From: Acidobacteriaceae bacterium
GTDB lineage: Bacteria > Acidobacteriota > Terriglobia > Terriglobales > Acidobacteriaceae
DNA length: 39,899 nucleotides
Reading direction: 5' to 3'
NCBI GenBank assembly: GCA_025355505.1
Contig: JANXZM010000119.1
Span: 1 to 39,899 of the forward strand
This document shows, one piece after another, positions 1 through 39,899 of the stretch (its first letter is position 1; each line of letters starts with the position of its first letter). Below the pieces are notes generated by a model. That model saw only the letters and a program-made list of their open reading frames with translations. It was not told where the DNA came from and did not search any database. Both the position numbers and the translations under genes were made by a program.

Positions 1-58
1 GCGTCTTCTTCGTGTACCGTTCAAACCCGCTCTGCGCCGCCAGTGTCCGCTGTTTCAT
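1..58 (-). CDS. IS5-like transposase, N-terminal fragment (runs off window)
   Basis: Reading leftward from the ATG at 58-56, the first 19 codons give MKQRTLAAQSGFERYTKKT. The pattern MKQxTLA..GFExYxKxTR is the usual start of IS5-family DDE transposases. A purine-rich ribosome binding site (GGAGGGG) sits about 9 bases upstream on the minus strand. The window ends before any DDE residue, so completeness and activity cannot be judged. It reads away from the RiPP-like operon. Confidence 0.55.
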   Translation of the reverse strand, partial: MKQRTLAAQSGFERYTKKT

Positions 59-137
59 CCTCGCCACCCCTCCGATGCTCTCCCCTCAATCTATCCTGAA
101 CATCAGTGGAAAATGGAGAACTTAATCAGAGTCTCCC
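1..137 (-). mobile_element. End of an IS5-like insertion sequence (partial)
   Basis: The left edge holds the 5' end of a transposase gene on the minus strand (see next entry), preceded by about 80 bases of non-coding sequence. On the minus strand the presumed element end reads GGGAGACTCTGATTAAG, a form typical of terminal inverted repeats of IS5-type elements. It is followed outside by a CTAA tetranucleotide, compatible with the CTAR-type target duplication known in part of the IS5 family. The other end lies outside the window, so neither the inverted repeat nor the target duplication can be checked. The boundary at 137 is approximate. Confidence 0.5.
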
Positions 138-146
138 TAAGTGAAG

Positions 147-176
147 TTGGCGCCGGGGAAAGCCGTGTAGTACACT
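147..176 (+). promoter_or_regulatory. Possible promoter of the RiPP-like operon
   Basis: A TTGGCG at 147-152 and a TACACT at 171-176 are separated by 18 bases and could be -35 and -10 boxes. The -10 lies inside an 11-base palindrome, GTGTA-G-TACAC (165-175), which could be an operator. It starts about 10 bases outside the IS end and about 70 bases before the first gene. The match is modest and based on sequence only. Confidence 0.3.
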
Positions 177-204
177 GCCCTTACTCTTATCAAAACTGGG
201 GGAT

Positions 205-236
205 AAGCCAGCTTTTCTTTTTTGACCGGCTGGCTT
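205..236 (+). promoter_or_regulatory. Leader hairpin before the RiPP-like operon
   Basis: AAGCCAGC (205-212) pairs perfectly with GCTGGCTT (229-236) across a 16-base, pyrimidine-rich loop. The structure ends 8 bases before the ATG of the precursor-like gene, in the place where a ribosome binding site would be expected; none is obvious there. It could affect translation of the first gene or mRNA stability. The stem is seen directly; any function is inference. Confidence 0.35.
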
Positions 237-244
237 GATCGACT

Positions 245-424
245 ATGACCGACAATCGGACCACTCGCGATAAGCCTCAGCACCCGGACAGCGCGGGTAA
301 GGAAAAGAAGCTCTACCAGAAGCCGGCATTCCGCTACGAACGGGTTTTCGAGACCCTTGCTCTCTCTTGCGGCAAGATCGCCGGCACCAGCTTCAATTGT
401 AATTCCCAGCGAAAGACTTCCTGA
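245..424 (+). CDS. Putative RiPP precursor peptide (59 aa)
   Basis: A 59-aa ORF whose TGA overlaps the ATG of the next gene (TGATG at 422-426). The first ~22 residues are hydrophilic and charged. They are followed by KKLYQKPAF, which contains a YxxP motif (Tyr24-Pro27), the feature of leader peptides bound by PqqD-like RRE domains in lasso-type pathways. The C-terminal part (from about Phe35) reads FETLALSCGKIAGTS and includes Cys42 and Cys52. Cys, Ser, Thr and Lys residues there are candidate sites for radical SAM crosslinking or phosphorylation. It sits directly upstream of peptidase, HPr-kinase-like, PqqD and radical SAM genes. Its role as substrate is inferred from size, motif and position; core boundaries and the modification are unknown. 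The start at 245 lacks a clear Shine-Dalgarno sequence. Confidence 0.65.
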   Translation: MTDNRTTRDKPQHPDSAGKEKKLYQKPAFRYERVFETLALSCGKIAGTSFNCNSQRKTS

Positions 425-972
425 TGCTGGAAAACGCCACCAGTGTGGCGCACTCGATTTGGAGCGCTGAACGCTCAGCTTTGCTGGCAGATACTTTGCG
501 TCTCAGCCCTCGTTTGGGTTCGAGCGTGCGTCTGTGCGTTCACGGCGAAAGCATGCTTCCCACTCTTTGGCCGGGCGATGTGGTCGAGATCGCAAGTTGC
601 TCGCTCCAAGACCTCCGGCCCGGCGAGATCGTGCTCGCCCGGCGTGAAGGCCGCCTCTTCCTTCATCGCCTCGTCGCCCCCTGCACCCCGAACGGCTTCC
701 TGCTGCGCGGTGATTCCATGCCTGGTCCTGACCCTCTGTTTTCTTCCGAAGCACTGCTGGGCCGGCTCGTGGGCAGCGCTAACCAAGGGCGAGTCGGCTC
801 TGCACCCGCTCTGCGCCCAGGCTTTGGCGTGAAATGGTCGCGCGCGCTGGGAATGCTGTTTTGTCATTGCGGCGTGGCACGCCGTCTTGCTCTGAAACTT
901 CACAGCCGCCGGAAGGCATCGGCGCGCGAATTTCGAACTCCTAAAGGCGCTGCGGAGATGGAAGCCTTCTGA
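424..972 (+). CDS. S24/S26-family peptidase (signal-peptidase-like), RiPP operon
   Basis: 182 aa. The motif GESMLPTLWPGDVVEI (residues 41-56) is the signal peptidase/LexA-type serine motif with Ser43 as nucleophile. In the position of the general-base lysine there is a histidine (FLHRLV, His81), as in the S26B (archaeal/SipW-type) branch. GDSMPGPDP (96-104) continues the fold. There is no clear N-terminal membrane anchor; the C-terminal 60 residues are basic and partly hydrophobic. The start overlaps the stop of the precursor-like gene and the stop overlaps the start of the kinase-like gene, so translation is probably coupled. Inference: it cleaves the leader of the modified peptide. An ordinary secretory signal peptidase is less likely given the neighbours and lack of transmembrane helices. 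Confidence 0.75.
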   Translation: MLENATSVAHSIWSAERSALLADTLRLSPRLGSSVRLCVHGESMLPTLWPGDVVEIASCSLQDLRPGEIVLARREGRLFLHRLVAPCTPNGFLLRGDSMPGPDPLFSSEALLGRLVGSANQGRVGSAPALRPGFGVKWSRALGMLFCHCGVARRLALKLHSRRKASAREFRTPKGAAEMEAF

Positions 973-1793
973 TGGCCGCGCCCCGAAAAATTGCGTGCGT
1001 TGAGATCGGAGGGATCCCGATTGCCTTGTCCACCTCTGACGATCGCTTCCTCGATCTGCTCCGCCAGCGCTACCAAGGCTTCCTCAGTTCTTCTCGTCCC
1101 GAGTTTGAGCTTGAATTTGATCTCACCCCTACCGGACCGGCTTCCGATGACGACGTTCGGGTCCGCCGCGACGGTGATGAGTGGCTGCTGGAGCGCGGAG
1201 ACTTCCACGCCCGCTGGGACCCGCGCACCGGACGAGGCAGCGTGCGGCAAAATGCCAACCCGTATTCTCTCGATTCGGTGCTGCGCATTCTGCACAGCCT
1301 GATTCTGGCGCAACGCGGCGGTTTCCTGCTGCACGCCGCCAGTGCAATTTGCGGTGGCCGGGCATATCTCTTCTCCGGCGTATCGGGCGCCGGCAAAACC
1401 ACCATGACGCGACTGGCTCCCGCCGACATCACCCTGCTTACCGACGAAATTTCCTACGTGCGCCCCAGCGCTGACGGGTACGCGGCATACGGCACTCCTT
1501 TCGCCGGAGAGCTGGCCAAGTCCGGTGAGAACTGCACAGCTCCGGTCTCCGCTCTCTTTTTCCTGGAGCAGGGTCCGGAGAACCGCGTCGATGAGTTGCC
1601 GCCCGCCGACGCCGTCCGCCGCCTGATGCGCAATATTTTGTTCTTCGCCGAAGACCGCCGCCTCGTCGAAAAGCTTCTCGACACAGCATGTCATTTCGTT
1701 TCCAGGGTTGCCATTCGCCGCCTGACGTTCTATCCTGATGGCAAGGTGTGGGACCAGGTTCGCAACTTCCACGGAGTGCCCGAGCATGCCTGA
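972..1793 (+). CDS. HPr kinase-like protein in RiPP operon
   Basis: 273 aa. The C-terminal half has the HPr-kinase/PEPCK-like P-loop: LLHAAS with His121 (equivalent of the HPrK active-site His), Walker A GVSGAGKTT (136-144), and an acidic pair in LLTDEIS (Asp158-Glu159). HPr kinase homologues of this shortened kind occur in RiPP loci; in paeninodin-type lasso clusters such a kinase phosphorylates a serine of the precursor (known for that family). The N-terminal ~110 residues are not recognisable as a specific domain. It starts on the shared A of a TGATG junction with the peptidase gene and overlaps the PqqD gene by 8 bases (ATGCCTGA). Inference: phosphorylation of the precursor or a sensory kinase role. 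There is no HPr/PTS gene nearby to support carbon regulation. Confidence 0.75.
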   Translation: MAAPRKIACVEIGGIPIALSTSDDRFLDLLRQRYQGFLSSSRPEFELEFDLTPTGPASDDDVRVRRDGDEWLLERGDFHARWDPRTGRGSVRQNANPYSLDSVLRILHSLILAQRGGFLLHAASAICGGRAYLFSGVSGAGKTTMTRLAPADITLLTDEISYVRPSADGYAAYGTPFAGELAKSGENCTAPVSALFFLEQGPENRVDELPPADAVRRLMRNILFFAEDRRLVEKLLDTACHFVSRVAIRRLTFYPDGKVWDQVRNFHGVPEHA

Positions 1794-2091
1794 AAATTGC
1801 ATTTACATTACGCGCAGTTCTGCGATTGCTGCCCGCGCGCTGGCCGGCGAGATGATGGTCATGAATTCGGTCGATTCCACTTTCTTCACTCTGAACGAAG
1901 TCGCGACCGCCATTTTTCAAGCCGCCGATGGCCATACTCCCCTGCGGGAAATTGTCCGCGACCGGGTCTGCGGGCAATTTGACATCGATCCCGAACAGGC
2001 GCTGGCGGACGCCGAGCAGTTCGTCGCCGAGCTCTCCAGCCACGGAATTCTTCTCGTTTCCAATCAACCTCTAGCTTCGGAGGCGCCCTGA
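1786..2091 (+). CDS. PqqD-like RiPP recognition element protein
   Basis: 101 aa. It shows the PqqD pattern: a degenerate beta hairpin with VDSTFFTLNEVATAIFQ (the Y/F-x-LN-x-x-A-x-x-I/W motif), then ADGHTPLREIV and a C-terminal helix (ADAEQFVAELSSHGIL). PqqD-like proteins bind leader peptides and deliver them to radical SAM/SPASM partners, which fits the YxxP-bearing peptide upstream and the radical SAM gene downstream. A longer reading from 1738 exists, but the ATG at 1786 starts the conserved domain and overlaps the upstream stop by 8 bases. Its stop TGA shares its last base with the ATG of the radical SAM gene. Confidence 0.85.
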   Translation: MPENCIYITRSSAIAARALAGEMMVMNSVDSTFFTLNEVATAIFQAADGHTPLREIVRDRVCGQFDIDPEQALADAEQFVAELSSHGILLVSNQPLASEAP

Positions 2092-3197
2092 TGAGCCTGA
2101 TGAGCGAAGTAGGCCAGAAGGCATTCAACCTGGGCGTGCCCATCGCCGTGCACATGGACGTCACCTATCGCTGCAACGAGCGCTGCGTGCATTGCTATCT
2201 CGATCACGACGACCACGGAGAGTTAACCACCGCCGAAGTCAAGGACGTCCTCGATCAACTGGCCGAGGCAGGCGTCTTCTTTATCACGTTCAGCGGCGGC
2301 GAGGTCTTCATGCGCCGCGACTTTTTTGAGATTGTCGAATACGCCCGGCGTCTCATGTTCAACGTCAAGATCAAGACTAACGCGGTGATGATCCACGAAG
2401 ACGATGCGCGCAGAATTCGCGAACTGGGCGTGGACACCATCCAGATCAGCGTCTACTCCCATCGTCCCGAAGTTCACGATGCCATCACCAAGTTGCCTCA
2501 CTCCTTCGAGCGCACCATCAAAGCCATTCGCTTCTTGCGCGAACAAGGCCTAAGAGTGACCATCGCCAACGTGCTCATGACCGCGAATTCTTTCGATCAC
2601 AGCGAAGTGCAGAAGCTGGCCGCCGAACTCGGCGTGCAGTACACACTCGATCCCACGATCACGCCCATGATGGACGGCGACACATCCGTTCTCTCGCTGC
2701 GCATTCCGGGCGAAGAACTTCCGGAAATTTTTCACAATCCTGCCCTGGTCGGCAATCAGGACGAGTTCTGCGCTCCTCCCAAGCCGCCCTCGGAGGAGGA
2801 CCTTGAGGGTTACTCCTGCAGCGCGGGCCATTCTTTCTGCTACATTTCGCCCTACGGCGATGTCTTTCCCTGCGTGCAGTTTCCCCTCCCCACGGGGAAT
2901 ATTCGTCACCAGAAGTTTTTGGATATCTGGAATTTTTCCCCGGAGATGAAAGAGGTTCGCTCGATCCAGGCCAAAGACCTGACCGTCTGCTCCTCGTGCT
3001 CACATGTCGGCAGTTGCACCCGTTGTCCAGGCTTGGCCTATATGGAAGGAAGTATGCGCGGCCCATCCACCGCCGATTGCGAGAAGTCGTTCTACCGGAC
3101 GGGCGTGCCCACGGCCAACATGCTGCAGCAAGGGCTGTCCAAACCACGCACCACCATACCCCTGATCCAGATTCGGTCGATCGCTGTTCCCGCATGA
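2091..3197 (+). CDS. Radical SAM/SPASM peptide-modifying enzyme
   Basis: 368 aa. The [4Fe-4S]-SAM motif CNERCVHC (Cys28, Cys32, Cys35, CX3CX2C) and the SAM-binding GGE (69-71, FSGGEVF) are intact. The C-terminal SPASM region (about 265-345) has FCYISPYGDVFPC, CSSCSHVGSCTRC and a final Cys in TADCEKSF, enough cysteines for auxiliary clusters. Family members with a PqqD partner install C-C or thioether crosslinks, epimerise or oxidise peptide side chains; which of these applies cannot be read from sequence. It is the last gene of the coupled operon and ends 14 bases from the convergent c-di-GMP gene. No transporter gene is visible in the operon. Confidence 0.85.
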   Translation: MSLMSEVGQKAFNLGVPIAVHMDVTYRCNERCVHCYLDHDDHGELTTAEVKDVLDQLAEAGVFFITFSGGEVFMRRDFFEIVEYARRLMFNVKIKTNAVMIHEDDARRIRELGVDTIQISVYSHRPEVHDAITKLPHSFERTIKAIRFLREQGLRVTIANVLMTANSFDHSEVQKLAAELGVQYTLDPTITPMMDGDTSVLSLRIPGEELPEIFHNPALVGNQDEFCAPPKPPSEEDLEGYSCSAGHSFCYISPYGDVFPCVQFPLPTGNIRHQKFLDIWNFSPEMKEVRSIQAKDLTVCSSCSHVGSCTRCPGLAYMEGSMRGPSTADCEKSFYRTGVPTANMLQQGLSKPRTTIPLIQIRSIAVPA

Positions 3198-3211
3198 TGC
3201 GGGAGTGCCGG

Positions 3212-5992
3212 CTACAGTGTGCTCCCGGCTGCGGCATTGTGGCTGCGCTTTAGATCAACCACCGCTTCCAAGCTGGCCAATTGCTCCAGGATGCGCTGCA
3301 AGCCGGCACGGACCTCATGCGTCGCTTCATTGAACTTCAGCGCCGCTCCTATACCCATGTCCATCCGCACCACTTCGCTTTCAATCGAAACGTTCGTATG
3401 ATCGTGCGAGAAGGTCAGTTTCAACTTCGATCCCGGCAGCAGCAGGCCGCTGCTTTCAACATAGCAGCCGCCCAGGCTCAGGTTGGTAACGATGCCCAGC
3501 GTCGCCCGTTCTTGACCCTCTCCAGAAATTTCGGCAGTAAGTCGGCCCCGCACCCGCGGGTACAGACGGTGGTTCTTCGGTGTCGACTGACTCTGCTTCT
3601 GCAGATACATGCGTTTGTCGGCTTCCGACAGGATCTTTTCCGCATCCATTCCATCTTCCGGAAACACCGACTTGCCAACGCTCAACGATAGAATGTCCTC
3701 GTTGCAGACATCCTTTCCCGCTTGTTTTGCCAGCTCCCGCATCTGCTCCGCTTTGCGCGCGGCAGCTTCCGACGTGAGTCCAGGAGCAATCACCACGAAT
3801 TCGTCGCCGCCCATGCGCGCAACATAATCGTACTCACGGCTGGTTTCCTTCAGGGAGTGCGCAAACAGCCGCAGTACGCGGTTCCCCTCCAGGTGTCCGA
3901 AGCGGTCGTTGATCTGCTTGAAGCCGTCCAGGTCGGCGACCATCACGGTCAGCGTTTTGTTGTCGCGCTTGCAGCGTGCCAGTTCCCGGTCGAGTTGTAG
4001 GAATAGCGAGCGCGCATTGGGAAGACCGGTGAGGTAATCGGTGACTGCCGAACTCTCCGCCTGCTCGTACTTCATCGCATTTTCGATGGCGAGCGCCATC
4101 TTCGAACTTACCGCGAGCAAAATGCGCAGGTGGTCGGAGGTGAAGAAATCTTTTTCCGCGTGGTACAAAGCCACCACCCCGGCTACGCCCTGCAAGCCCT
4201 CGAGCGGAATGGCAAGGGCTGAGTTCAGCGTGCTGTACTTTGAAGCATCGTTCAAATAACCGGGCTCAACCGAAGGATTGCCATTCAAAATCGGTTTAAG
4301 GTTTTGCGCTACCCACCCCGAAAGTCCTTGTCCCATCGGAATGCGCAGCGAGGCAAACAGCCGAAAGTTGTCGCCATTCACATATTCCGGCACAAGTTCA
4401 TCGCCTTGACGCACGTAGATCGCAATCGCATCGTAGGGCATCGCTCTCCGCAGCTTCACCGCAAACACCGAGAGCGTTTCGCCCAGACTGAGCGAAGCCC
4501 CTAAATCCTGGCTGAGTTCGAAAAGCGTCTGCGCTTCCTGTCGCGCCGCCGCGATCGAAGCCAGAAAACTGCGCTCCGGCAATTGCCGCTGGCCCTCCTC
4601 CTCGAACCCGGTTGCCGGCTTGATCGCCGACTCCGCCTTTGCGCCCTGATCTTTTACCTCCGTGGATAACTTCTGCTTACCCAAGCTGTCGGTGCGTTGG
4701 TGGACCAGTTGCTCCAGATCCACATATCTTCGTTCGAGCACCTTGACCACTTGCGGATCAAAGGACTTTCCCGATTCATCCGACAGTCGCGCCATCGCTT
4801 CATCCAGAGGCAGCGCCCGCCGATATTGCCGATCTGACGCCAGCGCATCCAGAAAATCGACCGCCGCCAATATCCGGGCGCCTATCGGAATCTGTGTCCC
4901 ACTCAATCCCAGCGGATAGCCGGTCCCGTCGAACTTCTCGTGATGGGCCCGTACGATGGGCACTACCGGGTATGGAAAGCGCACCCGTTCCAGAATTTCC
5001 GCTCCCACCAGCGGATGAATCTTCATTTTCTCGAATTCCGCCGGTGTCAGGCGGCCCGGTTTCGAGATGATGTGCTCGGGAATCGCCAGCTTGCCAATGT
5101 CATGCAGCAAGGCTGCGGCTTGCAAGGCATCCATTCCATCCCGGTCTATCTTGAGCTCCTTCGCAACCTCGATGGCGTAGACGCGAACTCTCTGCAAGTG
5201 GTCGTGCGTCGTCTGATCCTTGGCCTCGATGGCCAGTGCGAGCGCCTCAATCGTGCGCATATGCAGGTCGGCCATCTCTTCTACGTGCCGCTTCTCGTCT
5301 TCCAGTTTGCCGAGATAAAGGCGGTAGGAACGGTAGATGAGGTACGCCACCGGAAGCGTCAGCAACGACGTCTGCCAGTCGGTAAAACCGTGCAGCCAGC
5401 TCATCATGCCCGCCACGCCCGCACCCACCAGGTAGTACGGAAAGCTCCAAAAATAGCCGTCTGCCCAGATCTTTCGCAGCGATTTTCGCTCCGTCAATGA
5501 GCTGACCGCCGCAACCGGAAGCGTATTGGCCACAAAGTAAACGCATGCCGCCAGAAATAGCAGCGTAGAGGGGTTACTTACCGCGCGCTGCGACAAAGAA
5601 AAACGATACGCGGCGAAGGTCGCCGCGATGGCAAGCGCTGTCGAGCTGACGTTGAAAGCGACATGAATCGGAAGCGGGCGATCACGGTCGAAGCACTGCA
5701 CTACCACCGCCGCACAGCCCAGCGCCATGGCTTCCGACAAGCTCAGTTCCAGCACACCCAGCAGCAGAAATAGAAAGTTCACCGACATCGTCCCGGTAAT
5801 CCCGGGCAGGTTCACCTTGAGACGCGAGGCTGCCAGCGCAATCACCAGGTAACAGAAAAATTTGAGCGGATTCTCGCTCCGGCCATGCAAGATCGAATAG
5901 GCCAGGACGCTCATCCCGCAGAGCACGACCACAGCTATAAAAAACCGTGGCGCCGCGCTCATGTCCCTCCAGGATTGAGGGTGAGTTTTCAT
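3212..5992 (-). CDS. HD-GYP / GAF / GGDEF / PilZ c-di-GMP signalling protein
   Basis: A reading frame of 948 codons is open from 6058, but the ATG at 5992 is preferred: AGGAG lies 10 bases upstream and nothing comparable precedes 6058. Domain order (numbering from 6058): about six membrane segments (38-245), HD-GYP phosphodiesterase (265-450; His319-Asp320 and HHEKFDGTGYP at 372-382), GAF sensor (506-665), GGDEF cyclase (670-825; intact GGDEF 750-754 with an inhibitory RxxD site, Arg741-Asp744, five residues upstream) and a C-terminal PilZ domain (RVRGR 835-839 and NLSLGG 859-864). It therefore carries apparently intact motifs for making, degrading and binding c-di-GMP. A location in the inner membrane is predicted. 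Net activity and the signal are unknown. Confidence 0.9.
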   Translation of the reverse strand: MKTHPQSWRDMSAAPRFFIAVVVLCGMSVLAYSILHGRSENPLKFFCYLVIALAASRLKVNLPGITGTMSVNFLFLLLGVLELSLSEAMALGCAAVVVQCFDRDRPLPIHVAFNVSSTALAIAATFAAYRFSLSQRAVSNPSTLLFLAACVYFVANTLPVAAVSSLTERKSLRKIWADGYFWSFPYYLVGAGVAGMMSWLHGFTDWQTSLLTLPVAYLIYRSYRLYLGKLEDEKRHVEEMADLHMRTIEALALAIEAKDQTTHDHLQRVRVYAIEVAKELKIDRDGMDALQAAALLHDIGKLAIPEHIISKPGRLTPAEFEKMKIHPLVGAEILERVRFPYPVVPIVRAHHEKFDGTGYPLGLSGTQIPIGARILAAVDFLDALASDRQYRRALPLDEAMARLSDESGKSFDPQVVKVLERRYVDLEQLVHQRTDSLGKQKLSTEVKDQGAKAESAIKPATGFEEEGQRQLPERSFLASIAAARQEAQTLFELSQDLGASLSLGETLSVFAVKLRRAMPYDAIAIYVRQGDELVPEYVNGDNFRLFASLRIPMGQGLSGWVAQNLKPILNGNPSVEPGYLNDASKYSTLNSALAIPLEGLQGVAGVVALYHAEKDFFTSDHLRILLAVSSKMALAIENAMKYEQAESSAVTDYLTGLPNARSLFLQLDRELARCKRDNKTLTVMVADLDGFKQINDRFGHLEGNRVLRLFAHSLKETSREYDYVARMGGDEFVVIAPGLTSEAAARKAEQMRELAKQAGKDVCNEDILSLSVGKSVFPEDGMDAEKILSEADKRMYLQKQSQSTPKNHRLYPRVRGRLTAEISGEGQERATLGIVTNLSLGGCYVESSGLLLPGSKLKLTFSHDHTNVSIESEVVRMDMGIGAALKFNEATHEVRAGLQRILEQLASLEAVVDLKRSHNAAAGSTL

Positions 5993-6282
5993 TTCCAACG
6001 AACTCCTGCCCGGGAAGCCGGGCTGCAATTCCCAGGGGGGAAATATAGGAATACTCATTGATAACAGGCACCGGACGGGCAGAAAAGCATTCGGATATTT
6101 GCAGGTAAACTTCCGTAACGGGGGACAGTGACCTTTTGGCCGTGCTTTACCCTTCGAGCGTCGAAATACAGCTCTTAAGCCAAAGACAACACAGTGCTAG
6201 CCGCCGTCTCGTTTCGCTTGCAATCAATAAAACGGGCGCCCTCGGCTGCTGACAACCGCGCAATCATACAACGTAAAAGCGG

Positions 6283-6288
6283 TATACT
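6283..6288 (+). promoter_or_regulatory. Possible -10 box upstream of the homoserine dehydrogenase gene
   Basis: TATACT lies 15 bases before the ATG at 6304, so a transcript from it would have a very short or no leader. No good -35 box stands at 16-18 bases upstream. The remaining divergent intergenic region (5993-6282) shows no other recognisable element. Confidence 0.25.
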
Positions 6289-6303
6289 CTCGCCGTCGCA
6301 CTC

Positions 6304-7326
6304 ATGAAAACTTTCAGGCTCGGCTTAATTGGCTTCGGCAACGTCAATCGCACGCTGGTCGAACTCCTGCAACGGAAAGACATTCAACTGGGCGAGCGCC
6401 ACGGCATCGACTGGCGCATCACTGGCGTCTGCTCGCGCCGCATCGGCTGGCAGGTGAACGCGGACGGCTTTGTTCCGGACGAACTCCTGCGCGCCCGGAA
6501 TTCGGATGCATTCGTGGGCATGGGAGGACAAGAATATCCGCGCTACAGCGACTGGCTCGACGCCGCCCAGCCGGACGCCGTGTTCGAAGCCACGTCTCTC
6601 AACGTCGAAAGCGGACAGCCGGCCATTGATCACATCCGCGCCGCGCTCGAACACGGAGCCCACGCGATCACTGCGAACAAGGGTCCAGTCGTCCACGCCT
6701 ATGAAGAACTGCGGGACCTTGCAGCCGGTCGCGGCAAGCAATTTCTTTTCGAATCGACCGTCATGGACGGCATCCCCATCTTTTCCCTTTTCCGCAATAC
6801 CCTGCCCGCGATCGAAGTAAAAAGCTTCAAGGGAATCCTCAATTCCACCACCAACGTGATCCTGACCGGCATGGAACGCGGCCTCAGCTTTGACGAATCC
6901 TTGCGGCTGGCGCAAGAACTGGGTGTCGCTGAAACCGATGCCAGCTACGACATCGACGGCTGGGATGCAGCCGTAAAAGTCGCCGCCCTGGTGAACGTGA
7001 TCATGGCCGTCCACCTGCCGCCCCAAAAAGTGGAGCGTAAGGGAATCCGCGAGCTCAGCGGAGAAGCCGTGCGCTCCGCTCGAAATTCCGGCTCACCCTA
7101 CAAATTGATCTGCCGCGCTCAGCGCAACCAATCCGGTGTGAGCGCCAGCGTTTGCCCGGAGCAGATCCCGCTCTCCGACCCCATGGCGCTGGTCAGCGGA
7201 ACATCGTCCATCATTCAATTTGAAACCGACATCTTCCCCGCCTTCACCATCACGGAGGAAAATCCTGGCCTCTTTGCGACGGCCTATGGCATGTTGGCGG
7301 ATTTCATCCGGGCAGCCAGTTCGTAA
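6304..7326 (+). CDS. hom: Homoserine dehydrogenase
   Basis: 340 aa, NAD(P)-dependent reduction of aspartate semialdehyde to homoserine, the branch point to Thr and Met. The Rossmann motif is GLIGFGNVN (7-15). ITANKGPVVHAYEEL (about 118-132) is the family motif after the nucleotide domain. The catalytic/substrate domain is visible in FKGILNSTTNVILTGM and DASYDIDGWDAAVKVAALVN. The length fits the short form without a C-terminal ACT regulatory domain, so feedback inhibition through ACT is not expected. It is monocistronic in appearance, with no aspartate kinase or thr genes adjacent. Paralogous enzymes acting on similar aldehydes cannot be excluded. Confidence 0.85.
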   Translation: MKTFRLGLIGFGNVNRTLVELLQRKDIQLGERHGIDWRITGVCSRRIGWQVNADGFVPDELLRARNSDAFVGMGGQEYPRYSDWLDAAQPDAVFEATSLNVESGQPAIDHIRAALEHGAHAITANKGPVVHAYEELRDLAAGRGKQFLFESTVMDGIPIFSLFRNTLPAIEVKSFKGILNSTTNVILTGMERGLSFDESLRLAQELGVAETDASYDIDGWDAAVKVAALVNVIMAVHLPPQKVERKGIRELSGEAVRSARNSGSPYKLICRAQRNQSGVSASVCPEQIPLSDPMALVSGTSSIIQFETDIFPAFTITEENPGLFATAYGMLADFIRAASS

Positions 7327-7521
7327 ATCGGACGGGACGAGAACCAACAAAAACACTATTTCCGCCACCGGCATTCTCCGACAATCATTGGACTGCTGGA
7401 ATTGCAGTGAACACCGGCACTCGTTTGTCGCAGCGCCACCTGCGTCTTAAACTGATCTTTCTCTTGCGCCTGCTCTTGCTCCATGCGGGCCCTGCGAAGG
7501 CAGACTCAGGGAGAAGTATTT

Positions 7522-7725
7522 ATGTCGGAACAAGTCATTTTGTATTTCGACGACCAAGCGGACGCCTTGCGCTTTGCCCTAGCCGCAGGCTCAGTGATGG
7601 CGGGAGATGGGACTCGCGCCACCGACGATTTGGTTCAGGAAACCGCGCGAGTCACGCGCATCCGGCTGGGCGCCGACAGCAAAGAAAGAGCCAAGCAACC
7701 CAATCCTCCCGAACAGGCGGCGTAA
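7522..7725 (+). CDS. Small hypothetical protein (67 aa)
   Basis: Starts MSEQVILYFDDQADALRFAL and is acidic in its first half, with a Pro/Gln/Glu-rich end. The ATG at 7522 has AGGGAG 8 bases upstream, which decides against the in-frame start at 7483. No known domain is recognised; the N-terminal 35 residues look like a small alpha/beta fold. It stands alone between hom and a PLP-enzyme gene on the same strand. The preceding 195 bases (7327-7521) show nothing recognisable. Confidence 0.6.
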   Translation: MSEQVILYFDDQADALRFALAAGSVMAGDGTRATDDLVQETARVTRIRLGADSKERAKQPNPPEQAA

Positions 7726-7795
7726 ACAGCGCCGCGACCGCCGGCCTCATCCGCGCCCAGAACCGCCCTGCCAATCACCCGTCGTCCGAATTAGA

Positions 7796-9079
7796 ATGTT
7801 TGCTATGCCAACCACTGAGCAGACTTCATCTTCGTCCACCGTGCTCGACCTCGCCTGGGTGCGCTCCCAGTTCCCCGCGCTCGCGCAAACTATTCACGGA
7901 CATCCTGCCGTTTTTCTGGATGGGCCGGGGGGCACGCAAGTGCCACAGCGGGTGATTGACGCCATCGCGGACTATCTGGCGCGGAACAACGCCAACACCG
8001 GCGGCGCCTACCACACCAGCCGCAACACCGACCGCATGATCGCGGAGGCGCGATCGGCGATGGGCGATTTCCTGAATTGCGATGCGGATGAAATTGTTTT
8101 CGGCGCGAACATGACGGCCCTGACTTTCGCCATGAGCCGCTCAATCGGGCGCGAACTCGGCCCCGGCGACGAAATCGTGCTCACGCTGCTCGACCACGAC
8201 GCGAATTTCGCGCCCTGGAAAGCCCTGGAAGAAAAAGGCGTCATCATCCGCACGGTGAAGTTTAACCAGGGCGATTGCACGCTCGACATGCTCGACTTGG
8301 CCGCACAAATTGGCAATCGCACCAGGCTGGTCGCGGTTGGATATGCGTCGAATGCGGTGGGCACGATCAACAACGTTGCCGAAGTGGTGCGCCTGGCGCG
8401 GCAAGCCGGTGCGCTCAGTTACATCGATGCCGTCCACTACGCTCCGCACGGGCCGATTGACGTGCGCGCCCTCGACTGCGATTTCCTCGCCTGCTCCACT
8501 TACAAATTCTTTGGTCCGCACATGGGCGTTCTTTACGGCAAACGCGAGCACTTGAAGAGGTTGTATCCGTATAAAGTACGGCCTCTCACCGACGACATTC
8601 CTAACTGTTGGGAATGGGGGACGCTGAACCACGAATGTATCGTGGGCATCAAAGCCTGCATCGATTATTGGGAACAACTCGGCCGCCACGCGAAGCCCGC
8701 TGTCACCACCCGGCGCGGCGCCATCCTGGCCGCCCACGAAGCCATCCATGAGCACGAGCGCGAGATGATGGAGAAGATGATCGCGGGCTTGCTTGCCATT
8801 CCCGGATTGAAGCTTTACGGCATCAGCGACCCGCCGCACTTCCAGAGTCGTTGCGCGACGATGGTGGTCCGCATCGAAGGCCACACGCCGCTGGAGCTGG
8901 CAACCAAGCTCGGCGAGCAAGGCTTCTTCACGTGGGACGGAAACTACTATGCGCTGAATGTTACCGAGCAGCTAGACGTCGAGCGGCTGGGAGGATTTCT
9001 GCGCATCGGTCTGGTGCACTACAACACTATGGAGGAAGTGGAGAGACTGCTGGCAGCGCTGCGGGAAATTGTCGGTTGA
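7796..9079 (+). CDS. Class V aminotransferase, cysteine-desulfurase-like
   Basis: 427 aa, PLP enzyme. Visible motifs are LDGPGGTQVP near the N terminus, LDHDANFAPW (132-141), Asp211 in YIDAVHYAPHGP, which would hold the PLP pyridine nitrogen, and the Schiff-base lysine Lys237 in STYKFFGPHMG. This is the pattern of the uncharacterised 'cysteine desulfurase-like' subfamily rather than IscS or SufS, since the usual mobile active-site Cys loop is not evident. Reaction and substrate are not certain. An in-frame ATG at 7805 is an equally possible start; the reading open to 7607 has no conserved sequence. No Fe-S assembly genes are nearby. Confidence 0.75.
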   Translation: MFAMPTTEQTSSSSTVLDLAWVRSQFPALAQTIHGHPAVFLDGPGGTQVPQRVIDAIADYLARNNANTGGAYHTSRNTDRMIAEARSAMGDFLNCDADEIVFGANMTALTFAMSRSIGRELGPGDEIVLTLLDHDANFAPWKALEEKGVIIRTVKFNQGDCTLDMLDLAAQIGNRTRLVAVGYASNAVGTINNVAEVVRLARQAGALSYIDAVHYAPHGPIDVRALDCDFLACSTYKFFGPHMGVLYGKREHLKRLYPYKVRPLTDDIPNCWEWGTLNHECIVGIKACIDYWEQLGRHAKPAVTTRRGAILAAHEAIHEHEREMMEKMIAGLLAIPGLKLYGISDPPHFQSRCATMVVRIEGHTPLELATKLGEQGFFTWDGNYYALNVTEQLDVERLGGFLRIGLVHYNTMEEVERLLAALREIVG

Positions 9080-9092
9080 GCTGGCGGTCGCG

Positions 9093-9132
9093 GTCGGGCT
9101 TCGCCCGACTGGACAGCCGAGGACGGCTGTCC
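9093..9132. terminator. Paired hairpins between convergent genes
   Basis: Two stem-loops stand back to back between the stops at 9079 and 9153: GTCGGGC-TTC-GCCCGAC (9093-9109) and GGACAGCC-6-GGCTGTCC (9111-9132). Neither is followed by a clear T-run, so they are either a factor-assisted bidirectional terminator or copies of a dispersed palindromic repeat. Confidence 0.45.
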
Positions 9133-9152
9133 CCACGTGACATGTGCGACTG

Positions 9153-9830
9153 CTAGCGCCGCAGCTCTTCCACGCGGTCTCCGCGTCCTACCAGTGTTAC
9201 GCTCGCCAGGCCGATAAACAGGCCGTGTTCAACGATGCCGGGCGTATTGCTCAGGGCGAGCGCCAGCGCGGGTGGGTCTGCGATCTCTCCGAAGCTGCAA
9301 TCGAGAATCTGATTGCCGTTGTCGGTCAGGTAAGCACTGCCGTCAGGCTTCGTGCGCAACTTGGGCGACGCGCCGAGCGACACGATCTTCCTCTCGACCA
9401 CGCCCCGCGCAAACGAAATTACTTCGACCGGCAAGGGGAATTTGCCGAGCACGGCAACAATCTTTGCGGAGTCCGCGACCACCACCATCTTCCTGGACGC
9501 AAATGCGACGACCTTCTCACGTAGCAGCGCACCGCCGCCGCCTTTGATCAGGTTCAGCTTGGGATCGACCTCATCGGCGCCGTCGATCGTGATATCGATT
9601 TCCGGATGTTCGTCGAGCGTGGTCAGCCGAATGCCAACGGCGCGCGCCAGATCGGCGGTCTGCAAGGAAGTTGGGATTCCGATGATTTTTAGTCCCGCTT
9701 TCACGCGCTCGCCCAGAGCAACGACCGCGAAGTAGGCGGTCGAGCCAGTGCCTAATCCAACAACATCGCCGTCACGCGCCAGCTCCGCGGCAGCGCGACC
9801 GGCGGCTTCTTTTTCTTGCCCATTGGCCAT
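9153..9830 (-). CDS. rpiA: Ribose-5-phosphate isomerase A
   Basis: 225 aa, the usual RpiA length. It interconverts ribose 5-phosphate and ribulose 5-phosphate in the pentose phosphate pathway. Motifs: GLGTGSTAYF near residue 25 (phosphate binding), DGADEVDPKLNLIKGGGGAL with catalytic Asp/Lys residues, LREK, and NGNQILD and GIVEHGLF near the end. The ATG at 9830 has GAGGTGA upstream. It is convergent with the PLP enzyme gene and on the same strand as the agmatinase-family gene, from which a 197-base gap with a palindromic repeat separates it. Confidence 0.95.
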   Translation of the reverse strand: MANGQEKEAAGRAAAELARDGDVVGLGTGSTAYFAVVALGERVKAGLKIIGIPTSLQTADLARAVGIRLTTLDEHPEIDITIDGADEVDPKLNLIKGGGGALLREKVVAFASRKMVVVADSAKIVAVLGKFPLPVEVISFARGVVERKIVSLGASPKLRTKPDGSAYLTDNGNQILDCSFGEIADPPALALALSNTPGIVEHGLFIGLASVTLVGRGDRVEELRR

Positions 9831-9899
9831 GGATCACCTCTAATTTCGATCAACTCGATCGATGTATTCGGGCAGGCTCATTCTAACCAGATTTTGCCG

Positions 9900-9962
9900 T
9901 CCCGAGCGCAGCGAAGATTCTGTATTTTGCGACGAACTGCCGATCCCTCGCTTCGCTCGGGA
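9900..9962. repeat. Palindromic intergenic repeat
   Basis: Left arm TCCCGAGCGCAGCGAAG (9900-9916) and right arm CTTCGCTCGGGA (9951-9962) are complementary apart from a small bulge, with a 34-base spacer. The right arm runs into GATGACA. The same CTTCGCTC core recurs in fragments at 37870-37920, so this is probably a dispersed repeat and not specific to rpiA. Confidence 0.5.
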
Positions 9963-10027
9963 TGACAATTCATTAAAGGTGCCGGTCGCGTGCACCATTT
10001 CGTATCCGACGACTTGCAACACATCTT

Positions 10028-10849
10028 CTAGTTCAAAATCATCTTCCCCAAAATCTCTTTAAGCAGCTTCGCGGCAACCGTCGCCGTGATCTGCGTGTTG
10101 TCTTGCGCGGGATTGTATTCCACCACATCGGCGCCGGCAATTTTCCCATTGATAGCCTGCAGGTGCGCGATCGCTTCCCTGACCGACATCCCTCCGGGCT
10201 CGCGATGCGAAATGCCGGGCGCAAAAGCGGGATCAAGCGCATCCATGTCGAACGAAATGTACACCGGGCCATCGACCTTCATGCGGTCGAGCGCGGGCAG
10301 GTGGCGCATCTCGATGATCTCGACGCCAAATTTTTTGGCTTGCTCCCGTTGATGTCCATTGATGGTGCGAATCCCGATCTGGATCAAGCGCTTGGCCGCG
10401 CCCTCCTCCATGATGCGTGCAAATGGGCAAGCATGCGATAGCCGGTTGCCTTCGAGTTCGTCGTAGAGATCGGGGTGCGCATCGAAGTGGAGGATGGTCA
10501 GTCCGGGAACGCGCTTGCCGAAGGCGCGAACGATCGGCAGGGTAATCGAGTGGTCGCCGCCAAGGCACACTGGGCGCAGACCTCGGTCAAGCAATTCGCC
10601 GACTTTCCTTTCGATCGCGGCGAACGGCTCATCGAAGGTGAACTTCAGATCGCCGGCATCGCAGTAGGTGCCTTCGGCGCTGAGGTCGACGCCCGTTTCC
10701 GTCCACGAGTTCGACGAAATGGAATTGAAGGCCACGCGGATGATCGGCGGCGCTCCGGCCGCTCCTCGCAACCACGAAGAGTTGGCATCGAATGGGACGC
10801 CGAGAATGACAGGGGTTCCGGGCTTGGCCGTGTCGGGACGAAGCGTCAT
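10028..10849 (-). CDS. Agmatinase/arginase family ureohydrolase
   Basis: 273 aa. All three binuclear-manganese motifs are present: GGDHS (His100), HFDAHPDLYD (Asp123, His125, Asp127) and SFDMDALDPAFAPG. The family hydrolyses guanidino groups to urea and an amine. Agmatinase (SpeB) is the most likely assignment from the length and the DPAFAPG context, but formiminoglutamase- or guanidinobutyrase-type activities are possible. The start has AGAGGAA a few bases upstream. Just upstream on the minus strand is a 15-bp tandem duplication. Confidence 0.8.
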   Translation of the reverse strand: MTLRPDTAKPGTPVILGVPFDANSSWLRGAAGAPPIIRVAFNSISSNSWTETGVDLSAEGTYCDAGDLKFTFDEPFAAIERKVGELLDRGLRPVCLGGDHSITLPIVRAFGKRVPGLTILHFDAHPDLYDELEGNRLSHACPFARIMEEGAAKRLIQIGIRTINGHQREQAKKFGVEIIEMRHLPALDRMKVDGPVYISFDMDALDPAFAPGISHREPGGMSVREAIAHLQAINGKIAGADVVEYNPAQDNTQITATVAAKLLKEILGKMILN

Positions 10850-10862
10850 GGAAGTGTTCCTC

Positions 10863-10892
10863 TTGTTTCAGAATAATCTGTTTCAGAATAAT
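10863..10892. repeat. 15-bp tandem duplication upstream of the agmatinase gene
   Basis: The unit TGTTTCAGAATAAT plus one leading base occurs twice in tandem (10863-10877 and 10878-10892), ending 14 bases upstream of the minus-strand start at 10849. On the minus strand it supplies two ATTATTCTGAAACA blocks directly before the ribosome binding site. It could be a duplicated operator or only a local duplication. Confidence 0.5.
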
Positions 10893-10937
10893 GGTGGCGA
10901 GCGCATCTTGCTGTGACCGCCGACACAGCGCTTGCTG

Positions 10938-10991
10938 GTGGAGAGCCGGGCGTCCCCGCCCGGCGGACGGGCAAGACGCCCGTCGCTCCAC
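10938..10991. repeat. Three-way-junction palindrome upstream of sucA
   Basis: An outer stem GTGGAG/CTCCAC (10938-10943 with 10986-10991) encloses two hairpins: CCGGGCG-4-CGCCCGG (10946-10963) and GACGGGC-5-GCCCGTC (10966-10984). It lies 70 bases before the sucA start. The GGGCAAG...CCC theme recurs in hairpins at 13661-13676 and 29148-29171, which suggests a dispersed structured repeat. Confidence 0.55.
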
Positions 10992-11060
10992 CGAAATCAC
11001 TGCTTCCGGAGGAATCGGCCACGCAGGGCGTCGCATCCGTTATTCTATAGAAGACCTCTT

Positions 11061-13559
11061 ATGGCGACTTCAACTCGGAATACCAGCGGGGGAGCGGCTC
11101 CTCCAATCATTGAAAACCACGAACGGGAACGTACGTTTGGGCTGTTCCGGCAATTTGGATATCTGGAGGCCGAACTGAACCCGCTCGGCCTGCTGCCTCC
11201 GCAACCGCATCTCGACTTACAGATCCACAACGAGTGGGCGCGCGAAGCACGGCGCATTTATTGCGGAAGCCTCGGTATGGAGTTCATGCACATTGCCGAC
11301 CCGGAGCGGCGACGCTGGATTCAGGAACGCATCGAGGGGTCCCCGCCTGCGGTCGACCAGGAGCGTGCGCTGGACCTGCTGTTGCGCGCTGACCTGTTTG
11401 AGCAGACCCTGCAGCAGCGATATCTCGGCAACAAACGTTTCTCCCTCGAAGGCAGCACGTCTTTGTTGCCCGCGGTGGATGAGGTTCTCGACGTAGCCGG
11501 CGAGCGCGGTGCCGTGGAACTGGTGATGGGCATGAGCCATCGGGGACGGCTGAACGTCATTATTCATTTAGCCAGGCGCCCGGCGGAGCAGGTCTTTGCG
11601 GAATTTGAGGATGTGGATCCACGCAGCGTTTTGGGGTCGGGCGACGTGAAGTATCACATGGGCGCGACCGGCGAGTACGTCACCAGGAGCGGGAAGAAAA
11701 TTCATATCCACCTGGCGTCGAATCCCAGTCACCTCGAAGCCGTGGATCCGGTGACGGTCGGACGCACTCGCGCTAAGCAGGACCGCGCCGGTGAAGGCGG
11801 AAAGGCAAAGTATCTGCCGCTGCTGGTACACGGCGACGCCGCGTTCGCGGGGCAAGGCATCACGGCGGAGACGCTGAATTATGCGGACCTGGCTGGTTAC
11901 ACCGTGGGCGGGACCATCCACGTTATCGTCAACAACCTGATCGGGTTCACCACCAATTCCCGCGACGAGCATTCCTCGCGCTTCTCGGCTCAACTCGCGC
12001 GCCGGCAAGCGATTCCAATCTTTCACGTGAATGGTGAAGACGTGGATGCCGTAATCCGGATTGCTCGCATCGCCACCGAGTACCGCTACAAATTCGGCAC
12101 CGACGTGGTCATCGACCTGATCGGCTACCGGCGCCATGGGCATAGCGAAGTGGATGATCCCACTGTGACCCAACCGCTGATGTATAAGGCGATCAAACAG
12201 CATCCGCCCTTGTACCAGATTTACGCCAAACAAATCGGCGTCGCAAATATTGCGGAGCGAGTGGGGACGGTCAAGAGCGAGTACGAGGCCGCACAGACCA
12301 GCGCGACTCTGTTTACCAAGAAGCAACTCATGCGCGATCTGCCAAACTACTGGGACAACTATTTCGGGGGACTCTACAAACCGGATTTTGAGCAGCCCAC
12401 GGGCGTCGCCCGTGCGGAGTTGGTCGAACTCACCGAGCGTTTGACCACGTATCCAGAGGGTTTCCACATCCATCCCAAGGTGAAGAAGTTGCTGGAGCAG
12501 CGCAAGGAAATGGGGACGGGCAAGAAGCCGGTTGACTATGGCATGGCGGAGGCGCTGGCTTTCGCCAGCCTGGTGAAGCAGGGGATTCCGGTGCGCCTGA
12601 GCGGGCAGGACTCGCGGCGCGCCACCTTCAATCAGCGCCACTCGGTGCTGCTGGATATTGAGGATGAGACGGAATACGTTCCGCTGCGCCACATTGCGCC
12701 GAGCCAGGGGGCGTGCGACATCTATAACTCAACGCTTTCGGAAGCCGGCGTGATGGGATTTGAGTACGGGTACAGTCGCGATTATCCCGAGGCGCTGGTG
12801 CTGTGGGAAGCGCAGTTTGGCGATTTTGCGAACGTTGCACAAGCCGTAATCGACCAGTTTGTGTGTGCCGGCGAGGACAAGTGGAATCTGCTCTCAGGAC
12901 TTGTTCTGTTGCTGCCCCACGGCTACGAAGGGCAGGGTCCGGAGCATTCCAGTGCCCGCATCGAGCGTTTTTTGCAGCTGGCGGCGCGCGACAATATCCA
13001 GATATGTCAGCCTTCGAATGCAGGGCAGTATTTCCACCTGTTGCGGCGGCAGGCCCTGCGCAAGTGGAGGAAGCCTCTGATTGTATTCACGCCCAAGAGC
13101 ATGCTCCGGCATCCGGACGCCCTCTCTCCGCTGGAAGATCTGACGCATCAGCGGTTTCTGCCGGTGATTCCGGACACGGAAGCGCACGATGCCAAGCGGA
13201 TTCTGATCTGCACCGGAAAGATCGGGCACGAACTTCGCACCGAACGTCAGAAGCGCAACGACAAAGACTTGAGCACCGCCATTATCTTCCTCGAGCAGAT
13301 GTACCCGTTTCCGGAGGCGGAACTGACGGCGGAACTGGAGCGTCATGGGGCTGCGCGAGATATTGTCTGGGTGCAGGAAGAGCCGTCCAACATGGGTGCG
13401 CTTTCCTACATGCTCCCGCGCTTAAAGCACATCGCAAATGAGCGGCCCGTGCATTCCGTGAAACGTTCTGGCAGTGCGAGTCCGGCTACCGGTTCGGCAA
13501 AGGCCCACGATGTGGAGCAGAAGACGTTGTTGGCGCTGGCCTTCACGACGATGGGCTGA
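11061..13559 (+). CDS. sucA: 2-oxoglutarate dehydrogenase E1 component
   Basis: 832 aa from the ATG at 11061. The frame is open from 10932, but that stretch is the structured repeat and has no conserved residues. It is the thiamine-diphosphate-dependent decarboxylase of the 2-oxoglutarate dehydrogenase complex. Motifs: HIADPERRRWIQERIE, GMSHRGRLNVI, GSGDVKYHMG, HLEAVDPVTVGR, HGDAAFAGQG, IDLIGYRRHGHSEVDDP, SGQDSRRATFNQRHSVL. The E1 is somewhat shorter at the N terminus than the ~930-aa enterobacterial form and begins directly with FGLFRQFGYLEAELNPLG. No sucB (E2) or lpd (E3) follows, so its partner is encoded elsewhere. The Shine-Dalgarno sequence is weak. Confidence 0.93.
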   Translation: MATSTRNTSGGAAPPIIENHERERTFGLFRQFGYLEAELNPLGLLPPQPHLDLQIHNEWAREARRIYCGSLGMEFMHIADPERRRWIQERIEGSPPAVDQERALDLLLRADLFEQTLQQRYLGNKRFSLEGSTSLLPAVDEVLDVAGERGAVELVMGMSHRGRLNVIIHLARRPAEQVFAEFEDVDPRSVLGSGDVKYHMGATGEYVTRSGKKIHIHLASNPSHLEAVDPVTVGRTRAKQDRAGEGGKAKYLPLLVHGDAAFAGQGITAETLNYADLAGYTVGGTIHVIVNNLIGFTTNSRDEHSSRFSAQLARRQAIPIFHVNGEDVDAVIRIARIATEYRYKFGTDVVIDLIGYRRHGHSEVDDPTVTQPLMYKAIKQHPPLYQIYAKQIGVANIAERVGTVKSEYEAAQTSATLFTKKQLMRDLPNYWDNYFGGLYKPDFEQPTGVARAELVELTERLTTYPEGFHIHPKVKKLLEQRKEMGTGKKPVDYGMAEALAFASLVKQGIPVRLSGQDSRRATFNQRHSVLLDIEDETEYVPLRHIAPSQGACDIYNSTLSEAGVMGFEYGYSRDYPEALVLWEAQFGDFANVAQAVIDQFVCAGEDKWNLLSGLVLLLPHGYEGQGPEHSSARIERFLQLAARDNIQICQPSNAGQYFHLLRRQALRKWRKPLIVFTPKSMLRHPDALSPLEDLTHQRFLPVIPDTEAHDAKRILICTGKIGHELRTERQKRNDKDLSTAIIFLEQMYPFPEAELTAELERHGAARDIVWVQEEPSNMGALSYMLPRLKHIANERPVHSVKRSGSASPATGSAKAHDVEQKTLLALAFTTMG

Positions 13560-13592
13560 AAACCGCCGAACTGACAACGCCGGCGACGAGAG

Positions 13593-13634
13593 AAAATAAT
13601 AGCCCAGGAGCGGTGTTCGATCCTGAGCTATTTT
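13593..13634. terminator. Likely terminator after sucA
   Basis: AAAATA(AT)AGC(C)CAGGA at 13593-13609 pairs with TCCTGAGCTATTTT (13621-13634) over an 11-base loop, with small bulges on the left. A-rich and T-rich flanks on both sides suit a bidirectional intrinsic terminator between sucA and the convergent small gene at 13701-13955. Confidence 0.55.
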
Positions 13635-13660
13635 CAATTCCTATTTTCAATGACCGGCAA

Positions 13661-13676
13661 ACGGGGCAAGCCCCGT
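13661..13676. repeat. Short palindrome of the GGC-AA-GCC type
   Basis: ACGGGGC-AA-GCCCCGT, a 7-bp perfect stem with a two-base spacer, followed by CTTTACAG. It has the same architecture as the 11-bp palindrome at 29148-29171. Confidence 0.45.
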
Positions 13677-13700
13677 CTTTACAGCGACCTGCCCATTGTC

Positions 13701-13955
13701 TTACGGCCAGCGCTTGGCCGCATCTTCCCAGCCGGCGACGCGCGCCGGAGCGGTTGCTCCCTGGGCCGCCACCACCGGTGGAATCCGTACCGGTTGCTGC
13801 GCTACCACAGCCGTTAAGCTCGGCTTGGGCGCTTCAGCCAGTGACTCTTTTTCTTCCGAAAGCAACGGGGCGGCGACGCGCAACGCCTCAACTTCTTTTT
13901 CCAGTCGAGTCAGTTCAAGTTCCTTCTGCCGTAAAACCTCGTACACATTTTTCAT
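13701..13955 (-). CDS. Small coiled-coil hypothetical protein (84 aa)
   Basis: Begins MKNVYEVLRQKELELTRLEK. The first ~45 residues are a heptad-like, Leu- and Glu-rich helix (coiled coil). The rest is Ala/Pro/Val-rich and probably disordered. I recognise this as a common short hypothetical type in acidobacteria (from memory, not verified). AGGTG precedes the ATG. No enzymatic motif, signal peptide or membrane segment is seen. It is convergent with sucA. Confidence 0.65.
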   Translation of the reverse strand: MKNVYEVLRQKELELTRLEKEVEALRVAAPLLSEEKESLAEAPKPSLTAVVAQQPVRIPPVVAAQGATAPARVAGWEDAAKRWP

Positions 13956-14048
13956 ACTTGGGCACCTGTATGTTGCAACAAGAGATTAAGCGCAGACTAT
14001 GGCTTCCACCGGCAATTTGTCAAGGAAAACAGGCGCCTCACAAAAACT

Positions 14049-16316
14049 TTACGGCTGCGAACTGACCTCCAGCAGCAGATAATCCTTGAACTGCGCCGCC
14101 AGTTTCGCCACACCGTTGGCCGCCGCATCCACTGTACCAAGGTCTTTGGCCTCGCCGTAGTCGGTGACCCGATACTTCCCAGGCCTCAATCCGCGCAGAT
14201 CGACTTCGCCCTTCCATTCCGCCGACGACACGAAGAACGCGTAATACATCTTGCCGTCTTTCGCGATCGCATATCCCTCGGGCGTGTCGTAGCCGGTCAC
14301 ATAAAGATCCCTGAACTCGCCCTTTGAAAGCATTTTCTCGTTATACAAACCGATCCACTTCTTCCAGCGCTCTTCTTTCGCAGCGGTCAGATTGACGTCC
14401 TTGAATTTCGGACCGGGATCGGGCCAGACGAACTTCGTCCCCACCACACCTCCGGCTCCAATCGTGGAAGCAAAATCGTCGCCGTGCTCTTTCCAGTTGT
14501 TCCCAACTTTGGTCATCGCAGAAAGTTCGACGTGATCGCCATACACCGCGGATTCGGGCCCCAGCAAAGCCTTATACATCTTGATGCGCCGCCGCACCTG
14601 CACCGCCCCCACCGGGTCGGCCGTCACTGCCTGATCCATAAACGGGAGCCAGGCCAGCGACGGAGGCGTGCCACACGGACAGGTCTGGGTCACGCTCTGC
14701 GGCTTCAGTGCGCGCGTCGTCTGGAAGATTACTTTGTAGACATCCCCCATCGCATTGACCGAATCCTGCGGCGACTTGTGATGGTGCGCCGGGTTGTAGC
14801 AGGCCGGAACGCTGTAGATATTGTCCAGCTTGCTACCATCGAATCCCCAATCGCGAATGAATTTTTCCGTTAGCTGCTTGTAATACGCCCGCACTTCGGG
14901 CACTGCCGGACACAACACCGCCAGGCCGCGAGTCATGCGCGCATGCTTGCCGTTCTTGTCCAGAATCAACCACTCCGGATGCTCTTGCGCGATTTTCGAA
15001 ACCGCATACTTGTGCAATTCGTATTTTCCCTCGCCGTCCTCGGCCCCGAGCGGCAGCCACCACAACTGCGCCAGCATGCCTTCCTTGTGAAAGTCGTCGG
15101 TCATCTTCTTGATGGAGTCTCCGGGAAAAGTATCTGCGCGCGGATTCCAGTCGCCATAGTTGTCGAACCAGCGATCGTCAAGCGTCACCCACTTGATGCC
15201 CATCTCCTTCAGCTTCGGGACCGTGCCCAGCATCTGCGCCGGCGTCACATCGGCCTCGTATCCCCAGCCACACCAGCTCACGTTATAGGCTTCGCTCGAC
15301 GGCTTCGGCAGTTCCCAGCCTTCTTTCTGCAGCACACTCGACCAAATCCGCAGCGGCTCATAGAAGTCGCCCGCAAAGACTGAGACGAAACTGCGCGGAG
15401 TAGAGTACGTCTCACCCGGCTTCAGCGTGATATTGGCGGCGTAGTCAATCTCGGTATTGACGCGTCCATCGGTTCCCACTTTTGCCGGGATCGCCGCGGA
15501 AATCGGAATCGTCTCCACGTGGCCGACCGCTTCGCCCACCTGGCGCGTCCAAAAAGCCACCACCGGAATCCCGCCACCATAGCCGCCTTTGACCATCTCT
15601 CCCATGGCATTTGGCTGGGACAAAGTTGGCGTCGGCTTCACGACATCGTCTTTTCCCCAGTCGTAGCTCGCGCCATGAAACGACCACATCTGCCACGGCT
15701 GCGCCTTCGTGTCGCCCAGTCGCGCATTCAATCGACGCCGCTGATTCACGCTTTTTTCGATGGTAACTACGCTAGCGCCAGTGTTCTTGTATTCCACAGT
15801 GCTCAGCAGAATGTTCGGAAACTTGTCATAGACTTCGAGCGCCAGCACGCGCTGCAAATTCGTCCCTGATGGCCCGAGCGGACGGGCCGGAATCTCCAAC
15901 CGCTTTCCAACGCCCATCTTCCCGACCGCCTCGTGCACCTGCGCCTGCTGGAAGTCGAGCGTGAAATACAGGTCTTTGCCCGCCACCCGCACAAAATTGC
16001 TGTCGGCGGGAGCGCCGACGATGGGGTCGTCGAGCGAAAGCTTCTGCCCATTTTGAAGCAGAGATGCTTGCACATAGCCTCCCGGCGTTACCTGAAACTC
16101 AGCCGCGCTCGTGGTCAGCACCACCGGCCCGCCGTCGTTCACGTCCACCTTGATCGTGGAAGGCTGAGTGGGTTCCGGCTTGCCGGTCGCGGTCTTCAAC
16201 CGCGACTGCAGAGGCGATTTCGGCAACTTCGAGCAAGCCGTCAGCATGAGTGTGAGAACGAGCAGGGCGCCCAGCAATGTGTCGAGCAGGGCAATCCAGT
16301 GTTTGCGGGCAATCAT
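14049..16316 (-). CDS. Lipoprotein glycoside hydrolase, clan GH-D (alpha-galactosidase-like)
   Basis: 755 aa from the ATG at 16316, chosen because AGAGAGG lies 6 bases upstream and because it begins a lipoprotein signal peptide: MIARKHWIALL...LMLTAC, with lipobox Cys28. The longer frame to 16427 has no such features. After an N-terminal beta-rich domain comes a (beta/alpha)8 barrel with SWCGWGYEADV, LDDRWFDNYGDW and FDGSKLDNIYS. The Asp of KLDN (about 498) matches the clan-D nucleophile (KxD), and the Asp in VTADPVG (about 567) is a candidate acid/base. A C-terminal beta domain follows. It could act on alpha-galactosides or related glycans at the outer membrane or in the periplasm. Raffinose-synthase-type transglycosidases are an alternative. 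It is divergent from a TonB-dependent receptor gene. Confidence 0.75.
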   Translation of the reverse strand: MIARKHWIALLDTLLGALLVLTLMLTACSKLPKSPLQSRLKTATGKPEPTQPSTIKVDVNDGGPVVLTTSAAEFQVTPGGYVQASLLQNGQKLSLDDPIVGAPADSNFVRVAGKDLYFTLDFQQAQVHEAVGKMGVGKRLEIPARPLGPSGTNLQRVLALEVYDKFPNILLSTVEYKNTGASVVTIEKSVNQRRRLNARLGDTKAQPWQMWSFHGASYDWGKDDVVKPTPTLSQPNAMGEMVKGGYGGGIPVVAFWTRQVGEAVGHVETIPISAAIPAKVGTDGRVNTEIDYAANITLKPGETYSTPRSFVSVFAGDFYEPLRIWSSVLQKEGWELPKPSSEAYNVSWCGWGYEADVTPAQMLGTVPKLKEMGIKWVTLDDRWFDNYGDWNPRADTFPGDSIKKMTDDFHKEGMLAQLWWLPLGAEDGEGKYELHKYAVSKIAQEHPEWLILDKNGKHARMTRGLAVLCPAVPEVRAYYKQLTEKFIRDWGFDGSKLDNIYSVPACYNPAHHHKSPQDSVNAMGDVYKVIFQTTRALKPQSVTQTCPCGTPPSLAWLPFMDQAVTADPVGAVQVRRRIKMYKALLGPESAVYGDHVELSAMTKVGNNWKEHGDDFASTIGAGGVVGTKFVWPDPGPKFKDVNLTAAKEERWKKWIGLYNEKMLSKGEFRDLYVTGYDTPEGYAIAKDGKMYYAFFVSSAEWKGEVDLRGLRPGKYRVTDYGEAKDLGTVDAAANGVAKLAAQFKDYLLLEVSSQP

Positions 16317-16420
16317 GAAAAACCTCTCTCTTTGTTGTTGTTCTGCCTGAGGTTCAACCATCTGTGACTCCGCAAGCTTATACAACCGCGCGTCCGTTAG
16401 CTTGAAGCAAAATATCGCAG

Positions 16421-16449
16421 TTGACAAACGCTATTAAACGAAAGTAAAA
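16421..16449 (+). promoter_or_regulatory. Possible promoter of the TonB receptor gene
   Basis: A perfect TTGACA (16421-16426) is followed after 17 bases by GTAAAA (16444-16449), a weak -10 match in an A/T-rich stretch of an otherwise G+C-rich region. It would give a leader of about 100 bases before the ATG at 16561. The divergent glycosidase gene must start from the same ~245-base gap. Confidence 0.35.
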
Positions 16450-16560
16450 GTAATGGTTCGTAATATTACACCGAAAGCTCGCAGTTCCAGCACCCGAATT
16501 TTTGCCTGGGCGAACCAGGCCGCTGGCAAACATTCGAGTTTAGCGCCCAGGAGCCTCGCC

Positions 16561-19500
16561 ATGTTTGTCCGTTTTTTTCGCCTGCAAACTTACTCGGCTT
16601 TTTTTCTTTTTACGGTTTTCACTGTTGTTACGCCGCTATGGGCGCAAAAAGACGCCGGAGCCATTGTCGGCCTGGTGCGCGACAGCAGCGGTGCGGTGGT
16701 TACGGGCGCCACGGTCACCGTGGAGGACGTGGATCGCGGCATTCAACTCACCCTCTCCACGAGCGATCAGGGAGAGTATGTCGCCAGCCCGCTCCGGATC
16801 GGCCGTTACAGTGTCACGGTCGAAAAGGAGGGATTCAAGAAGGCGGTTGCTGGCCCGATTCAAGTGAACATCCAGGATCGGGTCGGCGTTAATCTGAAGC
16901 TTCAGCCTGGCATGACAACGGAAGTGGTCACGGTCACCGGCGAGCGTGCGCAGCTCGAAACCGAAACTTCCGAGCTGGGCCAGGTAGTGGACAGCCGGCG
17001 GATCAACGCGCTTCCCTTGAACGGACGCAACTACGCGCAACTCGCTCTTCTCGGCACTGGCGTCGCACCGGCTGAGCCCGGATCGCGCGTCGAAACCACC
17101 TTCGGATTCAGCGCTGGCGGTGCCCGTTCCCTGCAAAACAACTTTCTGCTCGACGGCATCGACAACAATGCGAACCTTGGCGACGTGCTCAACGGATCGG
17201 CATATGTGATCCAGCCCTCGGTAGACGCCATCGCCGAGTTCAAAGTCGAGACCAATTCGTATAGCGCCGAATTCGGCCGCGGCAACGGAGCCATCATGAA
17301 CGCCGTGATCAAATCTGGCACCAACAAGATTCACGGCGATGTGTTTGAGTTTCTGCGGAACGAAAAATTTGATGCCATCAACGCCTTCGACAGCGGCCAG
17401 CAGCCATACAAGCAGAATCAGTTCGGCTTTACGCTGGGCGGGCCGATCATCAAGAACAAAACCTTTTTTTTCGGGGACTACGAAGGCCTACGCATTCGCC
17501 AGGGGCTACCGCAACTGTCCACGGTTCCCACGCAAGACCAAATTGGCGGAGACTTTTCCGCGCTTCTCGACCTGAACACTCCAGCGATCGCCGTCGATAT
17601 GAATGGCAATCCTACCAATCAGAATGCGGTGGACTGCAGCGGCAATCCAACTTATCAGGGAGAGATATTCTACTCGCGGCAGGCACAGCAAAATCGATTC
17701 GACCGAAACCCCAACGGCCTGTGCGGCGTCCCTATCGGAGGCTACGCCCCTGGCGGACTGCCGGCCAACATATTCAACGGCACCAACGGCAGCATCGATC
17801 CGCTGGCGGCACGCTTGGCTGCGCTCTTTCCCCTGCCCAATAGCGGTCTGCCCGGCGGCAATTTTCTATCCGATCCCAAGCGCAGCGAAACCCAAAACAA
17901 GTTCGATGTCCGCCTCGATCATACGTTCAGCGAAAAGGACAATTTCTTCGCCCGCTTCAGCTACGGCAAAGACAACACTTTCTTGCCCTCGCCTTTCAAC
18001 AACGTGCTTGACGGCGGCAGCTTTCAGGATGGCTACAGCGAAAACTCAGCCCGCGGCCTGGCCGCCAGCGAGGTCCACACTTTTCGCAACAACCTGATCA
18101 ACGAATTTCGTTTCGGCTTCAACCACCTCAACTCCCACCGCTTCAATCTGAACTACAACGTTGACGTGTCGAAGCAACTCGACTTTCCCGGAGTTCCCTT
18201 CGGGCCGAACATCGGCGGCCTGCCTTCCATTGGCTTTGCCGATGGCACAACAGCCATTGGCAGTTCCGGATATCTGCCGTCGCTCGAAAAGCAGCACAGC
18301 TACGTTCTTACCGACAACTTGAGCTGGACCCGAGGCCGCCACGCCGTAAAATTTGGCGCCGAACTTCGCTTCGAACAATTCACCATATTCCAGCCGGCCT
18401 CTCCTCGTGGCGACATGAGCTTCGGCAGCGACTTCACCGACAATCCCGCCTCCCCGGGATCTGGCGGCGAGTCGATCGCGACCTTCCTGCTCGGTATTCC
18501 TGACGGCGGAGATATCACCAGCCTGCATAACGTTGACTACCGCCGGCAGATTTACGCGGTCTATGGTATTGACGACATCAAAGTAACTCCGCGGCTCACA
18601 CTGAACTTAGGTCTGCGTTACGAACTCTTCACTACCATCAAAGAGGCGAACGACCAGGCCGCGACGTTTGATTTCAACTCGCTCTCGTTGATCGTTCCCC
18701 GCGGACAGAACCAGCCATTGACAGCCACGCTCGCCACCGAGCTCAATGTTCAGCGCAACGGTTCCCGCGGACTGATCAGTCCCGATCTCAATAATTTCGC
18801 ACCGCGCATTGGGCTCGCCTACCAACTGTCCGACAAGCTGGTCCTCCGCGGCGGGTACGGCATCTTCTATGGCGGACAGGAAAACGGCCCATTCTCCAAC
18901 CCGAGTCCCGGCTTCAATCCTCCGTACTTTGACTCGCAGAATTTCTCCCCGTTCTGCAGCGCGGCATCCGCAAATTCTGATAGTGGCCAGCTCGACTGCT
19001 CGATCTCGGCCACGAACTCTGGCTTGCCGCTGAACGTCCTGAAGGATGGTTTTCCCGCCGGTTCGCTCACCGATCCGAACACGCCGAACCTCTACTCCCT
19101 CGATCCGCACCTGGTCACACCTTACACGCAGCAGTGGCACATGGGTCTCGAGTATCAGTTGCCCCACGACACCGTTCTCGAAGTTTCCTACGGAGGCTCT
19201 CGTGGATTGAAACTCTTCGCTTTCTACAATGGCAACCAAGCCGTTCCTACCGCGAACGCAACGGACGCGACCGCGCCGCGGCGTCCTGCCCACAATGCCG
19301 CCCCTGACGCTTCCGGTTCCTGCACTTTGGCGACCCCCGACAACTGCAATCCGGCGCTCGATACCGGCATCGGCACGTTCCGTTCGAATACACAATCGAA
19401 CTACAACTCGCTGCAAGTTCGCCTCGAAAAGCGCTTCTCGCATGGACTCCAGTACGAAGCGGCGTACACCTTCTCGCACGCCCTAGACAACGCTTCAAGC

Positions 19501-20199
19501 GCCAGCCTCGGCTCGGTGAACAACGGAGATTTTCAAGACCAGCGATTCCCCAACGCCAACTACAGCAATGCTGATTTCGACGTGCGCCACCGCTTCGTTT
19601 TCAGCTATGTTTACGATTTGCCCTTTGGCCGCGGACGCATGTTTGCCAAAAACGCTTCCGGCGTCGTGAATCAGATTCTCGGCAACTGGCAAATGACCGG
19701 CGTCTTTTCCGCCGCCACCGGCAATTACTACACCGCGACTGACATCGTTTCGGTCGCCAATGCCGATTGCGGCGGCACCGTCGGCTTTAATTGCGCCCGC
19801 CCCAACCTGGTCGGCAATCCGAACGCCACGCCCTGCGTTCCGGGGACGCTGTTCAACACCTGCGCGTTTGTACACAACGATGTCCAGGGAACGTTCGGCA
19901 ATGCGGGTCGCAACATTATCCAGGGCCCTGGATACAAAACTTGGGACACCTCTCTGGTCAAACAGTTTCCGATTCGCGAGCAAATGCACCTTGAATTCCG
20001 CGCGGAATTTTTCAACATCCTCAACCATGTGAATTATTTGTTTGGACAGTTTGGCGGGATCAGCGCCGAGCCAACGCCCCTGGAACTTGATCCGAATAAC
20101 ATTAATACTGCGACGAACCCTCAAGCGAGCAGTTTCGGATATCCGCTGGCGTCGCGCGCGCCACGGCAGATTCAATTCGCGCTGAAGTTTTATTTCTGA
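16561..20199 (+). CDS. TonB-dependent receptor, Oar-like, with carboxypeptidase-regulatory domain
   Basis: 1212 aa. The ATG at 16561 is preferred over the open frame to 16453: AGGAG is 7 bases upstream and it begins a clean signal peptide (hydrophobic stretch ending TPLWAQ). Then come a carboxypeptidase-regulatory-like beta-sandwich (AGAIVGLVRDSSGAVVTGAT, about 30-110), a plug domain (INALPLNGRNYAQLAL; FLLDGIDNNANLGD) and a long outer-membrane beta-barrel ending in LKFYF with the terminal aromatic residue. This is the receptor type expanded in acidobacteria and thought to import large substrates. Being divergent from a clan-D glycosidase lipoprotein suggests a glycan uptake pair (inference). 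No SusD, ExbB/D or TonB genes are adjacent. Confidence 0.9.
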   Translation: MFVRFFRLQTYSAFFLFTVFTVVTPLWAQKDAGAIVGLVRDSSGAVVTGATVTVEDVDRGIQLTLSTSDQGEYVASPLRIGRYSVTVEKEGFKKAVAGPIQVNIQDRVGVNLKLQPGMTTEVVTVTGERAQLETETSELGQVVDSRRINALPLNGRNYAQLALLGTGVAPAEPGSRVETTFGFSAGGARSLQNNFLLDGIDNNANLGDVLNGSAYVIQPSVDAIAEFKVETNSYSAEFGRGNGAIMNAVIKSGTNKIHGDVFEFLRNEKFDAINAFDSGQQPYKQNQFGFTLGGPIIKNKTFFFGDYEGLRIRQGLPQLSTVPTQDQIGGDFSALLDLNTPAIAVDMNGNPTNQNAVDCSGNPTYQGEIFYSRQAQQNRFDRNPNGLCGVPIGGYAPGGLPANIFNGTNGSIDPLAARLAALFPLPNSGLPGGNFLSDPKRSETQNKFDVRLDHTFSEKDNFFARFSYGKDNTFLPSPFNNVLDGGSFQDGYSENSARGLAASEVHTFRNNLINEFRFGFNHLNSHRFNLNYNVDVSKQLDFPGVPFGPNIGGLPSIGFADGTTAIGSSGYLPSLEKQHSYVLTDNLSWTRGRHAVKFGAELRFEQFTIFQPASPRGDMSFGSDFTDNPASPGSGGESIATFLLGIPDGGDITSLHNVDYRRQIYAVYGIDDIKVTPRLTLNLGLRYELFTTIKEANDQAATFDFNSLSLIVPRGQNQPLTATLATELNVQRNGSRGLISPDLNNFAPRIGLAYQLSDKLVLRGGYGIFYGGQENGPFSNPSPGFNPPYFDSQNFSPFCSAASANSDSGQLDCSISATNSGLPLNVLKDGFPAGSLTDPNTPNLYSLDPHLVTPYTQQWHMGLEYQLPHDTVLEVSYGGSRGLKLFAFYNGNQAVPTANATDATAPRRPAHNAAPDASGSCTLATPDNCNPALDTGIGTFRSNTQSNYNSLQVRLEKRFSHGLQYEAAYTFSHALDNASSASLGSVNNGDFQDQRFPNANYSNADFDVRHRFVFSYVYDLPFGRGRMFAKNASGVVNQILGNWQMTGVFSAATGNYYTATDIVSVANADCGGTVGFNCARPNLVGNPNATPCVPGTLFNTCAFVHNDVQGTFGNAGRNIIQGPGYKTWDTSLVKQFPIREQMHLEFRAEFFNILNHVNYLFGQFGGISAEPTPLELDPNNINTATNPQASSFGYPLASRAPRQIQFALKFYF

Positions 20200-20221
20200 C
20201 GCGGAGCCACGGACAGAAACG

Positions 20222-20290
20222 TCCACCACGAAGATACTGAATCACGGGGAATTCCTAAAGCAGTCCTCGGTGACTCCGTGGTGGATTTTT
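20222..20290. terminator. Possible terminator between the TonB receptor gene and citF
   Basis: TCCACCAC (20222-20229) pairs with GTGGTGGA (20278-20285), followed at once by TTTTT. The loop of 48 bases is long for an intrinsic terminator, so this is tentative. It lies in the 151-base gap between convergent genes. Confidence 0.35.
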
Positions 20291-20350
20291 ATCGTAAGGC
20301 CGGGAGCTAATCCGTCAGCCGAAGGGACGCGCGTCGTTTGACCGGACTTT

Positions 20351-21910
20351 CTAGCTGACTTGCCACACCGTATCCAGAACCGTGCCATCCACCCACTTCA
20401 CCACCGCGCACGGTCGATCGCCCAACTTCGGCCGCACCGGCTTGCCACAAATTTTCTCGACTTCCGCCTTGATGTCCTGAATTGGACGAACTGGCAGGTT
20501 CGATCCCTTGACCGCATCGAGCAGGTCCATGCGTCGCGGATTGATCGCAATTCCGCGCTCGGTCACGACCACGTCAATCATCTCGCCCGGCCCCGTCATT
20601 GTCGTGACCTCGTCCACGATCACGGGAATGCGATCGCGGAATGAAGGCAGCGCAAGAACGGTGCACCCCGCAAACAGGCAGTTCTGCCATCCGCCAATAC
20701 CGTGCAGCAATCGCCCATCGGAGTGCGTCACCACGTTGGCGTTGAAGTTCACGTCAACTTCCGTCGCACCCAGGACCACGGCATCGACCAGCGAGGCGAA
20801 GTTTCCCTTACCGTGATAGTTGTACGAAATGAACGGCGAAGTGGCCACATGCCGCGGATCGTTCGCCATCGATTTCACGCCGTCAAGATCAAACGTCTGT
20901 CCATCCAGGATGTAATCCGTCAGCCCTTCTTGCAGCAACTCGACCAGAACTTTCGTCGATCCACCGCGAACAAACCGCGCCTTGACTCCATCCTGCTTCA
21001 TCATCAGTTTCAGATACTGCACGAATGCCAGCGCGATTCCACCCGCTCCCGCCTGAAACGAAAATCCGTTCTTCATGATTCCGGCTGCCCGCAGAAACTG
21101 GGCAACCAACTCCGCAATCCGCAGCCGGTCCGGCGAACGCGTAATCTGCGTCGTGCCGGAAACAATCTTCGCCGGGTCGCCAATCGTTTCCACTTCCACC
21201 ACAAAGTCCACGTTGTTGCCCTGAATCTGCCAGGGCACACAAGGAAATCGCACGAGGTTATCGGTGACCACAATGACGCGATCAGCATACGTCGAATCCG
21301 CCAGCGCAAAACCCAGCGAGCCACAGGCCGACTTGCCATGCGAGCCATCCGCGTTCCCGAAAAAATCGGCGGTCGGCGCCGCAATCACTGCGACATCAAC
21401 GTGAACTTCTCCGTCCTGGATCGCCTGGTAGCGACCACCATGCGAACGCAGCACACCCATGCCGCGCATCTTCCCCTGCGTGCAGTAGTCGCCCAGGGGC
21501 CCGTTCATCGAGCCCTCGATGTGATGGATCACGCCTTTCTCCATCAGTTCAATCGCACTCTTCTGCGAAGGAAACGACGCGCTCGGAAACCACATCAGAT
21601 CTTTAACGCCAATCCTGGCAGCCGCGTCCAGCGCCATCAGCGCCACTTTATCGCCGTCGCGCAGATGATGATGGGTCGAGATCACCATCCCGTCGCGCAG
21701 CCCGCACTTGCGCAGCGCCGTCTCCAGGTCGGCCACCCGCTTATCGCCACTATCTGGATAATCTTTATTGGAGCAGATTGCGGGCGCCGCTTTTCGCGCG
21801 CGCGGCTGATATTTTCCTGCGCCCAGAAACGGAATCTGCGGCTTGCCATTCACCATCGTCGGCACGGCACGCCCTACCGCGTTATGCGCCAGTTCTACTC
21901 GCTCACTCAC
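20351..21910 (-). CDS. citF: Citrate lyase alpha subunit (acyl-ACP:citrate acyltransferase)
   Basis: 519 aa, the full CitF length. CitF swaps citrate for acetate on the acyl carrier subunit. Recognisable stretches include GAGKYQPRARKAAP, ISTHHHLRDGD, MWFPSASFPS, EGSMNGPLGDY, FQAGAGGIALAF, ATEVDVNFNANVVTHSDG, GIGGWQNC and RGIAINPRRMDLL. Its ATG overlaps the stop of the upstream CitD-CitE fusion gene by 4 bases (ATGA), so the two are translationally coupled. It is the last gene of the minus-strand block. The closely related citramalate lyase uses the same subunit types, so substrate identity (citrate or a substituted citrate/malate) is not settled by sequence. No citC, citX or citG is seen in the window. 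Confidence 0.88.
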   Translation of the reverse strand: MSERVELAHNAVGRAVPTMVNGKPQIPFLGAGKYQPRARKAAPAICSNKDYPDSGDKRVADLETALRKCGLRDGMVISTHHHLRDGDKVALMALDAAARIGVKDLMWFPSASFPSQKSAIELMEKGVIHHIEGSMNGPLGDYCTQGKMRGMGVLRSHGGRYQAIQDGEVHVDVAVIAAPTADFFGNADGSHGKSACGSLGFALADSTYADRVIVVTDNLVRFPCVPWQIQGNNVDFVVEVETIGDPAKIVSGTTQITRSPDRLRIAELVAQFLRAAGIMKNGFSFQAGAGGIALAFVQYLKLMMKQDGVKARFVRGGSTKVLVELLQEGLTDYILDGQTFDLDGVKSMANDPRHVATSPFISYNYHGKGNFASLVDAVVLGATEVDVNFNANVVTHSDGRLLHGIGGWQNCLFAGCTVLALPSFRDRIPVIVDEVTTMTGPGEMIDVVVTERGIAINPRRMDLLDAVKGSNLPVRPIQDIKAEVEKICGKPVRPKLGDRPCAVVKWVDGTVLDTVWQVS

Positions 21911-23121
21911 GAAATCACTCCCATCGCCTTCGCCCGCTCCACCAGCTTCAGCGCCCGCTGCACAACCGGTGGATCGATCATCTTCGAACCCAGACTCACT
22001 ACGGACAATCCCTTGTTCTGCGCTTCCTCAAAAGCAGTAACCACCTTTCGAGCTTTTTCGATCTCGACTGCGGTTGGCTGAAACGCCTCGTGGATCACCC
22101 GGATCTGCCCGGGATGGATGCAGCCCATGCCTTCGAATCCCGCCGCCCGTGAGGCTTCTCCCCATCGCCGCAGACCGTCCATGTCGGCGACATCGCTGAA
22201 GACCGAGTCAATCGCCTGCACCCCCGCGGCGCGCGCCGCATTCACCACGCGCGATCGCGCATATTGCGACTCATGCCCTTCCGCGGTCTTCACCACGCCC
22301 AGATCGGACGTGTAATCCTCAAGCCCAATCGTCAGCGCCGCCACGTTTTCGCTCGCCGTCGCGACGGCGAATGCGTTCTCGATCCCCAGCGCCGACTCCA
22401 GAATCGGCATGATCCAGATCGATCGGATAATTCCGTTGCGCGCCTTGATCTCGCCGATCATGCGATCCACTTCCCTCACCTGTTCGGGCTCCTCGACCTT
22501 CGGAATCAGAATCAGGTCCGGACTCTCGCCCACCACTTCCGCCAGATCTTCGAGCCCCAGCGGCAACTGGTTAATACGCACCATGCGCTCACACGATCCA
22601 AAATCGACTGTCCGCAATGTGTTTCGGACCAGGATGCGAGCGGCATCTTTCTCTCCGCGATGCACCGAATCTTCTAAATCGAGAATCACGGCATCCGGTC
22701 CATGCAATGAGGCGTTGATGTAGTACTTCGGTTCGGAGCCCGGCAGATACAAACGCGATCGACGAAGCCGGTCTTTTTGCGACGGCGCCCTTAGCGGATG
22801 CTGCTGCGGCAGCGAGCGTTTGCCAAGCGCGATCCCTGCGCGCCGTGCCGCGGCCTCGATGCGAGCCGCGATAATAAATGGCAGTGCGCCTTCATCATGA
22901 ATCGCAACCCGCGCGTGCTTCACTCCGAGTTCGCCCAGAACTTCTCGGGTCTGTTCCAGGATCGCCGTGCCGTAATAGGGCGCAACCCGCGACTCCAGTG
23001 AGATCTCGACCCCGCCACTGTCCCGCGCCTCAAAGCCGACGTGCACATCCGACCGAACTTCTTTGCCCCAATGGCCTGCCTCGGCAAAACGCGGGGACGC
23101 AGTCTCGACAGCGCTGCTCAT
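21907..23121 (-). CDS. Fused citrate lyase gamma (CitD-like ACP) and beta (CitE) subunits
   Basis: 404 aa. Residues ~14-98 match CitD: AGHWGKEVRSDVHVGF aligns with the CitD motif around the serine that carries the phosphoribosyl-dephospho-CoA arm (candidate Ser24), and SRVAPYYGTAILEQTREVLGEL and HDEGALPFIIAARIEAA follow the CitD pattern. Residues ~119-404 are CitE: SRLYLPGSEPKYY, DAVILDLEDSV (Mg2+ ligands), IPKVEEPEQV, IMPILESALGIENA, GLEDYTSDLG and CIHPGQIRVIHEAF. Normally citD and citE are separate adjacent genes; here there is no stop or start between them. The fusion keeps the ACP arm permanently attached to the lyase. GAGGAA lies 5 bases before the ATG. Confidence 0.82.
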   Translation of the reverse strand: MSSAVETASPRFAEAGHWGKEVRSDVHVGFEARDSGGVEISLESRVAPYYGTAILEQTREVLGELGVKHARVAIHDEGALPFIIAARIEAAARRAGIALGKRSLPQQHPLRAPSQKDRLRRSRLYLPGSEPKYYINASLHGPDAVILDLEDSVHRGEKDAARILVRNTLRTVDFGSCERMVRINQLPLGLEDLAEVVGESPDLILIPKVEEPEQVREVDRMIGEIKARNGIIRSIWIMPILESALGIENAFAVATASENVAALTIGLEDYTSDLGVVKTAEGHESQYARSRVVNAARAAGVQAIDSVFSDVADMDGLRRWGEASRAAGFEGMGCIHPGQIRVIHEAFQPTAVEIEKARKVVTAFEEAQNKGLSVVSLGSKMIDPPVVQRALKLVERAKAMGVIS

Positions 23122-23143
23122 AATTTCCTCAAGAACTCACAGG

Positions 23144-24331
23144 TTATTTCAGTTTCTCCAAAATTGCGTCCGTCATCTTCATCGTCGAAGCCGCACCCTC
23201 ACTGATCGCTTTCGGACCACCCGTAAATCGCATCATATCGTAAGTCCGGACCTTCCCTTCGCGCACAACGTCCGTTATCGCCTTGCGAATGCGATTGGCG
23301 TTCTCGTCTTCGCCGACATGATCGAGCATCATCGCCGCCGAAAGAATCATCGCAATGGGATTCACGATAGGCGGATTCAGCTCGGCATACTTCGGCGCCG
23401 ACCCGTGTGTCGGCTCGAAGACTGCCACGTCATCCCCAATGTTGCCGGACGCCGCGAATCCCAGCCCACCCACCAGTCCCGCAAACGCGTCCGAAAGAAT
23501 GTCGCCGAAAAGATTCGAGGAAACAACTACCTTGTACTCCTCGGGGTTTTTGTTCAGCCACATCAGTTGCGCGTCAATGTTCGTCGACCAAAGCGCAATT
23601 CCCGGATAATTTGTCGCCACCTCTTTTGCCACTTCTTCCATCATGCCCGAAGTCTCGCGCACCACATTTGGCTTCTCGCAAATTGTCACGCCCTGGAACC
23701 CACGCTTCTTCGCATATTCGAAAGCCGCGGTCACGATGCGCTGGGCCGCCTTCCGAGTAATGATGCGGCAACTCACCGCGATCTCCGGTCCGGGCACGCT
23801 GGCAAAAGCCTTGAACCGGGGATGGCTGTTCAGCGCCGCGCGCACGTTATCAGGAGGATTTGTCCACTCCACGCCTGCGTACATGCCCTCTGTGCCCTGC
23901 CGGAATACCGTGGTGTCGATCTGGGGCTCGTCGTAACCGCCATCCGGTTTCTTGCGAATGTAATTCAACGGATTGCCAATGAACCCGACGCACGGCCGCA
24001 TGCAAATATCAAGATTGAATTTCTGCCGCATGGTCACGATTGGCGAGTAATAAACATAACCCTTCCCTTGCAGCTCGGGCTTAAGCTCCGCCTGCGCCGC
24101 CTTATTCGGCTTCGAAGTAATCGCGCCAAACAAACCCAGCTTATGCTTGGTTAGTAACTCGATCGTTCGATCCGGCAACGCATTGCCCTCCGCGCACCAG
24201 CAGTCCCATCCGATATCGGCATGAATGTACTCAGCGTCAAAGCCGACCGCTTTCAAAACCCGCAATGACTCCGGCAGGACTTGATTTCCGATGCCGTCTC
24301 CCGGCATGGTGATGACTGTGTGTTTCGCCAT
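23144..24331 (-). CDS. Isocitrate/homoisocitrate/isopropylmalate dehydrogenase family protein
   Basis: 395 aa, a beta-decarboxylating NAD(P)-dependent dehydrogenase. Motifs: TMPGDGIGNQVLPE (9-21), the substrate loop SPIVTMRQKFNLDICMRP (96-113), FRQGTEGMYAGVEW (143-156), the metal-binding NLFGDILSDAFAG, and FEPTHGSAPKYA in the nucleotide site. The SPIV-x-x-R substrate loop resembles homoisocitrate dehydrogenases (LYS12 type) more than the SxN motif of standard isocitrate dehydrogenase, so the substrate is open. A strong AAGGAG stands before the ATG. It lies 22 bases upstream of the citDE gene and downstream of the aconitase-like gene, matching consecutive reactions. The 137-base gap behind it holds a small CAGGAT/ATCCTG hairpin and no gene. 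Confidence 0.8.
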   Translation of the reverse strand: MAKHTVITMPGDGIGNQVLPESLRVLKAVGFDAEYIHADIGWDCWCAEGNALPDRTIELLTKHKLGLFGAITSKPNKAAQAELKPELQGKGYVYYSPIVTMRQKFNLDICMRPCVGFIGNPLNYIRKKPDGGYDEPQIDTTVFRQGTEGMYAGVEWTNPPDNVRAALNSHPRFKAFASVPGPEIAVSCRIITRKAAQRIVTAAFEYAKKRGFQGVTICEKPNVVRETSGMMEEVAKEVATNYPGIALWSTNIDAQLMWLNKNPEEYKVVVSSNLFGDILSDAFAGLVGGLGFAASGNIGDDVAVFEPTHGSAPKYAELNPPIVNPIAMILSAAMMLDHVGEDENANRIRKAITDVVREGKVRTYDMMRFTGGPKAISEGAASTMKMTDAILEKLK

Positions 24332-24468
24332 AATTGCTCCTTAGATCAAAACTGTTCACCGTCGAGACGCAGAGTGCGCTGAAAACAACTAAACAGGATT
24401 GTCATCCTGGGCAAAGCGAAAACCCTGCTTTGTCTCAACGTCCTTCGGCGTCTCGGCGGCAAGGAAAT

Positions 24469-26415
24469 CTATGCTACGCCTAGTTTCTTTGCCACCAGAT
24501 TCTCTACTCCGCCGGCAATCACCAGCGACTGCGGCACGCTGCCCAGCGCGGGGAAGGTAAATGTTTCTCCACGCCACGAGATGGTACTCGAAGTGAAATC
24601 GATGTCAATCTGGTCACCGGGAATGATCGTCTTTTGCTTCGCCGCTATCTCCTCCGCAAATTGCTCGCGTACGCGCGCCACAAATTCCGGCATCTCGATA
24701 CACAAAAAGCCATTATTGAACGCGTTACGCAGATAAGTCTGCGAGAAGCTGGCCGCGATCACCAGCGGAATGCCTTTCGCCTTCAGGCACGTGACTGCCT
24801 GTTCGCGGCTCGACCCAGTGCCAAAGTTAAACTGGCTGACGATCACGTCGCCCGCTTCCGTGCGCGCTCCGAACTGTAAATCGTAGTTCTCCATTACCAC
24901 TTTCGCCATCATTTCCGGAGTCATATCATCGCGGTAGGTGTAGTCCTTGCCGTAAATCGCATCGGTGTTGACGTTATCCTGCGGCATGAACACCAGTCGC
25001 CCCTTCACGCGCTGCGGAAAGCCCGCCAGGATTTCAACTTGCTCCGCCTCGCCCGACGCTGTCGCCAAATCGGTGTAGGCACGCTGCGGCACGCGATTCG
25101 CGAATTCATGCGGCCCTCGAATGTAACCGGCAACCGCCGATGCCGCCACCACTTCCGGACTCGCCAGGTAGCACTTCGCATCCCGAGATCCCATGCGGCC
25201 CTTGAAGTTTCGATTCGTCGCCGAGATCCCAACCTCCCCCGCCTCAAGCAATCCCACGCCCAGCCCAATACACGGCCCGCAGCCCGACGGCAGCGGCTGC
25301 GCGCCCGCATCCATCAACGTCTGCCAGATGCCACGCTTCTCAGCCTCTTCCTGCACCCACTTGCTGGCTGCGCTCAAGTAGAACTTCACGCCCGCGGCAA
25401 CCTTCTGACCCTTGAGCACTTTCGCCGCCGCCGCCAGATCTTCCAGTCGCGAATTTACGCACGAAATCAGATACGCCTTCTGGATCGCAACTTTGTTCTT
25501 CTCGATCTCAGCCAACGACTGCATCGCCTGCACCGTGTCGGGTCCCGACACGTGCGGAGTCACTTGTCCGAGATCGAGCGTAATCCGCGCCGCATAGACC
25601 GCATCGGCATCGGGCGCCGCAGGATTCTTCTCCCAGCTCGCAATGTCGCTCTCCGTGAACCGCTCCACCCCTATCGCTTTGAGCCGCGAATCAACGCCGC
25701 GCAAATACTGGATCGTAACCTCGTCCACGGGAAACCAGCCCACCAGCGGACCCCACTCCGTGGTCATATTCGAAATCGAAAGCCGGGCATCCATCGAGAG
25801 CGACGCCACTCCCGGCCCCGTGAATTCGACCGCCGCATTCAGGCATTCGTCGTGGTTATAGAGCCCGCACAAAGTAATGATGACATCCTTGCCCGTGACG
25901 CCGTCCGGCAACTTGCCTTCCAGCACGACTTGAATCGAACGCGGAATCTGCCACCAGAATTCGCCCGTGGCCCACACTGCGGCGGCATCCGTGCGAACGA
26001 TCGGCGTTCCAATCGCACCCAACGCGCCGTACATATTGGAATGTGAATCCGACGCGACCACGAACGAACCGGGGACCACATATCCGCGCTCCACCATGAT
26101 CTGGTGCCCGATGCCCGACCCGGCTGGATAGAAGTCCACGCCCTGCTCTTTGGCGAACGCTTCAATCGCGCGGTACTTCTTCAGATTCGTTTCATCCTGA
26201 TTTTGGATGTCATGATCGAGAGCGAACGTGAGCTGCTGCGGATCTTTCACCTTCTTCGCGCCGATGCCCTTGAACTTGCTCATCACCGCCGACGTGTTGT
26301 CATGCGTCATACAGCGGCGCGGACGAATCGACAGGAAATCCCCCGTCCGAAGCGGCCGCGCCGGCCCTTCGGTCATGTGTTTCTGCGCGATTTTTTCCAC
26401 GATGGTCTGCCCCAT
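24469..26415 (-). CDS. Aconitase-family hydratase, homoaconitase (LYS4)-like
   Basis: 648 aa with the large (LeuC-like) and swivel (LeuD-like) domains on one chain. The [4Fe-4S] cysteines are Cys319 (LISCVNSR), Cys379 and Cys382 (GCGPCIG). Substrate residues lie in SNMTTEWG, SATNRNFKGRMG and NFGTGSSREQA. The run MTHDNTSAVMSKF, ALDHDIQNQDETNLKKY, FYPAGSGIGHQIM, VASDSHSNMYGALG and WATGEFWWQIP looks most like fungal-type homoaconitase (from memory of that family), rather than AcnA or AcnB. It would dehydrate/rehydrate a 2- or 3-hydroxy tricarboxylate such as citrate, homocitrate or an alkyl-citrate. It is encoded between the DinB-like gene and the dehydrogenase gene, all on the minus strand. Confidence 0.82.
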   Translation of the reverse strand: MGQTIVEKIAQKHMTEGPARPLRTGDFLSIRPRRCMTHDNTSAVMSKFKGIGAKKVKDPQQLTFALDHDIQNQDETNLKKYRAIEAFAKEQGVDFYPAGSGIGHQIMVERGYVVPGSFVVASDSHSNMYGALGAIGTPIVRTDAAAVWATGEFWWQIPRSIQVVLEGKLPDGVTGKDVIITLCGLYNHDECLNAAVEFTGPGVASLSMDARLSISNMTTEWGPLVGWFPVDEVTIQYLRGVDSRLKAIGVERFTESDIASWEKNPAAPDADAVYAARITLDLGQVTPHVSGPDTVQAMQSLAEIEKNKVAIQKAYLISCVNSRLEDLAAAAKVLKGQKVAAGVKFYLSAASKWVQEEAEKRGIWQTLMDAGAQPLPSGCGPCIGLGVGLLEAGEVGISATNRNFKGRMGSRDAKCYLASPEVVAASAVAGYIRGPHEFANRVPQRAYTDLATASGEAEQVEILAGFPQRVKGRLVFMPQDNVNTDAIYGKDYTYRDDMTPEMMAKVVMENYDLQFGARTEAGDVIVSQFNFGTGSSREQAVTCLKAKGIPLVIAASFSQTYLRNAFNNGFLCIEMPEFVARVREQFAEEIAAKQKTIIPGDQIDIDFTSSTISWRGETFTFPALGSVPQSLVIAGGVENLVAKKLGVA

Positions 26416-26432
26416 GATGAACTCCCGATAAC

Positions 26433-26900
26433 TCAGCCTTTCCGCTTCAACTCAAACCCCAGATACATCATCTGCCCAATGTGATGGTGCAGATGCGTCG
26501 CGCACTGCAGCACCATATCGAACCTGTCACGGGCGTCTGCACCCACTGCTATGTATTCCTTTGACCAGTCTTCCGCCGACTGACTGTTGATCGCGCCGAC
26601 CACCATCTCAATCGCCTGATCGAATTTCTTCAACACTTCTGCCTTCGATGGCCGCGTCGCGTCAGAAAATTCCAGGGGACGATCCCGCACATAGCCCGTC
26701 ACTGCAATCTGCGCTCCGATGTAGTAATTCAGGTTGCCGGTGAGATGGAGCACCAGGTGGCCAAAGCTATTGCCGAATGCGAAGGGCTTGGCCCAAAACT
26801 GCTCATCGCTCAGCGTCACCGCCAGTTCGCGAACCCCGCACCCTAGTTTCGTATAACGCGCTGCCAGGCTCGATGCGACCGTTTCTTTCAGATCAGTCAT
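26433..26900 (-). CDS. DinB-like / DUF1572 four-helix metal-binding protein
   Basis: 155 aa. It has the DinB/YfiT-like four-helix pattern with spaced histidines: FGNSFGHLVLHLTGNLNYYIG around residue 45 and CATHLHHHIGQMMYLG at the C terminus, which would form a metal site. The family includes thiol S-transferases and many uncharacterised proteins. It sits 17 bases from the aconitase-like gene and 9 bases from the PrpD-like gene, firmly inside the operon, so a role in this pathway (or in protecting against a reactive intermediate) is plausible but unproven. Confidence 0.75.
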   Translation of the reverse strand: MTDLKETVASSLAARYTKLGCGVRELAVTLSDEQFWAKPFAFGNSFGHLVLHLTGNLNYYIGAQIAVTGYVRDRPLEFSDATRPSKAEVLKKFDQAIEMVVGAINSQSAEDWSKEYIAVGADARDRFDMVLQCATHLHHHIGQMMYLGFELKRKG

Positions 26901-26909
26901 TCTTCATCC

Positions 26910-28385
26910 TCAACGCTGCTTCTTACTCTTCACCTTTGCCTTCGACTTCGTAGTCTTCGCTTTGCTGTGCGCCGCTTTCTTCTTCACATCGGCCTTCATC
27001 AGCGCCATCAATTTCGCGGCCGACCCGCACTTCTCCAAATTCCAAATCGCGTCGATCAGCTTGTCCTGCGCCTTTGCCGAAAGCACACCCTCCGCCAACG
27101 CTCGGAATTTCTCTTCAATTTCCGCATCGCTCAGCGGATTTCTCGGATCGCCTTTTGGATAGTCGAGCTGCTTTGAGAAGTTTCGCCCGTCGGTGGTGGT
27201 AATGTTCACAATCACTCGCTGCAGCGCCGGGAAAACCTTCTCGATCTCGGGATCGGCCACGACTTCCACTTTTTTCAGCTGCGCGCGGATTGTCGAGTCC
27301 ATGATCTTCTTCATTTCGAATTGCGCCGGCGTCACTTGCCGGTCGACCAGCGCCGCTGCAATCACGTAGGGCAGCGAATGGTCCGCCGTCTCCTTGCTGC
27401 GCGGATCGTATTTGCTCGGGTCGGAAAGAATGTCAGCCGCGCGCGCCAGTGACCGGATCTGAATCTTCTCCACTTGATCGGGATGCAGGTCGTGGCTCTT
27501 GACCAGGTCAAGTACCGCCGAAATCGGCGCGTGGGTCAGCGCCTCAGTCGGAAAAAATTTCATCCCGCATTGCGTAATGCGCCACGACTCGCCGAGTCCG
27601 TCGGTTAGTAAATTCTGTTTCCACTCCGGACCGTAGCAATGCACCAAGCCTTCCTTGCCGTCGATCACGTGCTCGGGGCCGCTGTAGCCCTTCTCGGCCA
27701 GCAGTGCCGCCAGAACACCGCTCTGCGTCGCCATCGGATCGACGGTGTTTTTCATCATCGTCAGCTTTCCCGCAGTCACCGCGCCCATCGTGCAATGCCG
27801 CGAAGCGGAAATTCCGATGGCATGCTGAATCTGTTCCCAACTCAAATGCAGCGCTCGTCCAGCAACGATCGGCGAAACAAACGCCGTCAGGGTGGCATGA
27901 TGCCAGCCGCGCTCACGGATACCCGGAAATGCCGCCTCGCACAAGCGCATTTCGAACTCGTGGCCAAGCACAAATCCAACGATCAATTCCCTGCCATCGC
28001 TTTTTGCGCGCTCACAGCACGCCATCGCTGCCGGAAAAATATCGGAGGGATGCGACGGATCCTGTTTCCAGTAAATGTCGTTGTAATCCATGCAGCGGAT
28101 CATCAGGGCATTCGCCAGCGACGCCGAAACTACGTCCATCTTCCGACCCGTGCCGATCACGGTCGCCGGCCCGCGCCCCGCAATCTCATTCAGCACTTCC
28201 AGCGCAATCACCACGTCGTGTTGCCGATATCCGCCCAGCGCGCAGCCCACTGAATCAAGCAGGAAGCGCTTGGCCTGATACACCGCGTCCTGCGAGAGCT
28301 GTTTGTATTCAAGGCCCGCCGCCCAGCGGGACATGGTCGCGGTGATGGTTTCTTTGGTAGTTGCTTGCGGTGTCGACAAGGACAT
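26910..28385 (-). CDS. MmgE/PrpD family protein with lysine-rich tail
   Basis: 491 aa. Family features: ALGGYRQHDVVIALEVL, NALMIRCMDYNDIYW, SHPSDIFPAAMACCE, HHATLTAFVSPIVAGRALHL, IGISASRHCTMGAV, and a C-terminal domain from about 270. Members are 2-methylcitrate dehydratases and cis-aconitate decarboxylases, so it should act on a citrate-like or aconitate-like acid. The last ~28 residues are an unusual Lys/Ala/Ser tail (KAKTTKSKAKVKSKKQR) not typical of the family. The Shine-Dalgarno AGGAG directly abuts the ATG with no spacing, which is unusual; an internal ATG 17 codons downstream is an alternative start. A tandem repeat lies immediately upstream. Confidence 0.85.
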   Translation of the reverse strand: MSLSTPQATTKETITATMSRWAAGLEYKQLSQDAVYQAKRFLLDSVGCALGGYRQHDVVIALEVLNEIAGRGPATVIGTGRKMDVVSASLANALMIRCMDYNDIYWKQDPSHPSDIFPAAMACCERAKSDGRELIVGFVLGHEFEMRLCEAAFPGIRERGWHHATLTAFVSPIVAGRALHLSWEQIQHAIGISASRHCTMGAVTAGKLTMMKNTVDPMATQSGVLAALLAEKGYSGPEHVIDGKEGLVHCYGPEWKQNLLTDGLGESWRITQCGMKFFPTEALTHAPISAVLDLVKSHDLHPDQVEKIQIRSLARAADILSDPSKYDPRSKETADHSLPYVIAAALVDRQVTPAQFEMKKIMDSTIRAQLKKVEVVADPEIEKVFPALQRVIVNITTTDGRNFSKQLDYPKGDPRNPLSDAEIEEKFRALAEGVLSAKAQDKLIDAIWNLEKCGSAAKLMALMKADVKKKAAHSKAKTTKSKAKVKSKKQR

Positions 28386-28391
28386 CTCCTC

Positions 28392-28447
28392 ATTAGCTGT
28401 TGGCTATTAGCTGTTGGCTATTAGCTCTTGACTGTCAGCTATCAACT
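28392..28447. repeat. Four degenerate 14-bp tandem repeats
   Basis: ATTAGCTGTTGGCT occurs twice exactly (28392-28405, 28406-28419), then ATTAGCTCTTGACT (28420-28433) and GTCAGCTATCAACT (28434-28447). There is no spacer structure as in CRISPR. The array fills most of the gap between the HD-like gene and the PrpD-like gene and ends just before the latter's ribosome binding site. Confidence 0.7.
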
Positions 28448-28473
28448 TTCAGCCGTCTGTAAAAAACTACATT

Positions 28474-29031
28474 TTATTTCACTTTGACGTTCTTCGGATT
28501 CTTGAACGGCAGAAACGCCATGAAATCCGCGTGATGCACAATGAACGCTTCGGTCGTGCGCTTGACCAGATCGCCTTCCGCCGCATGCGCGGCGATGATG
28601 TGGCACACTGCATCCGGCACGCCACACTCCATCGCCAGCGCAACTCCAGTAAACGGATGCCGCAACGCTTCTCCGCGCTCACTTTGCCGGCTCTTCCCGT
28701 CCGGACCAATCTCATATTCCAACAACTTGCCGACATCCGCCAGGATCGCGCCTGCAATCACCACGTCCGCGTCGATCGGAAGCGCTCGACCCATAAACTC
28801 CGTCATCGCTTTCGCACTGTCCCGCGCAATATGCACCACGCAACGCTTGTGTTCCATGAATGTGATCGGGCAATTTGAAACGAGGAGCGTAAAAGGAATC
28901 TGATTCAGGTCATCAGGCTTCAGTGGACTGCGCTCGAGCGCCTTGATCCAAGCCTGCGTTACCTGCTCTCGCAGCTTGGCATCCCCGATCCACTGAATTT
29001 CCGGCCACAGTCGTTCGACGGACTCCCGCAT
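28474..29031 (-). CDS. HD-superfamily-like protein with altered HD motif
   Basis: 185 aa. The spacing of HD phosphohydrolases is visible: His67 (VVHIARDS), then AILADVGKLLEYE where the usual His-Asp pair is Ala98-Asp99, then His125 (LRHPFTG), His149 (IIAAHAAEGD) and Asp169 (VHHADF). Loss of the HD histidine suggests a weakened or non-hydrolytic metal site. It is the first gene of the minus-strand block: AAGGAGGT stands 7 bases before the ATG and a possible promoter lies 30-60 bases upstream. A regulatory or ligand-binding role for the operon is possible but not shown. Confidence 0.7.
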   Translation of the reverse strand: MRESVERLWPEIQWIGDAKLREQVTQAWIKALERSPLKPDDLNQIPFTLLVSNCPITFMEHKRCVVHIARDSAKAMTEFMGRALPIDADVVIAGAILADVGKLLEYEIGPDGKSRQSERGEALRHPFTGVALAMECGVPDAVCHIIAAHAAEGDLVKRTTEAFIVHHADFMAFLPFKNPKNVKVK

Positions 29032-29058
29032 GGGCAGGACCTCCTTACAAGACTCACT

Positions 29059-29088
29059 AGATTATCGGAGTTCATGCGGATGCGTCGA
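29059..29088 (-). promoter_or_regulatory. Possible promoter of the tricarboxylate block
   Basis: On the minus strand TCGACG (29088-29083) and TAATCT (29064-29059) are 18 bases apart, and the latter lies 27 bases before the start at 29031. The -35 match is partial. It would transcribe the whole block down to citF. Confidence 0.35.
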
Positions 29089-29147
29089 GGGGATGCCGCA
29101 TGCGGCCGGGCAACCGGAAACGTGGCTTGAAGTCATTGGATGACGGC

Positions 29148-29171
29148 AGAGACGCGGCAAGCCGCGTCTCT
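29148..29171. repeat. 11-bp perfect palindrome (GGC-AA-GCC type)
   Basis: AGAGACGCGGC (29148-29158), AA, then GCCGCGTCTCT (29161-29171). It sits between two minus-strand genes, 20 bases from the stop of the DUF3857 protein gene. It could act as a terminator, but there is no T-run. It is a relative of the repeats at 13661-13676 and 10966-10984. Confidence 0.6.
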
Positions 29172-29190
29172 ACGGAGGAAACTGTCGAAC

Positions 29191-32100
29191 TCAGTTGTTC
29201 GAACCCGCTGGCGTTCCCGAAGAAGATTCCTTCTCGATGGGCAGCAGCTCAATCGCGCACCCCGAGCCACCGCAGCTCAACAAACCGCGACGAACGATCT
29301 TCACCGACGACGCATCCGGAAATCTTACCGGGAAGTCCCTCTCGCGAAGTTGCTCGGCCGCTGCACGAAGACTCTCGTTACCATCAACAAACTCGGCGCG
29401 CTCCGGACGGGGCGAGCTGTCGAATACGAGGTTAAACCGCGCCGAAACTGGCTTGCTTGTGATGGGCCCGAGCTTCACCGTTCGTGCCTGCACCAGCTCG
29501 ACCGGCGCCTGTGCGGCATCTTTTTCCGCCGCACCTGGATCGCCAGCCAGTTTCGCCAAGCGCGTCCGCGAATCCTGCACGTCGCTTCCGCCCGCCGCTA
29601 TGGCCAGCGCATACATGTGGCGCGCCTTCTCCTGCTGCCCTAGTTTTTCGAGCACCTGCCCCAGCCGATTGCCGACCGTCCCCGACTGACTCAAAAGCCA
29701 CGCCGAGGTGAGAAACTGCATCGCGGCCAGATTTTCGCCGCGATGAAATTTTGCCCATCCCATCCGCGCCCATGCCAGCGCCACCAGGCGCATCGACGAA
29801 AACGCCGACGGCCCCAGCCGGTCCAACTCGCCCGAGTCGAACTGTCCTCCAATGTCGTAGAGAACCTGTTGCGCATCGTTCTCAGTCTGCGCCGGATCAA
29901 TGCCGTCCTTTAACGCGGACGCATAAATATCCTGCCCCGAATCCGCGCTGGCGCTACCCGTCAATCCCTTCATCAACTCTTGCGCCAGCGCTTTCTCTCC
30001 CAATCGCCCGTACACCTGCGCCAGCGCCATCTTCGTTTCCGGATCATTTGGAGGAATCGCAGCGGCCGCTTCCAGTTCCGTTCGGGCGTCCGCATCCCGC
30101 CCCAGTTGCTCCAGCAACAAGCCGAGATTCTTGTGCGTCGTTTTCTCGTACGGAGCCATCTCCAGTTGCTTGCGATAGGCCGCGATCGCCTCGTCGGTCT
30201 TTCCCGTCTGTTGCAGCTCCATCGCCAGGTCGCTGTTGGCGTGCTTGTGATTCGGATCGATCTCGATCTGCTTGCGGAACGCAGCAATCGCCTCCGCATG
30301 ATTATTGGCGCCGGCGTAGGACAGTCCCAGGTCATACCAGCCATCTTTCATGCTCGAATTCGTCATGCTCGCGTCGCTATCGATCGCGCGCTTCAGCAGA
30401 TCAATCGCCCCGCGATAATCTTTGCTCTGCAGCGCCTTCACTCCCGCTTTATGCAGTTCCGCGGGAGTTCCTTCCATTTTTGAAGCTGCCGTCCCGGCCC
30501 CTTGCCCCGACGGCGTCGTGATCGTGCACGACAACAACTGGTCTTCATCGCTGTGCGCCGCGTTGCGAAACGATTCGTAGTCCGCACGCCGCGACGCCGC
30601 CACCTCGTTCATCTTCACGACGAGTTTGCGCTCGCCTTCCAGTGTTCCCTTGCTCAGCGAGTACGTCGATGCATAATCGCCATAATCTCGCGACATTTTT
30701 ACGGCAGTCGGCGTGCGCACCGCGTAATTGGAGGGAAACTGCAAGCGGATTCGATAGTCCGTTTCGCCCGCGGGGCCGATGTCCAGCGGCTCCTTGCTCT
30801 TCTGCGACGCTCGAATCGCGGGCATCCCCAGCGCAGGGATCGGACGAAAATTCACGCTCGCCGACGGCACTACAAAATAACGGTCCTGGCGCAAGTGATA
30901 CTTCAGATGAAAAGGCTTACTCGTATCCTCGATGGGATCGAGTTGCACGTCATCGACGTCGCCCGGCAAGCCCCAACTCGCGGAGAGGACTTTTACAAAG
31001 TCCTTCCACTGCGCCTGCGAGAATCGCCGAAAGCTGGCGCGCATCGGCCAATCGCGATCTCCCTGGGCGGTAAATTCAAGCGTCGCATCGAGCGCGCCGA
31101 ACTCGCTGAACTTGCCGTCGAGCGCGAAGTGCATGAACGTCTTGATCGGCGAATCCGCGGGCGTCCGCTGCAAGCCTCCCTCGCTATCCTCCGACGCCAC
31201 CACGGCCTGCTTGTTTCGCAGTTGGTAAAGAATCAGCCCAAAGGGCGTCACTTCAGGAGTCGTATCGAGCCAGGTCAGGCCCGTCCCCAGTCGCGCCACC
31301 GTAATCACGTGATCGAACTGTCCCGGTGAGGGAACGTCCACATCCAGTTTGCGGGTGCTGTGGATCAACACCGGATAACTCTGGATTCCCTCCGCCCGCA
31401 GGAGTGCGGAAAGCAACGTGTGTTTGTCCTTACAGTCGCCGTAGCCATTCTGCAGAACATCTGAAGCCGAATGCGGCTGATACCGTCCGATCCCAAGCGA
31501 GATGCTCACGTATCGCACATTCCGCGCCACAAAATCGTAGAGCCGCCGCGCCTTCTCCGTGGGCGTGTTCGCTCCCTTGGTAAGCTCGTCGGCCTTTTTG
31601 CGCACGCTGTCGTCCACCGTCATGCGCTCGCCCTGCAACTTTGCGTACCATTGCGCGATCTGCTTCCAGTCGGTGAACGTGGTCAGCTGCACATCGGGGC
31701 CGGTCTCCTCGTCCTCATCTTTATCTCTGTCCTTGTCGCGTTCTGGCTGGATGTCCTTCACCACCCAGGTGTAAATGCGGCGGTCTCCCGTCTCCTGAAT
31801 CTCCGGCTTTCGCGTCGTCGTCTTAAGCTTCACTTCGCGCCTCTTCGGGATGTCAATTTCCAGCCGTTCTTCGTTGACCACCACACCCTTCGGAAATGTA
31901 TGTTCGTACCAGAAGTTTCCCGCGGCCAGCGGCGTGAGAACCCGCGTCACCGTGCGGTATTCCAGCGTGTCCCCGGGTTGCAGCGCCGCCACGGAAATAT
32001 GCCGCTGCCGGTAGTCGCTGTACATTGGAGCTTCTTTCAACACATCAGGGGCAAAATCCTGCGCCGTCGATTCCGGCGTCACCACCACCCGCCCATCCGG

Positions 32101-32418
32101 CTTGCGCACGCGGACATACTCGACTTCCAGCTTCTCGGTCGCCGATGAGTATCCGAAAACCAGTTGGCCGAATTCTTCCACGCCCGCCTGGCTCTGAATT
32201 CGCACCACCGCCTCGGTCTCGCTCACTTCGGTTCCGTCGTTTTCAAAGTGGATACGGTTTAAGATCCGTTCGAAGATTGCAGCCTCTTCGGCGTTAGCGT
32301 TATTCGTTTTCTGCCTGGAAGAAGGTGAAGCCTGCGCCAGAGCATCCGAGCTCGTCAGGCAGACGAGTGCGCAGACGAGTAAGAAACCAACTACAGCGTG
32401 CGACACACGATAAGACAT
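29191..32418 (-). CDS. Secreted DUF3857 / transglutaminase-like / TPR protein
   Basis: 1075 aa. A signal peptide (MSYRVSHAVVGFLLVCALVC...ALAQA, 1-30) is followed by a DUF3857 domain (about 60-225), a short charged linker (RDKDRDKDEDEE, about 227-238) and a transglutaminase-like core with Cys329 (GYGDCKDKHT), His370 (FDHVIT) and Asp385 (WLDTTP) as the expected triad. A beta-rich part leads to tetratricopeptide repeats (about 655-835). The C terminus has a pair of Cys (LLSCGGSGCAIELL). Such proteins are periplasmic or surface proteins of unknown substrate, common in Acidobacteria and Bacteroidetes. The Shine-Dalgarno sequence is weak. It is divergent from the next gene with only 48 bases between. 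Confidence 0.88.
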   Translation of the reverse strand: MSYRVSHAVVGFLLVCALVCLTSSDALAQASPSSRQKTNNANAEEAAIFERILNRIHFENDGTEVSETEAVVRIQSQAGVEEFGQLVFGYSSATEKLEVEYVRVRKPDGRVVVTPESTAQDFAPDVLKEAPMYSDYRQRHISVAALQPGDTLEYRTVTRVLTPLAAGNFWYEHTFPKGVVVNEERLEIDIPKRREVKLKTTTRKPEIQETGDRRIYTWVVKDIQPERDKDRDKDEDEETGPDVQLTTFTDWKQIAQWYAKLQGERMTVDDSVRKKADELTKGANTPTEKARRLYDFVARNVRYVSISLGIGRYQPHSASDVLQNGYGDCKDKHTLLSALLRAEGIQSYPVLIHSTRKLDVDVPSPGQFDHVITVARLGTGLTWLDTTPEVTPFGLILYQLRNKQAVVASEDSEGGLQRTPADSPIKTFMHFALDGKFSEFGALDATLEFTAQGDRDWPMRASFRRFSQAQWKDFVKVLSASWGLPGDVDDVQLDPIEDTSKPFHLKYHLRQDRYFVVPSASVNFRPIPALGMPAIRASQKSKEPLDIGPAGETDYRIRLQFPSNYAVRTPTAVKMSRDYGDYASTYSLSKGTLEGERKLVVKMNEVAASRRADYESFRNAAHSDEDQLLSCTITTPSGQGAGTAASKMEGTPAELHKAGVKALQSKDYRGAIDLLKRAIDSDASMTNSSMKDGWYDLGLSYAGANNHAEAIAAFRKQIEIDPNHKHANSDLAMELQQTGKTDEAIAAYRKQLEMAPYEKTTHKNLGLLLEQLGRDADARTELEAAAAIPPNDPETKMALAQVYGRLGEKALAQELMKGLTGSASADSGQDIYASALKDGIDPAQTENDAQQVLYDIGGQFDSGELDRLGPSAFSSMRLVALAWARMGWAKFHRGENLAAMQFLTSAWLLSQSGTVGNRLGQVLEKLGQQEKARHMYALAIAAGGSDVQDSRTRLAKLAGDPGAAEKDAAQAPVELVQARTVKLGPITSKPVSARFNLVFDSSPRPERAEFVDGNESLRAAAEQLRERDFPVRFPDASSVKIVRRGLLSCGGSGCAIELLPIEKESSSGTPAGSNN

Positions 32419-32466
32419 ATTGCAGTTCTTTTACGCCGTGCCCAGCGTAAAATCAAACGAACCGGG

Positions 32467-33135
32467 ATGAATTTCACCAAAATCGCTCGGCTCATTGCGG
32501 TCCTGATTTGTTTCGGCAGTCTGCTGGCCGCGCAGGCTCCTCCGCTTGCCATCGTGGACGAAGCTCTGCCCCCACTCGAGGCAGGCGTGGAGTTCCACAT
32601 TCTGCTGCATGCCAGCGGCGGCGTTGCGCCCTACGTCTGGAGCGTGGCCAGCGGCGATCTTCCCGAGGGAGTCACGCTCACCCCGGAAGGCCTGCTGGCC
32701 GGACGCCCCGCCAAGCCCGGAACATCCGCATTTAGCTTAGAAATCGAGGACTCCGGCCGCCCCGCGCACACCATTAACAAAGAGTTTAAGGCCGTAGTTA
32801 CAGCTTCCCTGTTGATCGAATGGCTTCAACCTCCGAAGGTCCGCGACAACCGGATTGACGGCATCGTCCAGGTCTCCAATGGCTCCGCCGACGATTTCGA
32901 TCTGACGGTCGTCATCGTGGCCGTCGCCGAAAATGGGCGAGCGACGGCGATCGGCTACGAGCATTTCGCGCTGAAAGCCGGCGCGATCAGCGTTCAAATC
33001 CCTTTTGGAAGCACGCTACCCCACGGCGCCTACGTGATCCATGCCGATGCCATCGCTGAAATCCCCACCAGGAAAGCCATCCTGCGCCAACGACTGCAAA
33101 CACCTCAACCCTTGCTGGTCGTGCAGGGCCCGTAA
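32467..33135 (+). CDS. Secreted protein with putative Ig-like domain (222 aa)
   Basis: A signal peptide (MNFTKIARLIAVLICFGSLLAAQ) is followed by a cadherin/He-PIG type Ig-like domain: LPPLEAGVEFHILLHASGGV, PYVWSVASGDLPEGVTLTPEG and AGRPAKPGTSAFSLEIED. A second beta-sandwich-like part with no known family completes it. The ATG at 32467 is preferred; the open frame back to 32398 would overlap the divergent gene and has no signal sequence. Likely exported to the periplasm or surface; function unknown. Confidence 0.7.
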   Translation: MNFTKIARLIAVLICFGSLLAAQAPPLAIVDEALPPLEAGVEFHILLHASGGVAPYVWSVASGDLPEGVTLTPEGLLAGRPAKPGTSAFSLEIEDSGRPAHTINKEFKAVVTASLLIEWLQPPKVRDNRIDGIVQVSNGSADDFDLTVVIVAVAENGRATAIGYEHFALKAGAISVQIPFGSTLPHGAYVIHADAIAEIPTRKAILRQRLQTPQPLLVVQGP

Positions 33136-33246
33136 CGGGCGGAAATGGCCGCGCCTTTCTTGCTTTTGGGGGTTCTTCCGCTAGATTTCATCTTTCCCTA
33201 ATCTGACGAATGGGCAGGCCGAAACATGCCTCCAGGAGTGGTGGAT

Positions 33247-33896
33247 ATGAAGCGGAGTTATATTGGGCTCGCCTTGGGCGCGCTGGTGCACTGGGAGCGG
33301 TGCTCGGCCTGCCGAGTTGCGGGCACGACCAGAAACTGGTGAGCCTTACCATCGCTCCGCCGACCCACGAGTTCTTGCTTCCGACCGAGGGACAAACGGA
33401 GCAGTTGACTGCGACCGCTACCTATATTCATCCTCCGGCCACGAAGAACGTGACAAGCCAAGCCACTTGGGTGGTGGATGACGGTGTTGTTGGTGTGAGT
33501 GCCGGAACAGACACCAACAATGGCAAGTTCTGTGGCGGCGCAGATATCACCGCCACCATGCCCGAAGGCACGGGCGGCTCGTCGAACATTGTGAGCGCAT
33601 CCGCGACCATTATCGTGGACGATCCGAGCAGCGCACTTTGCCCGGGCGGCGGCAAATTCGCATATCTGGTCGTCGCGATCAACGGCAACGGGACGGTAAC
33701 GCGCAACCCCTCGGGGATCAGTTGTCCGACCACGTGCCAGGTAACGAATGTGGCCGTGAACAGCTCGGTGTTGCTCACTGCGGCCCCCGCCAACGGGCTA
33801 TCCACCACTTGGGGGAACTGCGCAACGTTTACGGGTAACTTGTGCACCGTGACCGTACCTACTGGTGGCACTGTCGTCACAGCCACTTTTAAGTAG
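33247..33896 (+). pseudogene. Ig-like lipoprotein with single-base frameshift in the signal peptide
   Basis: The ATG at 33247 has a strong AGGAG/GGTGG ribosome binding site and reads MKRSYIGLALGAL, a classical signal-peptide start, but this frame stops soon. The other frame, open from 33210 to 33896, continues with ALGAVLGLPSCGHDQKLVSL, a lipobox (LPSC) and an Ig-like domain. Adding one G at about 33285 joins them into a perfect lipoprotein signal. The mature part has a bacterial Ig-like domain (SLTIAPPTHEFLLP...) and a C-terminal repeat with paired cysteines (GISCPTTCQV, WGNCATFTGNLCTVTV). Either a real frameshift mutation, a sequencing error, or phase-variable decoding. The intact-frame reading without a signal peptide (from 33210) is less likely to be functional. 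Confidence 0.6.
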
Positions 33897-33928
33897 AAAT
33901 CAGATTTCGCCGGAGGCGAGCGTCGGCG

Positions 33929-34093
33929 CTAGTCCTCATGCAGGAGCTTGCCCAAGGTAGGCTTGTGTTTCTCTGCCTTAGTCGTCTTCGCCTTCACGAG
34001 CTGGGATGGTTTGGGACTGCCGACGCGCTCGCGGGCCATTTCGCGGACGATCTTGGCGGCGGAAAAGACCTTCTTCTTGCGCTTGCGTGGCAT
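33929..34093 (-). CDS. Short basic hypothetical protein (54 aa)
   Basis: Reads MPRKRKKKVFSAAKIVREMA and ends KHKPTLGKLLHED. It is very rich in Lys and Arg. I recognise the style as a recurrent short acidobacterial hypothetical. A frame open to 34120 would add nine residues, but the MPRKRKKK start looks like the conserved one. No domain is known; nucleic-acid binding would fit the charge but is a guess. Confidence 0.5.
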   Translation of the reverse strand: MPRKRKKKVFSAAKIVREMARERVGSPKPSQLVKAKTTKAEKHKPTLGKLLHED

Positions 34094-34231
34094 GGTCGTA
34101 ATCTTCGCATCTTCGCACATTCAATCCGCAAAAGTGCAATAATCTGAGGTTGGCGTGGTGCTCCGTTCTTTCGCGATCTCGCAAAGGGCGGCGACCTTGC
34201 CGCGTTAGACTGAATTGCGAGAGCCCAATTT

Positions 34232-34507
34232 ATGGATGAGCGCGAATTTTTTGACGAAAAGTCCGATAAGAAGCTGTCCAACCTGAGTTGCCCGCATTGC
34301 CAACAGTCGGCGGAATATGAGATCCAGTGGCTGGTGCGCATGAAGAAGAAGGCTCTGCCGCCGCGGGCCGATGATCGCGACCGGGCAAAGTTCGCCAAGG
34401 CGCAGTCTTACATGCTGCGGCGAGACGACATGATGATGTGTAAGAACGTGCGCTGCCGAAAGCGATTTGAGATTACGAGCGTGCAGAGCGTCGCGTTTCT
34501 GCAGTAG
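34232..34507 (+). CDS. Small zinc-ribbon-like hypothetical protein (91 aa)
   Basis: CPHC (about residue 20) and CKNVRC (about residue 70) form a CX2C...CX4C pair that could hold zinc. The protein is charged, with no membrane segment or signal peptide. It stands alone between two minus-strand genes. Function not recognised. Confidence 0.6.
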   Translation: MDEREFFDEKSDKKLSNLSCPHCQQSAEYEIQWLVRMKKKALPPRADDRDRAKFAKAQSYMLRRDDMMMCKNVRCRKRFEITSVQSVAFLQ

Positions 34508-34623
34508 GTCATCGCCAGTCACTTTTCATAATTAGTTCACCAACCTTGCTGTCGTCGCACCCAGCGGCGGCATCTCCGACGCTACTCCATGCTGGAGAAT
34601 CCCCGCGAAAATCCACCGACTTG

Positions 34624-35100
34624 CTAGCTCTTGGCGGAGGAGCGGTTGGCAACCAGCGTGGCAGCGAGGCGACGGACGCTGTGGAGAAGCAGGCCGAGCG
34701 TTTCAGAGGCTGGGGAGGAAAACGGGGATGGCTTAACTGGCAGCGAGTCGCTGAAGCCCTCCTTTTCCATTTGTTTTGCGGCGGCGGCGAAGCGCCTGGC
34801 ACTGGCATCCTCCATGGCGAGGAAGCGGAAGGCCTGGGCGAGCGGGACGCCATCGGCTCCAGTCTGAAGGAATTCAATATGAGCGCTGACTTTGCCGAAG
34901 ACGGTCCTCATCGCGACGTCACCCATAGTTCCGTGGGGAATCGGACCTTTGGAGAGGACGGCAGAACCTCCGGTGAGAGAGAGTCGCTGAAGCACGCCCA
35001 CGAAGCGGGTATCGTCGATGGCAAACAGCGCGCGCTCGCTATTGGGGACGCGAATGCGCGGGGCGCGCGGATTCTTGCACGGCTTCTGAGACTTCTTCAC
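34624..35100 (-). CDS. PilZ-like domain protein (158 aa)
   Basis: Starts with GTG (MKKSQKPCKN). Residues ~15-105 resemble a PilZ beta-barrel: RIRVPNSERALFAIDD, RLSLTGGSAVL (the [D/N]xSxxG-like turn, with Leu-Ser-Leu-Thr-Gly-Gly), and AFRFLAMEDASARRF. The classical RxxxR c-di-GMP arginines are not clearly present, so ligand binding is doubtful. The C-terminal 50 residues are low complexity and Ser/Leu-rich. It is divergent from etfB with a 130-base gap. Start uncertain: no good ribosome binding site. Confidence 0.55.
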   Translation of the reverse strand: MKKSQKPCKNPRAPRIRVPNSERALFAIDDTRFVGVLQRLSLTGGSAVLSKGPIPHGTMGDVAMRTVFGKVSAHIEFLQTGADGVPLAQAFRFLAMEDASARRFAAAAKQMEKEGFSDSLPVKPSPFSSPASETLGLLLHSVRRLAATLVANRSSAKS

Positions 35101-35230
35101 GATGACTCAGCATCGCAAGCGGACGGAGTGCGGTCAAGGTTACGGCAGTGCGCATCCTGCGGCGCGCATCCCGCTCGTTTATACTAGTTAGTTTCGCGAG
35201 TGCCAGTTGGCGCTGCAAGGGAGTCGATCC

Positions 35231-36001
35231 GTGAAGATTCTGGTTTGCATGAAGCAGGTGCCGCAGAAAGACGCTCCGCTGAAGTTGAATGAGGCGGGGA
35301 CGTGGATCCGCGAAGACGTTTCCTACGAAGTGAATGAGCCGGACGCATTCGCGCTCGAAGAAGCGTTGCGGCAGAAGGAAAAGCACACCGGCGAGGTGGT
35401 AGTCGTCACTGCGGGTCCGGCGCGAGCGTCGCAAGTGTTGCGCGAGGCGCTGGCCAAGGGGGCGGATCGGGCGATCCATCTCGAAGACGATACCTTCGTC
35501 GGGCTCGATGCCTACAACACGGCGCGAGCCATCGCGGCGGCCATCAAGGACGAAAAGTTTGACCTGATCTTTACCGGCTTGCAGTCGGACGATTACGGAT
35601 ATGCGCAGACGGGCGTGATCCTGGCCCAGATTCTGGGATTGCCGCACGCGACTATTATCATGCAGGTTGAAAAAACCGACGGTGGCATCCGCGTGAAGCG
35701 CGAACTGGAAGCCGGGTTTTTTCAGTTTGTCGATATGCCTTTGCCGGCGGTGCTGACCATCCAGTCGGGGATTAACAAGCTGCGCTATGCGACGCTGATC
35801 GGGATCAAGCAAGCCAAGATGAAGCCCATGCGCAAGGTAACGATGGCCGAAGTGCAGTCGGCCATGGGCGGCAATTTGCAGAAGATCGAGAAGCTGTACG
35901 TACCGCAGAAGTCGAAAAATACAGAGTTTTTGGAAGGCACTCCAGCGGAAGTGGCGAAAAAGCTGGTGGATAAGTTGAAGAATGAATTGCGGGTAATTTG
36001 A
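35231..36001 (+). CDS. etfB: Electron transfer flavoprotein beta subunit
   Basis: 256 aa from a GTG at 35231, chosen because AGGGAG lies 7 bases upstream and the protein then begins MKILVCMKQVPQKDAP as in the family; a TTG at 35207 is in frame but unsupported. Further motifs: NEPDAFALEEALR, GADRAIHL, FTGLQSDDYGYAQTG, and the EtfB signature region around VKRELEAGFFQFVDMPLPAVLTIQSGINKLRYATL. It pairs with EtfA to carry electrons from acyl-CoA and other dehydrogenases to the quinone pool. No dehydrogenase or ETF:quinone oxidoreductase is adjacent. The gap to etfA is filled by an inverted repeat. Confidence 0.93.
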   Translation: MKILVCMKQVPQKDAPLKLNEAGTWIREDVSYEVNEPDAFALEEALRQKEKHTGEVVVVTAGPARASQVLREALAKGADRAIHLEDDTFVGLDAYNTARAIAAAIKDEKFDLIFTGLQSDDYGYAQTGVILAQILGLPHATIIMQVEKTDGGIRVKRELEAGFFQFVDMPLPAVLTIQSGINKLRYATLIGIKQAKMKPMRKVTMAEVQSAMGGNLQKIEKLYVPQKSKNTEFLEGTPAEVAKKLVDKLKNELRVI

Positions 36002-36006
36002 GAGAG

Positions 36007-36080
36007 CAGTTCTCAGATCCCAGTTCTCAGTAAAGAACTGGGGCTTCTTCTGAGGACTGATATCTGAGAACCGAGAACTG
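36007..36080. repeat. Inverted and direct repeats between etfB and etfA
   Basis: CAGTTCTCAG occurs twice directly (36007-36016 and 36021-36030). It is complementary to CTGAGAACCGAGAACTG (36064-36080), with a related CTGAGGACTG (36050-36059) between. The element fills the whole 84-base gap and leaves etfA without a clear Shine-Dalgarno sequence. It may be a mobile palindromic repeat that now modulates EtfA expression. Confidence 0.65.
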
Positions 36081-36085
36081 ATTTT

Positions 36086-37072
36086 ATGGACACAATTCTT
36101 GTAGTCGTTGAACAGCGCGAAGGAAAACTGAACCGCGTCTCGTGGGAGACGATTACCGCCGGACAGGCGATTGCCGCGCAGACTGGATGGACGCTGGAGG
36201 CGGCAGTGGTGGGCTCGGGCGTCGCAGCGATCGCGGGCGAGGTAGCAGAGAAGAAAGTTGCCAAAGTGTATGACATCGAGTCGGCCAAGCTCGATCCCTA
36301 CACTCCGGATGCATTTGCGCATGCGTTGCAGGAGTTCTTGGAGAAGCATCCCGCGAAGCTGGTATTGATGCCGCACACGTACCAGGTGCGGGACTTTGTG
36401 CCGAAGCTGGCGACGGCGTTGCAGACCACGGCCATCAGCGACGTGATCGGGGTCAGGTATGAAGGCGGGAAGCTGCTGTTCACGCGGCAAATGTTTCAGG
36501 GGAAGTTTGTGGCCGACGTGAGTTTTGCTGGCTCGGGACCTTACTTTGTCACCTTTCAGAATGGCTCGTTCCGCGCCGATAAAGTTGAAGCGGGTGCAGC
36601 GGCGGCGCCCGTGGAGACGGTCAATGCCGATGTTCCGGATGGCGTTGTACGCAATAAGCCGCAGGAAATTTTCAAAGAAGCCAAGCAGGCGGTCGATCTG
36701 ACGCAGGCTGAAATTATTGTTTCGGTGGGACGCGGTATTAAAGAGCAGAAAAATATTGAACTGGCGAAGCAGTTGGCGGATGCGCTGGGCGGTGAGCTCG
36801 CGGCGTCGCGTCCGATCTGCGATAACGGATGGTTGCCCATGGACCGGCAGATCGGATCGTCGGGACAGACGGTCGCTCCGAAGCTGTATCTGGCGCTCGG
36901 AATTTCGGGCGCGATTCAGCATATCGTCGGGATGAAGGGCGCGAAGAGCATCGTGGCGATTAACAAAGATTCCGAGGCGCCGATTTTTGAAATTGCGGAT
37001 TATGCGATCGTCGGAAACTTGTTCGATATCGTGCCTCCACTGATTGAGGAAGTGAAGAAGGCGAAAGGGTAA
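36086..37072 (+). CDS. etfA: Electron transfer flavoprotein alpha subunit
   Basis: 328 aa. The N-terminal domain reads ILVVVEQREGKLNRVSWETI, and the C-terminal FAD-binding domain has VSVGRGIK, SRPICDNGWLPMDRQIGSSGQTVAPKLYLALGIS (typical EtfA signature), QHIVGM, INKDSEAPIFEIADYAIVG and DIVPPL. It binds the functional FAD of the EtfAB heterodimer. It lies 84 bases downstream of etfB on the same strand; the intervening inverted repeat may uncouple their expression. Confidence 0.94.
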   Translation: MDTILVVVEQREGKLNRVSWETITAGQAIAAQTGWTLEAAVVGSGVAAIAGEVAEKKVAKVYDIESAKLDPYTPDAFAHALQEFLEKHPAKLVLMPHTYQVRDFVPKLATALQTTAISDVIGVRYEGGKLLFTRQMFQGKFVADVSFAGSGPYFVTFQNGSFRADKVEAGAAAAPVETVNADVPDGVVRNKPQEIFKEAKQAVDLTQAEIIVSVGRGIKEQKNIELAKQLADALGGELAASRPICDNGWLPMDRQIGSSGQTVAPKLYLALGISGAIQHIVGMKGAKSIVAINKDSEAPIFEIADYAIVGNLFDIVPPLIEEVKKAKG

Positions 37073-37107
37073 GAGAGCCGAGAACAAGGGACTCGACCAA
37101 CTCCTGC

Positions 37108-37611
37108 TCACGATAGCTGTCCGTCCGCTGCTGGTTCTGGCAGATACTTTTCCAACGATTCCTGCGCGTCGCTGCCGTTCTCCGCGGTCAGATCATCGTA
37201 TTCGCGCCCCTCGACTCGGGACCAAGCCGATGCCCCAATCGGGCGCCGGGCGACCGACTGGCGATCAATCACCACCTGCGTGGGCAGTTCCGGTTCCAGC
37301 GTAGTGCGATTGAGGTTCATGGACGCTGTCTGCAACGCATACAGCATCAGGGCAGCAGTCTTGTGGTCGAGCTCCTGCATCACCAACTGCTCGATCACCT
37401 TGGCCAGCGCCACCTGTATGGAGTTTGCATCTTCGAGAGTGGGCAGGTATTCGCGAAACTCGCTGTGGTTCTCCAGAGTTTCCATTTGTGGCCAGTGGTA
37501 GCGGATGTGGTAGTAACAATAAGTAGTCTCGCGCAGCGACGGTGATCCACACTGGGTTCCGTTGATCTTAATATGCTGACAGCGCAAAATATTGTTCGGA
37601 TATAAGGGCAT
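37108..37611 (-). CDS. Hypothetical protein with N-terminal Cys/His cluster (167 aa)
   Basis: Begins MPLYPNNILRCQHIKINGTQ and continues with CGSPSLRETTYCYYH, giving Cys11, Cys21, Cys32 and His35, a likely zinc site. The middle is helical (DANSIQVALAKVIEQLVMQELD, KTAALMLYALQTASMNL); the end is acidic. I recognise this as a multi-copy hypothetical type of acidobacteria (memory, not checked). The ATG has GGAG 11 bases upstream. On its strand, a G-rich tract lies about 70 bases upstream. Convergent with etfA. Confidence 0.65.
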   Translation of the reverse strand: MPLYPNNILRCQHIKINGTQCGSPSLRETTYCYYHIRYHWPQMETLENHSEFREYLPTLEDANSIQVALAKVIEQLVMQELDHKTAALMLYALQTASMNLNRTTLEPELPTQVVIDRQSVARRPIGASAWSRVEGREYDDLTAENGSDAQESLEKYLPEPAADGQLS

Positions 37612-37678
37612 TTTTTTATTTGCTCCATGTATGAAATATGAAAGAAAAGGGTAGTGCGGGGATGGATGGTTACTACTT

Positions 37679-37704
37679 GGTACCCCTACCCCCCCTCCCC
37701 CGGT
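37679..37704 (-). other. C-run/G-quadruplex-capable tract
   Basis: The plus strand has CCCC, CCCCCC (after TA) and CCCCC runs at 37682-37701, so the minus strand offers GGGGG-A-GGGGGG-plus-GGGG, enough for a G-quadruplex. It lies about 70 bases upstream of the minus-strand gene starting at 37611, in its likely leader or promoter region. The exact count of C residues is the kind of tract prone to length errors. Confidence 0.4.
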
Positions 37705-38132
37705 CTAATGAAATCATGGGCTTGGCGGGGATTTTTGGGTGTGGTCTTTGAATCGAAAGGACTTATATCAAAGTATTCCGGAATAAGGACTTACAGGATT
37801 TTCGCCGCGCCCGTGGTTTTATCGACTCCTGAAGTGGGGTAAGTTGTGTCAAGTTTCAAGATCCTTCCCCTTCGGCTTCGCTCAGGGTCAGGATTTCGGC
37901 AGCGGGCTCCCGCTTCGCTCACGCCCGCTAGTCGCCTCAAATTGTCAAAGAACGCTGAGATGGTTTTGGGATAGCTTGGCAGACTCGTCGTTGGCGACGG
38001 GTACACGCTGCGCTGCCCCAATCAGGGAACGATTGTTGCATTTGGTGGAGGGGATGTCTGTGATGGGCGTACGGGAAATTTGTGATGAAAGAGAAGGGCA
38101 AGGCCGAGGAGGACAGGACCGTGGAGTCCCAC

Positions 38133-38232
38133 CTTAGGAAAGCGCGAGAAGTAGGGCAGCCCTCCGTTGCTATCTGCCACCACTTAGACCCTGCCTGTTA
38201 CCCATGCCCACGGGAGACGTGGGCCAACCACC
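38133..38232 (+). repeat. Hairpin-plus-tail module, degenerate copy
   Basis: It begins CTTAGGAAAGCGCGAGAAG (38133-38151), a decayed version of the CTTCTCG...CGAGAAG hairpin, and ends CGGGAGACGTGGGCCA (from 38211) followed by ACCACC, matching the tail of the better copies. Length about 100 bp. Confidence 0.5.
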
Positions 38233-38271
38233 TGTGTAAGAACCCGATGGCGTCAGCGGTTGGGCGGGCGC

Positions 38272-38376
38272 CTTCTCGAAAAGCGCGAGAAGGGGCGCAC
38301 CCCCAGTTATCTCTCTGTCAGCATTCCGGGATAGGTAGGGGTTATACCTACGGCCCGGAGAAGTTGGCCACCCGCC
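38272..38376 (+). repeat. Hairpin-plus-tail module, copy in plus orientation
   Basis: The hairpin CTTCTCG-7-CGAGAAG (38272-38292) is followed by GCACCCCC and, after ~45 bases, the tail TTATACC...CGGAGAAGTTGGCCACCCGCC ending at 38376. Order and spacing match the minus-orientation copy at 39757-39865; the tail is more divergent from those at 38940 and 39757. Confidence 0.6.
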
Positions 38377-38424
38377 ACGGCACTGCGTCAAGTCCCAGCG
38401 GGTCCTCGGGGGTCCACGGTGCCA

Positions 38425-38673
38425 TCAAAGTGGATGCCGCCACTGCCAAACCAACGCGACAAGGGTAAACAACGTCGAAATTGCCAGGATTGGCACGAGG
38501 CCCTTTTTTCTCGGTGGAACAAGAGCCTGAAGCAATGAAGCAGCGATAAACGACAACCCAAGGACGACGTAGCTCGCGCGAAACGCGTGAATCGCCACTG
38601 CCGAGATCATGCAAAACACAATCAGCTTGGCTAAGATAGCGATCTGTTCGTTGCCATTATCCGACTCGCGCAT
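38425..38673 (-). CDS. Small membrane protein (82 aa)
   Basis: Begins MRESDNGNEQIAILAKLIVF. Three hydrophobic segments are visible: ILAKLIVFCMISAVAIHAF, VVLGLSFIAASLLQALV and LVPILAISTLFTLVALVW. AGAGGA stands 6 bases before the ATG. No family is recognised. It lies at the edge of the repeat-rich tail and has the same orientation as the two membrane-protein genes of the downstream cassette. Confidence 0.6.
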   Translation of the reverse strand: MRESDNGNEQIAILAKLIVFCMISAVAIHAFRASYVVLGLSFIAASLLQALVPPRKKGLVPILAISTLFTLVALVWQWRHPL

Positions 38674-38694
38674 TGGGGTTCCTCTTTTTTTGTT

Positions 38695-38964
38695 TTAATG
38701 GCCGTGGGGCATTGAATTTGTGCCCCCATTCGCTCCGAGACAAGCCTGCAACTGCCCGGTGTATATGATTCCCGTTGTAACCACGTTAGATCCTTGGGAG
38801 ATACCCAGCCCTCGCAAGAAACCGCCCCAAGTGGGGCCTCCTGGCAACGTAAAGGTATAGACACCTGCCATGAGGGTTGCCAGTCCGCTCTTCCAGGTCA
38901 CGATAGGACCGGCTGTGGCCAAAGCAGATTGATTGCAATTTTTCTCATATCGGTCAGAGGTCAA
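38695..38964 (-). CDS. Doubtful small ORF, 89 aa
   Basis: The frame starts with TTG inside the 72-bp repeat and its first ~8 residues are encoded by that repeat. The rest is Gly/Thr-rich (TLMAGVYTFTLPGGPTWGG, GSNVVTTGIIYTGQLQACLG). No ribosome binding site, domain or signal peptide is seen. It could be a remnant of a gene disrupted by the repeat, or no gene at all. Confidence 0.25.
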   Translation of the reverse strand: MTSDRYEKNCNQSALATAGPIVTWKSGLATLMAGVYTFTLPGGPTWGGFLRGLGISQGSNVVTTGIIYTGQLQACLGANGGTNSMPHGH

Positions 38965-39011
38965 AGGCGAACGGCGCTATAATCGCACGCCGGAGAAAGG
39001 AGCCACCCGCC
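38940..39011 (+). repeat. 72-bp inverted-repeat arm, left
   Basis: Identical at 69 of 72 positions to the reverse complement of 39757-39828. It contains a perfect TATAAT (38978-38983) and ends GGAGCCACCCGCC. Unlike the right copy it lacks the adjoining hairpin. Together the arms enclose a two-gene cassette. Confidence 0.85.
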
Positions 39012-39015
39012 AGCT

Positions 39016-39126
39016 TTATCGGAAAATCCACCATGCGGCCGCCAGCACAACCAACAGCGCGATAGAAAAGCCGATCCATTCGGCCCTGCCTTCGGGGACA
39101 ATATCCCAATCCCAATTACCCCTCAT
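39016..39126 (-). CDS. Very small membrane protein (36 aa)
   Basis: MRGNWDWDIVPEGRAEWIGF followed by a single hydrophobic helix (SIALLVVLAAAWWIFR) and stop. GAGGTGA lies 8 bases before the ATG, and the gene starts 7 bases after the stop of the upstream membrane-protein gene, so the two form an operon. It is of the kind of single-pass microprotein missed by length cut-offs. The ATG and ribosome binding site support expression; function unknown. Confidence 0.6.
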   Translation of the reverse strand: MRGNWDWDIVPEGRAEWIGFSIALLVVLAAAWWIFR

Positions 39127-39133
39127 CGCGGCA

Positions 39134-39643
39134 TCACCTCGGTCTGACACTCTCAGGCAGTGCCACCCCAGCGCCACTTCTAGGAGAAGTTCCTCTCCAG
39201 CCTCGTACTAGACTTCCGCAATAATGCGCAGCGAGGAGCCCTATCCCTAGGTAGGCAGCGTCTAACGCGAGGGATCCCCCAAGGCATGTCTTGCAGGCCT
39301 GCTGCCAGTTCAAGTGGAATAGGTCAAGAAGGATCCACGGCGTAAGAGCCAAGCCCGCTGAGAACTTTGGTCGGATTCTGCCCACAAAGCCTACGAGAAG
39401 GCCGACAGCGATGGCGATCATCGGGTCGAACACGAATTTCTGAATTCGTTGTGTGGAGCGTATCAGTTCGAACGGGTCACCGCCATATTTTTGAGCGACC
39501 GCGGCGTCCATTGGGTTCTTAGTAAAAAGTGCGTCTCGCGTCAACTGCCCGCCCTTTGTGAAATTGATGACGACGAAGCTTTCCGCGGCGAACAAGATCA
39601 TACTGAGAAAAACACCGAGAGCAATAGCGGAGAAAGTGCGCAT
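39134..39643 (-). CDS. Multi-pass membrane protein, unknown function (169 aa)
   Basis: The ATG at 39643 is chosen because AGGAGG lies 4 bases upstream; the frame is open to 39841, but that part encodes the repeat. MRTFSAIALGVFLSMILFAA is a first membrane segment (or signal anchor), followed by a soluble stretch (KGGQLTRDALFTKNPMDAAV) and further hydrophobic segments (FDPMIAIAVGLLVGFVG; LALTPWILLDLF; AAYLGIGLLAAHYC). The C terminus (RGWRGTSPRSGAGVALPESVRPR) is basic and polar. No family is recognised. It is the first gene of the cassette between inverted repeats; the TATAAT in the right arm points toward it. Confidence 0.65.
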   Translation of the reverse strand: MRTFSAIALGVFLSMILFAAESFVVINFTKGGQLTRDALFTKNPMDAAVAQKYGGDPFELIRSTQRIQKFVFDPMIAIAVGLLVGFVGRIRPKFSAGLALTPWILLDLFHLNWQQACKTCLGGSLALDAAYLGIGLLAAHYCGSLVRGWRGTSPRSGAGVALPESVRPR

Positions 39644-39756
39644 TAGACCTCCTGTCACAGTCGAGCGGGCTGCACTCATTTGCCTTGCGAAAAATAATTC
39701 ATCAAGTCCTTCAGCCACGAAGGGGGAGGAAAGGGATTCGTAAGCCCAAGCTTCAC

Positions 39757-39865
39757 GGCGGGTGGCCCCTTTCTCCGGCGTGCGATTATAGCGCCGTTCG
39801 TCTTTGACCTCTGACCAATATGAGAAAAGGGGGTGCCCCACTTCTCGCGCTTTTCGAGAAGTGGG
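39757..39865 (-). repeat. Hairpin-plus-tail module and 72-bp inverted-repeat arm, right
   Basis: The arm 39757-39828 is inverted relative to 38940-39011 (three mismatches). Directly beyond it is a perfect 11-bp hairpin, CCCACTTCTCG-7-CGAGAAGTGGG (39837-39865). On the minus strand the order hairpin, GCACCCCC, TATAAT-bearing tail is the same as in the plus-strand copy at 38272-38376. The final bases 39866-39899 show nothing recognisable. Confidence 0.8.
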
Positions 39866-39899
39866 CCGCTACGCTGCCGCCACCGATGCTTCCCTATTC

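Follow-up and report, generated by a model that had tools for sequence, protein, structure and literature searches.

A five-gene operon from an acidobacterium as a probable radical SAM branch of the phosphorylated-RiPP pathways

Results

Organization of the locus

The window, i.e., the whole analysed stretch of 39,899 nucleotides from an Acidobacteriaceae bacterium (GCA_025355505.1, contig JANXZM010000119.1), carries five genes near its start (Table 1), which are joined in the sequence by TGATG at 422-426, 970-974 and 2089-2093 and by an 8-base overlap at 1786-1793. A preliminary description had proposed five coupled genes at 245-3197, and all five ORFs and their junctions are present there; moreover, Pfam, profile and fold comparisons (see below) bear out the kinase, PqqD-like, radical SAM and His-type S26 peptidase identities that it had suggested. 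It had also listed the lack of a transporter as a feature of the operon, which we reject as a contig-edge artefact since the contig begins 245 bp upstream of peptide A and the same genome has an ABC ATPase/permease pair and an NTP_transf_5 gene at the edge of another contig, C85. Many relatives have genes for an ABC transporter and a nucleotidyltransferase on the flanks of the operon, with the ABC pair within 4 kb in 25 of 58 operon loci. The ends of the window contig and C85 gave neither an exact overlap nor a blastn match, and the link between them thus rests on the layout in relatives. The genome carries a second, distant precursor on contig C13; two weak peptide matches (G000:C77 and C106) were discarded, as C77 is without enzymes and neither was recovered by the profile.

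Table 1 Features of the operon in the window
Feature	Position	Strand	Remarks
Precursor peptide A	245..424	+	59 aa
Stretch of A for leader recognition and cleavage (predicted)	314..355	+	Y24-x-x-P27 to F35-E36-T37
S26 leader peptidase, archaeal/SEC11/SipW type	424..972	+	182 aa; Ser43/His81
HprK/PEPCK-fold peptide kinase (predicted)	972..1793	+	273 aa
PqqD-like discrete RRE	1786..2091	+	101 aa
Radical SAM/SPASM maturase	2091..3197	+	368 aa

The precursor peptide

Peptide A consists of a variable N-terminus, a YxKPxF motif (Y24, P27, F29) predicted to bind the RRE, FET at residues 35-37, and a core with C42-G-K, C52 and the C-terminal S59. The window peptide matched no Pfam or NCBIfam family and six relatives matched no NCBIfam family. 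For the alignment A1, 50 rows were chosen among 66 peptide matches, leaving out duplicates, close repeats, start-less fragments, read-through or early-stop copies (including L040, L067, L084, L090, the second match of L094, and L095) and others. Invariant in this alignment are Y24, P27, F29, E32, F35, A39, L40, C42, G43, K44 and C52, and the core sequences are almost fixed across genera. FET is not strict (FET in 44 rows, FVT in 5 and FEQ in 1), and the residue four after it, just before Cys42, is Ser in 32, Ala in 15, Thr in 2 and Arg in 1 of the 50 rows, which means that the nearest Ser position is not conserved. The C-terminal Ser is present in 50/50 rows of A1, a selected set, and in 75 of 80 same-family matches when counted without selection; as background, 74 of 713 mechanically called ORFs end with Ser. 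In 46 of the 50 rows it sits seven residues after Cys52.

For 11 same-genus sequences we obtained a dN/dS of approximately 0.26, a rough value given that synonymous differences amount to 0.56 per site. On this sequence evidence peptide A is under purifying selection and not a chance ORF. Together with the co-occurrence in relatives (see below), this upholds the earlier reading of a RiPP-like operon and identifies the 59-aa ORF as a genuine precursor gene. By analogy with LPP (see Discussion), leader cleavage is predicted most likely after T37, with an alternative site before C42. The signal-peptidase -3/-1 rule (A-x-S/A before C42) was considered as proof of the latter and set aside; by eye, a similar Ala plus small residue precedes the first Cys in several loci lacking S26, and hence the rule is not discriminating.

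The peptidase, kinase, RRE and radical SAM proteins

In the S26 peptidase, Ser43, His81, Asp97 and Asp103 are invariant in 32/32 sequences, and its profile matches SEC11C/SEC11A (E about 1e-7). Scores against Peptidase_S24 (22.5 bits, just under the Pfam cut-off of 23.3) and TIGR02228 (28 bits) fall under the cut-offs.

An AlphaFold2 model of the kinase (mean pLDDT 89) is nearer to PEPCK (Foldseek 1.8e-9) than to HprK/P (2e-4), and this predicted PEPCK/HprK fold supports the identity of the protein as a kinase; a single-sequence PDB search gave no match. Among 33 aligned sequences H121, G136, G141, K142, T144 and D158 are invariant, while G139, T143 and E159 are conserved in ≥90%. The residue pattern of the lasso-type kinases, H-G-G-G-K-S/T-D-D, is therefore seen save for Asp-Glu in place of Asp-Asp in the family; the final catalytic position is Glu in the family and L121, and Asp in L042, L043 and L123. 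The residues also correspond to those that reportedly matter in the lasso kinase BsfK; counted from the His, the spacing is as in BsfK for Gly (+15) and Lys (+21), with Asp at +37 vs +38. From the operon context we rejected an ordinary role as HPr kinase in the regulation of carbon use.

The PqqD-like protein matches PF05402 (52.4 bits), and Foldseek aligns it with the TbiB1-leader complex (1.4e-4, TM 0.83 by target), which supports a discrete RRE with a predicted fold like that of the lasso B1 RREs. The radical SAM protein scores above the Pfam cut-offs for both Radical_SAM and SPASM, with CxxxCxxC at 28/32/35 and SPASM cysteines at 243, 261, 300, 303, 309, 312 and 330; the core cysteines are kept in 66/66 aligned rows and the SPASM cysteines in 62-66 of 66. 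Its best PDB sequence match is SkfB (E 2.9e-16).

Occurrence and gene order among relatives

A search of 300 same-family genomes recovered peptide A in 63, own genome included. Peptide and radical SAM protein, whose co-occurrence the preliminary description had put forward as a check, are together in 58 of the 300 genomes, with the peptide alone in 5, the radical SAM protein alone in 7 and neither in 230 (Fisher 8e-48). We also compiled 58 operon loci, a non-redundant set that includes the window and, from outside the family, three further loci. The peptide has an S26 gene within 4 kb in 56 of these, a kinase gene in 53, an RRE gene in 54, a radical SAM gene in 55, an NTP_transf_5 gene in 28 and an ABC permease gene in 25; the five loci without a kinase in this range (L078, L081, L102, L103 and L122) keep the C-terminal Ser. 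Operons without a conserved short peptide, which would have spoken against the earlier reading, were mostly not what we saw: the peptide comes first, in the order A-S26-kinase-PqqD-radical SAM, in 46/58 loci, and some operons are without a local copy. When 14 genomes with a missing or doubtful local peptide were searched with the peptide profile, 7 gave strong matches, in some of them on another contig (e.g. G075, G120, G084 and G193), G292 matched just weakly (E 0.07), and there was no match in G009, G014, G051, G213, G216 and G294.

Many genomes encode several precursors whose core hardly varies, and we counted 27 orphan precursors without enzymes, some of which may owe this state to short contigs. 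A protein referred to as C3 is encoded within 4 kb of 16/27 orphan precursors and 23/58 operons, and is nearly exclusive with the ABC pair (C3 only 21, ABC only 23, both 2, neither 12 of the 58 operons). The window genome shares the ABC-linked layout, in which C3 is usually not near, and its two C3 homologues do not share a contig with its precursors. Three C3 members had no Pfam match; profile matches to designed propellers are summed over repeats, none of which is significant as a single stretch, and TolB/BamB matches reach E values of 1e-4 to 1e-3.

Loci outside the family

A kinase relative at E 1e-8 is present in 133 of 396 genomes of the phylum, and 40 loci, better-scoring and mostly full-length, were fetched among the kinase matches. 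Here, too, the radical SAM gene adjoins the kinase gene, both in further families and in two loci that belong to other phyla. By a fixed rule, Y-type precursors beside such pairs end with Ser in 13/13 cases; these come from other acidobacterial families (6 from one family, f5) and from single loci in Elusimicrobia (L042) and Bacteriovoracia (L043). Among W-type precursors beside related kinase and radical SAM genes, one of five ends with Ser (L185, not L203, L206, L211 or L215), and a C-terminal Ser thus cannot be the substrate of all related kinases. The rule found no YxxP peptide in 10/28 kinase and radical SAM loci outside the family, and the family's S26 profile found no peptidase in most of the outside loci. 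A protein of one similarity cluster (k2) is encoded near the precursor in 9 of 21 inspected outside loci, with an intervening gene in L188, and 3/3 k2 members scanned with Pfam contain a C25 (gingipain-family) domain.

Discussion

Comparison with known systems

The closest likeness is to the linear polyphosphorylated peptides (LPP), reported in May 2026 for lppA, K, B, S, D and N of Paenibacillus alginolyticus (PMC13381572). In the part of that report available to us, an LPP pathway comprises a SipW/SEC11-type peptidase, an RRE, an HprK-like kinase, a nucleotidyltransferase and a YxxP...FET leader that is cleaved after FET; the precursor consensus is YxxPxVLxHQxIxFETxxS with a variable C-terminus and a phosphorylated core Ser3, and the products are given as linear and limited to Bacillota (PMC13381572). 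The discrete RRE, HprK-like kinase, SEC11/SipW-type Ser/His peptidase (LppS), NTP transferase and export pump are common to both systems, as are the YxxP leader motif and the FET before the core. Specifically, the acidobacterial operons have the Ser/His peptidase, the kinase (53/58) and NTP_transf_5 (28/58), as well as an RRE along with YxxP (Y24 and P27 invariant in the 50/50 selected rows; binding predicted). They depart from the LPP precursor consensus and from a linear product without a bridging enzyme: compared with what is available on LPP, only the operon has a radical SAM/SPASM gene (within 4 kb in 55/58 loci), for which bridge formation is predicted. Moreover, its core of 18-22 residues (depending on the cleavage site) has two invariant Cys and a fixed C-terminal Ser unlike LPP, its YxKPxFRxExVFETxALSCGK has a stretch from YxxP to FET that is shorter by two residues and a different tail, its transporter is a two-gene ABC-2 type instead of MsbA-like, and its host belongs to Acidobacteriota instead of Bacillota, with precursors also scattered in the genome. 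The preliminary description had found no named RiPP class to fit; since then LPP, a close relative, has been named, while the accessible portion of the LPP paper makes no mention of radical SAM (PMC13381572), and in the open-access literature we found no description of LPP-like logic and radical SAM together.

The phosphorylated lasso peptides of the paeninodin/pseudomycoidin type (PadeK, ThcoK, PsmK/PsmN; PMC9266682, PMC10368454), as far as the consulted excerpts go, share with the operon the B1-type RRE fold, the HprK-like kinase residues, a C-terminal Ser, a nucleotidyltransferase and a Y/WxxP-type leader. On reading the neighbour clusters we noticed no lasso macrolactam synthetase (C) or transglutaminase-like protease (B2), and saw the radical SAM and S26 peptidase genes instead. 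LppK and BsfK target an internal core Ser3, and according to a review the paeninodin-type lasso kinases PadeK/ThcoK modify the C-terminal Ser. The SynChlorMet cassette, a name that we did not find in the open-access literature, likewise combines HprK-like, PqqD-like and radical SAM proteins; it has two radical SAM proteins vs one in the operon, and ScmC (the best NCBIfam match of the kinase), ScmD, ScmE and ScmF score 43.9, 22.7, 105.7 and 63.5 bits, all below their respective cut-offs (125, 100, 400 and 400).

Proposed pathway and alternatives

We consider it probable that the operon represents a branch of the phosphorylated-RiPP pathways, LPP- or lasso-like and extended by a radical SAM/SPASM step. 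As the motif and the fold suggest, the PqqD-like RRE would bind the YxxP leader and present it to the enzymes. The HprK-like kinase would phosphorylate the C-terminal Ser59, perhaps repeatedly, and the radical SAM/SPASM enzyme may act on the two conserved Cys of the core or on the stretch between them, most likely by forming a Cys thioether bridge, which is the least certain step. Leader removal would fall to the Ser/His S26 peptidase, with the cut most likely following FET and otherwise directly ahead of C42. From their positions, we would assign export to the flanking ABC transporter and, as pseudomycoidin also suggests, a possible decoration of the phosphate to the NTP_transf_5 protein. The one enzyme set probably also acts in trans on the additional precursors encoded at other sites in the genome.

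A rather unlikely alternative is a Cys-bridged, sactipeptide- or ranthipeptide-like antibacterial in which radical SAM thioether chemistry is central, while the kinase and the nucleotidyltransferase play an accessory part or provide immunity. The SPASM enzyme with its cluster cysteines, its similarity to SkfB and the two invariant Cys of peptide A would fit, and the sactipeptide/ranthipeptide systems (SkfB, AlbA, PapB and similar) likewise pair a SPASM radical SAM enzyme with a Cys-containing core. In the operon, however, the RRE is a separate protein and kinase, S26 peptidase and C-terminal Ser are added, the kinase being about as constant as the radical SAM enzyme (53 vs 55 of 58 loci). Furthermore, among the best 25 of 89 NCBIfam matches no sactipeptide/ranthipeptide maturase model is above its cut-off and the scores are far below (StsB 110.8/625, AlbA 85.2/850, SkfB 71.3/300 bits). 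Antibacterial cores usually diversify, and those of the operon are nearly fixed across genera.

Equally improbable in our estimate is that the modified peptide is not a free natural product, and instead a ligand, cofactor or attachment tag of a secreted partner, i.e., C3 or, elsewhere, the large secreted protein with a C25 domain. The multiplied precursors with their nearly constant core, the vicinity of C3 and its near exclusion of the ABC pair, and the k2 proteins outside the family argue for this, although it rests on adjacency, C3 is usually not near in the ABC-linked form, and the C3 homologues of the window genome are apart from its precursors. That the operon is an ordinary LPP pathway, with the radical SAM gene as a passenger and a linear phosphopeptide as in Paenibacillus, is less likely still: the shared set of peptidase, RRE, kinase, nucleotidyltransferase and transporter with YxxP and FET speaks for it, but the radical SAM gene is near the peptide in almost all operon loci and beside the kinase in other families and phyla, and in the available LPP text the C-termini are variable and core Ser3 is phosphorylated, as opposed to the fixed C-terminus and the variable Ser before Cys42 seen here. 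Finally, a peptide-derived cofactor pathway of the PQQ/mycofactocin type is highly improbable, PqqD, the SPASM enzyme and the similarity to the mycofactocin radical SAM model (NCBIfam; 141.6 bits, cut-off 265) notwithstanding, since no further PQQ/mycofactocin genes were seen in the neighbour clusters read and we know of no role in these pathways for an HprK-like kinase and a conserved C-terminal Ser.

Going beyond the radical-SAM branch of the phosphorylated-RiPP pathways as such, we tentatively propose, as a possibility that we hold to be somewhat unlikely as a whole, a RiPP class of at least Acidobacteria, Elusimicrobia and Bacteriovoracia. It would combine a radical SAM Cys bridge with a phosphate (or sugar/nucleotide-phosphate) on the C-terminal Ser, and one enzyme set with several scattered precursors and a dedicated secreted partner encoded beside the precursor (the beta-propeller-like C3 or a C25 gingipain-family protein).

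Conclusions

In this soil acidobacterium, five compactly arranged genes probably encode a pathway from a short peptide to a phosphorylated, chemically bridged product. The operon would extend the LPP core logic (RRE, HprK-like kinase, SEC11-type peptidase and nucleotidyltransferase) to Acidobacteriota and join it to radical SAM chemistry, with Ser59, Cys42, Cys52 and FET as the candidate key residues. It also suggests that some acidobacterial HprK-like kinases are peptide kinases, and, as the precursors often pair with secreted proteins, it opens a route to the function of phosphorylated RiPPs.

The operon and its precursor peptide

The five coupled genes of the preliminary description, encoding a short peptide, an S26-like peptidase, an HprK-like kinase, a PqqD-like RRE protein and a radical SAM/SPASM (rSAM) enzyme, were found by sequence and ORF reading, with every junction, at precisely the positions it had given (see table). 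The window is contig C73 of the assembly, and the peptide gene starts 245 bp from the contig start. The genome is that of an acidobacterium: a search with the kinase gave ten named loci, of which eight are Acidobacteriaceae, Candidatus Sulfotelmatobacter, Terriglobales or Terriglobia MAGs.

The peptide, here peptide A, matched no Pfam or NCBIfam family. Of 300 same-family genomes, 63 (spread over 26 of 79 genera) carry it and 65 carry the rSAM protein; both occur in 58 genomes, the peptide only in five, the rSAM only in seven and neither in 230 (Fisher p 7.7e-48). Among the peptide-only genomes three have weak matches (E 0.004-0.008), the operon in G247 is truncated by the contig end, and G298 has just A and the S26 gene within the fetched stretch. 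A rough dN/dS from 11 same-genus sequences is ~0.26, and Y24, P27, F29, E32, F35, A39, L40, C42, G43, K44 and C52 (peptide A numbering) are invariant in an alignment of 50 selected rows. On sequence grounds, peptide A is judged to be a real gene product.

Locations of the operon genes and of features noted in the window, its genome and related loci (L, fetched loci)
Feature	Location	Remark
Peptide A (59 aa)	window 245-424 (+)	
S26-like peptidase	window 424-972 (+)	
HprK-like kinase	window 972-1793 (+)	
PqqD-like RRE	window 1786-2091 (+)	
rSAM/SPASM	window 2091-3197 (+)	
TonB-dependent-receptor-like protein	window 16453-20199	large; carboxypeptidase-regulatory-like N-terminus (by eye)
Permease, ATPase, NTP_transf_5	C85 175-3283	contig edge
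C3 examples	L064:6329-8167, L069:6164-8170, L092:4025-5932	570-1040 aa; N-termini signal-peptide-like (by eye)
Large C25 (gingipain-family) and fn3 protein	L184:9673-13863, L123:6073-10563, L194:7167-11186	directly 3' of precursor
W-type precursors	L185:7156-7293, L203:6917-7063, L206:7805-7981, L211:6748-6888, L215:7101-7238	adjoin kinase-like and rSAM genes
B12-binding-type radical SAM gene	L121:4703-6118	between precursor and S26 gene (by eye)

The C-terminal serine

The last residue is Ser in 75 of 80 same-family peptide matches, against a background of 74 of 713 mechanically called ORFs. The five other ends are Gly (two), Ala, Gln and one without stop; of these cases L040, L090 and L094 run on into other sequence, the stop in L095 comes three residues before the usual length, and L159 is truncated by the contig. 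In 46 of 50 rows the C-terminal Ser stands seven residues from Cys52. In the linear polyphosphorylated peptides (LPP) of Paenibacillus alginolyticus the kinase LppK phosphorylates core Ser3 (PMC13381572); the residue nearest that position is not conserved here (32 S, 15 A, 2 T, 1 R; n=50), which favours the C-terminal Ser as the probable phosphorylation target of the kinase. According to PMC9266682, an HprK-like kinase phosphorylates the C-terminal Ser of paeninodin-type lasso peptides, and in pseudomycoidin the hexoses on phosphorylated Ser require the nucleotidyltransferase PsmN.

Enzymes

The predicted kinase model (mean pLDDT 89) matches PEPCK (1.8e-9) and HprK/P (2e-4). All 33 aligned rows share H121, G136, G141, K142, T144 and D158, and these rows take in loci of other acidobacterial families (L121, L123) and of other phyla (L042, Elusimicrobia; L043, Bacteriovoracia). 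The six residues coincide with those reported as important in the lasso kinase BsfK (PMC10368454). The PqqD-like model (mean pLDDT 83) matches leader-bound TbiB1 (E 1.4e-4; 83 columns superposed at 1.9 A) and also 6jx3. Ser43 and His81 of the peptidase are kept in 32 of 32 rows, its top profile matches being SEC11C and SEC11A. All 66 aligned rSAM rows keep the CxxxCxxC motif, and each SPASM cysteine is present in 62-66 of them; the rSAM product would most likely be a thioether since the peptide has two cysteines, with epimerisation and C-C or other bridges as alternatives.

Operon layout in relatives

After removal of six duplicates the loci comprised 58 in which one or more of the enzymes accompany the peptide (the window is counted, as are L121-L123, which lie outside the family), 27 with peptide alone and 16 with enzymes and no peptide by the family profile, two of which (L042 and L043) do carry one. 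The order A-S26-kinase-RRE-rSAM on a single strand was seen in 46 of the 58. Within 4 kb of the peptide we found S26 (56), kinase (53), RRE (54), rSAM (55), the nucleotidyltransferase NTP_transf_5 (28), ABC ATPase (25), ABC permease (25) and the protein family C3 (23). C3 and the permease are nearly exclusive (C3 only 21, ABC only 23, both 2, neither 12), and the window is among the 12 because its contig is cut. Permease, ATPase and NTP_transf_5 genes, arranged as in relatives, lie on contig C85 of its own genome.

The relatives' genomes are largely split into many contigs. The 27 orphan precursors, which would probably be served in trans, include one in the window's genome (contig C13); some of the 27 lie on short contigs. 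In G075, G120, G084, G193 and G076 the operon stretch is without a local peptide and an intact copy lies on a different contig; in G165 the copy at the operon is decayed and two intact copies lie elsewhere. Profile search at E 0.1 gave no peptide in G009, G014, G051, G213, G216 and G294, and in G292 only a weak match (E 0.07); in G014 and G294 the rSAM is split over two reading frames.

C3 adjoins 16 of the 27 orphans and 23 of the 58 operons; three members scanned had no Pfam match, and its profile matches are of beta-propeller type. Several orphan copies were noted by eye near recR- and dnaX-like genes. Large TonB-dependent-receptor-like proteins of the kind in the window are common in Acidobacteria.

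Loci outside the family

Kinase relatives were detected by profile search in 133 of 396 phylum genomes. Forty loci fetched from this search, with L121-L123, L042 and L043, gave 28 having a kinase-rSAM pair, where precursors were called as short same-strand ORFs with [YW]xxP and Cys at <=900 bases. This rule yielded 22 ORFs, sorted by eye into 13 Y-type (YxxP leader motif), five W-type (WxxP-like) and four noise; ten of the 28 loci had no candidate under it. The Y-type precursors, from acidobacterial families f5 (six), f61, f38, f32 and f42 (two) and from two other phyla, end in Ser in 13 of 13 cases, compared with 25 of 127 ORFs elsewhere in that scan; for the W-type it is one of five. A precursor in an eleventh locus, L121, skipped by the rule's overlap filter, has a C-terminal Ser, as do those in L122, L124, L125 and L126 from the peptide-profile search. 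Across all groups (21 rows) Y24, P27 and C42 alone are invariant.

The family S26 profile found no peptidase in most outside-family loci. Members of a single protein similarity cluster are encoded near the precursor in 9 of 21 such loci inspected, and all three that were scanned have a gingipain-family C25 domain; the C25/fn3 protein of other acidobacterial families may be a partner or may stand in as the processing enzyme. The W-type precursors, with WxxP or similar and an EPVxFAASCTS..FNCG-like core, form a second type in which the C-terminal Ser is not conserved. In L192, L194 and L200 three kinase-like and two rSAM genes are clustered, which suggests an expanded form of the pathway.

Relation to known systems

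Going by the available text of PMC13381572, the nearest published system is LPP, in which the peptidase LppS cuts after FET, aided by an RRE, and the precursors share the consensus YxxPxVLxHQxIxFETxxS. Judged from its genes the window operon has equivalent roles, plus YxxP and FET, but it differs in having an rSAM/SPASM enzyme as well, a pair of invariant precursor cysteines and a C-terminal Ser that is fixed. Its precursor departs from the consensus and it carries a further maturase, absent from LPP as described there; for these two reasons it is not an LPP member. With all chemical steps of the proposed pathway inferred, we file the operon as a radical-SAM branch of a phosphorylated-RiPP pathway, which would work like the LPP and paeninodin-type lasso pathways.
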